Positions 1 to 64,000 of a DNA stretch of 64,000 nt are shown here, one piece after another. The translations under genes and the position numbers were made by a program. Each line of letters begins with the position of its first letter. Within the stretch, counting starts at the first letter, position 1. The DNA lies in assembly GCF_001591385.1 (NCBI RefSeq), contig NZ_BCUU01000019.1, positions 1 to 64,000 of the forward strand. The letters run 5' to 3'. The notes under the pieces were generated by a model. That model saw only the letters and a program-made list of their open reading frames with translations. It had not been told where the DNA came from and did no database searches. Origin of the DNA: Variovorax soli NBRC 106424 (GTDB lineage: Bacteria; Pseudomonadota; Gammaproteobacteria; Burkholderiales; Burkholderiaceae_C).

Positions 1-68
1 CCCCGAGCGCGCCGCCGCCTCCGCCCAGCGGCCCGACCGCCGACAACCCGGCGGGCATCCGCTTCTAG
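1..68 (+). CDS. C-terminal tail of an unidentified plus-strand protein (partial)
   Basis: The third frame is open from the window edge to a TAG at 66-68 and gives a Pro-rich tail ending ADNPAGIRF. It converges on the rpiA stop 13 bases away, a normal spacing for a gene end. The fragment is too short to identify. The call rests on the open frame and the believable tail only. Confidence 0.3.
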   Translation, partial: PSAPPPPPSGPTADNPAGIRF

Positions 69-81
69 CCGTTCGCGCTTC

Positions 82-771
82 TCAGCCGAAATTGAGCGTC
101 TCGACGCCCGACGATGTGCCCAGCAGGCACACGTGAGCACGCTGCAATGCGAACACGCCGACGGTGACCACGCCGGGCCACTGGCTCACTTCCAGCTCGA
201 AGGCCTTCGGATCGGTGATGCGCAGGCCGCTCACGTCGATGATGTGCTGGCCGTTGTCGGTCACCAGCGGGGCGCCATCCTTTTCCCGCACCTGGGCCAC
301 GCCGCCCATGGCGGCGAACTGGCGCATGATGCGCTGCGCCGCCATCGGGATCACCTCGACCGGCAGCGGAAACGCGCCCAGCACCTCCACGCGCTTGGAC
401 GCATCGGCAATGCACACGAACTGACGGGATTGCGCCGCCACGATCTTCTCGCGGGTGAGCGCCGCGCCGCCGCCCTTGATCATGTGGCCGCGGCCGTCGA
501 TCTCATCGGCACCGTCGATGTAGACAGCCAGTTCTTCAACCTCGTTGCTGTCGAACACCGGAATGCCCAGGGCCTTGAGCCTCTCGGTGGAAGCCACCGA
601 ACTGGACACGGCGCCCTTGATCTGGTCCTTCATGCCGGCCAGCGCGTCGATGAACTTGTTGACCGTGGAGCCGGTCCCCACGCCAACGATGGTGCCGGGC
701 TGCACGTAGGCCAGTGCAGCGCGTCCGACTTGCGCCTTGAGTTCGTCCTGGGTCGGGGGGGTGCTGCTCAT
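82..771 (-). CDS. rpiA: Ribose-5-phosphate isomerase A
   Basis: This enzyme interconverts ribose 5-phosphate and ribulose 5-phosphate in the cytosolic non-oxidative pentose phosphate pathway. The 229-residue length is normal for RpiA. Family motifs are in order: [13 protein letters not shown] (phosphate loop), DGADEID (catalytic Asp region) and [14 protein letters not shown]. The ATG at 771 ([11 protein letters not shown]) is chosen because the longer reading uses a GTG that adds ten residues outside the family core. The gene diverges from pyrD with only 43 bases between start codons, so their promoters must overlap or lie inside the neighbouring 5' ends. Confidence 0.96.
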
Positions 772-814
772 CGGGGAAAATCCTTGGTTGCTTTCGAACA
801 CTGAGAATTATCCG

Positions 815-1873
815 ATGTCACTCGTTCCTTACGGCCTCGCTCGCCCTTTCCTCTTCGGCCTGGACGCCGAACAGGCCCACGAGATCACGCTGGAGGCACT
901 GGCGCGCACGCAGAACACGCCGCTTGCCTGCTTCTATTCGCAAACGCGCGTCGACGATCCGGTGACGCTGGCGGGCCTGAAGTTTCCCAACCGCGTGGGC
1001 CTGGCCGCGGGCCTGGACAAGAACGCGCGCTGCATCGACGCGTTCGACGCCATGGGCTTCGGATTTGTCGAGGTCGGCACGGTGACACCCAAGGCGCAGC
1101 CGGGCAACCCCAAGCCGCGCATCTTCCGCATTCCGGAGCGCGACGCGCTCATCAACCGGCTGGGCTTCAACAACGAGGGGCTGGACGCCTTCGTTCGCAA
1201 CGTGCAGCGGGCGCGCTTTCGCCGCCCGGGCAACACCCGGCCGGCGCTGCTCGGGCTGAACATCGGCAAGAACGCCGCCACGCCCATCGAGAACGCGGTC
1301 GACGACTACCTGATCGGGCTGGCCGGGGTGTATCCGCACGCGGACTACGTCACGGTCAACATCTCCAGTCCGAACACCGCCAACCTGCGCAGCCTGCAAA
1401 GCGACGAGGCGCTGGACGGCCTGCTGGCCGCCATCGCGCAGCGCCGCGAGGCGCTGGCGGCGGAACATGGCAAGCGGGTGCCGATCTTCGTGAAGATCGC
1501 CCCGGACCTGGACGAAGCCCAGGTGCAGCTGATTGCCGCCACCTTGAAGCGCCATGGCATCGACGGCGTGATTGCCACCAACACCACCCTGGCCCGCGAC
1601 GCCGTCGCAGGCCTGGCCCATGCGCAGGAAACCGGCGGCCTGTCGGGGCGGCCAGTGCTGGCAGCCAGCAACCGGGTCATCGCGCAGCTTCGCGCGGCGC
1701 TGGGCGCGGGCTATCCGATCATCGGGGCGGGTGGCGTGCTGAGCGCGGAAGATGCCCGCTCGAAGATCGCGGCGGGCGCCGATGTGGTGCAGATCTACAC
1801 CGGCCTCATCTATCGGGGGCCCGCGCTGGTGCGCGAGGTGGCGCGCGCGCTGGCTGCGCGCGCGCCGCGCTGA
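815..1873 (+). CDS. pyrD: Dihydroorotate dehydrogenase (quinone), class 2
   Basis: The enzyme oxidises dihydroorotate to orotate in pyrimidine synthesis and passes electrons through FMN to membrane quinone. The 352-residue protein has the N-terminal helix of class 2 enzymes ([19 protein letters not shown]) that binds membrane and quinone. It also has [12 protein letters not shown] for FMN and [12 protein letters not shown], carrying the catalytic Ser of class 2 rather than the Cys of class 1. FMN phosphate contacts GAGGV and [10 protein letters not shown] are near the end. The ATG at 815 is chosen; upstream in-frame sequence lies in the rpiA 5' region. Confidence 0.97.
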
Positions 1874-1895
1874 ACCGGGCCCAGGCTGCGGCGGC

Positions 1896-2603
1896 TCAGC
1901 GCCGCAGTTTCCAGACGATGGGCAGCGCCCACGTCGCGACCCGCAGCAGCCGCTTGGGCCCCACCGCCGCCACCACACCGGCGGCCACCGCCGCGGTGGC
2001 CAGCGGATGCTCGCGCACGGTCTGCGTCACGAGCGTGCTCAGCGGCGGCTGCCCGGGCGAGGCCGCGCCGGAGCCGCGCGGCGGGTTCTGCAGGGTCATG
2101 ATGCGCTCGCGCTGACGCTCCATCCGGGCCAGCAGTTCGTCGCGCGTGGCCGGACGCGGCTCGCGCAGCGCCGGATCGCGCGGCCTGGAGCCGATCTGCG
2201 CCTGGAACCAGTGCCAGTCGCGGGCGAACTCGCGGCGCGCCATCTCGATGCCCTCGGTCTTGCTGCGCAGCGTGTTGAGCAGCCAGACCACGAAACCGAG
2301 CCAGACCACGGCCCAGACGATGGCCACCGTCCATGCGGCAGCCACACGCTGGGGCGTGTCCCAGAAGTGAACCACCACGGCCACCGACAGCAGGGCACAC
2401 GCCACGGTCGTCAGCCCCATGACGGCCACGACCAGCAGCGTGATCAGGTGCAGGCGGCGCTTTTCCTCTTCCCAGGCCAGGCGCAGCAGCTGCGCCCGGT
2501 CTTCGGCCGCCAGCGCGCCTTCGCCCGCCGCCACGCGGATATTTCGCAGCTTGCGATCCAGGCCGGTGAACGCCAGGATGCGCTGGGTCAGCGCGCCGGT
2601 CAT
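1896..2603 (-). CDS. YqjE-type membrane protein with a YqjK-like C-terminal tail
   Basis: This 235-residue protein resembles the phage holin III/YqjE superfamily. It has a charged N-terminal helix, then two long hydrophobic segments at about residues 50-80 and 90-110. A basic/aromatic stretch follows (RREFARDWHWFQAQIG), then a soluble coiled segment (RDELLARMERQRERIM) and a last hydrophobic segment ending in WKLRR. In E. coli, yqjD-yqjE-yqjK is a stationary-phase cluster with YqjK as a separate short protein; the last ~85 residues here look like YqjK joined to YqjE. The partner yqjD-like gene lies 51 bases upstream on the same strand. The exact function is unknown; an envelope or ribosome-hibernation role is inferred from the E. 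coli genes. Confidence 0.75.
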   Translation of the reverse strand: MTGALTQRILAFTGLDRKLRNIRVAAGEGALAAEDRAQLLRLAWEEEKRRLHLITLLVVAVMGLTTVACALLSVAVVVHFWDTPQRVAAAWTVAIVWAVVWLGFVVWLLNTLRSKTEGIEMARREFARDWHWFQAQIGSRPRDPALREPRPATRDELLARMERQRERIMTLQNPPRGSGAASPGQPPLSTLVTQTVREHPLATAAVAAGVVAAVGPKRLLRVATWALPIVWKLRR

Positions 2604-2654
2604 TCAGGCGCCCCGCCGATCAGGCCGGCCGGCTTCAAGGCCGGCCGCAGGTTC

Positions 2655-2966
2655 TCAACGGCGGCCAAGCGCCAAGCCCACCAGAATGCCCACGGCCAGG
2701 GCCGCTCCGGCAATCTGCCACGGTTCGTCGTGGGCGTAGGCATTGGCCTGGCCGGCAGCTTCGCGCGCCTTCTTGGCGGCGAGCTTGCCCTTTTCGGCAG
2801 CCAGTTCGCGGGCGATGGCCAGCTTGGCATCGACGCGCTGGCGCAGCGCCTTGATGTGCGGCACCGACTCCAGTTCCTTGCTCGAGAGCACGCCGCGCAC
2901 ATCGCTGGCGAGGTCTTCGACCACCTGGTTGGCTGCTGCTTCGAGATTGGCGGTAGAAGTGGACAT
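2655..2966 (-). CDS. DUF883 (ElaB/YqjD/YgaM) family membrane-anchored protein
   Basis: The 103-residue protein has a soluble helical N-terminus rich in Ala, Lys and Glu and one C-terminal membrane segment ending GLALGRR, the layout of YqjD/ElaB tail-anchored proteins. E. coli YqjD binds ribosomes at the membrane in stationary phase; that function is only inferred here. The ATG at 2966 is preferred over a start 12 codons upstream because GGAGG sits about 8-10 bases before it. It is probably co-transcribed with the YqjE-like gene. Confidence 0.85.
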   Translation of the reverse strand: MSTSTANLEAAANQVVEDLASDVRGVLSSKELESVPHIKALRQRVDAKLAIARELAAEKGKLAAKKAREAAGQANAYAHDEPWQIAGAALAVGILVGLALGRR

Positions 2967-3064
2967 TACTGACGATCCTCCAGGAAAACCTTGATCGGCC
3001 ACACGCCGACGATGTCACGCGCCACACGTGGCGCATGGCCGCATGTTACAGGCTGGCCGCTTGG

Positions 3065-4168
3065 CTACGCCAGCATTTCAGCCACGCGCGCGCCAATCGC
3101 CAGGCTGCTGGTCAGGCCCGGCGACTCGATGCCGAACAGATTCATCAGCCCTGCGACGCCATGCTCCTCCGGGCCCTGGATCATGAAGTCGGCGGCGGGC
3201 TGGCCGGGGCCGGATATCTTGGGGCGCATGCCGGCATAGCCAGGAATCAGCGCTTCATCCTGCAGGCCCGGCCAGTACTTGCGCACCTCGGCATAGAAGG
3301 CCTTCCCGCGCGCCGGATTCACTACCAGATCCTCCGGACGGTCGACCCACTGCACGTCGGGGCCGAACTTGGCCTGGCCGCCCAGGTCGAGCGTGAGGTG
3401 CACGCCGAGCCCGCCCGGCTCCGGCACCGGATAGACCAGGCGGCTGAACGGCGCCCGGCCACTCAAGGTGAAGTAGTTGCCCTTGGCGAAGTAGGCCGTG
3501 GGCACCGCATCGTCCTTCAAGCCCGCAAAGCGGCGCGCCAGCGCAGGCGCATGCAGGCCCGCCGCATTCACCACGCTGGCGCAGCGAAGCTGCGTGCCGT
3601 CTTCCATGAAGAGGTCGATCCCTTCGCCCACGCATTCGGCCCGGGCCACGGGCGACTTCAGCGCCACCATGCCGCCGGCGTTTTCCAGATCGCCCTGCAG
3701 GCTCAGCATCAGCGCATGGCTGTCGACGATGCCGGTGCTGGGCGAATGCACCGCGGCCACGCATTGCAGCTGCGGCTCCATGGCGAGCGCCTGCTGGCGG
3801 GTGAGCACGACCAGGTCATGCACGCCATTGGCCCGGGCCTTGGCGACGATGCCTTCCAGTTCGCCCACCTGTTCCTGCGACGTGGCGACGATGAGCTTGC
3901 CGCAGCGGCGGTACGGAACCGCTCGCTCGTCGGCATAGGCATACAGCATCTCCTTGCCCTGCACGCACAGCTGCGCCTTGAGCGAACCCTGCGGGTAGTA
4001 GATGCCGGCATGGATCACTTCGCTGTTGCGCGAGCTGGTGCCAGTGCCGATGCCGCCCTCGCTCTCCAGGACCATCACCTCGCGCCCGGCCAATGCCAGG
4101 GCCCGCGCCACCGCCAGGCCCACCACACCGGCGCCGATCACGGCGCAATCGATCTTTTCTGCTTCCAT
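3065..4168 (-). CDS. lhgO: FAD-dependent oxidoreductase of the L-2-hydroxyglutarate oxidase (LhgO) type
   Basis: The 367-residue protein is a DAO-family flavoenzyme. It opens with the dinucleotide-binding motif [15 protein letters not shown], then an acidic strand end (VLESE). The segment [19 protein letters not shown] is the hallmark of the LhgO/L2HGDH subfamily. The C-terminus has [19 protein letters not shown], closing the FAD site. LhgO oxidises L-2-hydroxyglutarate to 2-oxoglutarate and feeds the quinone pool. The gene stands alone, without a glaH or gab neighbour. Another 2-hydroxyacid or glycine-type substrate cannot be ruled out from sequence. Confidence 0.82.
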
Positions 4169-4207
4169 GCGCGAAGCTTAGCCGCACGTGCGCACGTGCC
4201 ACGCTGC

Positions 4208-4351
4208 TCAATGCGGCGGCGCGATGGGCTCCGCAGGATCGTCGGGCTGGGTAGGCGAAGGCACCGGGCCCTCGTCGGGTTCCACCGGCATCTCGCCCGG
4301 GTCCGCCGGACCGGGCTTGTGCGGCGTATGAAGTGGGGCGTTCATGGCCAT
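4208..4351 (-). CDS. Small Pro-rich protein of unknown function (47 aa)
   Basis: The reading MAMNAPLHTPHKPGP... is 47 residues of mostly Pro, Glu, Asp and Gly, and looks disordered. AGGAG lies 8 bases before the ATG at 4351, which supports translation from there; a second ATG follows two codons later. It has no membrane segment, signal or Cys. I recognise no function. It could be spurious, but the ribosome binding site and the clean non-overlapping position favour a real gene. Confidence 0.55.
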   Translation of the reverse strand: MAMNAPLHTPHKPGPADPGEMPVEPDEGPVPSPTQPDDPAEPIAPPH

Positions 4352-4430
4352 GCGCTGCTCCTGGCCTGCAAGTGTGCGCCGCTGTGCCCTCGAAGGCAAA
4401 GCCTGGGAAACACCGCAAAACGCCGAGGCA

Positions 4431-4468
4431 GAAAACAAAAAAGGCGGCCTGGATATCCAGGTCGCCTT
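4431..4468 (-). terminator. Intrinsic terminator after tRNA-Val
   Basis: Read on the minus strand, 4468 to 4441 forms a 12-bp stem (AAGGCGACCTGG with CCAGGCCGCCTT, one G-U pair) around an ATAT loop. It is followed directly by a six-T run and then GTTTT. It lies 15 bases past the CCA end of the tRNA. Confidence 0.9.
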
Positions 4469-4483
4469 CTTGTTGGGGAATCT

Positions 4484-4558
4484 TGGTGGGCGGTGGAGGT
4501 TTCGAACCTCCGACCCCAGCAGTGTGAATGCTGTGCTCTACCCCTGAGCTAACCGCCC
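4484..4558 (-). tRNA. tRNA-Val (anticodon CAC), CCA encoded
   Basis: Read on the minus strand: acceptor GGGCGGT pairs with ACCGCCC, D arm GCTC-AGGGGTA-GAGC, anticodon stem CAGCA/TGCTG with loop TTCACAC. The anticodon CAC decodes GUG. T arm GGAGG-TTCGAAA-CCTCC, discriminator A and an encoded CCA follow. Total length is 75 nt. It has its own promoter-like site inside the 3' end of dnaQ and an intrinsic terminator downstream. Confidence 0.97.
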
Positions 4559-4602
4559 TCTTTCACATCAATCGCGTTTTTATTTGCGTTTGCTGCGAAG
4601 CC

Positions 4603-5328
4603 TCAGATTATAGCAACATTTTCAGCGCCAACTTGGCGGAACAAAGTTTTTCCATTGCTGGCCTTGTCCAGTTGCAGCAACACCTCTTCGTGAATCGCCA
4701 GTTCCTGCTCCGAAGCGGTAAGCACCGGCAGCTGGAATTGCCGCAGGTCGATGGTGGTCACCTGGCCCTGCTGCGGCTCATCGCTCGCCACGTCGATCAG
4801 CAGCGCATCCTGCCCGCGGGTGAGGTTGATGTAGACGTCGGCCAGCAGCTGCGCGTCGAGCTTGGCGCCGTGGAAGGTGCGGTTGGAGCGGTCGACGCCG
4901 AAGCGGTCGCACAGCGCGTCGAGCGAATTGCGCTTGCCGGGGAACAGCGCCTTGGCCATGGCCAGCGTGTCGGTCACCTCGCCCGCGCATTCGCGCAGCG
5001 GCGGCAGGCCGGCACGCTCGAACTCCTTGTTCAGGAAGCCGACGTCGAAGGCCGCGTTGTGGATGATGATTTCCGCATCGCGCAGGTACTCGACGATCTC
5101 CTGCGCCATGACGCCGAACTTCGGCTTGTCGCGCAGGAATTCCGTGGTCAGGCCGTGCACCTTGAGCGCGTCCTCATGGCTTTCGCGCTCGGGGTTGAAG
5201 TAGATGTGCAGGTCGTTGCCGGTGAGCTTTCGGTTGAACAGCTCCACACAACCCAGTTCGATGATGCGGTCGCCGTCTTCGGCGGACAGGCCAGTGGTTT
5301 CGGTGTCGAGGACGATTTGCCGGGTCAT
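4603..5328 (-). CDS. dnaQ: DNA polymerase III epsilon subunit (3'-5' proofreading exonuclease)
   Basis: DnaQ proofreads newly made DNA within the replicative polymerase core. The 241-residue protein has the full DEDDh catalytic set: D8 and E10 in LDTETTGL, D95 in HNAAFD, and H153 and D158 in HGAKLDA. The C-terminal segment, which binds the polymerase alpha subunit, is present though divergent. It lies 31 bases after fdx on the same strand with no terminator between, so it may be read through from the isc/hsc operon. The 3' end of the coding sequence overlaps the apparent tRNA-Val promoter. Confidence 0.96.
   Translation of the reverse strand: MTRQIVLDTETTGLSAEDGDRIIELGCVELFNRKLTGNDLHIYFNPERESHEDALKVHGLTTEFLRDKPKFGVMAQEIVEYLRDAEIIIHNAAFDVGFLNKEFERAGLPPLRECAGEVTDTLAMAKALFPGKRNSLDALCDRFGVDRSNRTFHGAKLDAQLLADVYINLTRGQDALLIDVASDEPQQGQVTTIDLRQFQLPVLTASEQELAIHEEVLLQLDKASNGKTLFRQVGAENVAII
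4607..4635 (-). promoter_or_regulatory. Putative promoter of tRNA-Val inside the end of dnaQ
   Basis: On the minus strand a perfect TATAAT (4612-4607) sits 17 bases after a weak -35 (CAAGTT). The predicted start would leave a leader of about 40 nt before the tRNA. The box overlaps the last dnaQ codons. The -35 is poor, so this rests mainly on the perfect -10 and its position. Confidence 0.5.
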
Positions 5329-5359
5329 TCAGGCTCGCGCTGCGGTTTCTTCTATTTGA

Positions 5360-5698
5360 TCAGTGGTTTTCCTTGGCGTGGTTGATCGAGTACTTGGGGA
5401 TCTCGATCGTCACGTCCTGCTGCGCAAGGATAGCCTGACAGCTCAGGCGCGATTGCGGCTCCAGGCCCCAGGCGCGATCCAGCAGGTCGTCTTCGCTTTC
5501 GTCCGATTCGTTGAGCGACTCGAATCCCTTGCGCACGACCACGTGGCAGGTGGTGCAGGCGCAGCTCATCTCGCAGGCATGCTCGATGTGGATGTCGTTG
5601 TCCAGCAGGGCCTCGCAGATGGAGGTGCCCGCCGGCGCGCTGATTTCTGCGCCCTCGGGACAGTACTCGGCGTGCGGAAGGATCTTGATGGTGGGCAT
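5360..5698 (-). CDS. fdx: ISC-type [2Fe-2S] ferredoxin
   Basis: This ferredoxin supplies electrons for Fe-S cluster assembly on IscU. The 112-residue protein shows the adrenodoxin-type ligand set C42, C48, C51 (EHACEMSCACTTCH) and C87 (LEPQSRLSCQA). It also has the acidic ESDESEDD helix typical of Isc ferredoxins. It follows hscA by 17 bases in the standard hscB-hscA-fdx order. Confidence 0.97.
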   Translation of the reverse strand: MPTIKILPHAEYCPEGAEISAPAGTSICEALLDNDIHIEHACEMSCACTTCHVVVRKGFESLNESDESEDDLLDRAWGLEPQSRLSCQAILAQQDVTIEIPKYSINHAKENH

Positions 5699-5715
5699 GT
5701 CGTTGTTTTCGTGAT

Positions 5716-7572
5716 TCAGATGGATTCGATCGTGCGGCCGGCCAGTGCGCGCGCAATGCCCTGGTTCATGCGGCGTGCGGCAAAGGCTTCGGTGCCGTCG
5801 GCCAGCGCCTTGGTGGCCGCCTCCACCGTGGCGGCATCGCGGGCGTCCTTGGCCTGGCGCAGCGCTTCCATCAGTGCATCGATGTGCTGGCGTTCCGTTG
5901 CGTCGAGCAACGCGCCGTCGGCATCCAGCGCGCTTTGCGTGGCCAGCAGCATGCGATCGGCATCGACGCGGGCCTCGACCAGCGCGCGCGCCTGCATGTC
6001 CTGCTGCGCGGTGGCGAAGCTGTCCTGCAGCATGGTGGCGATCTGGTCGTCCGACAGGCCGTACGAGGGCTTGACCTTGACGCTGGCTTCGACACCGCTC
6101 GCCTGCTCCTTGGCGCTGACGCTCAGCAGGCCGTCGGCATCCACCGTGAAGGTGACGCGGATGCGTGCCGCACCGGCGGCCATGGGCGGAATGCCGCGCA
6201 ACTCGAAGCGCGCGAGGCTTCGGCAGTCCTGCACCAGGTCGCGCTCGCCCTGCACCACGTGCAGCGCCAGGGCCGTCTGGCCGTCCTGGTAGGTGGTGAA
6301 GTCCTGCGCCATGGCGGTGGGAATGGTCTGGTTGCGCGGCACGATGCGCTCCACCAGGCCGCCCATGGTCTCGATGCCCAGCGACAGCGGAATCACGTCG
6401 AGCAGCAGCAGATCGCCGCTGCCGGAATTGCCGGCCAGCTGGTTGGCCTGCACGGCGGCGCCCAGCGCCACCACTTCGTCGGGGTTCAGATCAACGAAGG
6501 GGGCGCGGCCGAAGTACTCGGCCACGGCGCGGCGGATCACCGGCATGCGGGTGGCGCCGCCGACCAGTACCACGCCCTGCAGTTCGTCCGGCTTCAACCG
6601 GGCATCGCGCAGGGCCTTGCGCACGGCCGCCAGGGTGCGCTCCGTCAGGCCCGCAGAGGCCTTCTCGAACTGTTCGCGCGTGACGTCGACCGTTACGGCA
6701 CGCCCGCCAATCTCGGCGCTGAAACGAGTCGACTCGGAATCCGTCAGCGCTTCCTTGGCGGCGCGGGCGGCAATCATCCACGCGGCCTTGTCGGCATCGC
6801 TTTGCAGGTTGATGCCGCTGCGGGCCAGCACGTCGTCGGCCAGCGCATGGTCGTAGTCGTCGCCGCCCAGGGCCGAGTCGCCGCCGGTGGCGATCACCTC
6901 GAACACGCCTTGCGTGAGGCGCAGGATGGAAATGTCGAAGGTGCCGCCGCCCAGGTCATACACGGCGTAGACGCCTTCGGCTGCGTTGTCCAGGCCGTAG
7001 GCGATGGCTGCGGCGGTGGGTTCGCTGATCAGGCGCAGGACGTTGATGCCGGCCAGCTGCGCCGCATCCTTGGTCGCCTGGCGCTGGCCTTCGTCGAAGT
7101 ACGCCGGCACGGTGATGACGGCGCCGTACAGTTCGTCGTCGAAGGTGTCTTCCGCGCGAAAGCGCAGCGTGGCCAGGATCTCGGCGCTGACTTCCACCGG
7201 CGACTTGTTGCCGGCCCGGGTCTGCACCTGCACCATGCCGCCCTCGCCCGCCAGCTGATACGGCAGCGATTCGCGGCGGCCGATGTCCGCCAGGCCGCGC
7301 CCCATGAGGCGCTTGACCGAGGTGATGGTGTTGGCCGGGTCTTGCGCGCGGGCCGCCAGCGCGTCGTAGCCGATCTGGCGGCGCTCGCCCTCGAGGTAGC
7401 GCACCGCCGAGGGCAGCAGCACGCGGCCCTGCTCGTCGGGCAGGCATTCGGCCACGCCGTTGCGCACCGAAGCCACCAGCGAATGGGTGGTGCCGAGGTC
7501 GATGCCGACAGCGATACGACGCTGATGCGGGTCCGGGGCCTGGCCGGGCTCTGAAATTTGTAGGAGTGCCAT
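5716..7572 (-). CDS. hscA: Fe-S assembly chaperone HscA (Hsp70 family)
   Basis: HscA is the dedicated Hsp70 that, with HscB, drives transfer of Fe-S clusters from IscU. The 618-residue protein has the nucleotide-binding domain signatures [24 protein letters not shown] and [13 protein letters not shown], then a substrate-binding domain ([16 protein letters not shown]) and a helical lid. The ATG at 7572 is chosen over an upstream reading that extends 32 residues into the hscB 3' end. It starts 4 bases after the hscB stop, so the two are probably translationally coupled. Confidence 0.97.
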
Positions 7573-7576
7573 CTTG

Positions 7577-8095
7577 TTATTGTCCCAAGCGGTCGAGTTT
7601 CGTCTCGACGTCCTTGGCAAAGCGCTCAATGAACATGAGGGCTCTGACTTGCGCGGCGGCCTCGGCATAGGCGCCCTTCTCGTCGATCAGCCAATCCAGC
7701 GACGACAGCGCACGGCGGCGTGCACCGTCGACCTCGTCGTGCAGCGCCTCCAGCGACCTGGCGTCGTGCGCATCGTCCAGCGACTCGCGCCACTCCATCT
7801 GCTGCATCAGGAATTCCGCCGGCATCGCGGTGTTGTGCTCGGCATCGATCGGCGCACCGTTGAGGGTGCACAGATAGGTCGCGCGCTTGACCGGATCCTT
7901 CAGCCGCTGGTAGGCCTCATTGATGCGGACCGACCACTGCATGGCCACCCGCTGGGCGACCGCGCCCTGGGCGGCAAAGCGGTCGGGATGCGCCTCGCGC
8001 TGCAGTTCCTTCCAGCGGGCGTCGAGCGAGGCGCGGTCCTGCGCAAAGGTGGCAGGCACGTCGAACAGTTCGAAATCGGTGGCGTCGAGCTTCAT
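7577..8095 (-). CDS. hscB: Fe-S assembly co-chaperone HscB (J-domain)
   Basis: HscB brings IscU to HscA and stimulates its ATPase. The 172-residue protein has the N-terminal J domain with the HPD tripeptide (REAHPDRFA) and a C-terminal helical bundle for IscU. The start [11 protein letters not shown] matches the family; a GTG ten codons upstream would read through a terminator hairpin. No Shine-Dalgarno sequence precedes the ATG: the bases before it are TTTTTTCTGCTC, the U-tract of that terminator. Confidence 0.95.
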
Positions 8096-8099
8096 GAGC

Positions 8100-8131
8100 A
8101 GAAAAAAGCCGCCTGTACGTGACACGGCGGC
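8100..8131 (-). terminator. Intrinsic terminator abutting the hscB start codon
   Basis: On the minus strand GCCGCC (8131-8126) pairs with GGCGGC (8113-8108), with an inner TGT/ACA pairing, followed at once by six T residues (8107-8102). The U-tract ends only 6 bases before the hscB ATG. It lies between iscA and hscB and should reduce transcription of hscBA-fdx relative to iscRSUA. Confidence 0.75.
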
Positions 8132-8245
8132 GCGAGGTCTTCATGCGAGGAACACCGCGGAACCGGCTTTGCCGGGCCGCTGGTGTTTCCCCCTGCAAGG
8201 GGTTGGCGAAGCGACACGAAGTGGCGCGCAGCCTGGGGGATGTAC
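8132..8245 (-). repeat. Structured intergenic repeat between iscA and hscB
   Basis: This ~110-bp non-coding stretch holds small hairpins (CCGGC-TTT-GCCGG at 8163-8175; CCCC-CTGCAA-GGGG near 8189-8202). It is followed by GGCGAAGCGACACGAAGTGG and GCGCGCAGCCTGGGGG. I recall very similar sequence scattered between genes in Variovorax and Acidovorax genomes, so it looks like a family-specific dispersed repeat. I do not see a second copy in this window. Confidence 0.5.
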
Positions 8246-8569
8246 CTAAATCCTGAAGCTTTCGCCGCAGCCGCAGCGGTCGCGTTCGTTCGGGTTGTTG
8301 AACTTGAAGCCTTCGTTCAGGCCCTCGCGCACGAAGTCCAGCTGCGTGCCGTCGATGTAGGCCAGGCTCTTGGGATCCACCAGCACCTTCACGCCGTGGT
8401 CTTCGAAGACCACGTCTTCCGGCGACAACTCGTCCACGTACTCGAGCTTGTAGGCCAGGCCCGAGCACCCCGTCGTCTTCACGCCCAGGCGCACGCCCAG
8501 GCCCTTGCCTCGCTTGCCGAGGTAACGGTTGACGTGGCGCGCGGCGGCCTCCGTGAGCGTAACGGCCAT
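8246..8569 (-). CDS. iscA: Iron-sulfur assembly A-type carrier IscA
   Basis: IscA is the A-type carrier of the isc operon. The 107-residue protein has the three conserved Cys in the usual pattern: C35 (TTGCSGLAY), C99 and C101 ([10 protein letters not shown]). It starts 2 bases after the iscU stop codon and ends at a TAG. The repeat and terminator follow, separating it from hscB. Confidence 0.97.
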
Positions 8570-8571
8570 GT

Positions 8572-8982
8572 TCAGTGCGCAGCCTCGGCAGGCGCGGTGG
8601 CGCCGTGCTTCTGCTTGTAGTCGTTGACCGCTGCCTTGATGGCGTCTTCCGCCAGGATGGAGCAGTGGATCTTCACCGGCGGCAGCGCCAGTTCCTCGGC
8701 GATCTGCGCGTTCTTCAGCGCGGCCGCTTCGTCCAGCGTCTTGCCCTTGACCCATTCGGTCACGAGCGAGGACGAGGCGATGGCCGAGCCGCAGCCGTAG
8801 GTCTTGAAGCGTGCGTCTTCGATCACGCCGGTTTCCGGGTTGACCTTGATCTGCAGCTTCATGACGTCGCCGCAGGCCGGGGCGCCGACCATGCCGGTGC
8901 CCACCGTTTCGTCGCCCTTGTCGAAGGAGCCGACGTTGCGCGGATTTTCGTAGTGGTCGATGACCTTGGAGGAGTAAGCCAT
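8572..8982 (-). CDS. iscU: Fe-S cluster scaffold IscU
   Basis: IscU is the scaffold on which IscS sulfur and iron are built into clusters. The 136-residue protein has the ligands C37 and D39 (PACGDVM), C64 ([11 protein letters not shown]), H106 and C107. The LPPVK motif that HscA binds lies just before H106. It sits 39 bases after iscS. Confidence 0.98.
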
Positions 8983-9021
8983 GGGGTACCTCTATCTATC
9001 TGTTCGTCTCTTGTGTCTTGA

Positions 9022-10242
9022 TCAGTGCGCCGACCATTGGATGGTGTTCAGGTCGACACCGTCCTTGAACATTTCCCATAGGGGGCTCAGTTCGCGCAGC
9101 TTGGCCACGTTGTGCTTGATGGTCGAGACGGCGTAGTCGATTTCTTCCTCGGTCGTGAAGCGGCCGATGGTCATGCGCAGGCTGCTGTGGGCGAGTTCGT
9201 CGCTGCGGCCCAGGGCGCGCAGCACATAGCTGGGCTCCAGGCTGGCCGAGGTGCAGGCGGAGCCGCTGGAAACGGCCAGGCCCTTGATGCCCATGATGAG
9301 CGACTCGCCTTCGACGTAGTTGAAGCTCATGTTCAGGTTGTGCGGCACGCGGTGCTCGAGGTCGCCGTTGATGAACACCTGCTCCACGTCCTTCAGGCCG
9401 TCCAGCAGGCGCTTTTGCAGCTTGCGGGCCTTTTCGATGTCTTGCGCCATTTCGAGCCTGGCCAGGCGGAAGGCCTCGCCCATGCCCACGATCTGGTGCG
9501 TGGGCAGCGTGCCAGAACGCATGCCGCGCTCGTGGCCGCCGCCGTGCATCTGCGCCTCCAGTCGCACGCGCGGCTTGCGGCGCACGTACAGGGCGCCGAT
9601 GCCCTTGGGGCCGTAGGTCTTGTGCGAAGCCAGGCTCATCAGGTCGATGGGCAGCTTGGTGACGTCGATGTCGAGCTTGCCGGTGGCCTGCGCCGCGTCG
9701 ACGTGGAAGATCACACCCTTCTCGCGGCAGGCATTGCCCAGCGCGACCACGTCCTGCACCACGCCGATCTCGTTGTTCACGAACATGACGCTGGCCAGGA
9801 TGGTGTCGGGGCGGATGGCTGCCTTGAACTTGTCCAGGTCGAGCAGGCCGTTTTCCTCGACGTCGAGGTAGGTGACTTCGAAGCCCTGGCGCTCCAGCTC
9901 GCGCATGGTGTCGAGCACGGCCTTGTGCTCGGTCTTCACCGTGATCAGGTGCTTGCCCTTGCCCTTGTAGAAGTTGGCCGCGCCCTTCAGGGCGAGGTTG
10001 TTCGACTCGGTGGCGCCGGAGGTCCAGACGATTTCGCGCGGGTCGGCGCCGATCAGTTCGGCCACGTAGCCACGGGCTTTTTCCACCGCCTCTTCCGCTT
10101 CCCAGCCCCAGGCATGGCTGCGCGACGCCGGGTTGCCGAAATGCTCACGCAACCAGGGAATCATCGCGTCGACCACGCGGGGGTCGACCGGCGTCGTGGC
10201 GCCGTAGTCGAGATAGATCGGGAAATGAGGGGTGACGTCCAT
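9022..10242 (-). CDS. iscS: Cysteine desulfurase IscS
   Basis: IscS is the PLP enzyme that removes sulfur from L-cysteine for Fe-S clusters and tRNA thiolation. The 406-residue protein has K208 as Schiff-base lysine in [12 protein letters not shown] and the mobile persulfide cysteine C330 in [15 protein letters not shown]107 (TEHKAVLD) stacks on PLP. Length matches group I desulfurases. The gap to iscR is 89 bases and contains a stable stem-loop. Confidence 0.98.
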
Positions 10243-10290
10243 GGCTCTGGCTCGGTGTTATTCGTGAATATCGTGGGGTTCGATCTCGCA

Positions 10291-10317
10291 CGCTCCGAGG
10301 CGCCAGGCCCCGGAGCG
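10291..10317 (-). promoter_or_regulatory. Stem-loop in the iscR-iscS gap
   Basis: CGCTCCG (10291-10297) pairs with CGGAGCG (10311-10317) around a GC-rich loop. It sits between the iscR stop and the iscS start and has no T-run, so it does not look like a terminator. In E. coli, structure 3' of iscR protects the iscR part of the transcript when iscSUA is degraded. A like role is possible but unproven. Confidence 0.4.
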
Positions 10318-10331
10318 CCGTGTACGCAGGT

Positions 10332-10868
10332 TCAGGACTTGGCGAAGGCGTTGCCCAGCGCAAAGACCGAGTTCGGCGCGTTCACGCGGATCGGCTTGAC
10401 CACCGGCTGCGCCGAGATGGCGCGCTTGACCGCCGGCTTGTTCTCGACCGTGACGCCCTTGGCCAGTTGGTCGTCCACGAGCTTTTGCAGCGTGACGGAA
10501 TCGAGAAACTCGACCATGCGCTGGTTCAGCGACGCCCACAGCTCGTGCGTCATGCAGCGGCCGGCCTCGCCCAGGCAGTTTTCCTTGCCGCCGCACTGGG
10601 TAGCATCGATCGGCTCGTCGACCGACACGATGATGTCGGCCACCGTGATCTCGGAAGCCTTGCGGCCCAGCGAATAGCCGCCCCCGGGGCCACGGGTCGA
10701 CTCGACCAGCTCGTGGCGGCGCAGCTTGCCGAACAGCTGCTCGAGATAGGAAAGAGAAATCTGCTGACGCTGGCTGATAGCAGCCAACGTGACGGGACCG
10801 CTGTTCTGGCGCAGCGCCAGATCGATCATTGCCGTGACCGCAAAACGGCCCTTGGTAGTGAGACGCAT
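10332..10868 (-). CDS. iscR: Fe-S-sensing transcriptional regulator IscR (Rrf2 family)
   Basis: IscR represses the isc operon when it carries a [2Fe-2S] cluster. The 178-residue protein has an N-terminal winged helix (MRLTTKGRFAVTAM... LSYLEQLFGKLRR) and cluster ligands C92, C98, C105 with H108; there is one extra residue in the last spacing compared with E. coli. A Lys/Val/Pro-rich C-terminal tail extends past the core. It is first in its operon, with a type-1 IscR-like site in its promoter. Confidence 0.96.
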   Translation of the reverse strand: MRLTTKGRFAVTAMIDLALRQNSGPVTLAAISQRQQISLSYLEQLFGKLRRHELVESTRGPGGGYSLGRKASEITVADIIVSVDEPIDATQCGGKENCLGEAGRCMTHELWASLNQRMVEFLDSVTLQKLVDDQLAKGVTVENKPAVKRAISAQPVVKPIRVNAPNSVFALGNAFAKS

Positions 10869-11005
10869 CGCAAGCTCCTTATGTGCTTACCGTTGAAACC
10901 ACACCGGAATTTGTGACTCCGGTGGCTCGTCTCCGCCCTAACCGGCTTCCCGCGGCACTGGAGACCCAGTGAGTTGGAGCCGGCCCTTCATCGCGAAGTT
11001 CTTTT

Positions 11006-11034
11006 GTTGTTGAGTAATTGAGTCAAGTATACCA
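11006..11034 (-). promoter_or_regulatory. isc promoter (extended -10) overlapped by a type-1 IscR-like operator
   Basis: On the minus strand TGGTATACT (11034-11026) is an extended -10 without a good -35. From 11030 to 11006 the sequence ATACTTGACTCAATTACTCA plus CAAC matches the E. coli type-1 IscR motif (ATASYYGACTRWWWYAGTCR...) at about 21 of 25 positions. The site lies over the expected start point, about 140 bases before iscR, so holo-IscR bound there would block polymerase. Confidence 0.65.
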
Positions 11035-11117
11035 GAAACCCCGGGGCGCTCGGGGTAAACACCGATGGGAAAGGCCCAATCGGCCCAATTGACCGATTCG
11101 GGCACTTTCAATGGCGA

Positions 11118-13241
11118 CTATTTCCCAGGCGTGAGCACGGCGATGTTGTCGCCGCCGGCGCCGCCAAAAGCCTGCTCCCGCAACAGCGCCAGCTGGTCGC
11201 GCACCCGCGCCGCCTTCTCGAATTCGAGGTTGCGGGCGTGCTCCATCATGAGCTTCTCGAGCCGCTTGATCTCGCGCGAGATGTCCTTCTCGCTCATGTC
11301 CTCGACCTTGGCGCGCTGCAGCTCGAGCTTCTCGGCTTCCTTGCCGCTCTTTTCGCTGTAGACGCCGTCGATGAGGTCGCGCACCTGCTTGACGATGCTG
11401 CGCGGCGTGATGCCGTGCGCCTCGTTGTGGGCCAGCTGCTTCTCGCGGCGGCGCTCCGTCTCGCCGATGGCCTTCTTCATCGAGTCGGTCATCTTGTCGG
11501 CGTAGAGGATCGCCTTGCCGTTGAGGTTGCGCGCCGCCCGCCCGATGGTCTGGATCAGCGAGCGCTCGGCGCGCAGGAAGCCTTCCTTGTCGGCGTCCAG
11601 GATGGCCACCAGCGACACCTCCGGAATGTCCAGCCCCTCGCGCAGCAGGTTGATGCCCACCAGCACGTCGAAGGTGCCCAGGCGCAGGTCGCGCAGGATC
11701 TCCACCCGCTCCACCGTGTCGACGTCGCTGTGCAGGTAGCGCACCTTCACACCGTTGTCGGTGAGGTAGTCGGTGAGCTGCTCGGCCATGCGCTTGGTCA
11801 GCGTGGTGATGAGCACGCGCTCGTTCTTGTCGACGCGGATGCGGATTTCCTGGAGCACGTCGTCCACCTGGTGGGTGGCCGGCCGCACTTCGACTTCAGG
11901 ATCGACCAGGCCGGTGGGACGCACCACCTGCTCCACCACCTGGCCGGCGTGCTCCTTCTCGTAGTCGGCCGGCGTGGCCGAGACGAAGATGCACTGGCGC
12001 ATGCGGCGCTCGAATTCCGCGAACTTGAGCGGCCGGTTGTCCAGCGCCGAAGGCAGGCGGAAGCCGTACTCCACCAGCGTGGTCTTGCGCGCCCGGTCGC
12101 CGTTGTACATGGCGCTGAGCTGGCCGATCATCTGGTGGCTCTCGTCCAGGAACATCAGCGCGTCCTTGGGCATGTAATCGGTCAGCGTGGCCGGCGGCTC
12201 GCCCGGTGCGGCACCCGACAAGTGGCGCGTGTAGTTCTCGATGCCCTTGCAGTGGCCGATTTCCGCCAGCATCTCCAGGTCGAAGCGGGTGCGCTGCTCC
12301 AGCCGCTGCGCTTCCACCAGCTTGCCGTCGGCCAGCAGTTCCTTCAGGCGGCCGTCCAGCTCGAGCTTGATGGTCTCGACTGCGTTCAGCACCTTGTCGC
12401 GCGGCGTCACATAGTGGCTGGACGGGTAGATGGTGAAGCGCGGAATCTTCTGCCGGATGCGCCCCGTGAGCGGGTCGAACAGCTGCAGCGAATCCACCTC
12501 GTCGTCGAACAGCTCGATGCGGATCGCCAGCTCGCTGTGCTCGGCCGGAAACACGTCGATGGTGTCGCCGCGCACGCGGAAGGTGCCGCGCGAGAAATCC
12601 TGCTCGTTGCGCGTGTACTGCATGCGGATCAGCCGGCCGATCACGTCGCGCTGGCCGATCTTGTCGCCGTGGCGCAGGATGAACCGCATCTCGGTGTAGT
12701 CCTCGGGCGTGCCGATGCCGTAGATGGCGCTCACCGTGGCCACGATGATGGTGTCGCGCCGCTCCAGCACGCTCTTGGTGGCCGACAGTCGCATCTGCTC
12801 GATGTGCTCGTTGATGGACGAGTCCTTCTCGATGAACAGGTCGCGCTGCGGCACGTAGGCCTCGGGCTGGTAGTAGTCGTAGTAGCTGACGAAGTACTCG
12901 ACCGCGTTCTTGGGAAAGAACTCGCGAAACTCGCTGTACAGCTGCGCCGCCAGCGTCTTGTTGGGCGCGAACACGATGGCCGGGCGCCCCAGGCGGGCGA
13001 TCACGTTGGCCATGGTGTAGGTCTTGCCCGAGCCGGTCACGCCCAGCAGCGTCTGGAACACCTCGCCGTCGCGCACCCCTTCCACCAGCTGCTCGATGGC
13101 CGTGGGCTGGTCGCCAGCGGGCGGATAGGGCTGGAAAAGCTCGAAGGGGGAGTCGGGAAATTGGACGAACTCCCCCTGCTTGGCGGGGCCCACGGAACCG
13201 GTGGCGGGCGAGGCGGGCAGGACTTCAGGCAGTTCGGACAT
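11118..13241 (-). CDS. uvrB: Excinuclease ABC subunit B
   Basis: UvrB verifies DNA damage and recruits UvrC in nucleotide excision repair. The ~707-residue protein has Walker A GVTGSGKT, the Tyr-rich beta-hairpin [12 protein letters not shown] that inserts into DNA, and the helicase box DESH. IGRAARN is motif VI, and a C-terminal UVR motif ([11 protein letters not shown]) contacts UvrC. The ATG at 13241 (MSELPEV) is preferred; another ATG five codons upstream (13256) is possible. It diverges from the aminotransferase gene. Confidence 0.97.
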
Positions 13242-13374
13242 AGGGTGTTCCCGCATCAGGTAGGTGGCAAACAGTAAAATTCAAGGGAACTGGATAGGTT
13301 AAACCCAGACCGCCAGTTGCAAGAAAGCCCGGCCACCGGCCCGGGTGCCCTCCATCCCAACCGACTTTTTCACC

Positions 13375-14571
13375 ATGTCCATGTTCAACGCCGTCGAAAT
13401 GGCGCCGCGCGACCCGATTCTTGGCCTCAACGAGCAATTTGCTGCCGACACCAATCCGAACAAGGTCAACCTGGGCGTGGGCGTGTACTACGACGACAAC
13501 GGCAAGCTGCCCCTGCTGGAGTGCGTCAAGGCGGCCGAGGCGGACATGCTCAAGGCCCCCACCGCCCGCGGCTACCTGCCCATCGACGGCATCGCGGCCT
13601 ACGACAGCGCGGTGAAGAACCTGGTGTTCGGCGCCGACAGCGAACCCGTGGCCACCGGCCGCATCGCCACCATCCAGGCCATCGGCGGCACCGGCGGCCT
13701 GAAGGTCGGTGCCGACTTCCTCAAGAAGATCAACCCGAACGCCAAGGTGCTGATCAGCGACCCGAGCTGGGAAAACCACCGCGCGCTGTTCACCAACGCC
13801 GGCTTCCCGGTCGAGACCTACCCCTACTACAACGCCGAAAAGCTGGGCGTGAACTTCGACGGCATGCTCGAGGCCCTGGGCGCCGCCCCGGCCGGCACCA
13901 TCGTCGTGCTGCACGCCTGCTGCCACAACCCGACCGGCTACGACCTCACCCCGGCCCAGTGGGACCAGGTGATCGGCGTGGTGCGGGCCAAGCACCTGGT
14001 GCCCTTTCTGGACATGGCCTACCAGGGCTTCGGCTTCGGCATTGCCGAAGACGGCGCGGTCATCGGCAAGTTCGTGGCGGCCGGCCTGACCTTCTTCGTG
14101 TCCACCTCCTTCTCCAAGAGCTTCAGCCTGTACGGCGAGCGCGTGGGCGCCCTGTCGGTGCTGTGCGAGAACAAGGAAGAAGCGGCGCGCGTGCTGTCGC
14201 AGCTGAAGATCGCCATCCGCACCAACTACAGCAACCCGCCGATCCACGGCGGCGCCGTGGTGGCGGCCGTGCTGAACAACCCCGAGCGCCGCGCCCTCTG
14301 GGAAAAGGAGCTGGCCGAAATGCGCGTGCGCATCAAGGCCATGCGCCAGAAGCTGGTCGACGGCCTCAAGGCCGCCGGCGTGAGCCGCGACATGGGCTTC
14401 ATCACCCAGCAGATCGGCATGTTCAGCTATTCGGGCCTGACCAAGGACCAGATGGTGAAGCTGCGCAACGAATTCGGCGTGTACGGCACCGACACCGGCC
14501 GCATGTGCGTGGCCGCCCTGAACAGCAAGAACATCGACTACGTCTGCCAGAGCATCGCCAAGGTCCTCTGA
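13375..14571 (+). CDS. tyrB: Aromatic/aspartate aminotransferase (class I, TyrB/AspC type)
   Basis: The 398-residue PLP enzyme transfers amino groups between aromatic or acidic amino acids and 2-oxoglutarate. It has LGVGVYYDD near the N-terminus, HACCHNPTGYD (PLP and carboxylate site), FLDMAYQGFGFG and the PLP lysine in STSFSKSFSLYGERVG. The C-terminal CVAAL segment with the substrate Arg (GRMCVAALN) is intact. The ATG at 13375 (MSMFNAVEMAPRDPI) matches the family; the 10-codon upstream extension does not. AspC and TyrB cannot be told apart by eye. Confidence 0.9.
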   Translation: MSMFNAVEMAPRDPILGLNEQFAADTNPNKVNLGVGVYYDDNGKLPLLECVKAAEADMLKAPTARGYLPIDGIAAYDSAVKNLVFGADSEPVATGRIATIQAIGGTGGLKVGADFLKKINPNAKVLISDPSWENHRALFTNAGFPVETYPYYNAEKLGVNFDGMLEALGAAPAGTIVVLHACCHNPTGYDLTPAQWDQVIGVVRAKHLVPFLDMAYQGFGFGIAEDGAVIGKFVAAGLTFFVSTSFSKSFSLYGERVGALSVLCENKEEAARVLSQLKIAIRTNYSNPPIHGGAVVAAVLNNPERRALWEKELAEMRVRIKAMRQKLVDGLKAAGVSRDMGFITQQIGMFSYSGLTKDQMVKLRNEFGVYGTDTGRMCVAALNSKNIDYVCQSIAKVL

Positions 14572-14580
14572 TTTCGTGAA

Positions 14581-14611
14581 CAAGTGAACGCGCCCCCGGC
14601 GCGTTCACTTG
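14581..14611 (+). terminator. Perfect 14-bp hairpin after the aminotransferase gene
   Basis: CAAGTGAACGCGCC (14581-14594) pairs perfectly with 14598-14611 around a CCC loop, nine bases past the stop codon. No T-run follows on either strand, so it may act as a transcript end protector or a weak or factor-assisted terminator rather than a classic intrinsic one. Confidence 0.5.
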
Positions 14612-14712
14612 GTGAGACGTTGGTACCCAGTCACATAGGGAACTTTCGCCTGCAAGCGGCATTCGGCCACTGATATATTGCACTGCAGCGAAGAAGAACC
14701 GAGGTCTCCCCG

Positions 14713-16101
14713 ATGCTCTACCAACTCTACGAAGCGCAACGCTCCCTCATGGAGCCGTTTGCAGACTTCGCCCAAGCCGCCTCCAAGCTCTTTGGCGCAG
14801 GCACCGGCTTCAGCCAGATGCCCATGGCGCAGCGCGTTTCCGCCGGCTACGACCTGCTCTACCGGCTCGGCAAGGACTACGTCAAGCCCGAGTTCGAGAT
14901 CAAGACCGTCAAGGTCGAAGACAACGATGTCGTGATCCAGGAAATCGTGGAGCTCGACAAGCCTTTTTGCGAGCTGCGCCGCTTCAAGCGCTTCACAGAC
15001 GACACGCACACGCTGTCCATCCTCAAGTCGCAACCGGTGGTGCTGATCGTGGCGCCCCTGTCGGGCCACTACGCCACGCTGCTGCGCGACACGGTGCGCA
15101 CCATGCTGCAGGACCACAAGGTCTACATCACCGACTGGAAGAATGCCCGCATGGTGCCGCTGTCCGAGGGCGAATTCCGCCTGGACGACTACATCAACTA
15201 CGTGCAGGACTTCATCCGCCACCTGCAGTCCGAATACGGCCACTGCCACGTGATGAGCGTGTGCCAGCCCACGGTGCCGGTGCTGGCCGCCGTCTCGCTC
15301 ATGGCCAGCCGGGGAGAGCAGCTCCCGCTGTCGCTCACCATGATGGGCGGCCCCATCGACGCCCGCAAGTCGCCCACCGCGGTGAACAACCTGGCGATGA
15401 ACAAGAGCTTCGAGTGGTTCGAGAACAACGTCATCCACCGCGTGCCGCACGGCTTCCCGGGTGAAGGACGCCGCGTGTATCCGGGCTTCCTGCAGCACAC
15501 GGGCTTCGTGGCGATGAACCCCGACCGCCACGCCAAGAGCCACTACGACTACTTCAAGGACCTGATCAAGGGCGACGACGCCAGCGCCGAGGCGCACCGC
15601 AAGTTCTACGACGAGTACAACGCCGTGCTTGACATGGACGCGGACTACTACCTCGACACCATCCGCACCGTGTTCCAGAAGTTCGAGCTGGTGCACGGCA
15701 CCTGGGACGTGAGGAGCCCCGAAGGCGCCATCGAGCGCGTGCGCCCACAGGACATCCGCACCAGCGCCCTGCTCACCATCGAGGGCGAACTCGACGACAT
15801 TTCCGGCTCGGGCCAGACCGAGGCCGCGCACGATCTGTGCACGGGCGTGAAGGCCGACAGCCGCAAGCATATCGAGGTCAAGGGCGCCGGACACTACGGC
15901 ATCTTCAGCGGCCGGCGCTGGCGCGACCTGGTGTATCCGCAGGTCAAGGAATTCATCACCGCGCACGACCAGCCGCAGAAGCACCGCAGCGCCCGTGCCT
16001 CGGCCAGTTCCGAAGACTCCATCCGCGCCGGCAGCCGGCCAGCGGCCCGCAAGAGCTCGACAGCCACCCCTCGCAAGAAGGTGGCAGCGGCGCGGCGCTG
16101 A
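14713..16101 (+). CDS. phaZ: Intracellular polyhydroxyalkanoate (PHB) depolymerase with a basic C-terminal tail
   Basis: The enzyme breaks down stored PHB inside the cell. The 462-residue protein matches the Cupriavidus PhaZ1 family: a lipase-box-like [11 protein letters not shown] holds nucleophile C184 (Cys in place of Ser), and GELDD and [10 protein letters not shown] supply the Asp and His of the triad. The core ends near residue 418 ([11 protein letters not shown]). A tail of about 45 residues rich in Arg, Lys, Ala and Ser follows ([16 protein letters not shown]), absent from the ~419-residue Cupriavidus enzyme as I recall it. rsxB begins 8 bases downstream. Confidence 0.93.
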
Positions 16102-16109
16102 GCGCCGAG

Positions 16110-16763
16110 ATGACTTCCTTTGCCGCACGCATCGACGACGCACTGCCGCAAACGCAGTGCACCCGCTGCGGCTATCCGGACTGCGCCGGCTACGCCCAGG
16201 CCATCGCCGGCGGCGAGGCGGACATCCATCAATGCCCGCCCGGCGGGGCCGAAGGCATTGCCCGGCTGGCCCGCATCACCGGCCGCCCGGCCAAGCCGCT
16301 GGGCAGCGAGTTCGGCGTGGAAGGCCCCCGCGCCCTGGCCGTGATCGACGAGCACTGGTGCATCGGTTGCACCCTGTGCCTGGATGCCTGCCCCACCGAC
16401 GCCATCGTCGGCATCAACAAGCGCATGCACACCGTGATCGATGCGCATTGCACCGGCTGCGAGCTGTGCATTCCGGTCTGTCCGGTCGATTGCATCTCGC
16501 TCGAGGTTGCCACGCCCGGACGAAGCGGCTGGCAGGCCTGGTCGGCCGAGCAGGCGCAGGCGGCGCGGGCGCGCTACGGCATTCACAAGGCACGGCTTGG
16601 AGCTGCTGGCGCCACCGCTTCGGCGCCCTCACAATCCGGCAATGCTGACGCCAAGGCGTCGCCGGCTGCCGCCGACGATGCGGCTGCACGCAAGCGCGCC
16701 GTGATCGAGGCCGCCTTGGCCAAGGCCCGGGCGCGCCTGCCTGCCTCCGGAGACAAGAATTGA
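16110..16763 (+). CDS. rsxB: RnfB/RsxB-like ferredoxin, orphan (no other rnf gene nearby)
   Basis: The 217-residue protein has an N-terminal four-Cys Fe-S domain ([16 protein letters not shown] then IHQCPPGG), followed by two 4Fe-4S ferredoxin motifs ([14 protein letters not shown] and [14 protein letters not shown]). This is the RnfB core, but it lacks the N-terminal membrane helix of classic RnfB and has an Ala-rich basic C-terminal tail. No rnfA, C, D, G or E is in the window. Such stand-alone proteins are commonly annotated RsxB; the electron partner is unknown. It sits 8 bases after phaZ and overlaps lysE by 4 bases. Confidence 0.85.
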
Positions 16764-17392
16764 ACACCGACACCCTGCTGATCTTCACGGCCGCCTCCTT
16801 CGTGCTGGCGGTCACCCCGGGCCCCACCATGCTGCTGGCTCTGTCCAACGGCATCTCGGGCGGCATGCGCCGTGCGCGCTGGGGCATCGTGGGCGCCTCG
16901 CTGGGAAGCACGGTGGTGATCGCCACCGTGGCGCTGGGGCTGGGCTCGCTGCTGGCGGCCTCCGAGTGGCTTTTCAACGCGCTGCGCGTGGCCGGCGTCG
17001 TCTACCTGGCCTGGCTGGGCATCAAGCTGTGGCGCAGCCCGCCGTCCGATGTGGCGACCGCCATGGCCACGCCCGACACCGAACCGCAGGGCCGCGCGGC
17101 CTTGCTGCGCAGCCTGACGGTGGCGCTCTCCAACCCGAAGTCGGTGCTGTTCTTCGCGGCCTTCCTGCCGCAGTTCATCGACACGGCCCAGCCGCAAGGC
17201 CCGCAGTACCTGGTGCTGGGCGCCATCTTCGTGCTGCTGGACACCTGCATCATGCTGGCCTACGCCGGTGCCGGCACGCAGGCCGTGCGCTGGCTGTCGC
17301 GCCGCAGCCTGCGCAACCTCAATCGCGGCTGCGCAGCCGGCATGTGGGCGCTGGCGGCCACCCTCGCCTTCTGGCGCCGCCCCGGCGCCTGA
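16760..17392 (+). CDS. LysE/RhtB family amino-acid exporter
   Basis: The 210-residue membrane protein has about six hydrophobic segments and the family signature [20 protein letters not shown] near residue 20, with [18 protein letters not shown] in the middle. Family members export lysine, threonine, homoserine lactone or related compounds; the substrate is not evident. The start is a TTG at 16760, overlapping the rsxB stop as TTGA, with GGAGA seven bases upstream. Confidence 0.9.
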
Positions 17393-17402
17393 GCCTGCTT
17401 GC

Positions 17403-18308
17403 TCAGCTTCGGCGCTGCCACAAAAGCAGCAGCACGCCGGCCAGCACCACGGCCACCGCATACCACTCGAAGCGCGTCACCGTTTCGCCCGCCACCCCGA
17501 CGCCCAGCAGCATCGCGATCACCGGGTTGACGAAGGTGTAGCTGGCCGCGAGCGAGGCCGGTGCCCGTGCGAGCAACACCATGTAGGCGTTGAAGGCGAT
17601 GAGCGAACCGAACACCACCAGGTAGAGCCAGGCGGCCGCCGCCACCGGCTGGGGCGGCCAGGCCCAGTCCTCGCCCGCCAGGACCGACAGCAGCATCAGC
17701 ACCACGCCGCCGCAGATCATCTCGCTGGCGAAGCCCATGGCACCCGGCGCCAGGGGCAGGCTGCGCTGGCTGAGCACGCTGCCCAGGGACCAGCTCAGGC
17801 AGGCCACGGCGATGGCGACCAGGCCCGCGGGCGACGCCTGGAAGCCGCTGCCCTGCGTCAGCATCAGCACGCCCGCCAGGCCCAGTGCAATGCCGGCGGA
17901 CTCCCACTTCCCCGGCGAGATGTCCCAGAACAGGTTGAGCAGCGTGATCATCAGCGGCACCACGGCGATGAAGGCCACCACGAGGCCGGAACCGACCGTC
18001 AGCTCGGCATGCGCAACGCCGCCCATGCCGCCGCCGAGCATCAGGCCGCCCACCACCAGCGCGTTGCGCCATTGAACGCGGCCGGGCCACGGCGCGCCGC
18101 GCCAGCGCATCCACGCGGCCAGGACGAGGCCAGCCACCAGAAAGCGCGAGCCCATCTGCACGAAGGGCGGGAAGCTCAGCAGGGCGTACTTGATGGCGAG
18201 GTAGGTCGAGCCCCACACCACCCAGGTGGCCAGCAGGCACAGCAGCACCAGGGGCGGCAAGGTGCGCCCGGGCCAGCGTGGAGAAGCGCGATCGATGGCG
18301 GTGTTCAT
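17403..18308 (-). CDS. EamA/DMT family transporter (YedA-like exporter)
   Basis: The 301-residue protein has ten hydrophobic segments in two EamA repeats. The N-terminal repeat begins WVVWGSTYLAIKYALLSFPP, the typical DMT start, and the second holds SYTFVNPVIAMLLGVGVAGE. These are metabolite or drug exporters of the inner membrane. The ATG at 18308 (MNTAIDRAS) is preferred over longer readings into the regulator's promoter. It diverges from the Lrp-type gene by 88 bases, so that regulator may control it, as is common for this pair. Confidence 0.9.
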   Translation of the reverse strand: MNTAIDRASPRWPGRTLPPLVLLCLLATWVVWGSTYLAIKYALLSFPPFVQMGSRFLVAGLVLAAWMRWRGAPWPGRVQWRNALVVGGLMLGGGMGGVAHAELTVGSGLVVAFIAVVPLMITLLNLFWDISPGKWESAGIALGLAGVLMLTQGSGFQASPAGLVAIAVACLSWSLGSVLSQRSLPLAPGAMGFASEMICGGVVLMLLSVLAGEDWAWPPQPVAAAAWLYLVVFGSLIAFNAYMVLLARAPASLAASYTFVNPVIAMLLGVGVAGETVTRFEWYAVAVVLAGVLLLLWQRRS

Positions 18309-18396
18309 GGCCGGAAATGGTATGAAGGCGATGCGAACCAAGCCATGCAGAGTCAACGGTTGTGGCCGCAAAATGCCTTCGATTCAAAGGAAATTT

Positions 18397-18892
18397 ATGA
18401 CCAACGCCTTGAATGCCGAACTGGACGCCCACGACACCCGCATCCTGGCCGAACTGCAGGCCGATGCGCGCCTGAGCATGGCCGAACTCGGCCGCCGCGT
18501 GCACCTGAGCCAGCCGGCCGTGACCGAGCGCGTTCGCAAGCTGGAGGCCGCCGGCATCATCAGCGGCTACCGCGCGACCGTCGACCTGACCCGGCTGGGC
18601 TACGGCATACGCGCGCTCATCCGCGTCGGCCGCGCCGACTACGACCGGGTCGTCAAGCTGGTGCAGCAGACGCCCGAATGCGTCAATGCCTACAACGTGA
18701 CGGGAGAAGACAGCTGGGTGCTCGAGATCGCGGTGGAAGACGTCGCCCACCTGGACGCGGTGGTCAGCAAGTTCTGCCTGCTGACCGAGACCGCGACATC
18801 GATCATCCTGAACGTGGTGCGCGAGCACCAGCCGATGCTGCCGCCGCAGCCGCCGCCATCATCCGGCGGCAAGGCGGCCCGGCGCAAACCGA

Positions 18893-18903
<11 letters not shown>
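18397..18903 (+). CDS. Lrp/AsnC family transcriptional regulator
   Basis: The 168-residue protein has an N-terminal helix-turn-helix ([20 protein letters not shown]... [19 protein letters not shown]) and a C-terminal RAM/AsnC domain ([20 protein letters not shown]). It senses amino acids or related metabolites. AAAGGA precedes the ATG. A Pro-rich tail extends past the core ([17 protein letters not shown]). Its last 11 bases overlap the 3' end of the convergent VOC gene. The likely target is the divergent EamA exporter. Confidence 0.93.
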
Positions 18904-19389
<486 letters not shown>

Positions 19390-19393
<4 letters not shown>

Positions 19394-20405
19394 GCGCATG
19401 GCTCCTCGACTTGCTGCGTCCGGCGCGCCTGCAGGCCCAGCTTGCGCAGCAGCTGCACGTCGGCCTCCACGTCCGGGTTGCCGGTCACCAGCAGCTTGTC
19501 GCCATAGAAGATGGAATTGGCGCCGGCCATGAAGCACAGTGCCTGCACGGCCTCGCCCAGCTGCTGGCGGCCTGCCGACAGGCGCACCCGTGCCTTGGGC
19601 ATGGTGATGCGGGCCACCGCGATCATGCGCACGAACTCGAAGGGATCGACCGGCTCTGAATCGGCCAGCGGCGTACCCGGCACGCGCACCAGGCTGTTGA
19701 TGGGCACCGACTCCGGATACGGATCGAGATTGGCCAGCTGCGCGATCAGCCCGGCCCGATGCACCGGCTGCTCGCCCATGCCGACGATGCCGCCGCAGCA
19801 GACATTGATGCCGGCGGCGCGCACCGCCGCCAGAGTGTCGAGCCGGTCCTGGTACTGGCGGGTCTGCACCACGTCGGTGTAGTACTCGGGCGCGGTGTCC
19901 AGGTTGTGGTTGTAGTAGTCCAGCCCCGCGCTCTTGAGCGCCTGGGCCTGGTGCGGCTCCAGCATGCCCAGCGTGGCGCAGGTCTGCATGCCCAGACCCT
20001 TCACGGCCTCGATGAGGGCCGCCACCTTCTCCACGTCGCGGTCCTTGGGCGCGCGCCACGCGGCGCCCATGCAAAAGCGCGTGGCGCCGGCGTCCTGCGC
20101 GGCCTTGGCGGCACGCAACACCTCGTCGACTTCCATCAGCTTCTGCGCCTTCACGCCGGTGTCGAACTCGGCCGACTGCGGGCAGTAGCCGCAGTTCTCC
20201 GGGCAGCCGCCGGTCTTCACCGACAGCAGCGTCGCCAGTTCGATGTCGCCTTCGGGAAAGTGCTGGCGATGCACCGTCTGCGCCTGGTGCACAAGGTCCA
20301 TGAACGGCATGTCGAGCAAGGCCTGCACGGCCTCCACCGACCACGGGCCTTCGGCGCGGGCAGTCTTCACCGGCCGGTGCAGGGTCACTTCGCTGGCCAC
20401 CGTCA

Positions 20406-20406
<1 letters not shown>
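19390..20406 (-). CDS. bioB: Biotin synthase
   Basis: BioB is the radical-SAM enzyme that inserts sulfur into dethiobiotin. The 338-residue protein has the SAM cluster motif C68-x3-C72-x2-C75 ([13 protein letters not shown]). It also has [26 protein letters not shown] and the Arg ligand region [11 protein letters not shown] for the [2Fe-2S] cluster. It is not in a bio operon here: it sits between pccA and the VOC gene. Its ATG overlaps the pccA stop as TGATG, so its translation is coupled to that of the biotin-carrying subunit. Confidence 0.96.
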
Positions 20407-22454
<2,048 letters not shown>

Positions 22455-22472
22455 TTTCTTTTTCTCCGCGCC

Positions 22473-24005
<1,533 letters not shown>

Positions 24006-24065
24006 GATGTCTTTCGGAAAGAAAACGTTGGAAGTCTTGTGTGCGTGAGCAGCGAAGCAGCGGGA

Positions 24066-25109
24066 CTAGCCGCCGCTTGCTGCCGCCGCCAGCAGATTGC
24101 GTGCGGCGGTCGATGCAGGCAGCTGGCCGTCGGCCACCTGCCGCGAAAGCTGGGGCAGCAGGCCGCGCACCTGCGGATGCTGCTTGAAGGATTGCTTGAG
24201 GCCGGCGTCGATGCGCTCCCACATCCAGGCCAGCGACTGCTTCTCGCGGCGCAGGGCCAGGCGCCCGTTGGCGGACTGGATGGCCTTGAAGCGCGACACC
24301 GCGCGCCAGAAGTCGGCGACGCCCGTGCCAGTAAGCGCGCTCAGCTGCAGCACCTGCGGCGTCCACTGCGCCAGTTCAGCGCCGGTGGCCGCATCGTGCA
24401 TGGCCGCGGCATGGTCGGGGTTGCCGTGGTGCCCGAACAGGCGCAGGGCGGAGGTGATCTGCGCCCGCGCGCGGGTGGCGGCGTCGGGGTCCAGGTCGGC
24501 CTTGTTGATCGCCACCAGGTCGGCCAGCTCCATCACACCCTTCTTGATGGCCTGCAGGTCGTCGCCGGCGTTGGGCAGCTGCAGCAGCACGAACATGTCG
24601 GTCATGCCGGAGACGGCGGTTTCCGATTGGCCCACGCCCACCGTCTCGACGATGACGACGTCGTAGCCTGCGGCCTCGCACACCAGCATGGCCTCGCGTG
24701 TCTTCTCGGCCACGCCGCCCAGCGTGCCGCTGGACGGGCTGGGCCGGATGTAGGCACGCTCGTGCACCGACAGGCGCTCCATGCGCGTCTTGTCGCCCAG
24801 GATGGAGCCGCCCGACACGGTGGAGGACGGGTCGATGGTGAGCACCGCCACGCGGTGCCCCTGCTCGATGAGATGCAGCCCCAGCGCCTCGATGAAGGTC
24901 GACTTGCCCACGCCCGGCACGCCGGAGATGCCGAGCCGGAACGAATGGCCGGTGCGCGGCAGCAGCGCGGTGAGCAGTTCGTCGCCCTGCGTGCGGTGGT
25001 CCGCGCGGGTCGATTCGAGCAGCGTGATGGCCTTGGCAATGGCGCGGCGCTGGGCCATGCCCTCGCCCGCCTCGATGCCCTGCTGCAATGCGGCCACCGT
25101 GCTCAGCAC
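24066..25109 (-). CDS. meaB: MeaB/ArgK-type GTPase, chaperone of methylmalonyl-CoA mutase
   Basis: MeaB is a G3E-family GTPase that gates cobalamin loading and protects Mcm from inactivation. The 347-residue protein has Walker [27 protein letters not shown], the switch/base region [12 protein letters not shown] and NKAD for guanine. A C-terminal dimerisation helix region follows. The start is taken as the GTG at 25109, with GGAGG four bases upstream; it overlaps the GNAT stop by 7 bases. Earlier annotation of the family as arginine kinase (ArgK) should be ignored. Confidence 0.93.
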
Positions 25110-25576
25110 ACACCCTCCGCGCTCACGCGCCAGCGGTAGTGCACGTCGACGCCGTCGGCGCCCTCCTTCTCGAAACCGTGGCGCAGGTAGAAGCGGTTGG
25201 AATCGCTTTCCACCAGCGTGGTGACCAGGATGTCCTTGCCCTGCTGCCGCGCCTGCGCCTTGGCCCAGTTCAGCGCCCATTCGCCGATGCCCAGGCCCTG
25301 GCAGCCGGTGCGCAGGTACAGGTGATCGAGCCGAAGCGCGTCATCGCCTTCGGGCTTGAGCGAAATGAAGCCGATGCGCTTGTCGCCGTCGAACACGATG
25401 TGATGCATGTGCTGCACGGCGAAGCTGGCCGCCAGCCGCTCGCGCGAACTCTGCGCACTGAAGCGGCCCACCCGCTCCAGGCTCGGCTGCATGGCATCGA
25501 TGCGCAGGGCCAGCATGGCTTCGAAGTCATCCTGCGAAACCGGCTGAAGCGACAACCGTGATGTGAGGTCGGCCAC
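25103..25576 (-). CDS. GNAT family N-acetyltransferase inserted between mcm and meaB
   Basis: The 157-residue protein has the acetyl-CoA loop [19 protein letters not shown] (motif A) and [13 protein letters not shown] (motif B), preceded by DHLYLRTG. The start is taken as a GTG at 25576, 8 bases after the mcm stop; no ATG is in the right place. Its position inside the tightly packed mcm-meaB unit suggests a link to propionyl-CoA metabolism, for example lysine acylation control, but no substrate can be named. Confidence 0.82.
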
Positions 25577-25584
25577 TTGGTTTC

Positions 25585-27747
<2,163 letters not shown>

Positions 27748-27824
27748 GGCAAAGGGCTCGGCTCGAAGAGGGAAGGACCAGGCAAGAAAGTACGGGGCCG
27801 GTCATCAATGTTGCGTAGTCTAAC

Positions 27825-27840
27825 ATTCATAATTATGAAT
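27825..27840. promoter_or_regulatory. Perfect 16-bp palindrome between mcm and gntR, likely operator
   Basis: ATTCATAATTATGAAT is an exact inverted repeat in the 127-base gap between the divergent mcm and gntR starts, in an AT-rich patch of otherwise GC-rich DNA. A FadR/FCD-type GntR dimer would be expected to bind such a site and could control both directions. Binding is inferred. Confidence 0.6.
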
Positions 27841-27874
27841 TCAAAATGAGATTTTTGAGGTACATTCCGGTTCC

Positions 27875-28522
27875 ATGTCCGCTCTCACCCTGACTCCCCG
27901 CGCCTTGTACGAAGAGGTGGCCGAACTGCTGCGCCAGCGCATCTTCAAGCGCGAGCTCGAGCCCGGCAGCTGGATCGACGAGCTCAAGATCGCCGAGGAA
28001 TACGGCATCAGCCGCACGCCTTTGCGCGAAGCGCTGAAGGTGCTGGCGGCCGAGGGCCTGGTCACCATGAAGATGCGCCGCGGCGCCTATGTGACCGAGG
28101 TGTCGGAGAAAGACCTGGCCGACGTCTACCACCTGCTCAGCCTGCTGGAGAGCGACGCGGCCGCCGTGGTGGCTGAACGCACCACGCCGGCGCAACTGGC
28201 CGAGCTGGAAGCGCTGCATGCCGAGCTGGAAGCCGCTGCCAAGCCGGGCAAGGTGGATCGCGACCTGTTCTTTGCCATCAACGAGCGCTTCCACATGAAG
28301 CTGCTGGCCCTGGCAAACAACCGCTGGCGCGACCAGATGGTGGCCGACCTGCGCAAGGTGATGAAGCTCAACCGCCACAACTCGCTGCTCAAGAGCGGCC
28401 GCATCGAGGAATCGCTGGCCGAGCACCGCGCGATCGTGGCCGCGCTGAAGTCGCGCGACCCGAAGGCCGCGGCTGCGCGCATGCATGAGCACTTCAGGAG
28501 CGGGCTCGAGGCAGCGGCCTGA
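27875..28522 (+). CDS. GntR family transcriptional regulator, FCD (FadR) subfamily
   Basis: The 215-residue protein has an N-terminal winged helix (LYEEVAELLRQRIFKRELEP... YGISRTPLREALKVLAAEGL) and a C-terminal all-helical FCD ligand domain with metal-site His residues (NERFHMKLL, EHRAIVAAL, MHEHFRSGL). FCD domains bind small organic acids. It is divergent from the mcm operon across the palindrome at 27825-27840 and is the obvious candidate regulator, perhaps sensing propionate-derived or methylcitrate-type acids. Confidence 0.93.
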   Translation: MSALTLTPRALYEEVAELLRQRIFKRELEPGSWIDELKIAEEYGISRTPLREALKVLAAEGLVTMKMRRGAYVTEVSEKDLADVYHLLSLLESDAAAVVAERTTPAQLAELEALHAELEAAAKPGKVDRDLFFAINERFHMKLLALANNRWRDQMVADLRKVMKLNRHNSLLKSGRIEESLAEHRAIVAALKSRDPKAAAARMHEHFRSGLEAAA

Positions 28523-28712
28523 AGCCCAGGCGCCGGCATGAGCTGAGCGCCTGATCGCGAGCCGCCACCGGGCCCGCGTCCCGGGACAAATGTCCCGCCT
28601 CCCTCGCCATCTCCAGGGCATCCGTCCGCCCTCAAAAAAGGACGGCGCGCTCATGCGTGGGCACCTTCTCGTTAATACATTGGCTTACATCTGAATTCTT
28701 TGGATGTAATTC
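28523..28712. other. Intergenic region before the Tad pilus locus
   Basis: This 190-base gap should hold the promoter of the pilus genes. It contains the inverted repeat ACATC (28687-28691) / GATGT (28703-28707) just before cpaA. A CCGTCC...GGACGG dyad lies further upstream. I see no convincing -35/-10 pair. Confidence 0.35.
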
Positions 28713-29297
28713 ATGAGCGAGTTCGGCGCCCTCCTCGATCTGCTGCGAATGCTGCTGGTGGACCCCCGCACCGCGGTGCTTTTCGCCCTGCTGATCGCCG
28801 GCGCATGGAGGGACTGCCTGAGCATGCGCATCCCCAACGGCCTGACCTACGGCGGTGCCACCTTCGCGCTGATCTACAGCGCCATCGTTCCCTTTTCCGC
28901 GCACGCCGGCTTCTGGTGGGCCTTCGGCGGCCTGTGCACCGGCCTGCTGCTGATGCTGCCGCTGTACATGCTGCGTGTGATGGGAGCCGGCGACGTCAAG
29001 CTGATGGCCATGGCCGGTGCCTTCCTGGGCCTGTCCGAAACGCCCATGGCCGTGCTCTGGGTCTTTCTGGCCGGCGGGCTGTTCGCCATCGGCCATGTGC
29101 TGACGCACCGGCTGCTGGGCCGTCTGGCGCACAGCCTGCGCGACATGGCCGGCCAGCTGATGCTGACCGCGACCACCGGAACGCGGCCGGCCAGCCCGGC
29201 CGCCCTCAAGCAATCAGTCGGAAAGCTGCCCTACGGCATGGCCATCGCCGCAGGAACGATCAGCTACGTGGTGGCTCGCCAGATCGGCTACGCCTGA
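28713..29297 (+). CDS. cpaA: Tad prepilin peptidase (CpaA/TadV)
   Basis: This inner-membrane aspartic protease cleaves the leader of Flp pilin and TadE-type pseudopilins. The 194-residue protein has several membrane segments and the two catalytic aspartates: D34 (AWRDCLSMRIPN) and D94 in the GxGD motif (MGAGDVKLMAM). It lacks the N-methyltransferase domain of type IV PilD, as usual for CpaA. It is the first gene of the Tad locus. Confidence 0.93.
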   Translation: MSEFGALLDLLRMLLVDPRTAVLFALLIAGAWRDCLSMRIPNGLTYGGATFALIYSAIVPFSAHAGFWWAFGGLCTGLLLMLPLYMLRVMGAGDVKLMAMAGAFLGLSETPMAVLWVFLAGGLFAIGHVLTHRLLGRLAHSLRDMAGQLMLTATTGTRPASPAALKQSVGKLPYGMAIAAGTISYVVARQIGYA

Positions 29298-29310
29298 AGG
29301 AGAAAACCTC

Positions 29311-30156
29311 ATGAGAAACCTCAAAGCCCTTGCTTTCATGGCCCTGGCCGTGATGCTCGGCCTGGCGGCCGCGGTGTATGCGGCCAACTGGGTGGGGCGG
29401 CAAAGCGGCATCGCCTCCAACAAGGTCGTGGTCGCCTCGGTCGACGTCCAGTTGGGCAACCGCCTGAACGCGCAGATGCTGAGCACCGTCGACTGGCCCA
29501 GCGCTTCGATCCCCGCGGGCGCGTTCCGCGACATCAAGGAAGTCGAGGACCGAGTCTTGCGCACGGCCGTGCTGCGCGGCGAACCCATCCTCGACGGCAA
29601 GCTGGCGCCGGTGGGTACCCAGGGCGGCCTGTCCGCGGTGATCGCCGAAGGCAAGCGCGCCATGACCGTTCGCGTGAACGATGTGGTGGGCGTGGCGGGC
29701 TTCGCGTTGCCGGGCAACTACGTCGACGTCGTGGTCAGCGCGCAGCAGACCGTATCCAAGGGCGAAGAGCCGCGCCAGATCAGCAAGACCGTGCTCGAGC
29801 ACGTGCTGGTACTGGCCGTGGCGCAGGAGGCCAGTCGCGACGACACGAAACCCAAGGTCGTCAATGCAGTCACGCTGGAGCTGTCGCTCGAAGATGCCGA
29901 GAAGCTCGATCTGGCGCGCAGCGTGGGCACTCTGTCTCTTGTGCTGCGCAATCAGATGGACAAGAAGATGGTCGCGACCAAGGGCATGACCAAGGACGAG
30001 TTGTGGGGCCTGAAGCAGCTGCAACCCGTGTCCACCGCCGCCCCAGCGGCACCTGCCGCCGCGAAGCCGCAGGCCCCACGCAACCGTGCGACGCCGGTGC
30101 GCTCCTCGGAATGCGTCGAAGTCATTCACGCCCAGCGCACGCTGAACTGTTTCTAA
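29311..30156 (+). CDS. cpaB: Flp pilus assembly protein CpaB/RcpC
   Basis: This periplasmic protein works with the CpaC secretin. The 281-residue protein has an N-terminal membrane anchor (FMALAVMLGLAAAVYAANWV), a SAF domain (VVVASVDVQLGNRLNAQMLS) and a central domain (MTVRVNDVVGVAGFALPGNY) typical of RcpC/CpaB. A Pro/Ala linker leads to a tail with two Cys (SSECVEV and TLNCF) that could form a disulfide. It lies 13 bases after cpaA. Confidence 0.92.
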   Translation: MRNLKALAFMALAVMLGLAAAVYAANWVGRQSGIASNKVVVASVDVQLGNRLNAQMLSTVDWPSASIPAGAFRDIKEVEDRVLRTAVLRGEPILDGKLAPVGTQGGLSAVIAEGKRAMTVRVNDVVGVAGFALPGNYVDVVVSAQQTVSKGEEPRQISKTVLEHVLVLAVAQEASRDDTKPKVVNAVTLELSLEDAEKLDLARSVGTLSLVLRNQMDKKMVATKGMTKDELWGLKQLQPVSTAAPAAPAAAKPQAPRNRATPVRSSECVEVIHAQRTLNCF

Positions 30157-30177
30157 CCCGCTGCCGGAGCCACGCAC

Positions 30178-31707
30178 GTGAACACACATTGCTTCCGAAT
30201 GCTCGCGCTTTCCGCCGCTCTTGCAGCGCCGGTGGCCGTGCGAGCCCAAGCCGCCGCCCCCGCCACGCCTGCTGCACCTGCCGCAGCTGCGGCAGCCCCC
30301 GCAGCACCTGCGCCCGTGGTGTCGCAGAGCCAGCGCTGCACACGCATCGTGCCTGACGACGAACCCAGCCAGGTGGTCCTGGGCAAGTCCGCCGTGATAC
30401 CGCTCAAGCAGCGCGCCACGCGGGTGATCGTCAGCGGCCAGGCCGGGACCGCGCGCCAAGGCGCAGCCACGCCACAAGGCGCACAGGCATCGCAGGGCAT
30501 GGCCGACGTGGAGGTCATGCTGCTCAGCCCCACCGACCTGTTTTTCCGGGGCCGCCAGGCCGGAACGATGAACGTGGTGCTGCAGGATGCCTCGGGCGCC
30601 TGCTACATCAAGGACGTCGTCGTCACCGTGGACGCCAGCGCGCTGCAGGGCAAGCTGCGCGAACTGCTGCCTGAAGAGCGTGGCGTGCGCGTGCTCAGCG
30701 CCGACAAGAGCATCGTGCTGGCCGGACAGATCAGCAGCGCCCAGCGCCTGGACGACCTGATGAACCTGGCTCTGGCTTACGGCGGAGACAGCAAGCGCAT
30801 CGTCAACCTGCTGCGGGTGGGCTCGTCCCACCAGGTGATGCTGGAAGTCAAGATCGCCGAGGTCAGCAAGACCCTGCTCGACCGGCTCGGCGCCAGCGTG
30901 GGCGCCTTCCGCGCCAGCTCCGGCGGCGGATACAACTACTCCTTGATCAGCGACTTCCTCAGCGGCGGCGCCGGGCTGGTGGAAGCCCTGAAGGTCGGCC
31001 GCTACGCCGTGCGGGTGGACGGCCAGAAGGACGACGGCCTGGTGCGCGTGCTGGCCGAGCCCAACATCATGGCCATCAGCGGCCAGCAGGCCAGCTTCCT
31101 GTCGGGCGGAAAGATCTTCATTCCCGTGTCGCAAGCGCCGGCCGCCGGCACGGGCACCAGCACCATCACGCTCGAGGAGAAGGAATTCGGCGTCGGCGTC
31201 AAGTTCACCCCCATCGTGCTGGGCGATGGCCGTGTCAGCCTCAAGCTGGTGTCGGAGGTGTCGGACCTGATGCAGACGGGCTCACCTTTCACCGCGGTCA
31301 ACGGCGTCACCGCCGTGCTTCCGTCGATGCGGGTGCAGCGCGCCGACACCACCGTACAGCTCAACGACGGACAGAGTCTGGTCATCGCTGGCCTCATCAA
31401 GAACAACGTCACCGAAGCCATCAAGCGATTCCCGGGTCTGGGCGAAGTGCCGGTGATGGGCGCGCTGTTCCGCAGCACGGAGTTCCAGACTGACCAGACC
31501 GAACTGATGTTCGTCGTCACGCCGCGCCTGGTGCGTCCGCTGGCCGGCGAGGTCCGCGTGCCCACCGACAACCATGTGGTGCCCACGCGCGCCGAGGTCT
31601 ATCTCAACGGCAGCCTCGAGAGCCTGACGCCAGCACAGCCACCGACAGCAGAAGCCGTGCCCGCCCCCTATCGCGCCGCCCCGACGCCCGGTCGTACGGA
31701 CCAGTGA
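30178..31707 (+). CDS. cpaC: Tad secretin CpaC/RcpA
   Basis: This is the outer-membrane pore through which the Flp pilus leaves. The 509-residue protein has a signal peptide and an Ala/Pro-rich N-terminal segment, then a pilus-secretin N domain (LFFRGRQAGTMNVVLQD). A BON-like repeat (RVLSADKSIVLAGQISSA) and the C-terminal secretin domain (VEVKIAEVSK-type, VRVLAEPNIMAISGQQASFL, TVQLNDGQSLVIAGLI) follow. The start is a GTG at 30178 with GGAG before it. Confidence 0.93.
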   Translation: MNTHCFRMLALSAALAAPVAVRAQAAAPATPAAPAAAAAAPAAPAPVVSQSQRCTRIVPDDEPSQVVLGKSAVIPLKQRATRVIVSGQAGTARQGAATPQGAQASQGMADVEVMLLSPTDLFFRGRQAGTMNVVLQDASGACYIKDVVVTVDASALQGKLRELLPEERGVRVLSADKSIVLAGQISSAQRLDDLMNLALAYGGDSKRIVNLLRVGSSHQVMLEVKIAEVSKTLLDRLGASVGAFRASSGGGYNYSLISDFLSGGAGLVEALKVGRYAVRVDGQKDDGLVRVLAEPNIMAISGQQASFLSGGKIFIPVSQAPAAGTGTSTITLEEKEFGVGVKFTPIVLGDGRVSLKLVSEVSDLMQTGSPFTAVNGVTAVLPSMRVQRADTTVQLNDGQSLVIAGLIKNNVTEAIKRFPGLGEVPVMGALFRSTEFQTDQTELMFVVTPRLVRPLAGEVRVPTDNHVVPTRAEVYLNGSLESLTPAQPPTAEAVPAPYRAAPTPGRTDQ

Positions 31708-31730
31708 ACAGACAAGCAAGAGGAAGTGCC

Positions 31731-32033
31731 ATGACCCGAACCCTGACAGCCTTGATCATCGCGCCCCTGCTCTCGCTGGCTGGCTGCAACACGATGACGC
31801 CCAACTACGACCAGCACTTCGGCGAAGCGCTGCGCAATGCGAAGCGGCAGATGACCATCAACCCGAATGCCGCCATCGACAACCCCGGGCCCGCGCCCAG
31901 TCTGGATGGCATGGCTGCGCACGAAACCATGCTTCGCTACCAGCAGAGTTTTCAAACGCCCCCGCCCGCCGTCAACGTCATCAACATCGGTGGATCCATC
32001 GGTGGCGGCGATGGCAACGGCGGCGGCCGGTGA
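31731..32033 (+). CDS. Small Tad-locus lipoprotein
   Basis: The 100-residue protein has a signal peptide ending in the lipobox LAGC (residues ~19-22), so it should be lipidated and membrane-held. The mature part is short, with NPNAAIDNPGPAPSLDG and a Gly-rich end. GAGGA precedes the ATG at 31731. Position between secretin and flp suggests a pilotin or CpaD/RcpB-like role in secretin assembly, but it is only half the length of CpaD and I do not recognise the family. Confidence 0.75.
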   Translation: MTRTLTALIIAPLLSLAGCNTMTPNYDQHFGEALRNAKRQMTINPNAAIDNPGPAPSLDGMAAHETMLRYQQSFQTPPPAVNVINIGGSIGGGDGNGGGR

Positions 32034-32153
32034 CGAAAGGAGGATGACGTATCGAGCCACGAACCCCAATCAAATTCCTAGTTCCAGCCGCGCTATCCGC
32101 GTGGCCGTCTATCAAGTTTTCGTGTCAGCCAATCAACTCAAGAGGAGTTTTCC

Positions 32154-32351
32154 ATGAACGCATTTCTGCAATCCGCTCGCAACTTCCATCGTGAAGACGA
32201 AGGCGCTCAGATCATCGAGTACGCGCTGATCGTTGCCGTAGTTTCACTGGCTCTGATCCTCGGCCTGCAGGGCCTTGCGGGCACCGACTTCACGGCTTGG
32301 ATCACCAAGGTGGGCACCTGCCTCAAGACCGGCACATGCCCGACGACCTGA
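32154..32351 (+). CDS. flp: Flp/Fap type IVb pilin
   Basis: The pilus subunit. The 65-residue precursor has a 17-residue leader ending in Gly, then AQIIEYALIVAVVSLALILG, with E22 and Y23 (Glu5 and Tyr6 of the mature pilin) as in all Flp pilins. CpaA would cut between G17 and A18. AAGAGGAG precedes the ATG. Two Cys near the end (TCLKTGTC) may form a disulfide. This is the only flp copy in the locus, and it lies mid-cluster rather than first. Confidence 0.95.
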   Translation: MNAFLQSARNFHREDEGAQIIEYALIVAVVSLALILGLQGLAGTDFTAWITKVGTCLKTGTCPTT

Positions 32352-32429
32352 TCCACGCCGTCTGAGCAGCGGCGCCGGTCACGGCGCCGCTTATCGACGA
32401 ACCCTCAGCCAAATACATCTGGAGCAAAA

Positions 32430-33695
32430 ATGGCAATGCATAGGCCTGCGCCCGAGCTCGCATGGCGCTTCAGCTTCTCGCGCCGTCCGACGCGCGCGCA
32501 ACGGCAACGCGGCGCCTACATCATCACCACTGCCCTGATGCTTCTCTTCCTGCTGGGGTTCATGGGGATCGCATTGGACGTCGGGCGCATGTTCGTCGTG
32601 CGCGGCGAGCTGCAGACGGCGCTCGATGCCTGCGCCCTGTCGGCAGCGGCCGAACTGGACCGCAGCAGCACCGCCATCGTCAGAGCCAGAGCGTCCGGCA
32701 TGGCGGCGGGCAACGCCAATTCCGTCAATCTGCAATCGGCCGATTGGTCGGGGCAAGGCCAGATCGTGGAGGCCGACATCACCTTCCGCGACAAGGACTA
32801 CGTCGCCACCGAGACGCCGACACTGGCGCACTACGCACAGTGCGCCCACGCCCAAGCCAACATCGGCCTCTGGCTGCTCAAGGCCATGAATTCGTTCTCC
32901 GGGGACGCGATCATTCCCGCCACGGGCACGGTCGCAGCCAAGGCGATCGCCACCCGCACCAACGCCCAGACCAGTTGTCCCATTCCGGTGGCCTTCAAGC
33001 CGGCAGCTGGCGCCACCGCACCGCACTACGGGATGGCGGTGGGCCAATGGGTCAAGCTGCTCAACGGCAACCCGACCAACGGCTACATCGGCTGGGCCAA
33101 CTTGGATGGCTCCAACAGCGCGTCGGAGACGGTGAAGGAGCTCAACGGCTTCTGCGGCACCGAAGTGGGCGACACGCTGGGTACGCCGGGGGTCCAAACG
33201 GCCGTGGCGGACGACTGGAACTACCGCTTCGGCATCTACAAGAACAGTGCGAACCCGGCTGAGCATCGGCCCGACTACACCGGCTTCAGTTATACCCCGA
33301 CGAGTTGGCCCGATCAGGCCAACGCCTTCTCGAACTTCCTGGCCAAGCGCGCAGCATTCGCCTCCTGCGGCAACACCACCGCGGCGATCAAGGACTGCGA
33401 GAACATCACCGGGCTGAAGCTCAACAGCTTCCAGAAGCTGGCCGCGCCCGGGGATACCACCGGCGGGCACAAGCAATACGGCCATGACCGGCGCGTCGTG
33501 CTGGTGCCGGTGATCAACAACGGCAATCAGGTGATCGACTACGCCTGCATGCTGATGCTGCAGCCCTTGGAAATTCCCATGGGCGACGTCAACCTCGAGT
33601 ACCTCGGCAATGCCGGCACGCTGTTCAGCCCCTGCACCACCAGCGGGCTCGCCGGCGGCTCCGCGGGTCCGCTGGTTCCAGTGCTGGTGAGGTGA
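32430..33695 (+). CDS. tadG: TadG-like pilus assembly protein
   Basis: The 421-residue protein has the Tad-associated N-terminal domain: a short basic leader (RQRGAYIITTALMLLFLLGF) then MGIALDVGRMFVVRGELQTA and LDACALSAAAELD. The rest is periplasmic, with several Cys and no recognisable von Willebrand A domain, unlike the longest TadG proteins. GGAG lies five bases before the ATG. It probably acts at the base or tip of the Flp pilus. Confidence 0.82.
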   Translation: MAMHRPAPELAWRFSFSRRPTRAQRQRGAYIITTALMLLFLLGFMGIALDVGRMFVVRGELQTALDACALSAAAELDRSSTAIVRARASGMAAGNANSVNLQSADWSGQGQIVEADITFRDKDYVATETPTLAHYAQCAHAQANIGLWLLKAMNSFSGDAIIPATGTVAAKAIATRTNAQTSCPIPVAFKPAAGATAPHYGMAVGQWVKLLNGNPTNGYIGWANLDGSNSASETVKELNGFCGTEVGDTLGTPGVQTAVADDWNYRFGIYKNSANPAEHRPDYTGFSYTPTSWPDQANAFSNFLAKRAAFASCGNTTAAIKDCENITGLKLNSFQKLAAPGDTTGGHKQYGHDRRVVLVPVINNGNQVIDYACMLMLQPLEIPMGDVNLEYLGNAGTLFSPCTTSGLAGGSAGPLVPVLVR

Positions 33696-33698
33696 GCC

Positions 33699-34163
33699 AT
33701 GCACAGCAACTGCCCCCACCGCACTCGCAAGCAGCAGCACGGCGCCGCACTGATCGAGCTGGCCCTGATCATTCCGCTCCTGCTGCTGCTCACCTTCATC
33801 ACGACCGAGTTCGGCCGCGCCATGTACGAGTACCACGCACTGGTCAAGAGCGTGCGCGACGCAGCTCGCTATCTTTCCGTGCACCCTCCCGGTACCCACG
33901 TCGAGCAGGCACGTAACCTGATGGTCTACGGCAACCTCACGGCCGGCGACAAGCCGTTGGTGAGCAACCTGACACTGGCCAACGTGCCGGCGGACACCTG
34001 CTGCACCTGGCAGCCAACCGGCACGGCCCCCATCTTCCAGACGGTGACGGTGCGCATCACTGGCTATACCTTCGAGCCGATGGTCAGTGGCGCATTCGGC
34101 GTGTCGCTGGGCGGCATCCTGTCGTTTCCACCTATCACCGCCACGATGAGGGCGCCCACATGA
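33699..34163 (+). CDS. tadE: TadE-like pseudopilin
   Basis: The 154-residue protein has a basic leader, then GAALIELALIIPLLLLLTFI with the Glu5-like residue of TadE pseudopilins, and a periplasmic domain with a CC pair (DTCCTW). TadE is processed by the prepilin peptidase and needed for pilus assembly. It overlaps the next gene by 4 bases (ATGA). Confidence 0.88.
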   Translation: MHSNCPHRTRKQQHGAALIELALIIPLLLLLTFITTEFGRAMYEYHALVKSVRDAARYLSVHPPGTHVEQARNLMVYGNLTAGDKPLVSNLTLANVPADTCCTWQPTGTAPIFQTVTVRITGYTFEPMVSGAFGVSLGGILSFPPITATMRAPT

Positions 34164-34618
34164 AGCCCGCCACAATGCCTCGTCGCCGATGCTGTGCAGG
34201 CGCCACCACCATCGAGTTCGCGCTCGGGCTACTGATCTTCCTGACCTTCGCCCTGGGCATCATGGACTTCGCGCGAATGCTCTTCACGTGGAACGCCGCC
34301 GGCGAAGTCACCCGCTACGGCGCGCGCTACGCCGCCGTCTGCGACGACATGACCAAGCAAGCCGAGGTCCTGGCTCAAATGCAGCAGTTGCTGCCTCAGA
34401 TCGAGGAGATCGAGGTCCAATGGTCCAGGGCCGACGGAGTCGCCTGCACCCCGAGCACCTGCGAGGGCGTCACCGTCGGAATCAAAGACCTGGACTATCA
34501 ATGGATCTCTCCCATTGCAGGCGCAGTGGCGCCGCTGATACCCATGCCGAAGTTCTCGACCTACCTGCCTCGCGAAGTGATGCGCAAGGACCCCCACAGC
34601 GGCGCCATCTGTCCCTGA
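34160..34618 (+). CDS. tadF: Second TadE/TadF-like pseudopilin
   Basis: The 152-residue protein again has a basic leader and a TadE-type hydrophobic segment (GATTIEFALGLLIFLTFALG) followed by IMDFARMLFTWNAAGEVTRYGARYA, the TadE-domain core. It is a paralogue of the gene before it, and its start overlaps that gene's stop as ATGA. TadE and TadF cannot be told apart by eye. Confidence 0.82.
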   Translation: MKPATMPRRRCCAGATTIEFALGLLIFLTFALGIMDFARMLFTWNAAGEVTRYGARYAAVCDDMTKQAEVLAQMQQLLPQIEEIEVQWSRADGVACTPSTCEGVTVGIKDLDYQWISPIAGAVAPLIPMPKFSTYLPREVMRKDPHSGAICP

Positions 34619-34634
34619 AGACCTGGAATCCATC

Positions 34635-35819
34635 ATGAAAATTGCCCTCATCTCCCCCAATCCGCATCACCTGCAAGACCTGCAGCTCAGCCTCGAATCG
34701 CAAGGCCATTCGGTGCAGAGCTTCGAGGGCGGCAAGAGCCGGATGGCGCCTGTGGCAGAGCAGTCGCGCCCCGACCTCATGCTGGTGGACGGCATGTGCT
34801 GCGACCCGCACGAGCTGGAACTGGTGGAGCAAGTAACGTCCTCGCACCCCGAGATCGCCGTGCTGCTCATGTGCGCCAGGCAGACGCCGGAGTTCCTGCT
34901 CCAGGCGATGCGCGTCGGCGTGCGAGAGGTGCTTCCTTCGCCCGTGCCGCCCGAGGCACTGCAGGCCGCCCTGGCGCGCGTAGCAGCCCGCATCGCAACG
35001 CGCCAGCCGGCCGCCCCCAAAGGCGACGGCAGGAACAGTGGCGGTGCCGGCCAGGTGATTGCTTTCGTGCCCTGCAAGGGCGGCAGTGGCGCCACCTTCA
35101 TCGCCTCCAACCTGGCCTGTCTTCTGGCGGCTGACCAGCAGCGGGTGCTGCTGATCGACCTGAACCTGCAGTTCGGCGATGCCCTGTCCTTTGTCAGCGA
35201 TGCGAAGGCCACGACCACCCTTGCCGACCTGGCCGGCAGCATCGACCGGCTGGACGCCTCCCTGCTGGCCGCCAGCACGATCAAGGCGGACGCCGGGTTC
35301 AGCGTCCTGGCAGCACCCGAAGACCTGTCGCGCGCGGCCGAGGTGAAAGCCGAGCACATCGACGCCATCCTGCGCCTGGCCGCCACGCAGTTCGACTTCG
35401 TGCTGGTCGACCTGCCGCTAGGGCTCAACGCGCTGTCGATTCGCGCGCTCGACCGCGCACAGCGCATCTTCGCGGTGCTGCAGCCGGGCCTGCCCTACCT
35501 GCGCAACGCCAACAAGCTGATGCAGGCCTTCCAGTCGCTGGGCTATCCGCCGGCGCGGGTAGAGGCCATCGTCAATCGGCTGGAGAAGAACAGCGACATC
35601 GGACTGTCGGAGGTGCGTCGCCTGCTCGGCAATGTGGAGCTGCACACCCTGCCCGACGCGCCGCGCGACGTGTCGCTCTCGATCAACCGCGGGGTGCCGC
35701 TGGCCAGCCTGTCGAAATCGCACCCGGTGAGCCGCTCGCTGGACGATCTGGCGCAGCGGATCAACCCGCGAGAGGAAGGCAGCCCGAGCCTGCTGGGCCG
35801 TCTGTTCCGCCGCGCCTGA
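34635..35819 (+). CDS. tadZ: TadZ/CpaE pilus-localising ATPase
   Basis: TadZ places the Tad apparatus at the cell pole. The 394-residue protein has an atypical receiver domain (residues 1 to ~120) that keeps the central Asp (LMLVD52) but lacks the acidic pocket (ISPNP instead of DD). A MinD/ParA-like ATPase follows, with deviant Walker [25 protein letters not shown] and VLVDLPLG. Typical for CpaE/TadZ. Confidence 0.9.
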
Positions 35820-35830
35820 AGGAGAACACC

Positions 35831-37243
35831 ATGCCATTGCACGCGCTCCGGGAAACGCCCGCCACTTCCATTCGCGACCGGTTCGGAGGCCTTGCCGCCG
35901 AACCGATCGCCCGCGCTGCATCGCAGCCGCAGGACGCCGGCGCGCCCCTCAACGGCCCGGGATTCTCGGAGGCCTACAAGTTGCTGAAGGAGCGCATGCA
36001 CGTGAAGCTCCTGGAGCAGTTCGACCTCACGGCACTCGAGACGCTCAAGCCCGAGCTGCTCCGGCAGGAGATTGCGAGCGTGATCGGCCGCATGCTGCAG
36101 GAAGATCCGCAGGCCATCAACGAAAGCGAGCGGCGCACGCTGATCCGCGACATCCAGCACGAGATGCTGGGCTTCGGCCCCCTGGAATTGTTGATGGCCG
36201 ATTCCGCGGTGTCGGACATTCTGGTCAACTCCTACGACCAGATCTATGTGGAGCGCAAGGGCAAGCTGGAGCTGACCAACGTCAGCTTCACCGACGAAAA
36301 GCACCTGCTGCGCATCATCGACAAGATCGTCTCTCTGGTGGGGCGGCGAGTCGACGAGTCCAGCCCGATGGTCGATGCACGCCTGCCGGACGGCTCGCGC
36401 GTCAACGCGGTGATCCCGCCCGTGGCGCTGGACGGCGCCATGATGTCCATCCGCCGCTTCGCGCGCATCCCGCTGAAGATGGAGAACCTGGTCAACGACC
36501 TGAAAACGCTGACGCCGCAGATGGCCCAGCTGTTGGAGGCACTGTCGCAGGCCAAGATCAACATGCTGATCTCCGGCGGCACCGGTGCCGGCAAGACCAC
36601 GCTCCTGAACATCCTCTCGGGCTACATCCCGGCCAGCGAACGCATCATCACCATCGAGGATGCGGCCGAGTTGCAGCTGCAGCAGCCCCACGTGGTGCGG
36701 CTGGAAACGCGCCCCATGAACATCGAGGGGCGTGGCGAGATCAGCCAGCGCGCCCTGGTACGCAACGCGTTGCGCATGCGCCCCGACCGCATCGTGATCG
36801 GCGAAGTGCGTGGCGCCGAGGCCGTGGACATGCTGCAGGCGATGAACACGGGTCACGAGGGCTCGCTCACCACCATCCACGCCAATACCCCCCGCGATGC
36901 GCTGGCCCGGCTGGAAAACATGATCGGCATGGCCGACCTGAACCTGCCGCACAAGGCGATGCGCCAGCAGATCGCCTCGGCCATCGGTGTGGTGGTGCAG
37001 GTCCTGCGCATGGTGGACGGGCGGCGCAAGATCACCAGCATCCAGGAAGTCACCGGTATGGAAGGCGACGTGGTCACCATGCAGGAGATCTTTACTTTCC
37101 AGCAGACCGGCGTTGGCCCCAAGGGCGAAGTGCTGGGGCACTTCCGCGCCACCGGCGTGCGCCCACGCTTCAGTGAGCGCCTGCAGGCATTCGGCGTGCC
37201 GCTGCCGGAAGGAATGTTCGACCCAAGCCGCCACTACGAGTAA
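35831..37243 (+). CDS. tadA: Tad secretion ATPase TadA/CpaF
   Basis: This is the hexameric ATPase that powers Flp pilus assembly and often retraction. The 470-residue protein has an N-terminal helical region and Walker [15 protein letters not shown] near residue 255. The Asp box ([11 protein letters not shown]), Walker B ([15 protein letters not shown]) and His box ([19 protein letters not shown]) follow. It starts 11 bases after tadZ. Confidence 0.96.
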
Positions 37244-37255
37244 CCGGGGAATGCG

Positions 37256-38245
37256 ATGCTGAACAACATGGGTGGGGACACGCTGATCCCGCTGGCGGTG
37301 CTGGTGTTCGTCAGCATGCTGATGCTGATCGAGGGCCTGTACTTGTTCTGGAGAGGACGAAATGGGCCGCAAGCCAAGCGCCTGAGGCAGCGGATTCAGG
37401 CGCTGACAGAGGCCGACGACAGTGCAAAGGCACGCGTACTCAAGCACCGGTCCGCGGAAGATCTCTCCCTGCTGGAGCGCACACTGCTTTCGCTGCAACG
37501 TGCGCAAAGAATCGAAGCCTGGATCCGCCAGTCGGGCAAGGAATGGAGCCCCTCGCAGTTGATGCTGGGTTGCCTGTTGCTGGGCGTCTCCGGATTGTTG
37601 GCGGCCAATGCACTACTGCGCTTTCCACTCCTGATTGCCTGCGCCATCGGTCTGGCGTGCGGCGCGCTACCGCTGCTCTACCTGACGTACCTTCATGGCA
37701 AACGGCTGGCCCGCTTCGAACAGCAATTGCCCGACGCGCTGGACCTGATCGGCCGTGCTCTGCGCGCGGGCCACTCGTTCGGTACCGGCATGCAGATGGT
37801 CAGCGAGGAGATGCCTGACCCCATCGCTGGCGAATTTCGCCTGGCCAGCGAAGAGGTGAACTTCGGCGTCTCACTGCAGCAGGCACTGAACAACCTGGGC
37901 AACAGGGTGCCGCTCACGGACCTGCGCTATTTCGTGGTAGCGGTACTCATCCAGCGCGATTCGGGCGGCAACCTGACCGAAGTGCTGACCAACTTGAGCC
38001 GCCTGGTGCGCGAGCGCCACAAGCTGCTGTCGAAGGTGCGGGTGTTGTCAGCCGAAGGCCGACTGTCGGCCTGGATTCTGGGCCTTATGCCCTTCGGGCT
38101 GGCGCTGCTGCTCAGCAGCTTCAATCCCGAATTCATGTCGCCGCTTTGGACCGACCCCATAGGCCAAATGATGCTCAAGATCATGGCGGTGATGATGACG
38201 GTGGGCATCGTGCTGCTGCGCTACCTGGTCCGCATTCGCGTCTAA
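37256..38245 (+). CDS. tadB: Tad inner-membrane platform protein TadB
   Basis: The 329-residue protein has an N-terminal membrane helix, two central segments and a type II secretion F domain (FEQQLPDALDLIGRALRAGHSF), with C-terminal helices. With TadC it forms the inner-membrane platform driven by TadA. It lies 12 bases after tadA. Confidence 0.92.
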   Translation: MLNNMGGDTLIPLAVLVFVSMLMLIEGLYLFWRGRNGPQAKRLRQRIQALTEADDSAKARVLKHRSAEDLSLLERTLLSLQRAQRIEAWIRQSGKEWSPSQLMLGCLLLGVSGLLAANALLRFPLLIACAIGLACGALPLLYLTYLHGKRLARFEQQLPDALDLIGRALRAGHSFGTGMQMVSEEMPDPIAGEFRLASEEVNFGVSLQQALNNLGNRVPLTDLRYFVVAVLIQRDSGGNLTEVLTNLSRLVRERHKLLSKVRVLSAEGRLSAWILGLMPFGLALLLSSFNPEFMSPLWTDPIGQMMLKIMAVMMTVGIVLLRYLVRIRV

Positions 38246-38262
38246 CGCTGCAGGAGATCGAG

Positions 38263-39177
38263 ATGAACATTTTCCCCATCCTGGTGTTTCTCGCCGTGAC
38301 GCTGACGGTTGTAGGCGTGTTCTTTTGGCTCATGCCGACACGTGGTGAAGAACGCGTGCGTGCGCTGGTCGAGCCACAGCACAGGCCCGCCTCGGCCTGG
38401 ACCGAGACGATGGTCAAACTGGTCGGGCCGCTGGCCCAGCTTTCCTCGCCGACCGGCGAGGGCGAGATCACTCCACTGCGCCAACGTTTCCTGCAGGCCG
38501 GCATCCGCCATCCGGATGCGCCGCTCATCTATTTCGGCCTCAAGACCCTGCTGCCGCTGGCGCTGGCCGCCCTTGCCTTCTTCGCACTGCGCACGGGCGG
38601 CGCTTCGTCCGCCCTGGGCCTGCTGATGAAGGTTCTGATGGCTGCGCTGGTGGCCAGCTACCTGCCCAACCTGGTCCTTCGGCTGGCGATCCGTGCCCGC
38701 CGGCGTGAGATCTTCGAGAACTTCCCCGATGCGGCCGACCTGATGCTGGTGTGCGTCGAAGCCGGCATGGGGTTGGACGCAGCACTCAGCAAAGTCACCG
38801 AGGAAATCCGGCTCAAGAGCGAGGCCCTGGCCCAGGAACTGCACTGGACCAACCTGGAGATGCGCGCCGGCTCGACCCGCGAGAAGTCGCTGCACAACCT
38901 GGCAGTGCGTACCGGTGTGGAGGAGATCGGCACCTTCGCCACCATGCTGACGCAGGCCGATCGCTTCGGCACCAGCATCGGCGAATCGCTGCGGGTGTTC
39001 TCGGACGACCTGCGCCACAAGCGCCAGACGCGGGCCGAAGAGCAGGCGGCCAAGGTGCCGACCAAGATGCTGCTGCCGCTGGTGCTGTGCATCTTTCCGG
39101 TGGTCTCGATGGTGATCCTGACGCCCGCCGTGATCAAGATGATCCGCCAGCTGGGCCCCATGCTTTCGGGACAGTGA
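38263..39177 (+). CDS. tadC: Tad inner-membrane platform protein TadC
   Basis: The 304-residue protein is the second GspF-like platform protein: an N-terminal helix (FPILVFLAVTLTVVGVFFW), a paired central helix, then NFPDAADLMLVCVEAGMGLD and LTQADRFGTSIGESLRVFSD, with a C-terminal helix ending LGPMLSGQ. AGGAGA precedes the ATG at 38263. It is the last gene of the Tad locus and converges on the response regulator gene; no tadD follows. Confidence 0.92.
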   Translation: MNIFPILVFLAVTLTVVGVFFWLMPTRGEERVRALVEPQHRPASAWTETMVKLVGPLAQLSSPTGEGEITPLRQRFLQAGIRHPDAPLIYFGLKTLLPLALAALAFFALRTGGASSALGLLMKVLMAALVASYLPNLVLRLAIRARRREIFENFPDAADLMLVCVEAGMGLDAALSKVTEEIRLKSEALAQELHWTNLEMRAGSTREKSLHNLAVRTGVEEIGTFATMLTQADRFGTSIGESLRVFSDDLRHKRQTRAEEQAAKVPTKMLLPLVLCIFPVVSMVILTPAVIKMIRQLGPMLSGQ

Positions 39178-39202
39178 ATCCCGCTCGCCCGCAGGCCTTC
39201 CC

Positions 39203-39889
39203 TCAGACCTCGCCCAGCTGATGCTTCACCGCATACACGTACAACTCCAGCCGGTTGCGCACCCCCAGCTTCTGGTAGATCGTGCTGAGGTGGTTGCGCA
39301 AGGTGTGCTCGGCTATGCAGAGGCGGTCTGCCAATGCAGCGTTGGAGCCGCCGCTTTGCGCCACCACACAGGCCACGACGCGGCGCTCGCGCGCGGTCAG
39401 CCGGTCATGGGGCGCGTGCGGGGCCTTGGGCTGCGCCGGCTGGGCGGCAGCGCCTTGCCCCTGCAGCAGCTGGCTGAACACGCGGCCGAGGTCCTTGCCC
39501 TCCAGCCACACTTCTCCGCGGTGCACGGCCTCGATGGCATCGAGCACCTGCTGGGCCGGCGCCGCCTTGTTCAGAACGCCGCGCGCGCCTGACAGCATCG
39601 CCTGGTCGAGCGTGGCTTGTTCGCGCACGCCGGTCAGCACAAGGATCTGGGCTGCCGAACGCTCGCGGATGAAGGGCATCAGTTCCAGGCTGCTGCGCCC
39701 GCCCAGGTCCATGTCCAGCACGACCACGTCGGCCGTCATCTGCGGCACCCGGGCCTGGGCCTCGTCGAAGCTGGAGGCCGTTCCTGCCACCGCCATGCGC
39801 GGCCCGGCACCTTCTATGAGGCGCTCCAGGCCCCACAGCATGGTCGGGTGGTCGTCGACCAGAAAGACTCGAATGTTCTGGGCTGTCAT
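39203..39889 (-). CDS. NarL/LuxR family response regulator
   Basis: The 228-residue protein has a receiver domain with acidic pocket VDDH and phospho-acceptor D59 (VVVLDMDLGG), a Pro/Ala linker, and a LuxR-type helix-turn-helix (LTARERRVVACVVAQSGGSN... AEHTLRNHLSTIYQKLGV). It is encoded 24 bases after the histidine kinase on the same strand and is its probable partner. The pair converges on tadC; control of the pilus is plausible but not shown. Confidence 0.93.
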   Translation of the reverse strand: MTAQNIRVFLVDDHPTMLWGLERLIEGAGPRMAVAGTASSFDEAQARVPQMTADVVVLDMDLGGRSSLELMPFIRERSAAQILVLTGVREQATLDQAMLSGARGVLNKAAPAQQVLDAIEAVHRGEVWLEGKDLGRVFSQLLQGQGAAAQPAQPKAPHAPHDRLTARERRVVACVVAQSGGSNAALADRLCIAEHTLRNHLSTIYQKLGVRNRLELYVYAVKHQLGEV

Positions 39890-39913
39890 CTGAAGTACCC
39901 CGCATCGCGATCG

Positions 39914-41560
39914 TCAGACGGGAATCTCGACATGCACCTCCGTGCCCGACTGGGCACGCTGCACGTAGGCGCGTCCGCCCAGCGCCGCGGCGCGGGCGGT
40001 GATGGACTTGGGCGTGAAGTCGCATTCGTTCGCCGCGCCTTCGTTGTCCACCTGAATGCGCAGCAGGCCGTGGTCGCAACGCACCTGCACCAGGGCGTGG
40101 CGGGCCATCGTGTGGCGCACGACGTTGCTCAGTGCCTCGCGCACGATCTGCAGCACCTCGGCCGCGAGCCTGTCGCTGCAGGGCACGTCTTCTTCCAGGT
40201 CCACTTCGATGTCCACGCCGTGGAATTCGCGGATGAGCCGCACCTGCTGGCGCAGCGCCGCAGCCAGGGGGTGCTGCGCCTCGGTCGCACGGTTGCGCAC
40301 GCCCTGGGCGAAGCTGCGCAAGTCACCGATGACCTGGGTCGACATGGCGATCAGCCGATCGAGGTCTTCGTTGAGCGGATTCGCCGGATCGGCCTTGCAG
40401 CGCAGGGCGCTCAGGCCGAAGCGAAGTCCGATGTACGGCTGCACCGCACTGTCGTGCAGGTCCATCGCGATCTTCTGGCGCTCGGCGGACGCTGCATCGG
40501 TGGCCAGGTGGTCCAGCACGTCGATGTTCTCGATCAGCGGCAGCACCTGGGAGGTCAGCTGGTGCAGGAACAGCGCATCCGCGCGGCCCAGCCGCGGGGT
40601 ACCGGCGGCGACGTAGATGCGCCCGCCGGCCGAACCCAGCCGGACCGGCGCGCTGATGAAGGAGCCGGCGCCCAGCAACGCGCCGATGATCGAGCCGGTG
40701 TCCTCGGCCAGCGGCCACCATTGGCCCTGCTCCAGATCGTGGGCCGCGCCGCGCCAGTTGTCGCCGTTGCGCTGCAACCTGAAGGCCAGCACATGCGCGG
40801 GCACATCCAGCAGCAGCGATGCCGCCAGCGAAGCGTCGATCTGATCGTCTCCGCCGCCAGCCGCGGGCCTCTGTTGAGCCAGACGCACGGTAACCGGCCC
40901 GCCGTCGTCCTCGCGCAGCACCAGCAGGCACAGCGAGGCATCGAAGTAGTCGCGGGTGGCGTCGAGCAGTCCTTGCACCGTCTGGCCCGCTCCGAAGCGC
41001 GGATTGGCGATGCTGCTCACCCTGCGCTGCAGGGCGAGGCGGCGACGCAGTTCCGCCTTCGATTCGCCCCAATAGGAAATCATGAGCCCCAGCACCAGGA
41101 GCAGCACCGCGCGCCCGAGCAGGTTGGACGCGTCGCCCGCCCCCTGGACGAAAGGAAGCCCTGCGCCCACGAAAAGCACGACCGCCCCCAGCGTGGACGT
41201 CACGCCCTCGCGCCAGCCCCAGCGGAAGGACGCGCTCAGGATCGCAAAATAGAAGAACAGGTAGAACACGCTGTGGGCGCCGCCGCTGCAGGCAACGAGC
41301 ACCGCATACAAGGGCATGTCGAGCCAGTGCCAGCGCATGGCGGCCAGGGCGTGCGGGCCGCGCTCCGAGAGGAAGAACAGGCCGACGCACACGGCGACAT
41401 AGGCAACGGCAGCCACCGGCATCCAGCGTTCGAGCGCAGATTCTCCCGGCACATCGATGAACAGGCCGAGCAGGGTGATGAGCACGAGCGCCAGCCGCAT
41501 GCGAGCCAGCGTGCAGGCTTCCGAAAACTCATCCGGTGTCGGGTCCAGGTTCTTTGCCAC
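39914..41560 (-). CDS. Sensor histidine kinase, NarL-partner type (HisKA_3)
   Basis: The 548-residue protein has a short cytosolic N-terminus and an integral membrane region of about six segments (residues ~20-190). A GAF-like region follows, then the HisKA_3 dimerisation helix with the phospho-acceptor His (IAMDLHDSAVQPYIGLRFGL). A degenerate HATPase domain (EALSNVVRHTMARHALVQV) ends the protein. The start is taken as a GTG at 41560, because AGGAGG lies six bases upstream and longer readings run into a low-GC promoter region. The signal is unknown. Confidence 0.88.
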   Translation of the reverse strand: MAKNLDPTPDEFSEACTLARMRLALVLITLLGLFIDVPGESALERWMPVAAVAYVAVCVGLFFLSERGPHALAAMRWHWLDMPLYAVLVACSGGAHSVFYLFFYFAILSASFRWGWREGVTSTLGAVVLFVGAGLPFVQGAGDASNLLGRAVLLLVLGLMISYWGESKAELRRRLALQRRVSSIANPRFGAGQTVQGLLDATRDYFDASLCLLVLREDDGGPVTVRLAQQRPAAGGGDDQIDASLAASLLLDVPAHVLAFRLQRNGDNWRGAAHDLEQGQWWPLAEDTGSIIGALLGAGSFISAPVRLGSAGGRIYVAAGTPRLGRADALFLHQLTSQVLPLIENIDVLDHLATDAASAERQKIAMDLHDSAVQPYIGLRFGLSALRCKADPANPLNEDLDRLIAMSTQVIGDLRSFAQGVRNRATEAQHPLAAALRQQVRLIREFHGVDIEVDLEEDVPCSDRLAAEVLQIVREALSNVVRHTMARHALVQVRCDHGLLRIQVDNEGAANECDFTPKSITARAAALGGRAYVQRAQSGTEVHVEIPV

Positions 41561-41755
41561 GCGGGCCTCCTGTATCAGTCCGCGGCCCGGCGGAATTCGT
41601 CCGGGCCAAAATTTAACACCAAGGTAAACATTTGTATCTTGATTGCCTGGGGCTCGCAATGAAAACTTCGTGTGAATGTTTCCCATTGAGACATTTGACA
41701 CAAAAGTTCGCATCACGAAGAGGGACGAAAGTCCTGCGATATGAACGCGGCGGGC
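41561..41755. other. Intergenic region upstream of the histidine kinase
   Basis: This is a 195-base AT-richer region that must carry the kinase promoter. I see no coding sequence in it and no clear operator. Confidence 0.4.
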
Positions 41756-41780
41756 AGAAAAAAGCCCGCATGAAGCGGGC
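41756..41780 (-). terminator. Intrinsic terminator after dusA
   Basis: On the minus strand GCCCGC (41780-41775) and GCGGGC (41769-41764) form a stem around TTCAT, followed by six T residues (41763-41758). It lies 21 bases past the dusA stop. Confidence 0.88.
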
Positions 41781-41801
41781 GGCACGGAATGCGGGGCAGC
41801 G

Positions 41802-42875
41802 TCACCCTGCGGGCTGCAGCAGCTCCAGGCCCTTGTCGACACGCGCATGGGCCGCCCGCATCACCTCGTGCGGCGGCAGGTGCTTCATCCGGTGGTCGCT
41901 CCACACCTGGCGCCAGCGGCGCGCGCCGGGCAGCCCGTTGCGCAGGCCCAGCATGTGGCGGGCGATGGCATACCAGTGGGTGCCGTGCGCCGCGGCCTCG
42001 CGCACCATGTAGTCGCACATGCGCTCCTCGATCTCCTCGCGCGTGAGCGGGCGGGGCTCCTCGCCGAAGAACTCGGCATCCCACTGCGCCAGCCACCAGG
42101 GGTTGTGATAGGCCTCGCGGCCCACCATCACGCCGTCGAGCAGGCGCAGCTGCTGGTGGACCGCCTCGGTCTGCGAAAAGCCGCCGTTGATGGAGATGGT
42201 GAGGTGCGGAAACTCGTGCTTGAGCCGGTGCACCATCTCGTAGCGCAGCGGCGGAATCTCGCGGTTCTCCTTGGGCGACAGGCCCTTGAGCCACGCATTG
42301 CGCGCATGCACAATGAAGGTCTTGCAGCCGGCTTCGCTCACCTGGCCGATGAAGTCGCGCACGAACTCGTAGCGCTCGATCTTGTCGATGCCGATGCGGT
42401 GCTTGACCGTGACCGGCAGGCGCGTGGCGTCGACCATGGCCTTGACGCAGTCGGCCACCAGCTGCGGCTCGTTCATCAGGCAGGCCCCGAAGGCGCCGCG
42501 CTGCACGCGCTCGCTGGGGCAGCCGCAGTTGAGGTTGACTTCGTCGTAGCCCCATTCCTCGGCCAGGCGCGCGCATTTGGCCAGGTCGTCCGGCTCGCTG
42601 CCGCCCAGCTGCAGCGCCACCGGGTGCTCTTCCTCGTTGAAGCGCAGGTGGCGCGGCACGTCGCCGTGCAGCAGCGCGCCGGTCGTCACCATCTCTGTGT
42701 ACAGCAGCGCGCGGCGGCTGAGCAGGCGGTGCAGGTAGCGGCAATGCCGGTCGGTCCAATCCATCATCGGAGCGACGGAGACGCGGCTGGCGTCGAATGC
42801 GGTGCGAGGGTCGGGGGTCTGGAGGTCTGTCACGTGCAAGGGCGGCCAATGCGCACCCTCGATTTTCGCCGACAT
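41802..42875 (-). CDS. dusA: tRNA-dihydrouridine(20/20a) synthase DusA
   Basis: DusA is an FMN enzyme that reduces U20/U20a in tRNA. The protein has the family start SVAPMMDWTDRHCRYLHRLL, YTEMVTTGAL, EEHPVALQLGG, the active-site Cys in LNCGCPSERVQ, HARNAWLKGLSPKENREIPP and SINGGF/VMVGREAYHNP for FMN. About 35 residues precede the conserved core when the ATG at 42875 is used. That start has no clear ribosome binding site, so translation may begin further in. Confidence 0.95.
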   Translation of the reverse strand: MSAKIEGAHWPPLHVTDLQTPDPRTAFDASRVSVAPMMDWTDRHCRYLHRLLSRRALLYTEMVTTGALLHGDVPRHLRFNEEEHPVALQLGGSEPDDLAKCARLAEEWGYDEVNLNCGCPSERVQRGAFGACLMNEPQLVADCVKAMVDATRLPVTVKHRIGIDKIERYEFVRDFIGQVSEAGCKTFIVHARNAWLKGLSPKENREIPPLRYEMVHRLKHEFPHLTISINGGFSQTEAVHQQLRLLDGVMVGREAYHNPWWLAQWDAEFFGEEPRPLTREEIEERMCDYMVREAAAHGTHWYAIARHMLGLRNGLPGARRWRQVWSDHRMKHLPPHEVMRAAHARVDKGLELLQPAG

Positions 42876-42910
42876 CGCGGCGGCCGGCGGCCAGGCCGGC
42901 CTTTGCCCGT

Positions 42911-43486
42911 TCAGAGCTGGCCGATCTGGCTGAAGGACGAGCGCAGGCCCAGGTAGTCGGTGGGCCCGTTGCTTTCGGGCGGGCTGCCGTTGGCCGACAG
43001 CCAGGCCGAAATGCTGGGCAGCCGCTTGGCGAAATAGGACTGCATCTCGCGCCAGTCGCCGTTGGGCTGGTGCGCGGCCGAGACCTCCAGCGCCTCCACG
43101 CCCATGGCGCGAAGGCTGCTCACCATGGCCAGCGCCCTGCCCTCGAGCATGTGCACCGGCACGTTGCGGCCCTGGGACAGGATCTCGTCCAGGATGCGCC
43201 GGTTGACCACGAACTCGGGCCAGGAACGGTTGCCGCTCGCATCGTTGAGCCGGCGAAAGGCCCAGTGCAGGTTGGTGGCAAAGACCACCGCCACCCGCGT
43301 GGCCTGCAGCACATGCTGGTCGGCCTGCTGCGCCTGCAGCCGCACCGACCACCAGATGGCGGTGACCACGCCGGCCGTCTGCACCCAGGCCGCCCAGCCC
43401 AGTGCGTCCATGGGGTAGGCCAGCCAGGCGCCGGCCATCAATAGCAGCAGCGCCGCCCCGCCCATGATCACCAGCTTGTTTCGCAT
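42911..43486 (-). CDS. Unknown membrane-anchored protein (191 aa)
   Basis: The protein has two hydrophobic segments at the N-terminus (LVIMGGAALLLLMAGAWLAY and WAAWVQTAGVVTAIWWSV), then a soluble region of about 135 residues with no motif I know. The layout resembles small membrane proteins with a helical cytosolic domain. AAAGGA precedes the ATG at 43486. It lies between the 72-residue gene and dusA on one strand with short gaps, so the three may form an operon. Confidence 0.7.
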   Translation of the reverse strand: MRNKLVIMGGAALLLLMAGAWLAYPMDALGWAAWVQTAGVVTAIWWSVRLQAQQADQHVLQATRVAVVFATNLHWAFRRLNDASGNRSWPEFVVNRRILDEILSQGRNVPVHMLEGRALAMVSSLRAMGVEALEVSAAHQPNGDWREMQSYFAKRLPSISAWLSANGSPPESNGPTDYLGLRSSFSQIGQL

Positions 43487-43524
43487 GTTGTTTTCCTTTT
43501 TATATTGCCGAAGGCTTCGCGCCT

Positions 43525-43743
43525 TCAGGTCCGCGGTCCGTCCTTGCCGAACATCTTGCGCAGCGCCGCCACGCCGGCCACCAGGGCGTCGGAGTAGCTG
43601 CCGTACGGCGTGCAGGAGGCCTCCAGCGCCACATAGGGCATGCAGTCCTCCATCTGATGATCCGATCCCTCCATCAGCACCCAATAGAACTCCCCCACCT
43701 CCAGTTCGTGGACAGTCAGGGCGATGTTGCGCAAGGTCCCCAT
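43525..43743 (-). CDS. Small conserved-looking hypothetical protein (72 aa)
   Basis: The reading MGTLRNIALTVHELEVGEFYW is a compact soluble protein with two Cys, VLMEGSDHQMEDC in the middle and an Ala-rich amphipathic C-terminal helix. I do not recognise a family. Codon use is like that of neighbouring genes. The gap to the 191-residue membrane protein gene is 38 bases. The upstream ribosome binding site is weak. Confidence 0.6.
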   Translation of the reverse strand: MGTLRNIALTVHELEVGEFYWVLMEGSDHQMEDCMPYVALEASCTPYGSYSDALVAGVAALRKMFGKDGPRT

Positions 43744-43889
43744 GAAGAAAAAACTATTCCATTTCAGACAGGGGAATCGTAGGAAGCACCCGGGCCACCG
43801 CCTAGGCCACTATTTCACGATTAAACACAAATGTGGCATTTAGTATCAGTTTCGCACACACCGAGCGTCTCGAAAAGGCGTACAGCGTC

Positions 43890-43904
43890 ACTTGTGCAAC
43901 AAGT
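43890..43904. promoter_or_regulatory. Palindrome ACTTGT-GCA-ACAAGT upstream of an unknown gene
   Basis: Two perfect 6-base arms around GCA lie 24 bases before the ATG at 43929, within the 185-base gap between divergent unknown genes. The position fits an operator over the transcript start. No regulator is identified. Confidence 0.4.
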
Positions 43905-43928
43905 CGGGCACAGGGCAAGGAGACACCC

Positions 43929-44336
43929 ATGAAAAGATTCACCTTGGACCACCACATGACCTCGCTGATCGGCGGCGGCTTCTACCCGACCGGCCATTCG
44001 ATGATCATGTTTCCCAGCCTTGAGGAAGCGAACCGCGTCGGCCACCAGCTGATCGAGGACGGCGTCATCAGCGGCGACGAGATCTACCTGGTCACGCCCG
44101 AGGACGTGCTAGAGCAGATCGCGCCCACCACCAAGGGCTCGGACTATCCGCTGCCCTCCGCCGGGACCGAGGCAGCCACCGTGCGCACCTACATCAAGCT
44201 GGCCCGGGAAGGTCATGCCGGCCTGCTGGTCAAGACGCGCGACGAAACGGTGGCCGAAAAAGTGATGGCGGTGGTGCGCCAGGCGCCTTTTTCCATCGCC
44301 GAGCGCTACCGCCGGCTGGTCATCGAGGACCTGTAG
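43929..44336 (+). CDS. Unknown soluble protein (135 aa)
   Basis: The protein begins MKRFTLDHHMTSLIGGGFYP and holds MIMFPSLEEANRVGHQLIED, GDEIYLVTPEDVLEQIAP and GLLVKTRDETVAEKVMAVV. The alternation of beta strands and helices suggests a ferredoxin-like or stress-response alpha/beta fold, but I know no function. AAGGAGA precedes the ATG at the right distance. It converges on the KefB-type gene with 9 bases between stops. Confidence 0.75.
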   Translation: MKRFTLDHHMTSLIGGGFYPTGHSMIMFPSLEEANRVGHQLIEDGVISGDEIYLVTPEDVLEQIAPTTKGSDYPLPSAGTEAATVRTYIKLAREGHAGLLVKTRDETVAEKVMAVVRQAPFSIAERYRRLVIEDL

Positions 44337-44345
44337 GCCTTCCGC

Positions 44346-46061
44346 TCAGGCCGTGTGAGCGGCGACCGGCGCCGCGGCCGGGCCGGCCCGCTTCAACACA
44401 TCGCGTGCCATGGCCTGGGCCAGTTCCTGCTCGCCCAGGAACACGGTGGCCGACGCCTCCTGGCTGAGCAGCTGCGCCTGGGCCTCGTCATGGCTGCGCA
44501 CCACCACCTGGATCGACGGATTCAAGGTGCGGGCCGTTTCGATCATCTGGCGCACGTTGATGGCGGCGGGCGTGGCAATGGCCAGCACCCGCGCCCGGGC
44601 GATGTGGGCCTGCACCAGCACCGCCGGGTCGGCGGCGTCGCCCCACACCGCGGCCACGCCCTGCCCGCGCAGCTTCTCGACCAGCTCGCGGTTCTGCTCG
44701 GCCACCACGAAAGGCACGTCGCCGGCGCCAAGCATGGCGGCAATGCGCCGCCCGACCCGCCCGTAGCCCACCAGCACCACCTGGCGCGACAGGTAGCGCG
44801 CGTCGGTAGTCATCGGCAGCTCGGCCATCGGGTCGACCCGCGACTCGAAGGCGCGGGCCAGCGCTGAATGCCTGTGCAGCCAGCGCTGCACCGGCGAGAT
44901 CAGGGCGAACCACAGCGGGTTGGTGGCGATCGAGATCAGCGCCGCGGCCAGGATGAGGTTGCGCCCTTGCACGGGCAGCAGTTCCAGCGCGACACCCAGG
45001 CCGGCCAGGATGAAGGAGAACTCGCCGATCTGCGCCAGGCTCGCGCAAATGGTGAGCGCGGTGCCCAGCGGATAGCGGAACAGCAGCACGATCGACAGCG
45101 CCGCCAGCGACTTGCCCACCACGATCACCAGCACCACCGCCAGCACCTGCAGCGGGCTGTCGATGATGACCATGGGGTCGAACAGCATGCCAACCGACAC
45201 GAAGAACAGCACCGCGAAGGCGTCGCGCAGCGGCAGCGACTCCTGCGCGGCGCGGTGGCTGAACTCCGACTCGCGCAGCACCATGCCGGCGAAGAAGGCG
45301 CCCAGCGCGAACGACACGCCGAACAGCGCCGCCGAGGCGAAGGCGATGCTCACCGCCGCCGCGACCACGCACAGGGTGAACAGCTCGCGCGAGCCGGTGC
45401 GCGTGACCTGCCACAGCACCCAAGGCAGCACCCGCCGCCCCACCACCAGCATCACGGCCACGAAGCCGCCCACCTGCAGCAGCGTGAGGCCCAGCGTCTG
45501 CCACACGCTCTGGCCCGGGGCGGTGCCGACGCGGCCCATCGCCTCGGCAAAGGCCGGCAGCAGCACCAGCACGAGCACCATCGCCAGGTCCTCCACCACC
45601 AGCCAGCCGACCGCGATGCGGCCGACATAGGTATCGAGCAGCCCCAGGCTCTCCAGGGCACGCAGCAACACCACCGTGCTGGCCACCGACAGCGCCAGAC
45701 CGAACACCAGCGCCGCGCCCAGGTCCCAGTCCCACCAGTGCGCGAGGCTGCCGCCCAGCAGCGTGGCCACCGCCATCTGCACCAGCGCGCCGGGCACGGC
45801 GATCTTGCGCACGGCCAGCAGGTCGTCCATGGAAAAGTGCAGCCCCACGCCGAACATGAGCAGCATCACGCCGATCTCCGCCAGCTGTGCGGCAATGTGC
45901 GCGTCGGCCACGAAGCCCGGCGTGAAGGGCCCGATGATGACCCCGGCCAGCAGGTAGCCGACCAGCGCGGGCAGGCGGGCCCGCACGGCCACGAAGCCCA
46001 GGATGAGCGCGAGCCCGAGGCCCGCGGCAATGGTGTTGATGAGGGAGGCGGCGTGCGGCAT
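44346..46061 (-). CDS. CPA2 cation:proton antiporter with RCK domain (YbaL/KefB-like)
   Basis: The 571-residue membrane protein has a Na+/H+ exchanger domain of about 12 segments (residues 1 to ~400; LVGYLLAGVIIGPFTPG, VGWLVVEDLAMV with the transport Asp, SLAQIGEFSFIL) and a C-terminal RCK_N domain with the NAD-binding motif VLVGYGRVGRRIA. Such proteins export K+ or Na+ in exchange for protons under nucleotide control. It resembles YbaL more than KefB or KefC by the short C-terminal region. Confidence 0.9.
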   Translation of the reverse strand: MPHAASLINTIAAGLGLALILGFVAVRARLPALVGYLLAGVIIGPFTPGFVADAHIAAQLAEIGVMLLMFGVGLHFSMDDLLAVRKIAVPGALVQMAVATLLGGSLAHWWDWDLGAALVFGLALSVASTVVLLRALESLGLLDTYVGRIAVGWLVVEDLAMVLVLVLLPAFAEAMGRVGTAPGQSVWQTLGLTLLQVGGFVAVMLVVGRRVLPWVLWQVTRTGSRELFTLCVVAAAVSIAFASAALFGVSFALGAFFAGMVLRESEFSHRAAQESLPLRDAFAVLFFVSVGMLFDPMVIIDSPLQVLAVVLVIVVGKSLAALSIVLLFRYPLGTALTICASLAQIGEFSFILAGLGVALELLPVQGRNLILAAALISIATNPLWFALISPVQRWLHRHSALARAFESRVDPMAELPMTTDARYLSRQVVLVGYGRVGRRIAAMLGAGDVPFVVAEQNRELVEKLRGQGVAAVWGDAADPAVLVQAHIARARVLAIATPAAINVRQMIETARTLNPSIQVVVRSHDEAQAQLLSQEASATVFLGEQELAQAMARDVLKRAGPAAAPVAAHTA

Positions 46062-46150
46062 GGCGCCTATGTTGCACGCAAGAAGGGCGAGCGCCGCTGC
46101 AATCCCTTCAAATTCCTGCAGTCTTCAGCCGGCAATACCGCTGTCCATGC

Positions 46151-47494
46151 TCAGCCGGCCATGCGGCTGTCCTTGGCGTTCACCAGTTCTTCGGGCTCCT
46201 GGGCTTCGACCCAGGTTTCGTTGTCGAGGCCCGCCTTGAGCCGCTCCTCGTCCAGCGCGCCGGTCCACTTGGCCACCACGATGGTCGCCACGCCGTTGCC
46301 CACCAGGTTGGTCAGCGCGCGGGCCTCGGACATGAAGCGGTCGATGCCGAGGATGAGCGCCAGCCCCGCCACCGGCACGTGCCCCACCGCCGACAGGGTG
46401 GCCGCCAGCACGATGAAGCCGCTGCCGGTCACGCCCGCCGCGCCCTTGGAAGTGAGCAGCAGCACGGCCAGCAGCGTGAGCTCCTGCGTGAGCGTCATGG
46501 GCGTGTTGGTGGCCTGCGCGATGAACACCGCCGCCATGGTCAGGTAGATGGAGGTGCCGTCCAGGTTGAAGGAGTAGCCGGTGGGAATGACCAGGCCCAC
46601 GCAGGTCTTGTCGGCCCCGAGGTTCTCCATCTTCTCCATCATGCGCGGCAGCACCGACTCGGAGGACGAGGTGCCCAGCACGATGAGCAGCTCTTCCTTG
46701 ATGTACTTGATGAACTTCCAGATCGAGAAGCCGTGCAGCTTCGCGATGGTGCCCAGCACCACGAAGATGAACAGCAGGCAGGTGAGGTAGAAGGTGCCCA
46801 TCAGCTTGCCCAGCTGGAACAGCGACGAGATGCCGTACTTGCCGATGGTGAAGGACATCGCCCCGAAGGCGCCGATGGGCGCCAGCTTCATGATGTAGCC
46901 GATGATCACGAACAGCACGTGCGAGCTTTTCTCGATCACGTCGAACACCAGCGTGCCGCGCCCGCCGAAGCGGTGCAGCGCGAAGCCGGTGAGCACGGCC
47001 ACCAGCAGCACCTGCAGGATCTCGCCCTTGGCGAAGGCATCCACCACCGTGTTGGGAATGATGTGCAGCAGGAAGTCGACCGTGCCCTCCATCTTGCCCG
47101 GGCCGGTGTAGGCGGCCAGCGCCTTGGTGTCCAGGCTGGCCGGGTCGACGTTCATGCCGGCGCCGGGCTTGAGCAGGTTGACCAGCACCAGCCCCACCAC
47201 CAGCGCGATGCTGCTGACGATCTCGAAGTACAGCAGCGCCAGCCCGCCGGTCTTGCCCACCTTCTTCATGTCTTCCATGCCGGCGATGCCCACCACCACC
47301 GTGCAGAAGATGATGGGCGCGATGAGCATCTTGATGAGCTTGATGAAGGCGTCGCCCAGCGGCTTCATCATCTCGCCCAGCGAGGGCCAGAAATGGCCCA
47401 GCAGGATGCCGATGACCACTGCCACGATCACCTGGAAATACAGCGAACGGTAAAGAGGCAGCTTCTGCTTTGTTGTTGTGGCGCCTGATTCCAT
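46151..47494 (-). CDS. dctA: C4-dicarboxylate transporter DctA (DAACS family)
   Basis: DctA takes up succinate, fumarate and malate with cations or protons. The 447-residue protein has eight membrane helices and the family signatures [20 protein letters not shown], the hairpin serine-rich [19 protein letters not shown] and [20 protein letters not shown], then [19 protein letters not shown]. Its last ~45 residues are hydrophilic. It is separated from phaB by an intrinsic terminator and has AGGAGGA before its ATG, so it has its own promoter. Confidence 0.95.
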
Positions 47495-47520
47495 TTCTTC
47501 CTCCTGAGTGCCGAAGGCAC

Positions 47521-47549
47521 AAAAAAGAAAACCCGCCGAAGCGGGTTTC
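47521..47549 (-). terminator. Intrinsic terminator after phaB
   Basis: On the minus strand AACCCGC (47547-47541) pairs with GCGGGTT (47536-47530) around TTCG, followed by TTCTTTTTT. It ends phaB transcription 27 bases past the stop codon and 27 bases before the dctA start. Confidence 0.93.
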
Positions 47550-47575
47550 TGACTCAGTTTCTGCGCATTGGCAAC

Positions 47576-48313
47576 TCAATGCATGTGCAGGCCGCCGTTC
47601 ACGGGGAAGTCGGCACCGGTGGAGTAGCCGCCCTCGTTGCTTGCCAGCCACGAGATGATGGAGGCGATTTCGCTCGGCTCGCCCAGGCGCTTGACCGGGA
47701 TGGTGCCCACGATCTTGTCCAGCACTTCCTGGCGGATGGCCTTGACCATGTCGGTGCCGATGTAGCCAGGGCTCACCGTGTTCACCGTCACGCCCTTGGT
47801 CGCCAGCTCCTGCGCCAGCGCCATGGTGAAGCCGTGCATGCCGGCCTTGGCGGCCGAGTAGTTGGTTTGGCCGGCCTGGCCCTTGGCGCCGTTGACCGAG
47901 CTGATGTTGACGATGCGGCCCCAGCCCTTTTCCACCATGTCGCCCACCACCTGCTTGGTGACGTTGAACATGCTGTTGAGGTTGGTCTCGATGACGGCGC
48001 TCCAGTCTTCGGGCGTCATCTTCAGGAACATGCGGTCGCGCGTGATGCCGGCGTTGTTCACCAGCACGTCGATGCTGCCGTGCTCGGCCTTGGCCTTGGT
48101 AAAGGCTTCTACCGTGGACTGCCAGTCGCCCACATTGCCCACCGAGGCGTGGAACTCGTAGCCCTCGGCTTTCTGCTCGGCCAGCCATTTGGCGTAGTCG
48201 CGTGTAGGACCGCAGCCGGCGATGACGGTGAAGCCGTCCTTGTGGAGACGCTGGCAAATGGCGGTTCCGATGCCTCCCATGCCACCCGTGACGTATGCGA
48301 CCTTCTTGCTCAT
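47576..48313 (-). CDS. phaB: Acetoacetyl-CoA reductase (NADPH)
   Basis: PhaB makes (R)-3-hydroxybutyryl-CoA for PHB. The 245-residue SDR protein has VTGGMGGIGTAICQRL for cofactor, NNAGITRD, catalytic Ser in NISSVNGAKGQ and the YxxxK pair in TNYSAAKAG, and VSPGYIGTDMVKAI. GCGPTRDYAKW is the phosphate/adenosine region of PhaB. No phaC or phaA is in the window; phaZ is 32 kb away. Confidence 0.94.
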   Translation of the reverse strand: MSKKVAYVTGGMGGIGTAICQRLHKDGFTVIAGCGPTRDYAKWLAEQKAEGYEFHASVGNVGDWQSTVEAFTKAKAEHGSIDVLVNNAGITRDRMFLKMTPEDWSAVIETNLNSMFNVTKQVVGDMVEKGWGRIVNISSVNGAKGQAGQTNYSAAKAGMHGFTMALAQELATKGVTVNTVSPGYIGTDMVKAIRQEVLDKIVGTIPVKRLGEPSEIASIISWLASNEGGYSTGADFPVNGGLHMH

Positions 48314-48449
48314 GATCTTTCCTTCTTCATGTGAACAACTTCCCCTAAGGGCCGAACCACTTTAGCGAGATTGGATGACGCCATCGTCTCAGGAAAACAC
48401 CGAGGGAATCGGCAACGATATGTCACACACCCGTGCCTAAACTCCGTTG

Positions 48450-49472
48450 ATGTCTTCCGTCGAGCTTTCCGGCATTGCCAAATCCTGGGGCGAGAGTACC
48501 GCATTGCATGGCGTAAATCTCACCATCGACCCAGCTTCTTTTTGCGTATTGCTCGGCCCCTCGGGCTGCGGCAAGTCCACCACCCTTCGCATCGTGGCCG
48601 GGCTGGAAGGCGCGAGCGCCGGGCAGGTGCGAATCGCCGGGCGCGACGTCACCCACCTGCCGCCCGCGCAGCGCGGCATTGCGATGGTGTTCCAGAACTA
48701 CGCCTTGTTCCCGCATCTTTCGGTGGCCGACAACATCGGCTTCGGCCTGTCGGTACGCAAGGTTCCTGCCAGCGAACGCGAGCGGCGGGTGAAGGACGCA
48801 GCCGACCTGCTGGGCCTGTCGGCGCTGCTGGCGCGCAAGCCCTCCCAGCTGTCGGGCGGCCAGCAGCAGCGGGTGGCCCTGGGCCGCGCGCTGGTGGCGC
48901 AGGCCCAGGTTTGTCTCATGGATGAACCGTTGTCCAACCTGGATGCACAACTGCGCCAGGACATGCGGCGCGAGTTGCGCGAGCTGCAGCGCCAGCTGGG
49001 CCTGACGGTGATCTACGTCACCCACGACCAGACCGAGGCCATGAGCATGGCCGACCAGGTGGTGCTGCTCAACCGCGGCCGCGTCGAGCAGGCCGGCCCG
49101 CCCCGGGACCTCTACGCCCGCCCCGCCACCACCTTCGCCGCCCGCTTCATCGGCACGCCGCCCATGAACCTGCTGGCGCTCGAGGGCGGGCACATCGCCG
49201 GCAGCGGCATCCGCACCGGCCTGGCCGCGGCCACGCTCGGCGTTCGCCCCGAGGCGGTGCGGCTGGCCGCGCCCGGCGAAGGCATCGACGCCGTGGTGCG
49301 CAGCGCCGAGTACCTGGGCGCCGACCTGGTGCTGCATTGCGCCGTGGGCACCGAGTCGCTGCTGGTGCGCACCCAGGGCCAGCACCGGGTCGAGGCCGGC
49401 ATGCCGGTGCACCTGGCCTGGCAGGCGGCTGACACCCACGGCTTCGATGCCGAGGGCCGGCGCATCCACTGA
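48450..49472 (+). CDS. ugpC: Ugp-like ABC importer ATPase (CUT1 family)
   Basis: The 340-residue ATPase has Walker A LGPSGCGKSTTL, Q-loop VFQNYALFPH, signature LSGGQQQRVALGRAL, Walker B VCLMDEPLSNLD and H-loop VTHDQTEAMSMAD. A C-terminal MalK-type TOBE regulatory domain follows (LGVRPEAVRLAAPGEG). It energises uptake by the downstream UgpA/E-like pair. The ATG at 48450 has no clear ribosome binding site. It diverges from phaB. Confidence 0.88.
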   Translation: MSSVELSGIAKSWGESTALHGVNLTIDPASFCVLLGPSGCGKSTTLRIVAGLEGASAGQVRIAGRDVTHLPPAQRGIAMVFQNYALFPHLSVADNIGFGLSVRKVPASERERRVKDAADLLGLSALLARKPSQLSGGQQQRVALGRALVAQAQVCLMDEPLSNLDAQLRQDMRRELRELQRQLGLTVIYVTHDQTEAMSMADQVVLLNRGRVEQAGPPRDLYARPATTFAARFIGTPPMNLLALEGGHIAGSGIRTGLAAATLGVRPEAVRLAAPGEGIDAVVRSAEYLGADLVLHCAVGTESLLVRTQGQHRVEAGMPVHLAWQAADTHGFDAEGRRIH

Positions 49473-49526
49473 GCTCTTTCCTTTCCCTTCGTTTCTCTTC
49501 ACTTCCAACCAAGGACGAACAACAAG

Positions 49527-50828
49527 ATGCAAAGAAAGACTTTCCTGCGTGCCGCCGTCTGGCAACTCGCGGCGGCCGGCGGCCTGCTCGCCGGCGCATC
49601 CGCGGCGCAAGCCCAGGCGCCTGTCGACCTGCAGTTCTACTACCCGGTGGCCGTGGGCGGTCCCATCGCCAAGACCATCGACGGCTTTGCCGAGGGCTTC
49701 ATGAAGGAGAACCCGGGCATCAAGGTCACGCCTATCTACGCCGGCACCTACCAGGAGAGCATCGTGAAGGCGCTCACGGCCCACAAGTCGGGCACGCCGC
49801 CGGTCACCTCGGTGCTGCTGTCCACCGACATGTTCACCCTCATCGACGAAGACGCCATCGTGCCCTTCGACAGCCTGGCCAAAACGCCCGAGGACAAGGC
49901 CTGGATGGGCAGCTTCTACAAGGCCTTCATGGCCAACAGCCAGACCGGCGGCAAGACCTGGGGCATTCCGTTCCAGCGCTCCACGGTGGTGATGTACTGG
50001 AACAAGGAAGCCTTCAAGGAAGCCGGCCTCGACCCCGAGAAGGGCCCGGCCAACTGGGCCGAGCTCAAGGCCATGGCCGCCAAGCTCACCAAGAAGGACG
50101 CCAGCGGCAAGGTCACGCAGTGGGGCGTGCAGATTCCGTCCAGCGGCTTCCCCTACTGGCTGTTCCAGACGCTGACCACGCCCAACGGCGCCATCCTGGC
50201 CAACGAGGCCGGCACCAAGGTCACCTTCGACGACCCCAAGGTCATCGAGGCGCTGCAGTACTGGGTCGACCTGGGCAAGGCCGGCGTGCACCCGCCCGGC
50301 GTGGTCGAGTGGGGCACCACGCCCAAGGACTTCTTCGAGAAGAAGGCCGCCATCATCTTCACCACCACCGGCAACCTGACCAACATCCGCAAGAACGCCG
50401 GCTTTCCCTTCGGCGTGGGCATGATCCCCGGCAACGTGCGCAAGGGCTCGCCCACCGGCGGCGGCAACTTCTACGTCTTCAAGAAGTCTTCGCCGGCGCA
50501 GCAGGAAGCGGCCTTCAAGTTCATCAAGTGGGTGACGCAGCCCGAGCGGGCTGCGGCCTGGAGCATGGACACCGGCTATGTGGCCGTGTCGGAAGCCGCC
50601 TATGCCACCGACACGCTCAAGAAGTACGGCCAGGAGTTTCCGCCGGCCCTGGTCGCGCGCGACCAGTTGCCGGTGTCGGTGGCCGAGTTCTCCACGCACG
50701 ACAACCAGCGCGTGACCAAGGCGCTGAACGACGGCCTGCAGGCCGCGCTCACCGGCAGCAAGACGCCTGCCCAGGCGATGAAGGACGCGCAAGCGGAAGC
50801 CGACCGCATTCTTCGCAGCTACAAGTGA
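49527..50828 (+). CDS. ugpB: Ugp-like periplasmic substrate-binding protein
   Basis: The 433-residue protein has a signal peptide cut near AAQAQA, then a family 1 sugar-binding fold. The segment NPGIKVTPIYAGTYQESIVK resembles UgpB, the glycerol-3-phosphate binder, as do IPFQRSTVVMYWNKEAFKEA and TGYVAVSEAAY. The ligand is likely glycerol 3-phosphate, a glycerophosphodiester or another polyol phosphate. The stop overlaps the next gene's GTG as GTGA. Confidence 0.87.
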   Translation: MQRKTFLRAAVWQLAAAGGLLAGASAAQAQAPVDLQFYYPVAVGGPIAKTIDGFAEGFMKENPGIKVTPIYAGTYQESIVKALTAHKSGTPPVTSVLLSTDMFTLIDEDAIVPFDSLAKTPEDKAWMGSFYKAFMANSQTGGKTWGIPFQRSTVVMYWNKEAFKEAGLDPEKGPANWAELKAMAAKLTKKDASGKVTQWGVQIPSSGFPYWLFQTLTTPNGAILANEAGTKVTFDDPKVIEALQYWVDLGKAGVHPPGVVEWGTTPKDFFEKKAAIIFTTTGNLTNIRKNAGFPFGVGMIPGNVRKGSPTGGGNFYVFKKSSPAQQEAAFKFIKWVTQPERAAAWSMDTGYVAVSEAAYATDTLKKYGQEFPPALVARDQLPVSVAEFSTHDNQRVTKALNDGLQAALTGSKTPAQAMKDAQAEADRILRSYK

Positions 50829-51694
50829 AGCAGCGCGCGATCCACGCGTGGCTGATGCTGCTGCCGGCACTGGCGCTGCTGGTGGCCTTCACGCACTGGC
50901 CGGCGGTCTCCACCTTCGTCGACAGCTTCTACTCCACGCCCAAGGGCGCGCGCCCGGGCGTGTGGGTGGGGCTGGAGAACTACCAGGTGATGGCGGCCGA
51001 TCCGGTGTTCTGGAAGGCGGTGCGCAACAACCTCATCTTCGCGGGCGCCACCATCCCGGCCTCCATCGGCCTGGCGCTTGTCATGGCGCTGTGGGTCAAC
51101 GAGCGCATCGCCGGCCGCGCCTTCCTGCGCATGGCCTACTTCACGCCCACCGTGCTGCCGATGATCGCGGTGGCCAACATCTGGCTGTTCTTCTACACGC
51201 CGCAGTACGGCCTGCTCGAGCAGATCACCGGCGCGCTCGGCCTGCCCTCGCACAACTGGCTGGGCAGTCCGTCCACCGCCCTGGGCGCGGTGACGCTGGT
51301 GGCGGTGTGGAAGGAAGCCGGCTTCTTCATGATCTTCTACCTGGCCGCGCTGCAGACGCTCAACCCCAGCCTGCGCGAGGCCGCGGCCATCGAGGGCGCC
51401 TCGCGCTGGTACTTCTTCTCGCGGGTGCAGTGGCCGCTCCTCATGCCCACCACGCTGTTCGTGCTGGTCAACGCCTGCATCAACGCCTTCCGCATGGTCG
51501 ACCACCTGTTCGTGCTCACGCGCGGCGGGCCGGACAACGCCTCCATCCTGCTGCTCTACCACTTGTACGAGGTGGGCTTCAGCTTCTGGGACACGGCCTA
51601 TGCCTCGGCCATCACGGTGGTGCTGGTGGGGGTGCTGGCGGGCATCGCGCTGTTCCAGTTCTTCGTGCTGGACAAGCGGGTGCACTACAAATGA
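50825..51694 (+). CDS. ugpA: Ugp-like permease subunit UgpA
   Basis: The 289-residue protein has six membrane segments and the EAA loop (LREAAAIEGASRWYFFSRVQ) that docks on the ATPase, typical of CUT1 permeases. It begins at a GTG overlapping the ugpB stop by 4 bases, and its own stop overlaps the next gene as ATGA. Confidence 0.88.
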   Translation: MKQRAIHAWLMLLPALALLVAFTHWPAVSTFVDSFYSTPKGARPGVWVGLENYQVMAADPVFWKAVRNNLIFAGATIPASIGLALVMALWVNERIAGRAFLRMAYFTPTVLPMIAVANIWLFFYTPQYGLLEQITGALGLPSHNWLGSPSTALGAVTLVAVWKEAGFFMIFYLAALQTLNPSLREAAAIEGASRWYFFSRVQWPLLMPTTLFVLVNACINAFRMVDHLFVLTRGGPDNASILLLYHLYEVGFSFWDTAYASAITVVLVGVLAGIALFQFFVLDKRVHYK

Positions 51695-52524
51695 CGCGCG
51701 CACCGCAACGCCTGGCCTACAACGACCCGACGTGGCTCGACACGCTGGCCGCCTGGCTGCTGGCGCTGATGTGGATCCTGCCGCTGGTCTACGCCTTCTG
51801 GACCGCCTTCCACCCGGCGCAGTTCTCCACCCGCTTCGACCTCGCGGCGCCGCTCACGCTGGACAACTTCAGCCGCGCCTGGGCGGCGGCCCCCTTTGCA
51901 CGCTACTTCCTCAACACCACCGTGCTGGTGGTCATGATCCTGGCGGTACAACTGGTGCTGGGCACCCTGGCGGCCTACGCCTTTGCGCGCTACAGCTTTC
52001 CGGGGCGCAACATCGCTTTCGCGCTCGTGCTGGTGCAGCTGATGATCATGCCGGACATCCTGGTGGTGGAGAACTACAAGACCATGGCTCGCCTGGGCCT
52101 GGTGGACACGCTGCTGGCCATCGGCCTGCCCTACTTCGCTTCGGCCTTCGCCATCTTCCTGTTACGCCAGACCTTCATGGGCATTCCCAAGGAGCTGGAC
52201 GAAGCCGCCAGGGTGGAAGGCGCCAGCGCCCTGCAGGTGCTGTGGCGGGTGTACGTGCCGCTGGCGCGGCCGGTCTACACCGCCTTCGCGCTCGTCTCGG
52301 TGAGCTTTCACTGGAACAACTTCCTGTGGCCGCTCATCGTCACCAACAGCCAGAACGCGCGGCCGCTCACCGTGGGGCTGCAGGTGTTCTCCTCGGTCGA
52401 CCAGGGCGTGGACTGGTCGATCATCACGGCCGCCACCGTCATGACCTCGGCGCCGCTGCTGGTGGCCTTCCTGCTCTTCCAGCGGCAGTTCGTCCAGAGC
52501 TTCATGCGCGCGGGCATCAAATGA
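51691..52524 (+). CDS. ugpE: Ugp-like permease subunit UgpE
   Basis: The 277-residue protein is the second CUT1 permease: six membrane segments, EAA loop (ELDEAARVEGASALQVLWRV) and NFLWPLIVTNSQNARPLTVG near the end. It overlaps ugpA and the following phosphodiesterase gene by 4 bases on each side, so all three are translationally coupled. Confidence 0.88.
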   Translation: MTRAPQRLAYNDPTWLDTLAAWLLALMWILPLVYAFWTAFHPAQFSTRFDLAAPLTLDNFSRAWAAAPFARYFLNTTVLVVMILAVQLVLGTLAAYAFARYSFPGRNIAFALVLVQLMIMPDILVVENYKTMARLGLVDTLLAIGLPYFASAFAIFLLRQTFMGIPKELDEAARVEGASALQVLWRVYVPLARPVYTAFALVSVSFHWNNFLWPLIVTNSQNARPLTVGLQVFSSVDQGVDWSIITAATVMTSAPLLVAFLLFQRQFVQSFMRAGIK

Positions 52525-53393
52525 TGAAACTGATCACCTGGAACACCCAGTGGTGCCGCGGGCTCGACGGCCTCGTCAGCCCCCGCCGCATCGTGGAGCA
52601 TGCACGCGGCATGGCCGACTTCGACGTGCTGTGCCTGCAGGAAATCGCCCAGGGCTTCGACGCCATGCCCGGCGCGCCGGGCGACCAGCCGGCCGAACTG
52701 GCGGCGCTGCTGCCCGGCTTCCAGCTCTTCTTCGGCCCGGCCGTGCACGAGTTCGACAGCAGCACCGGCCGGCCGCAGCGCTTCGGCAACCTGATCGCCA
52801 CGCGGCTGCCGGTGGCCCGGGTGCAGCATCACCTGTTGCCCTGGCCCGCCGACCCGGCCGTGGGCAGCATGCCGCGCATGTGCACCAGCGTGACGGTGCA
52901 AAGCAAGGAGCTGGGCGCCCTGCGCGTGATGACCACGCACCTGGAGTACTACTCGCAAGTGCAGCGCTCGGCCCAGGCCGAGGCATTGCGCAGCCTGCAT
53001 GTGGAAGCTTGCGCCCAGGCGATGTCGCCGCCCAAGCCCGAGTTCGACGACGCCGGCACGCCCTTCCAGCACAAGGTCCACACCGTGCAGGCCCTGTTGT
53101 GCGGCGACTTCAACATGCCCGCCACCGACCCGGCCTATGCCGCACTGCTGCAGCCCTTCGAGCTGGCCGGCGGATCGCGGCAGCGGCTGCACGATGCGTG
53201 GCCCGCCCTGCACGGCAGCGCGCAGCCGCATGCGCCCACCTTCCGCCTGTTCGACCGGCGCTACGGGCCGGATCCGGTCGCATGCGACTTCGTCTTCGTG
53301 AGCGACGGCCTCGTCCCTCGCTTGCGCCGCATCGAGGTGGACGGCGCCACGCAGGTGTCGGACCACCAGCCGGTGCTGGTCGAACTCGGTTGA
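52521..53393 (+). CDS. Endonuclease/exonuclease/phosphatase (EEP) family hydrolase in the ugpQ position
   Basis: The 290-residue protein has the EEP fold motifs: LITWNTQW at the N-terminus, metal-binding Glu in VLCLQEIAQG, MTTHLEYYS, CGDFNMP and the terminal VSDHQPVLVEL with catalytic Asp-His. No signal peptide is seen, so it acts in the cytosol. EEP enzymes split phosphodiesters or phosphomonoesters in nucleic acids, lipids or sugar phosphates. Coupling by ATGA overlap to the Ugp-like permease suggests it hydrolyses the imported phosphodiester, replacing UgpQ (a GDPD-fold enzyme). Substrate unknown. Confidence 0.85.
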   Translation: MMKLITWNTQWCRGLDGLVSPRRIVEHARGMADFDVLCLQEIAQGFDAMPGAPGDQPAELAALLPGFQLFFGPAVHEFDSSTGRPQRFGNLIATRLPVARVQHHLLPWPADPAVGSMPRMCTSVTVQSKELGALRVMTTHLEYYSQVQRSAQAEALRSLHVEACAQAMSPPKPEFDDAGTPFQHKVHTVQALLCGDFNMPATDPAYAALLQPFELAGGSRQRLHDAWPALHGSAQPHAPTFRLFDRRYGPDPVACDFVFVSDGLVPRLRRIEVDGATQVSDHQPVLVELG

Positions 53394-53424
53394 ATGCCGT
53401 CCCGCAATCGGCTTCGCTGAGGTA

Positions 53425-53441
53425 CCCTCCCGCGCGGAGGG
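53425..53441 (+). promoter_or_regulatory. Hairpin covering the ribosome binding site of the next gene
   Basis: CCCTCC (53425-53430) pairs with GGAGGG (53436-53441) around CGCGC. The right arm is the Shine-Dalgarno sequence of the gene starting at 53450. Folded, it would hide the ribosome binding site; what opens it is unknown. Confidence 0.5.
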
Positions 53442-53449
53442 ATTCAGCT

Positions 53450-55429
53450 ATGCAGCAAGCAGCGGCGCAGGGCCCCGGCGCGGGCTCTCGGATCAAGGTG
53501 GCCGTCCTCGGCGGCGGGCCCGGCGGCATTTCGGCGGCGTTCTGGCTGAGCGCGACGCCGGCCTTGCGGGCCCGGTACGAGGTCACGGTGCACACCCTGG
53601 GCTGGCGCCTGGGCGGCAAGTGCGCCAGCGGGCGCAACATGGTCGTCGGCGGGCGCATCGAGGAGCACGGCCTGCACGTTCTCATGGGCTGCTACCAGAG
53701 CGCCTTCCAGACCATTCGCCAGTGCTACGCCGAATGGCAGCCGCGCGCCTCCAGCCCCTTCAAGCTGTGGACCGACGCGATGACGCCGCAGTGGAAAGTC
53801 GCCGCCGAGGAGCAGGCGCCCAACTCAAGCCCGCCACGTTGGTCACCCTGGGAGTTCACCCTGCCCGAGCTTCCCGGCGAACCGGGTGACCCGCGCTTGG
53901 CCGACACCGATGCGCTCATCGGCAACCTGGCCGCCTGGCTGCATGGGCTGCTCGATGCGCAGCCGGAGCTGGCCGCCGAGTGGAGCTACGGCCCGGTGCT
54001 GGCACTGCTGGGGCGCCTGGCTTCGCCCTCGCTCTGCGAGAACGTCGACGAAGAAGCCGGCAGCCAGCTGCGGCAACTGGCCGAACGGGTGCGCACCCGG
54101 CTGGCGACACGCGGCCCCGCGCCGGCCGCGGTCGATTCGGCATTTGCGGACACGCTCTCGCACCTGCTGATCCTCGCGGACCTGGGCCTGTCCGCCGCCA
54201 TCGGCTGGTTCTTCGACCTGATGGGCAAAGGCCAGGCCGGCTACGACGCGCTGAACGCGCTGGACTTCCGCGCCTGGCTGGGCCGCCACGGCGCCACCGA
54301 CGCGGCGCTGAACAGTGCCCCCATCCGCGCGCTGTACGACCTGACCTTCGCCTACCGGGGCGGCGACGCATCGACGCTGGCCAACGGCTCCATCGCCGCC
54401 GGCGTGACCTTCCGCTTTGCCATGGACATGGTGCTGGGCTACCGACACGCGCCGTTCTGGAAGATGAATGCCGGCACCGGCGATGCCTTGTTCACGCCGC
54501 TCTACCAGGTGCTGGCCGCACGCGGCGTGAAGATCGAGCTGTTCCACCGCGTCGCCGGCATCGAGCTGAACGCCGATGCATCGCGCATCGGCACGATCCG
54601 CATCGACCAGCAGGCCGATTTCACCAACGGCGAGTACCAGCCCTTCGTGGTGGTGAAGGGTCTGGACTGCTGGCCGAACCAGCCCAACTGGGAGCAGCTC
54701 GTGGACGGCGAGCGGCTGCGCCAGGCCGGCGTCAATTTCGAATCCAGCCATGACACGACCGTGGCGAAGCAGCTCACGCTGGTGGACGGCCAGGACTTCG
54801 ACCAGGTCGTGCTGGCCGTGCCGCCCGATGTGATCCGGGCCGTGGCGCCTGCGCTGGCCGCGGCAGATGCCCGCTGGGCGAGCATGGTCGCGCAAAGCGT
54901 GTCGGTGGCCACCGAGGCCTTCCAGCTCTGGCTCCAGCCGGCGCTCGGCGAACTCGGGTGGCCCAGCAGCGCCACCATCGTCTCGGCCTATGCCGAGCGC
55001 TTCGATTCGTGGGCTGACATGTCGCAGCAGTTGCCGCACGAAGACTGGCCGGCGGCCGACACGCCTCAGGCCATCGAGTATTTCTGCGGCTGCCTGCCGC
55101 AGGACGCCTCGCACGCAGACCCGGAGCGGGATGTGCAGGCCTGGCTCGACGCCTCCATTGCCGGCCTGTGGCCTGCCGCCACCACGCCGGACGGCAAGCT
55201 GAAGCCGGGCGTGGAAATCTCGCGCTACTGCCGCGCCAACTGGGAAGGCGCCGAGCGCTATGTGCAAACGCCGGCCGGCAGCGTGAGCTACCGCCTGCCG
55301 CCGGGCCCCGCGCAGTTCGGCAACCTCTACCTTGCCGGCGACTGGACGCTGACCCGCTTCAGCGGCGGCTGCTTCGAATCCGCCATCGAATCCGGCATGC
55401 TCGCCGCCGCAGCCATCTCGGGCGGGTGA
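53450..55429 (+). CDS. FAD-dependent amine-oxidase-fold enzyme, copy 1 of a paralogous pair
   Basis: The 659-residue protein opens with the dinucleotide motif VAVLGGGPGGISAAFWLS and the amine-oxidase/phytoene-desaturase GG motif LGWRLGGKCASGRN. EEHGLHVLMGCYQSAFQTIR follows, and the C-terminal FAD motif is NLYLAGDWTLTRFSGGCFES. A long helical insert (residues ~150-300) separates the FAD and substrate parts. It shares motif order, LGWRLGGK and VNFES with the 740-residue enzyme encoded at 56403-58625. Relatives include hydroxysqualene dehydroxylases and carotenoid desaturases; the substrate is probably hydrophobic but unidentified. Confidence 0.8.
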   Translation: MQQAAAQGPGAGSRIKVAVLGGGPGGISAAFWLSATPALRARYEVTVHTLGWRLGGKCASGRNMVVGGRIEEHGLHVLMGCYQSAFQTIRQCYAEWQPRASSPFKLWTDAMTPQWKVAAEEQAPNSSPPRWSPWEFTLPELPGEPGDPRLADTDALIGNLAAWLHGLLDAQPELAAEWSYGPVLALLGRLASPSLCENVDEEAGSQLRQLAERVRTRLATRGPAPAAVDSAFADTLSHLLILADLGLSAAIGWFFDLMGKGQAGYDALNALDFRAWLGRHGATDAALNSAPIRALYDLTFAYRGGDASTLANGSIAAGVTFRFAMDMVLGYRHAPFWKMNAGTGDALFTPLYQVLAARGVKIELFHRVAGIELNADASRIGTIRIDQQADFTNGEYQPFVVVKGLDCWPNQPNWEQLVDGERLRQAGVNFESSHDTTVAKQLTLVDGQDFDQVVLAVPPDVIRAVAPALAAADARWASMVAQSVSVATEAFQLWLQPALGELGWPSSATIVSAYAERFDSWADMSQQLPHEDWPAADTPQAIEYFCGCLPQDASHADPERDVQAWLDASIAGLWPAATTPDGKLKPGVEISRYCRANWEGAERYVQTPAGSVSYRLPPGPAQFGNLYLAGDWTLTRFSGGCFESAIESGMLAAAAISGG

Positions 55430-55432
55430 CGC

Positions 55433-56392
55433 TCAGGTTCGCGACACCACCACCGCGCCCGGCAGCGCCTTGAAATCCATCGCCACCCAGGCGGCGATGT
55501 CGATGGGCACCGTCGTCTGGCCCGGGCTCGGCGCCGTGCCCAGAAGATCCTGCACGATCTGATGGCTCTCGCAGGTGGCGATCTTCAACTGGTAGTCGCT
55601 CGCGCGCAGCAGGCCGCCGCCGGAGAAGCCGGTCAGCTGCGCCGGCGAATCGACGATCGCCTGGAAGCAGGCGCGCGACGGATCGAGCGAATCGCGGAAC
55701 TGCTTCATCTGCACAGTCGGAATCACGGGGGCGCCGATCAGCGCATCGACCAGTTCGTGTTCGGCATCCGCAAGCACCGTTCCCAAAAGCCCTCGCACGG
55801 CATCGCGGCCGCTTGACCATTGCGAGGCCGCCGGCACAGGCGCCGGACCGGACACGGTCAGTAGGGCCGCGTTGCGCGCCGGCGTCTGCGGGGACAGCGT
55901 GTCGAACACGGTGGTGGTGCAGACAAAGTCCGTGCCAGTCCCAGGCGCCCCGGGCGCATCCCCCGGCACGGCAATCTGCGCGCCGACCTTGGGCCAGCCC
56001 CACACCTCCCGCCCGGTCAGCAGGCCGATGGTGTAGTCGATGAAGATGTAGGGCGTCCAGAAGACGATGCGCATCGCGCCGCGCTCGTGGTTCGTCTCGA
56101 GCAGGGGCACCCACAGCGCGCATTCGCGGCCCGGCTGCCAGCCGATGGCATCGACCTGCGAGGTGCAGTGCTCGATGGCCATGAAGCTGATCATCGAGAA
56201 GCCCGCCAGCACGCGGTAGCTCACGCGGCCGGCGCCCACCGGGTTGAGCAGCGAATCGACCAGCTTCTGCATCGCCCCGGCATCGGCCCGAAAGCCGAAG
56301 ACACAGGCCTTCGCGCCGGTGAACACCGCGGGCGGCGCCAGGCTGGCGGCGCCATGCCCGATCCAGGAAATGAAGGGAGGAAGTTCGGCCAT
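55433..56392 (-). CDS. Acetoacetate-decarboxylase-like protein
   Basis: The 319-residue protein resembles the ADC family, with the signature GREVWGWPKVGAQI. K135 matches the Schiff-base Lys (K115 of the Clostridium enzyme), but the neighbouring second Lys is Val136. True ADCs are about 245 residues, so this is a longer family member. ADC-like proteins decarboxylate or hydrate beta-keto and related acids through an imine. It lies 10 bases after the 740-residue FAD enzyme gene on the same strand and converges on the other FAD enzyme gene with 3 bases between. Confidence 0.78.
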   Translation of the reverse strand: MAELPPFISWIGHGAASLAPPAVFTGAKACVFGFRADAGAMQKLVDSLLNPVGAGRVSYRVLAGFSMISFMAIEHCTSQVDAIGWQPGRECALWVPLLETNHERGAMRIVFWTPYIFIDYTIGLLTGREVWGWPKVGAQIAVPGDAPGAPGTGTDFVCTTTVFDTLSPQTPARNAALLTVSGPAPVPAASQWSSGRDAVRGLLGTVLADAEHELVDALIGAPVIPTVQMKQFRDSLDPSRACFQAIVDSPAQLTGFSGGGLLRASDYQLKIATCESHQIVQDLLGTAPSPGQTTVPIDIAAWVAMDFKALPGAVVVSRT

Positions 56393-56402
56393 GGTGCTTC
56401 CC

Positions 56403-58625
56403 TTACTCGGCCCGCTGCGACGGCTTGCGCTGCAGGAAGTCGTAGCCGACGATGCGTGCGGGCTGCCCGCAGATGGCGCGCGACGCGGCCATGCCCGACA
56501 TCACCGCACCTTCGATCGCGGTGGTGTTGAAGCCGTGGCGCGTCGCCTCGCCGGCCAGGATCAGGTTGGCAAAGCCGCTTTCGGCCGGGTGCAGGCGGTA
56601 CTGCGTGGTGCCGGCGGCCGAGAGCACGCAGCATTCCGTCGGGTCGATGTTGGCGCGCAGAAACTGCTGGTCGAAGCGCGCCTCGCCGCTGGCCGATCCG
56701 CTGAAGTCGGTCAGCACGTCGAAGCGGAATTTGCCCTCCGCCGTGCGGGCCGCCGGCCAGATGCAGGCCGAGGCATCGTTGAGCCAGGTGATGGTCTGCG
56801 CGCGCAGTTCGTTCCAGGCCTGCACCGGCACGCCCGTTTCGGAAGACGGCTGGCGGTACAGCGTGGTGGCGTAGGTGCCGCACAGGTAGTGCAGCGACTT
56901 CGGCTTGGGAAAGCCCACTGCCGGTTCCACCGCCAGCACCTGCGACATGTCGGCCCAGATGTTCATGTATTCGGGCCCCGACACGGTGGCCGGCTTGCCG
57001 CTGGTCCAGCCGAGTTCCTCCAGCGTCTGGTTGGACCACAGCTGCAGGGCCTGGGTGGCCACGATGCCGATGTTCTGGACGAAGTCGGCAAAGCGCCCGC
57101 CTTGCTGCAGCAGCTCGTCGCACATCGTCGGCTCGCCGTTGAGCGGCTTGTAGGCGCCCATCGAGATGGCCAGCACCACGGTGTCGAACTCGCTGCCCTG
57201 CTTCAAGACCTCCTGGCCGGCGGCCGGCCAGTCGCACCAATGGCTCTCGAAGTTGACGCCGGCAGCCTTCATCTTCGCGCCGTCCACCAGCTGATCCCAG
57301 TCGGGTTCGCTCGGCCAGCAGACCAGGTTCTCCATCATGAAAGTGGGCTGGTAGTCGCCCTGCACCACATCCGCCTGGCGGTCCATGTGCACCGCGGCGA
57401 TCTGCTGGCCGTCCGGCGACAGCTCGAGCCGCGTCACCTTGCGGAAGAACTGCACCTTCACGCCGGCATCCAGCAGCGCCTGGTACAGCGGCGCCACCAC
57501 CGCCTCGCCCATGCCGGTCTGGATGTCCCACATCATCGCGCCCTTGAAGGTGCCCAGCAGCCGCGCGCACACGCCCAGCGCCGTGCCCGCCGCGTACGAC
57601 GGCCGGCTCACATCGCCGTCCGCATACTGGAACAGCGTGTCGTACACGATGCGGGTGACGGTGGAGTTGGCGACGATGTCCGGGTCGGCGCCGTGCTTGA
57701 CGAGCCAGGCGCGAAAGTCGATGTCGTCGAGCGATTCGAAGGGCCGGTCCGGCAGCACCAGGTCTGCGAAGTAGCCGGCCGCGGCAGCAATGGCGATGTC
57801 GATCAGTTCCCCCACCACCTGCAGCTCGATGGCCAGCGGCGTGCCCGGCGCAGCGTTCGCGCGTGCCGCCGCGGCGCGGAAGGCCGACTGCAGCAGCCGG
57901 TGCGTGTCCAGCAGTTGCACCACATGCTGCGGATCGGCCGCGGACGGCTCGGCCAGCAGCGACTTCATCCACAGCGCGCCGGCATCGGCCAGTTCGTGAA
58001 AGCCCAGCTGCACCGCTTGCGAACGGTCGAACAGCGCCTTGGCGCGCGCCAGTTCGCCATCGGCCAGCTGCACGAGCGCCGATGCGGCAAAGCTGCTGGG
58101 CAGCGGCTGGGGCGCCGGTTGGGCGGCGGCCTGCGCCGCGGCGTCGAGCCGGCCGATGAGACCCTTGACCACCAGCAGGAACAGGTTCCACATGGTGGTC
58201 CAGGCCTCGGCCGGCGTCATGTCCACGCCGCCCTGCCCCGGCGTTCCGCCATTGGTCGGCCAGGTCAGCGGAAAGTAGGTGTAGCCGGTGTCGGTCTTCA
58301 CGCCGATGGGCGTGTACAGCTGCGGCTTGGCGACATCGGTCCAGTGCTGCAGCGGGCAGTGCGGCGGCGGCGTCCGGTTGGCATAGATCTCCTGCACCAT
58401 GCCGAACACGTTGGCATAGCAGCCGAACCACACATGCAGGCCGTGCTCCAGGTTGCGGCCCCATGCGTCGCGCCCGCTGGCGGCCTTGCCGCCCAGGCGC
58501 CAGCCCAGCTGGTAGAGCGTGACCTCGTGCTGCGCGCGCAGCTCGGGCGTGCGCGTGAGCTCGTAGGCGGCGCTCAGGCCGGCCATACCGCCACCCAGGA
58601 TCGCGATCTTCTTCTTTCCGGTCAT
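56403..58625 (-). CDS. FAD-dependent amine-oxidase-fold enzyme, copy 2
   Basis: The 740-residue protein has IAILGGGMAGLSAAYELTRT, GG motif LGWRLGGKAASGRDAWGRN, EHGLHVWFGCYANVFGMVQ and C-terminal FAD motif NLILAGEATRHGFNTTAIEG. FGCYA, VNFESHW and the order of blocks match the 659-residue paralogue encoded on the other strand. GAGGAG precedes the ATG, which overlaps the stop of the cyclase/ATPase gene as ATGA, so their expression is coupled. An apparent longer frame running upstream into the cyclase gene is a shadow. The substrate is unknown. Confidence 0.82.
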   Translation of the reverse strand: MTGKKKIAILGGGMAGLSAAYELTRTPELRAQHEVTLYQLGWRLGGKAASGRDAWGRNLEHGLHVWFGCYANVFGMVQEIYANRTPPPHCPLQHWTDVAKPQLYTPIGVKTDTGYTYFPLTWPTNGGTPGQGGVDMTPAEAWTTMWNLFLLVVKGLIGRLDAAAQAAAQPAPQPLPSSFAASALVQLADGELARAKALFDRSQAVQLGFHELADAGALWMKSLLAEPSAADPQHVVQLLDTHRLLQSAFRAAAARANAAPGTPLAIELQVVGELIDIAIAAAAGYFADLVLPDRPFESLDDIDFRAWLVKHGADPDIVANSTVTRIVYDTLFQYADGDVSRPSYAAGTALGVCARLLGTFKGAMMWDIQTGMGEAVVAPLYQALLDAGVKVQFFRKVTRLELSPDGQQIAAVHMDRQADVVQGDYQPTFMMENLVCWPSEPDWDQLVDGAKMKAAGVNFESHWCDWPAAGQEVLKQGSEFDTVVLAISMGAYKPLNGEPTMCDELLQQGGRFADFVQNIGIVATQALQLWSNQTLEELGWTSGKPATVSGPEYMNIWADMSQVLAVEPAVGFPKPKSLHYLCGTYATTLYRQPSSETGVPVQAWNELRAQTITWLNDASACIWPAARTAEGKFRFDVLTDFSGSASGEARFDQQFLRANIDPTECCVLSAAGTTQYRLHPAESGFANLILAGEATRHGFNTTAIEGAVMSGMAASRAICGQPARIVGYDFLQRKPSQRAE

Positions 58626-61600
58626 GCAGGCTCCTCGATGTTGTGACTGGGGTTGTTCCAGCGTGGGGTCGGCAGCGCGGCGGGCTTCCAGGGGTTGGCG
58701 CCGAGCCGGTCCATGATTTGCATGCCGCGTGCCAGGTGTTCGCTGCGCTTGTCGGGCGACGCCTCCACCTCGGCCAGCGCCAGATGGCACAGCGCTTCTT
58801 CGAAGGGCAGCGCGAAATGCACGGCGTGGCCGATACCCTCGCGCCAGCAGGCTGCCGCCCGGGCGGGCCGGCCCAGGGCGAGCGCCAGGTGGCCGCGCAG
58901 CAGCCTTTCGCGGGCCTTGAAGATCACGATCTTGCTGGCATAGCTGGCGGCCGCGCGGCAGGCCGCGCGGGTCGATTGCAGCCGCGTGCGCAAGGGCACC
59001 CGGGCTTGTGCCGGACCCTGGGCCAGGGCCAGGTGCACCTCTGCCACCGAGGCCACGCTGAGCAGCGCGATGCCCATGGTCGGTGCGCTCTCCAGCATGT
59101 TCTCCAGCGCGGTGGTGGCGGCGCGCAGCGCCTGGCCGGCGTTGCCGGATTGCAGCTGCGCCGCCGCCTCGATGCCGTCGCACAGCAGCCGCTCGGCGCG
59201 GTGCAGCGCCTCGCTGCGTGCCAGCGCGATGCGATGCAGCACACGCGCCGGATCGCGCCCTGCCTGCATGTCGAGCAGGGCCAGTCCGCACAGAACCCAG
59301 GCCCGCACCGGCACGTTCTCGACCTGTTCGGCCTCTTCGCCATAGGCATTGAGGCGCAGCGAAGCCTTCGCATGGTCGCCCCGGAGCAGGTCGGCATAGG
59401 CCTGGATGACGCGGCACGACTGGGCGCGAAAGCGGTCGCCCAGCCGGTCGAATATCGCGGCGCCGGTGTCGCAGTGCGCGTCCATGTCGGCCCAGTGCCC
59501 GGCCTGGAAGGTGAAGACCGCCGCCAGAAGATGCGCGAAGCCCTGGTCGTGAAGCGTTCCCTGCTGCTGCGCCAGCGCGATCGCGCGGCGCCGGTAGAAG
59601 CCGGCTGCGCGATGAAAGCCCGCCGTGCCGAAGCCGATGGCCAGGCCGCCCAGGCCGCCCACCGTTTCTTCCACGGCCTGCGCGCGCTCGGCGCGGTTCA
59701 GCGAGGTGAGCGCATCGTGCAGCACGCCGAGCGCGTCGCCGCGGAAGTAGGCGCGTTCCGCATGCCGGGTGAAGATGTGGGCGCTGAGCTGGTCGCGCGC
59801 GCGGGCCTGCGCATTGCTGCTGGGCCGGCCCAGTCCGCAGCGGTGCATCAGCTGGCGCCAGATTTCCCTCACCAGGCTGCTCACGATGGCCGGGCGGCTC
59901 GCAGGCACGCGTATCTCGCTGAGCGAGGCGCACACGTTGAACCAGGTGTGGGCTTCCTCGAAGCGGGAGAGTTCGTGGCAGGCATCGCCCTGCAGGCGCG
60001 CCAGTTCGGCCTCCTGCTGCGTGGGCAGCACGATGCGCGCCTGCGCCGCCAGGCGCTGGACGTGGCCGACGTGAACCAGCGCGTCGTGGTTGGCGCTGCG
60101 CTCCAGCGAATAGCTGGCCGCCTGCTGCCGCCAGCGGATGGCGGCCTCGAAGCGCTCGGCCAGTTCCCAGTGGTGGGCCAGCTCGGCCGAATGCGGGTCG
60201 AGTTCGCCCGCATGGCGCCGCTCAATGAACTCGGCCAGCTGCTGGTGCAGCGGCTGGCGCTGGCGCAGGCTCAGCAGGTCGTAGGTGACCTCCTGGATGA
60301 TGGCGTGGTGAAAGACATAGGTGCCCGCCGACGGCGCCTCCGGCTCCAGGATGGCCGCGTCCGCCAGGTCCTTGAGCATGGCGCCCAGGCTGGCTTCGTC
60401 CAGCCCGAGCGGATGGATCGCCCGCACCACCTCGGCCGAGACGGAGCGGCCGATCACGCTGGCCACCTTGGCCGTCATGAGGTGCGAGGCCGGCAGGCCG
60501 TCCAGGCGGCTCACCACCAGGTCGCGCACGTTGGACGGAACGATGTTCGCATCCAGGTCGTGCTCGACCAGCCGGATCTTGCCGCCCCGGACCATGACCA
60601 CGCCGCGTTCGAGCAGGGCCAGCACCAGCTGCACGGCATGAAACGGCAGGCCGGCGCAACGTTGATGGACGAACTCCACCAGGCGCCTGGGCGCATCCGG
60701 CGTGCCCAGCAGGTCCACCACGATGGCCTCGATCGCATCGATGGGAAGGCGCGCCAGCGACATGCGCGGGCGCACCGGCTCGAACAGGCGCAGCGCATGC
60801 GGCGCGGCCGCGGCGTCCAGCGGCCGCGAGGCCAGCACCCAGAGCAGCTGCGGCAGTCGAGGATGCAGGCCGAACATCAACTGCGCCGAGGGCTCGTCGA
60901 TCCAGTGCAGGTCGTCCAGCGCCAGCACCAGCGGGGCCTGCGCCGCCATGCGTGCCAGCAGAACGGCGAGCAGGTCCTGCAGGCCGGCCAGGCGCGCCTG
61001 CCCGACGATCTGCGCCGCCAGGCCGTCGTCCTCGATCTGCAGCGGCAGGATGTCCTCCATCAGCGCCGCCTTGTCCGCCGCGGGGTCGCCGTGCAAGGCC
61101 TCGAGCAGCCGTGAACGCAGCAGCGAGGCCGGCGGCTCGGGCGGGTCGCCCGGCTTCCACAGCAGCCGCCGCACCAGCCCCCGACAGGCCGCGTACGCCT
61201 CGTGCGTCTGGAACGCCGAGGTCGTCATGATGATCACGGTGAAGCCGCGCGCCTGCGCTGCCCTGTCGAACTGCCGCAGCAGGTGCGACTTGCCGGCCCC
61301 CGACTCCGCCTCGATCGAGACGGCACCGCCGCGGCCCTGCGCCAGCGCGTCCAGCATCTGCTCGAAAGCCTGCGCCTCGCTCTCGCGGCCATGCAGCCAG
61401 GCAGGCCGGCGCGGCGGCGGCGTGCCGAGGTCCGGGCGCGCATCGTCGAAGCGGTGGGCCATCAGCGGCTCGCGCAGGCCCCGGACCATGAGCGGCTGCG
61501 CCTCGGTGAAGCGGAACCGCGCCGTGGCCGCGGCCGAGGCTGCGCGCACGGTCGCGTCGTCGATCAGGATGGCGCCGCCGGCGTTCTGCATGAGGCGCGC

Positions 61601-62722
61601 CGAGCGATGCATCAACGGCCCGTTGACCAGGAAGTGCCGGCGGCTGCGGTTGCCGACGTCGCTGCAGAAGGCACGCCCCGTGGCCACGCCGATCGAGGCT
61701 TTCACGCCCAGGCCGCGCAGGCTGGCGTGCATGCGCCGCGCGGCTTCCAGGCCGCGCGTGGCATCGTTCTCCCGCGCCTGGCCGGGCAGTCCGCAAGCCA
61801 GCACCGCGATCACGCCCTTGTCGCCCACCACCAGCTCGAACAGCCGGGCCGACAGCGGTTCGATGGCGGTGCGCATCGCCTCGATCCCGCGCAGGATGCC
61901 GTCGGCCGCATCCGGGGCGGCCGGGTCCAGCCCGCCCAGCAGCGTGTGGACCACGGTGATCATGCGGAACTCGGCCATCCAGCCGGCCTCGGAGGCGTCG
62001 GCGCGCTCGCCCACCACGCGCGGCAGGTAGCGGTGCGCCAGCGCGGCGGCGGCGCCTTCCGCGGCGAAGGGCTCGATGGCAGCCGGCGCCACCGCGCCGT
62101 TCAACGCGACAAGGCAGCTGAACGCGTTGCCGGAACTGCCGCCATCCGACGTCAGTGCTGCGGCGCCCAGGCATTGGACAAAACGCCGGCTCATGAAGAT
62201 CTCGCCGGGATCGCCCGCATGTGCCAGGCCCGCCAGTTCCCGGATCGGCGCACCCGTGACCGCGTGGTAGCCGCGGTCGCCCGGATTCTGGAACGTGACC
62301 GCGGTGACCGAACCGGTCGCCAGCGCGATGCGGTGCCGAAGCACCACGTCGAACACCAGCCGCCGGCCGTTGAAGGCGTCGCGCAGCGCGATGGCCGCGG
62401 CGGCGGCTCGATGTTCCGGGCCGCCCTGCCCCTGGCCTTCACGCCAGATGGCCAGCACGGCATCGCCTTCGATCTGCACCACGTCGCCGCCATGCGCGGC
62501 AACGATGTCGAACACCTCGCCGAAGTACTGGTCGAGCAAGGTTCCCAGGCGCTCGGCGCCATGCGGCCCTTGCGCCGCAAACCGCTCGGTCAGGCCGGAG
62601 GACCCGGCGATGTCGACCAGCAGCACGGCCGCGTCGAATTCATCGCGCCATGAGGGATGTGCGGCCGCGCCTGCGTGCAACTGCGTCTTCAACAAGCGAG
62701 AGACGTAGGCACCGGTTTGCAT
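58622..62722 (-). CDS. Soluble-adenylyl-cyclase-like protein: two cyclase domains + STAND/AAA ATPase + TPR-like repeats
   Basis: The 1366-residue protein has the layout of animal soluble adenylyl cyclase. Cyclase domain 1 (residues ~30-180) has both metal aspartates, D37 (LLVDIAGSSGLTERF) and D87 (VVQIEGDAVLAIW). Domain 2 (~250-390) has VGDKGVIAVLACGLPG and KASIGVATGRAFCSDVGNRS, but where the transition-state Asn of class III cyclases is expected (GxxVNxAxR) it reads GPLMHRSARL, i.e. His372 with Arg376 kept. The ATPase has Walker A ESGAGKSH (K478) and Walker B LVLALDDLHWID. The last ~550 residues are TPR-like helices. No signal or membrane segment. The ATG at 62722 is preferred to a TTG eleven codons upstream. 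Confidence 0.85.
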   Translation of the reverse strand: MQTGAYVSRLLKTQLHAGAAAHPSWRDEFDAAVLLVDIAGSSGLTERFAAQGPHGAERLGTLLDQYFGEVFDIVAAHGGDVVQIEGDAVLAIWREGQGQGGPEHRAAAAAIALRDAFNGRRLVFDVVLRHRIALATGSVTAVTFQNPGDRGYHAVTGAPIRELAGLAHAGDPGEIFMSRRFVQCLGAAALTSDGGSSGNAFSCLVALNGAVAPAAIEPFAAEGAAAALAHRYLPRVVGERADASEAGWMAEFRMITVVHTLLGGLDPAAPDAADGILRGIEAMRTAIEPLSARLFELVVGDKGVIAVLACGLPGQARENDATRGLEAARRMHASLRGLGVKASIGVATGRAFCSDVGNRSRRHFLVNGPLMHRSARLMQNAGGAILIDDATVRAASAAATARFRFTEAQPLMVRGLREPLMAHRFDDARPDLGTPPPRRPAWLHGRESEAQAFEQMLDALAQGRGGAVSIEAESGAGKSHLLRQFDRAAQARGFTVIIMTTSAFQTHEAYAACRGLVRRLLWKPGDPPEPPASLLRSRLLEALHGDPAADKAALMEDILPLQIEDDGLAAQIVGQARLAGLQDLLAVLLARMAAQAPLVLALDDLHWIDEPSAQLMFGLHPRLPQLLWVLASRPLDAAAAPHALRLFEPVRPRMSLARLPIDAIEAIVVDLLGTPDAPRRLVEFVHQRCAGLPFHAVQLVLALLERGVVMVRGGKIRLVEHDLDANIVPSNVRDLVVSRLDGLPASHLMTAKVASVIGRSVSAEVVRAIHPLGLDEASLGAMLKDLADAAILEPEAPSAGTYVFHHAIIQEVTYDLLSLRQRQPLHQQLAEFIERRHAGELDPHSAELAHHWELAERFEAAIRWRQQAASYSLERSANHDALVHVGHVQRLAAQARIVLPTQQEAELARLQGDACHELSRFEEAHTWFNVCASLSEIRVPASRPAIVSSLVREIWRQLMHRCGLGRPSSNAQARARDQLSAHIFTRHAERAYFRGDALGVLHDALTSLNRAERAQAVEETVGGLGGLAIGFGTAGFHRAAGFYRRRAIALAQQQGTLHDQGFAHLLAAVFTFQAGHWADMDAHCDTGAAIFDRLGDRFRAQSCRVIQAYADLLRGDHAKASLRLNAYGEEAEQVENVPVRAWVLCGLALLDMQAGRDPARVLHRIALARSEALHRAERLLCDGIEAAAQLQSGNAGQALRAATTALENMLESAPTMGIALLSVASVAEVHLALAQGPAQARVPLRTRLQSTRAACRAAASYASKIVIFKARERLLRGHLALALGRPARAAACWREGIGHAVHFALPFEEALCHLALAEVEASPDKRSEHLARGMQIMDRLGANPWKPAALPTPRWNNPSHNIEEPA

Positions 62723-62830
62723 GGCCGCCAACTGTAGGCGGCCGGATGCCGCCAAACCCCCAGGGAAACGCTAATCCGATGGTTCTACCCGGTCATGCCG
62801 ATCCTGCTGCACCCAAGCGTGCAGCGTGCG

Positions 62831-63037
62831 CTACTCGAGCGTGAAGCCCACCTTCAGTGTCACCTGCCAGTGCTGTACCTTGCCGTCGTGCACGTGGCCG
62901 CGCGTCTGCGTCACCTCGAACCACTGGATGTTGCGCACCGTCTCGGCCGCCTTGGCAATGGCCCGGCGCACGGCGTCGTCGCTGCTTTCGGTCGAGGAGC
63001 CGGTCAGCTCCAGATGCTTGTAGACATGGTTGCTCAT
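62831..63037 (-). CDS. Dodecin (flavin-storage protein)
   Basis: Dodecin forms hollow 12-mers that bind flavin pairs. The 68-residue protein matches the family: [40 protein letters not shown] with the Trp that stacks on flavin, and [13 protein letters not shown] at the end. AAGGAGA lies before the ATG at 63037. Lying beside three genes of a flavoenzyme cluster, it could buffer their FAD/FMN supply, though dodecins are common and often unlinked. Confidence 0.93.
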
Positions 63038-63193
63038 GGACTTCTCCTTGTGTTGAGCGTGCCGACGCTTGCGCATCACCTTGCGCGCCACCATTAAGCA
63101 GGCAAGCGCGCCCGGATTCAAGCCCGGGCGCGGCAAGGCCGACACACCGATCAGGCATCGACCGACACGCGCTCGGGCATGCAGGGCACCGAC

Positions 63194-64000
63194 ATGCACG
63201 TCGCGGCAGCCTGTAATTTCCCTGTGCACCCTGCGACCACTGCATCTCCCCGTCCGACGGCGACGACGCCGCTGCCGCCGCAGCCTCGGCTGCGGCAACG
63301 CGGGGGTAGCGGCGGTCCATCCGCGGTGCGTTCATCGCGGCGAGCAACGCGCTCCATCGCAGAACTGAGCGCCGTCTTCCAGGCCCCGCCGCCCCAGGCC
63401 TTGCGATGGGTCAACGACCAGGAGCTGGGCTATCGCCGGGTCAAGAAGGGCGAAGGCTTCGCTTATCTGGACACACGCGGGCGCCCGCTGCGCCGGCCCG
63501 CGGAACTCGCCCGCATCCGCGCCCTGGCCATTCCGCCGGCCTACACCGACGTCTGGATCTGCGCCAGTGCGGATGGCCACATCCAGGCCACCGGCCGCGA
63601 CGCGCGGGGCCGCAAGCAGTACCGCTACCACGCGGACTGGCAGGCGCAGCGCAGCGAATACAAGTTCGACAGCCTGCCCGCGTTCGGCCAGCTGCTTCCT
63701 GCGCTGCGCCGCCGGGTGCGCAGCCGGCTGGGCGGCGGCAGCGCACCGACGCGCGAGCGCGTGCTGGCCGCGCTGGTGCGCCTGCTAGACACCACCGCCA
63801 TGCGCGTGGGCAACATCGAGTACGCGCGCACCAACGGCAGCTATGGACTGAGCACGCTCAAGTGCAGGCATGTGCGCATCGGCAGGTCGAGCCTGCGGCT
63901 GGCCTTCGTCGGCAAGAGCGGCGTGCGGCACGACGTGGCCGTGGACGACGCGCGGCTCGTGCGCCTGATGCGCCGCTGCGCCGACCTGCCGGGACAGCAC
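63194..64000 (+). CDS. Type IB DNA topoisomerase, N-terminal part (runs off window)
   Basis: The frame is open to the window edge. It holds [59 protein letters not shown] and [20 protein letters not shown], all hallmarks of poxvirus-like topoisomerase IB, which relaxes supercoils through a 3'-phosphotyrosine. The catalytic Arg of RVGNIEYAR region is present; the active-site Tyr would lie past the edge. The first ~50 residues from the ATG at 63194 are low-complexity; a GTG at 63224 or 63326 could be the true start. Confidence 0.88.

Follow-up and report, generated by a model that had tools for sequence, protein, structure and literature searches.

Arrangement of the genes and their probable insertion site

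Four adjoining genes in the window, by which we mean the whole 64,000-nucleotide stretch of Variovorax soli DNA that was analysed, raise the question of whether they function together and, if so, on what kind of compound. They encode two flavoenzymes (FAD1 and FAD2), a protein related to acetoacetate decarboxylase (ADC) and a large cyclase-like regulator (CYC). We lean towards the explanation that these genes are one horizontally acquired, regulated module, whose enzyme trio has a hydrophobic substrate, either a polyene or a prenyl lipid. The module itself is strongly supported; its substrate is something that we infer. The genes and their surroundings are as follows.

53450-55429, plus strand: FAD1, 659 amino acids, flavin enzyme of a phytoene-desaturase/HpnE-like family, the module's second paralogue
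55433-56392, minus strand: ADC, 319 amino acids, acetoacetate-decarboxylase-fold protein
56403-58625, minus strand: FAD2, 740 amino acids, flavin enzyme whose fold is that of phytoene desaturases, with a helical stretch at approximately residues 138-290
58622-62722, minus strand: CYC, 1366 amino acids, two class III cyclase domains, an AAA_16 ATPase and a long C-terminal part
52521-53393, plus strand: left flanking gene, 290 amino acids (from the gene call), with a homologue beside dodecin in the same-genus genome G035
62831-63067, minus strand: right flanking gene, dodecin (PF07311, E 8e-31)
53387-62830, no strand: block present here and absent from G035; the two genomes align collinearly as far as 53386, and the collinearity resumes at 62831

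The adjacency of the four genes, the ATGA in which the CYC stop codon overlaps the FAD2 start, and the gap of 10 bases between FAD2 and ADC had been described in a sequence-only reading of this DNA, and all are found in the sequence. Judging from this spacing, CYC, FAD2 and ADC are probably co-transcribed. FAD1 and ADC are convergent, with 3 bases between them. The description of the flavoenzyme pair as lying on opposite strands is correct for the window and does not hold as a general layout: the second flavoenzyme gene is on the same strand in other loci (L045, L052 and L063), or is fused to ADC (L055, L059, L060, L062, L066 and L067).

In G035, the flanking stretches lie 43 bp apart and homologues of both flanking genes are side by side. 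Between these two genomes, the block is therefore present or absent as a unit. The left flanking gene, which we take to be endonuclease/exonuclease/phosphatase-like, is presumably preceded by ugp-type ABC transporter genes. We found no shared repeat of at least 8 bases, direct or inverted, at the two ends of the block (141 and 221 bases compared). Module genes have a GC3 of 0.87-0.92, only a little below the 0.90-0.97 of seven flanking genes. It is most likely that the block was gained by horizontal transfer.

Conservation of the neighbourhood

The sequence-only reading proposed that the four families form a previously undescribed module. They are indeed neighbours elsewhere, though in distant genera. 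Of the same genus, 36 other genomes were compared: full-length relatives occur in 4, where they are distant (31-35% identity) and sit in a different cluster, another 26 show nothing beyond short N-terminal matches, and the remaining 6 show no match. In the best 80 named loci with a FAD2 relative, which were matched to the window and many of which are closely akin, ADC lies within 5 kb of the FAD2 relative in 71, and in 46 an ADC and a flavoenzyme form a single fused ORF. Two or more flavoenzymes occur in 27 of these 80 loci and all four families in 21. The claim of a conserved module is supported. The ADC counts are low estimates, since Pfam adds L080 and, narrowly below its cut-off, L112; it found ADC tails that the profile had missed in L132, L035 and the same L112. 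L069 has a weak profile match to ADC only. A hidden ADC was found among the neighbours of none of L130, L133, L139 and L140, and L097 gave a weak match. Because the window genome has a single PF06314 gene, namely the module ADC, we estimate that a chance ADC neighbour within 5 kb would be met in about 0.2% of loci.

A signalling ATPase related to CYC lies within 5 kb of the FAD2 relative in 35 of the best 80 named loci; STAND-type regulators are common, and some of these may be chance neighbours. With a loose E cut-off, flavoenzyme relatives are found in at least 576 genome stretches. No relative was confirmed in viral contigs scanned with FAD2. In four annotated plasmids, the parts are named separately, as NAD(P)-binding or FAD-dependent proteins, an acetoacetate decarboxylase family protein and a hypothetical protein. 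In the literature within our reach, which included few subscription papers, we found no description of this gene association.

The evolutionary histories of the proteins are also informative. The two flavoenzymes had been called paralogues, and they do belong to one family tree and share 51% over 101 amino acids (blastp). In the tree, the FAD1 clade (14 rows, SH-aLRT 96) and the FAD2 clade (22 rows, SH-aLRT 100) are parallel, with the same organisms in both, from alphaproteobacteria to Myxococcota. The flavoenzyme alignment A4 comprised 42 of 60 picks plus the window; from another alignment, A1, L038 was excluded because of a stop codon inside its stated range. Pairwise distance correlations among the four proteins were 0.953-0.979 in 8 chosen loci, although shared host history may add to these values. 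The 8 loci have four separate genes; L044, L049, L051, L054, L056, L057, L061 and L109, which also have the parts, were left out.

The enzymes

Both flavoenzymes match PF01593 (Amino_oxidase), with E-values of 4e-18 for FAD1 and 1e-19 for FAD2. An AF2 model of FAD2 (pLDDT 90.4) has the overall fold of phytoene desaturases; its best Foldseek match is the rice enzyme 5mog (TM 0.76 by target, 0.50 by query, E 3e-16). FAD1 and FAD2 resemble HpnE and the plant-type phytoene and zeta-carotene desaturases in fold (presumably so for FAD1), in their FAD-binding N-terminus and in a presumed hydrophobic substrate. However, they are larger (659 and 740 residues, compared with 430 positions in the HpnE model and 467 residues in the 5mog chain), and they score far under the equivalog cut-offs of these families. 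For TIGR02731 and TIGR02732 (phytoene/zeta-carotene desaturase), the scores are at most 57 bits against cut-offs of 569-622.

The assignment of ADC to the acetoacetate decarboxylase superfamily draws on its PF06314 score (32.5 bits, narrowly above the cut-off of 29.8) and on its fold, as the solved structures closest to its AF2 model (pLDDT 91.6) are acetoacetate decarboxylases. Its predicted Schiff-base lysine is Lys135, accompanied by an acidic Glu90. The lysine is kept in 81 of 84 ADC rows, and in alignment A3 (26 ADC picks plus the window, with L102 and L122 left out of 28 picks) both the lysine and a Glu or Asp are present in 27 of 27. It aligns to the first lysine of the PKK motif in solved acetoacetate decarboxylases, which we take to be the Schiff-base lysine. 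The adjacent Lys-Lys pair of acetoacetate decarboxylase proper is missing, since the window has Val after the lysine. Superfamily members such as CaADC, the SbADC aldolase-dehydratase, MppR and Swit_4259 share the fold and the position of the Schiff-base lysine with the module ADC. Unlike them, the module protein has the second lysine replaced, is larger and is often fused to a flavoenzyme; identities are 11-16% in the listed structural matches.

An ADC-family annotation is also carried by NXD1 (neoxanthin-deficient 1), which has a carotenoid phenotype (PMC12923008, PMC8151144), and an Anabaena homologue of the plant protein has been located in lipid droplets that contain carotenoids (PMC12923008). 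We liken NXD1 to the module ADC by family name alone, and the parts of PMC12923008 and PMC8151144 available to us mention no flavoenzyme partner or operon. In the available part of a review, plant NXD1 is described as cytosolic and of unknown function (PMC8151144); NXD1 also appears in the reference list of PMC7056318.

The regulator

CYC matches a solved soluble adenylyl cyclase (E 3e-20) and AAA_16 in Pfam (E 7e-18), with a sub-threshold match to Guanylate_cyc and no kinase domain detected by Pfam. Like ADCY10-type soluble adenylyl cyclases (sAC) and the TOMM kinase/cyclase, it has tandem class III cyclase domains followed by an AAA ATPase, but the TOMM model (TIGR03903) gives 165 bits against a cut-off of 706, covering residues 320-891 only. 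CYC is also unlike sAC in that the adenine-selecting Lys and Thr and the transition-state Asn are replaced by Gln, Leu and His, respectively; we take the sAC positions to be Lys95, Thr405 and Asn412. The transition-state Arg is kept. Both metal-binding Asp residues are found in the window protein, and 19 of 21 rows have them; of the two rows that do not, one comes from L109, a truncated locus, and the other is the C-terminal half of the gene that is split in L066.

The closest regulators share the loss of the adenine-selecting residues. The adenine-selecting Lys occurs in none of the 20 rows with a letter at that position (one of which is the L066 half) and Thr or Asp in none of 21, and the transition-state Arg and Asn occur in 18 and 13 of the 21. 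At the position of the adenine-selecting Lys, a Lys is retained in cyclases of more distant loci, e.g., L101 and L112. As an ordinary adenylyl-cyclase sensor, the cyclase regulator of the sequence-only reading is not supported, given the loss of base-selecting residues in CYC and its close relatives. A cAMP output is doubtful, and with these residues gone the product of the window protein is probably not ordinary cAMP. With three substrate or transition-state residues changed, catalysis itself is uncertain. The regulator in other lineages bears a Ser/Thr kinase instead of the cyclase, so it is the AAA_16 ATPase that is the part in common.

Neighbouring genes and the substrate

Genes near the relatives, called by codon usage and grouped into clusters by blastp, give hints to the substrate. 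FadL-type porins import fatty acids, and 9 of 90 loci contain a cluster of these, with Azospirillum accounting for 4 (checked with Pfam in L034, L042, L050 and L064). A polyprenyl-synthase cluster is found in 6 of 90 loci (checked with Pfam in L040, L042, L102 and L122), and such a gene occurs also in L131; in L039-L042, L102 and L122, which are polyprenyl-synthase loci, the flavoenzymes fall in a different clade from the window genes. In L134, an RPE65 carotenoid oxygenase (E 8e-125) is encoded between the flavoenzyme and CYC, the only such case among the loci examined. The earlier suggestion of a hydrophobic compound is favoured by the fold and by these neighbours, although the neighbours accompany a minority of relatives.

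Alternative explanations

The most serious competitor, which we consider possible but unlikely, is that the compounds modified by the trio are unsaturated fatty acids, or oxo derivatives of these, rather than isoprenoids, as in the CLA system of Lactiplantibacillus (oleate hydratase, dehydrogenase and CLA-DC). The hydratase of that pathway belongs to another FAD family. In Lactiplantibacillus plantarum, the ADC-family protein CLA-DC is one of several enzymes that process a long unsaturated lipid in a double-bond pathway; unlike the module, that system includes a dehydrogenase and, in the portion of the source available, its named regulators are of other types (PMC9241672). The porins adjoining several loci agree with a fatty-acid substrate, as does a weak MCRA-family match in FAD2 (E 0.0017, under the cut-off), but the flavoenzyme fold and profile matches point to phytoene desaturase and HpnE, and a polyprenyl synthase or, once, a carotenoid oxygenase is near some relatives. 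That FAD1 and FAD2 belong to a known hopanoid/squalene or carotenoid pathway, which the sequence-only reading had set against the module, is improbable. HpnE (TIGR03467) is the best NCBIfam match of both, and HpnC and HpnD are encoded in the genome. However, the scores are 74.2 bits for FAD1 and 67.8 bits for FAD2 against an equivalog cut-off of 283, and a distinct HpnE that passes this cut-off (343.5 bits) is located away from the module on contig C49, beside HpnC and HpnD, which are the only two SQS_PSY matches genome-wide. These scores and the separate set of genes lead us to reject HpnE/hopanoid membership, and the canonical enzymes of the known pathways are not matched.

Another thought is that the locus is a signalling or defence system of the Pycsar type, with the cyclase producing an unusual cyclic nucleotide and the remaining genes supplying the effectors. 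PADLOC's PycC models do match the N-terminus of CYC (best E 3e-8, others weaker), its base-selecting residues are unlike those of adenylyl cyclases, and some relatives have cNMP-binding partners. Yet no effector family was found by PADLOC among the other three proteins: at E 0.01 it gave nothing for FAD1 or ADC, and for FAD2 only a desaturase entry; in addition, the regulator is kinase-type in other lineages. A defence role, already weak after the PADLOC check, is very improbable. Hardly credible is a chance or purely genomic neighbourhood without a common function. It would account for random draws in which, among 8 newly met loci, 4 had ADC, 3 had CYC and 3 had neither, which indicates that distant relatives can stand without partners. 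Strong arguments against it are the 46 fusions and a synteny that crosses phyla; the 71 loci with ADC and correlations of 0.95-0.98 also count against it, and we reject plain chance on the basis of the parallel flavoenzyme clades and the 80-locus synteny.

Proposed function

In the polyene or prenyl-lipid module that we favour, FAD1 and FAD2 would be phytoene-desaturase-type enzymes that use flavin to desaturate, isomerise or oxidise a polyene or prenyl lipid that is long and hydrophobic, working either successively or as a pair. ADC would process that lipid too, by forming a Schiff base with its conserved lysine, so as to decarboxylate an oxo intermediate or to shift a double bond in it. Given the ADC-flavoenzyme fusion in many lineages, ADC probably handles the flavoenzyme's direct product or substrate. 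A place for ADC-family proteins in lipid pathways has precedents in CLA-DC (PMC9241672) and in the cyanobacterial homologue of plant NXD1 (PMC12923008). CYC would be a dedicated switch, in which an AAA_16/STAND-type ATPase is the sensor and the cyclase-like part (a kinase elsewhere) relays the signal. A link to signalling is also seen among the relatives: a cNMP-binding cluster is present in 5 loci, of which L035, L042, L058 and L061 have Crp-like genes and L071 has a single ORF that combines cNMP-binding and ADC domains, and a Crp-like gene occurs in L132 as well. If the parts are read as a single pathway, there is a concrete target to study, in which flavin and Schiff-base chemistry meet on a hydrophobic substrate under a dedicated regulator. 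Because ADC and the flavoenzyme are repeatedly fused, one expression construct would suffice to test the enzyme part, and the altered cyclase raises the question of which second messenger, if any, such regulators make.

A bolder idea, which we rate as quite unlikely, is that of a new lipid pathway that many phyla have acquired as a mobile unit. There, a compound derived from a polyene or prenyl precursor would be built or broken down by a flavoenzyme together with a Schiff-base enzyme of ADC fold, the two often joined in one polypeptide. The STAND-type ATPase switch, whose cyclase domains lack the adenine-selecting residues, would produce a cyclic nucleotide other than cAMP that is read by cNMP-binding partners.

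Gene content and conservation of the module

Following up a sequence-only reading, which had described four neighbouring genes with an ATGA overlap and close intergenic spacing among them, we found the genes, the overlap and the spacing in the window sequence as claimed.

Table. Annotated features of the window
53450-55429, + strand: FAD1, near amine oxidases, HpnE and plant-type carotene desaturases (Pfam, NCBIfam)
55433-56392, - strand: ADC, acetoacetate-decarboxylase-like, family PF06314 (Pfam)
56403-58625, - strand: FAD2, near amine oxidases, HpnE and plant-type carotene desaturases (Pfam, NCBIfam)
58622-62722, - strand: CYC, regulator with cyclase-like and AAA_16 ATPase domains (Pfam, NCBIfam)
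63326-64000: start of an open reading frame that, from its sequence, we take to resemble topoisomerase IB
4484-4558: tRNA-Val (cac); no other tRNA gene was found in this stretch

The module is real and conserved. Scanning the genome_contigs collection with alignment A1 yielded at least 576 stretches with a relative of the FAD family, and the best-matching 80 of these (L043-L122) were taken as loci for comparison. ADC lies within 5 kb of a FAD gene in 71 of these 80 loci, CYC (>100 bits) is nearby in 35, and two or more FAD genes occur in 27. ADC or CYC, either one, is present in 78 loci and all four parts in 21; only at L081 and L107 were neither ADC nor CYC found. In 46 of the 80, a single called gene encodes both ADC and FAD. 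These loci are top matches, many from Oxalobacteraceae, and are thus not independent; after grouping into 43 labels (the genus, or the record title if the genus is missing), 35 have ADC and 24 have CYC. The ADC profile overlooks some loci: Pfam adds L080, as well as L112 just under the cut-off. Among eight loci first met in random genome draws, ADC is present in four (L131, L134 and L135 by profile, L132 by Pfam) and CYC in three (L130, L132, L134), while neither was found in three (L133, L139, L140); the contigs of L135 and L139 are only about 5 kb long. Our literature search found no description of this gene association. A different arrangement occurs at L097 (9191-16087), where a regulator of the kinase type has three consecutive FAD paralogues behind it, along with what may be a divergent ADC.

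Distribution and origin

By phylum label, the best 80 of the at least 576 stretches comprise Pseudomonadota (65), Myxococcota (5), Cyanobacteriota (3), Verrucomicrobiota (2), one each of Spirochaetota, Acidobacteriota, Planctomycetota and Bacteroidota, and one without assignment. Full-length FAD2 relatives are rare near the window organism: among 61 genomes surveyed (its own and 60 relatives), they occur beyond its own genome in 4 of 36 same-genus genomes and in G048, of another family in the same order, all at 31-35% identity. In partly overlapping random draws searched with alignment A4 (42 FAD rows and the window; E up to 1e-30), the family turned up in 5 out of 398 genomes from the phylum and in 3 out of 369 from the class, both counts including the window's own genome, and in 3 of 385 from the class of G308, which is itself among the three.

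In the same-genus genome G035, homologues of the module's two flanking genes adjoin each other. Collinearity of the two genomes extends to window base 53386 and resumes at 62831; in G035, 43 bp separate these points. The module is present in a MAG (L043) that is collinear with the window over 17.7 kb at 87.5%. Either gain in the window's line or loss in G035 is possible. We favour gain of the block because the 36 same-genus genomes are without close orthologues, and because the nearest FAD2 relatives after L043 and L044, among the matches listed and in the FAD tree, are alphaproteobacterial, which the window organism probably is not. The block ends were compared for repeats, and none were seen.

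Co-inheritance of the four proteins

A quick maximum-likelihood FAD tree (77 rows) contains two clades of interest: FAD2, with 22 rows and SH-aLRT 100, and FAD1, with 14 rows and SH-aLRT 96. Ten loci have one FAD in each clade (window, L045, L048, L049, L052, L058, L061, L063, L065, L071), and across these the branching order of the two clades is similar. In a Bradyrhizobium/Chelatococcus/Ruegeria group, the FAD2-clade enzyme is accompanied by another FAD from a different clade, which is fused to ADC in five of six rows (L055, L059, L062, L066, L067); in the sixth, L069, the ADC match is weak. In eight chosen loci where the four genes are separate, the distance correlation between any two of the proteins lies between 0.953 and 0.979, based on 28 non-independent comparisons without a control gene.

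The regulator

A search of a PDB set matched CYC to soluble adenylyl cyclase (sAC). Aligned with sAC, the window's CYC retains both metal Asp and the Arg, and has Gln, Leu and His at sAC positions Lys95, Thr405 and Asn412, where the residue numbers and roles are those we assume for sAC. Among the 21 rows nearest to it, which include L066 (C-terminal half of a split gene) and L109 (a shortened row), Lys occurs in none of the 20 with a letter at that position and Thr/Asp in none of the 21, while 19 rows keep the metal Asp and 18 keep the Arg. The more distant cyclases of L101 and L112 have the Lys, and therefore its loss is a trait of the window's CYC subtype. It is doubtful that ordinary cAMP is the output of CYC. 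The cyclase part of CYC (within 58622-62722) weakly matches Pycsar cyclase models (best E 3e-8).

The regulators of Azospirillum (L034) and of L130 carry Ser/Thr kinase, AAA_16, GAF and histidine-kinase domains, and kinase-like motifs also occur at the regulator N-terminus in L080, L097, L115 and L121; the AAA_16 ATPase is what the regulators share. A cNMP-binding protein cluster is represented in five loci (L035, L042, L058, L061, L071); its members are Crp-like genes in L035 (annotated), L042, L058 and, by similarity, L061. L132 has a Crp-like gene as well. At L071 (13946-15838), a single open reading frame joins a cyclic-nucleotide-binding domain to an ADC domain. Such neighbours hint at signalling.

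Possible chemistry and substrate

Structural comparison places the FAD2 model (pLDDT 90.4) nearest to phytoene desaturase of rice (5mog), with a TM of 0.76 by target and 0.50 by query; next come LSD1, amino-acid and amine oxidases, and protoporphyrinogen oxidase. We considered whether FAD1 or FAD2 is the genome's HpnE, and rejected this because HpnC, HpnD and HpnE are all on another contig (C49). For the ADC model (pLDDT 91.6), the nearest structures are acetoacetate decarboxylases, SbADC, MppR and Swit_4259. The predicted Schiff-base lysine is present in 81 of 84 domain rows, and position 90 of the window's ADC is acidic in 27 of 27. The ADC gene is the only PF06314 gene in the whole genome.

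The reading with the best support, in which we have moderate confidence, is that the flavoenzymes and ADC would apply flavin and Schiff-base chemistry to a hydrophobic polyene or prenyl lipid. Published examples of ADC-family proteins with a role in lipid or pigment pathways, likened to the window's ADC by family, are CLA-DC (PMC9241672) and NXD1 (PMC12923008, PMC8151144).

Some neighbours offer hints as to the substrate. A FadL-type porin cluster occurs in 9 of 90 loci (four of the nine Azospirillum; Pfam-confirmed in four), and a polyprenyl synthase cluster in 6 of 90 (Pfam-confirmed in four), with L131 additionally; in those six, the FAD clade differs from the clades of the window's FADs. 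Among loci examined, one (L134, 12363-13817) has an RPE65-type carotenoid oxygenase, between FAD and CYC of a full module.

A sister cluster (L131 10631-15981; L040; L042; L102; L122) encodes a FAD, a 210-305-aa protein, a polyprenyl synthase and at least one ADC-like protein, with a saccharopine-dehydrogenase-like protein as well, except that none was seen in L102. The ADC-related proteins of L102 (14963-18898) and L122 (11279-15067) are about 1260-1310 aa long, possibly with tandem ADC-like domains.
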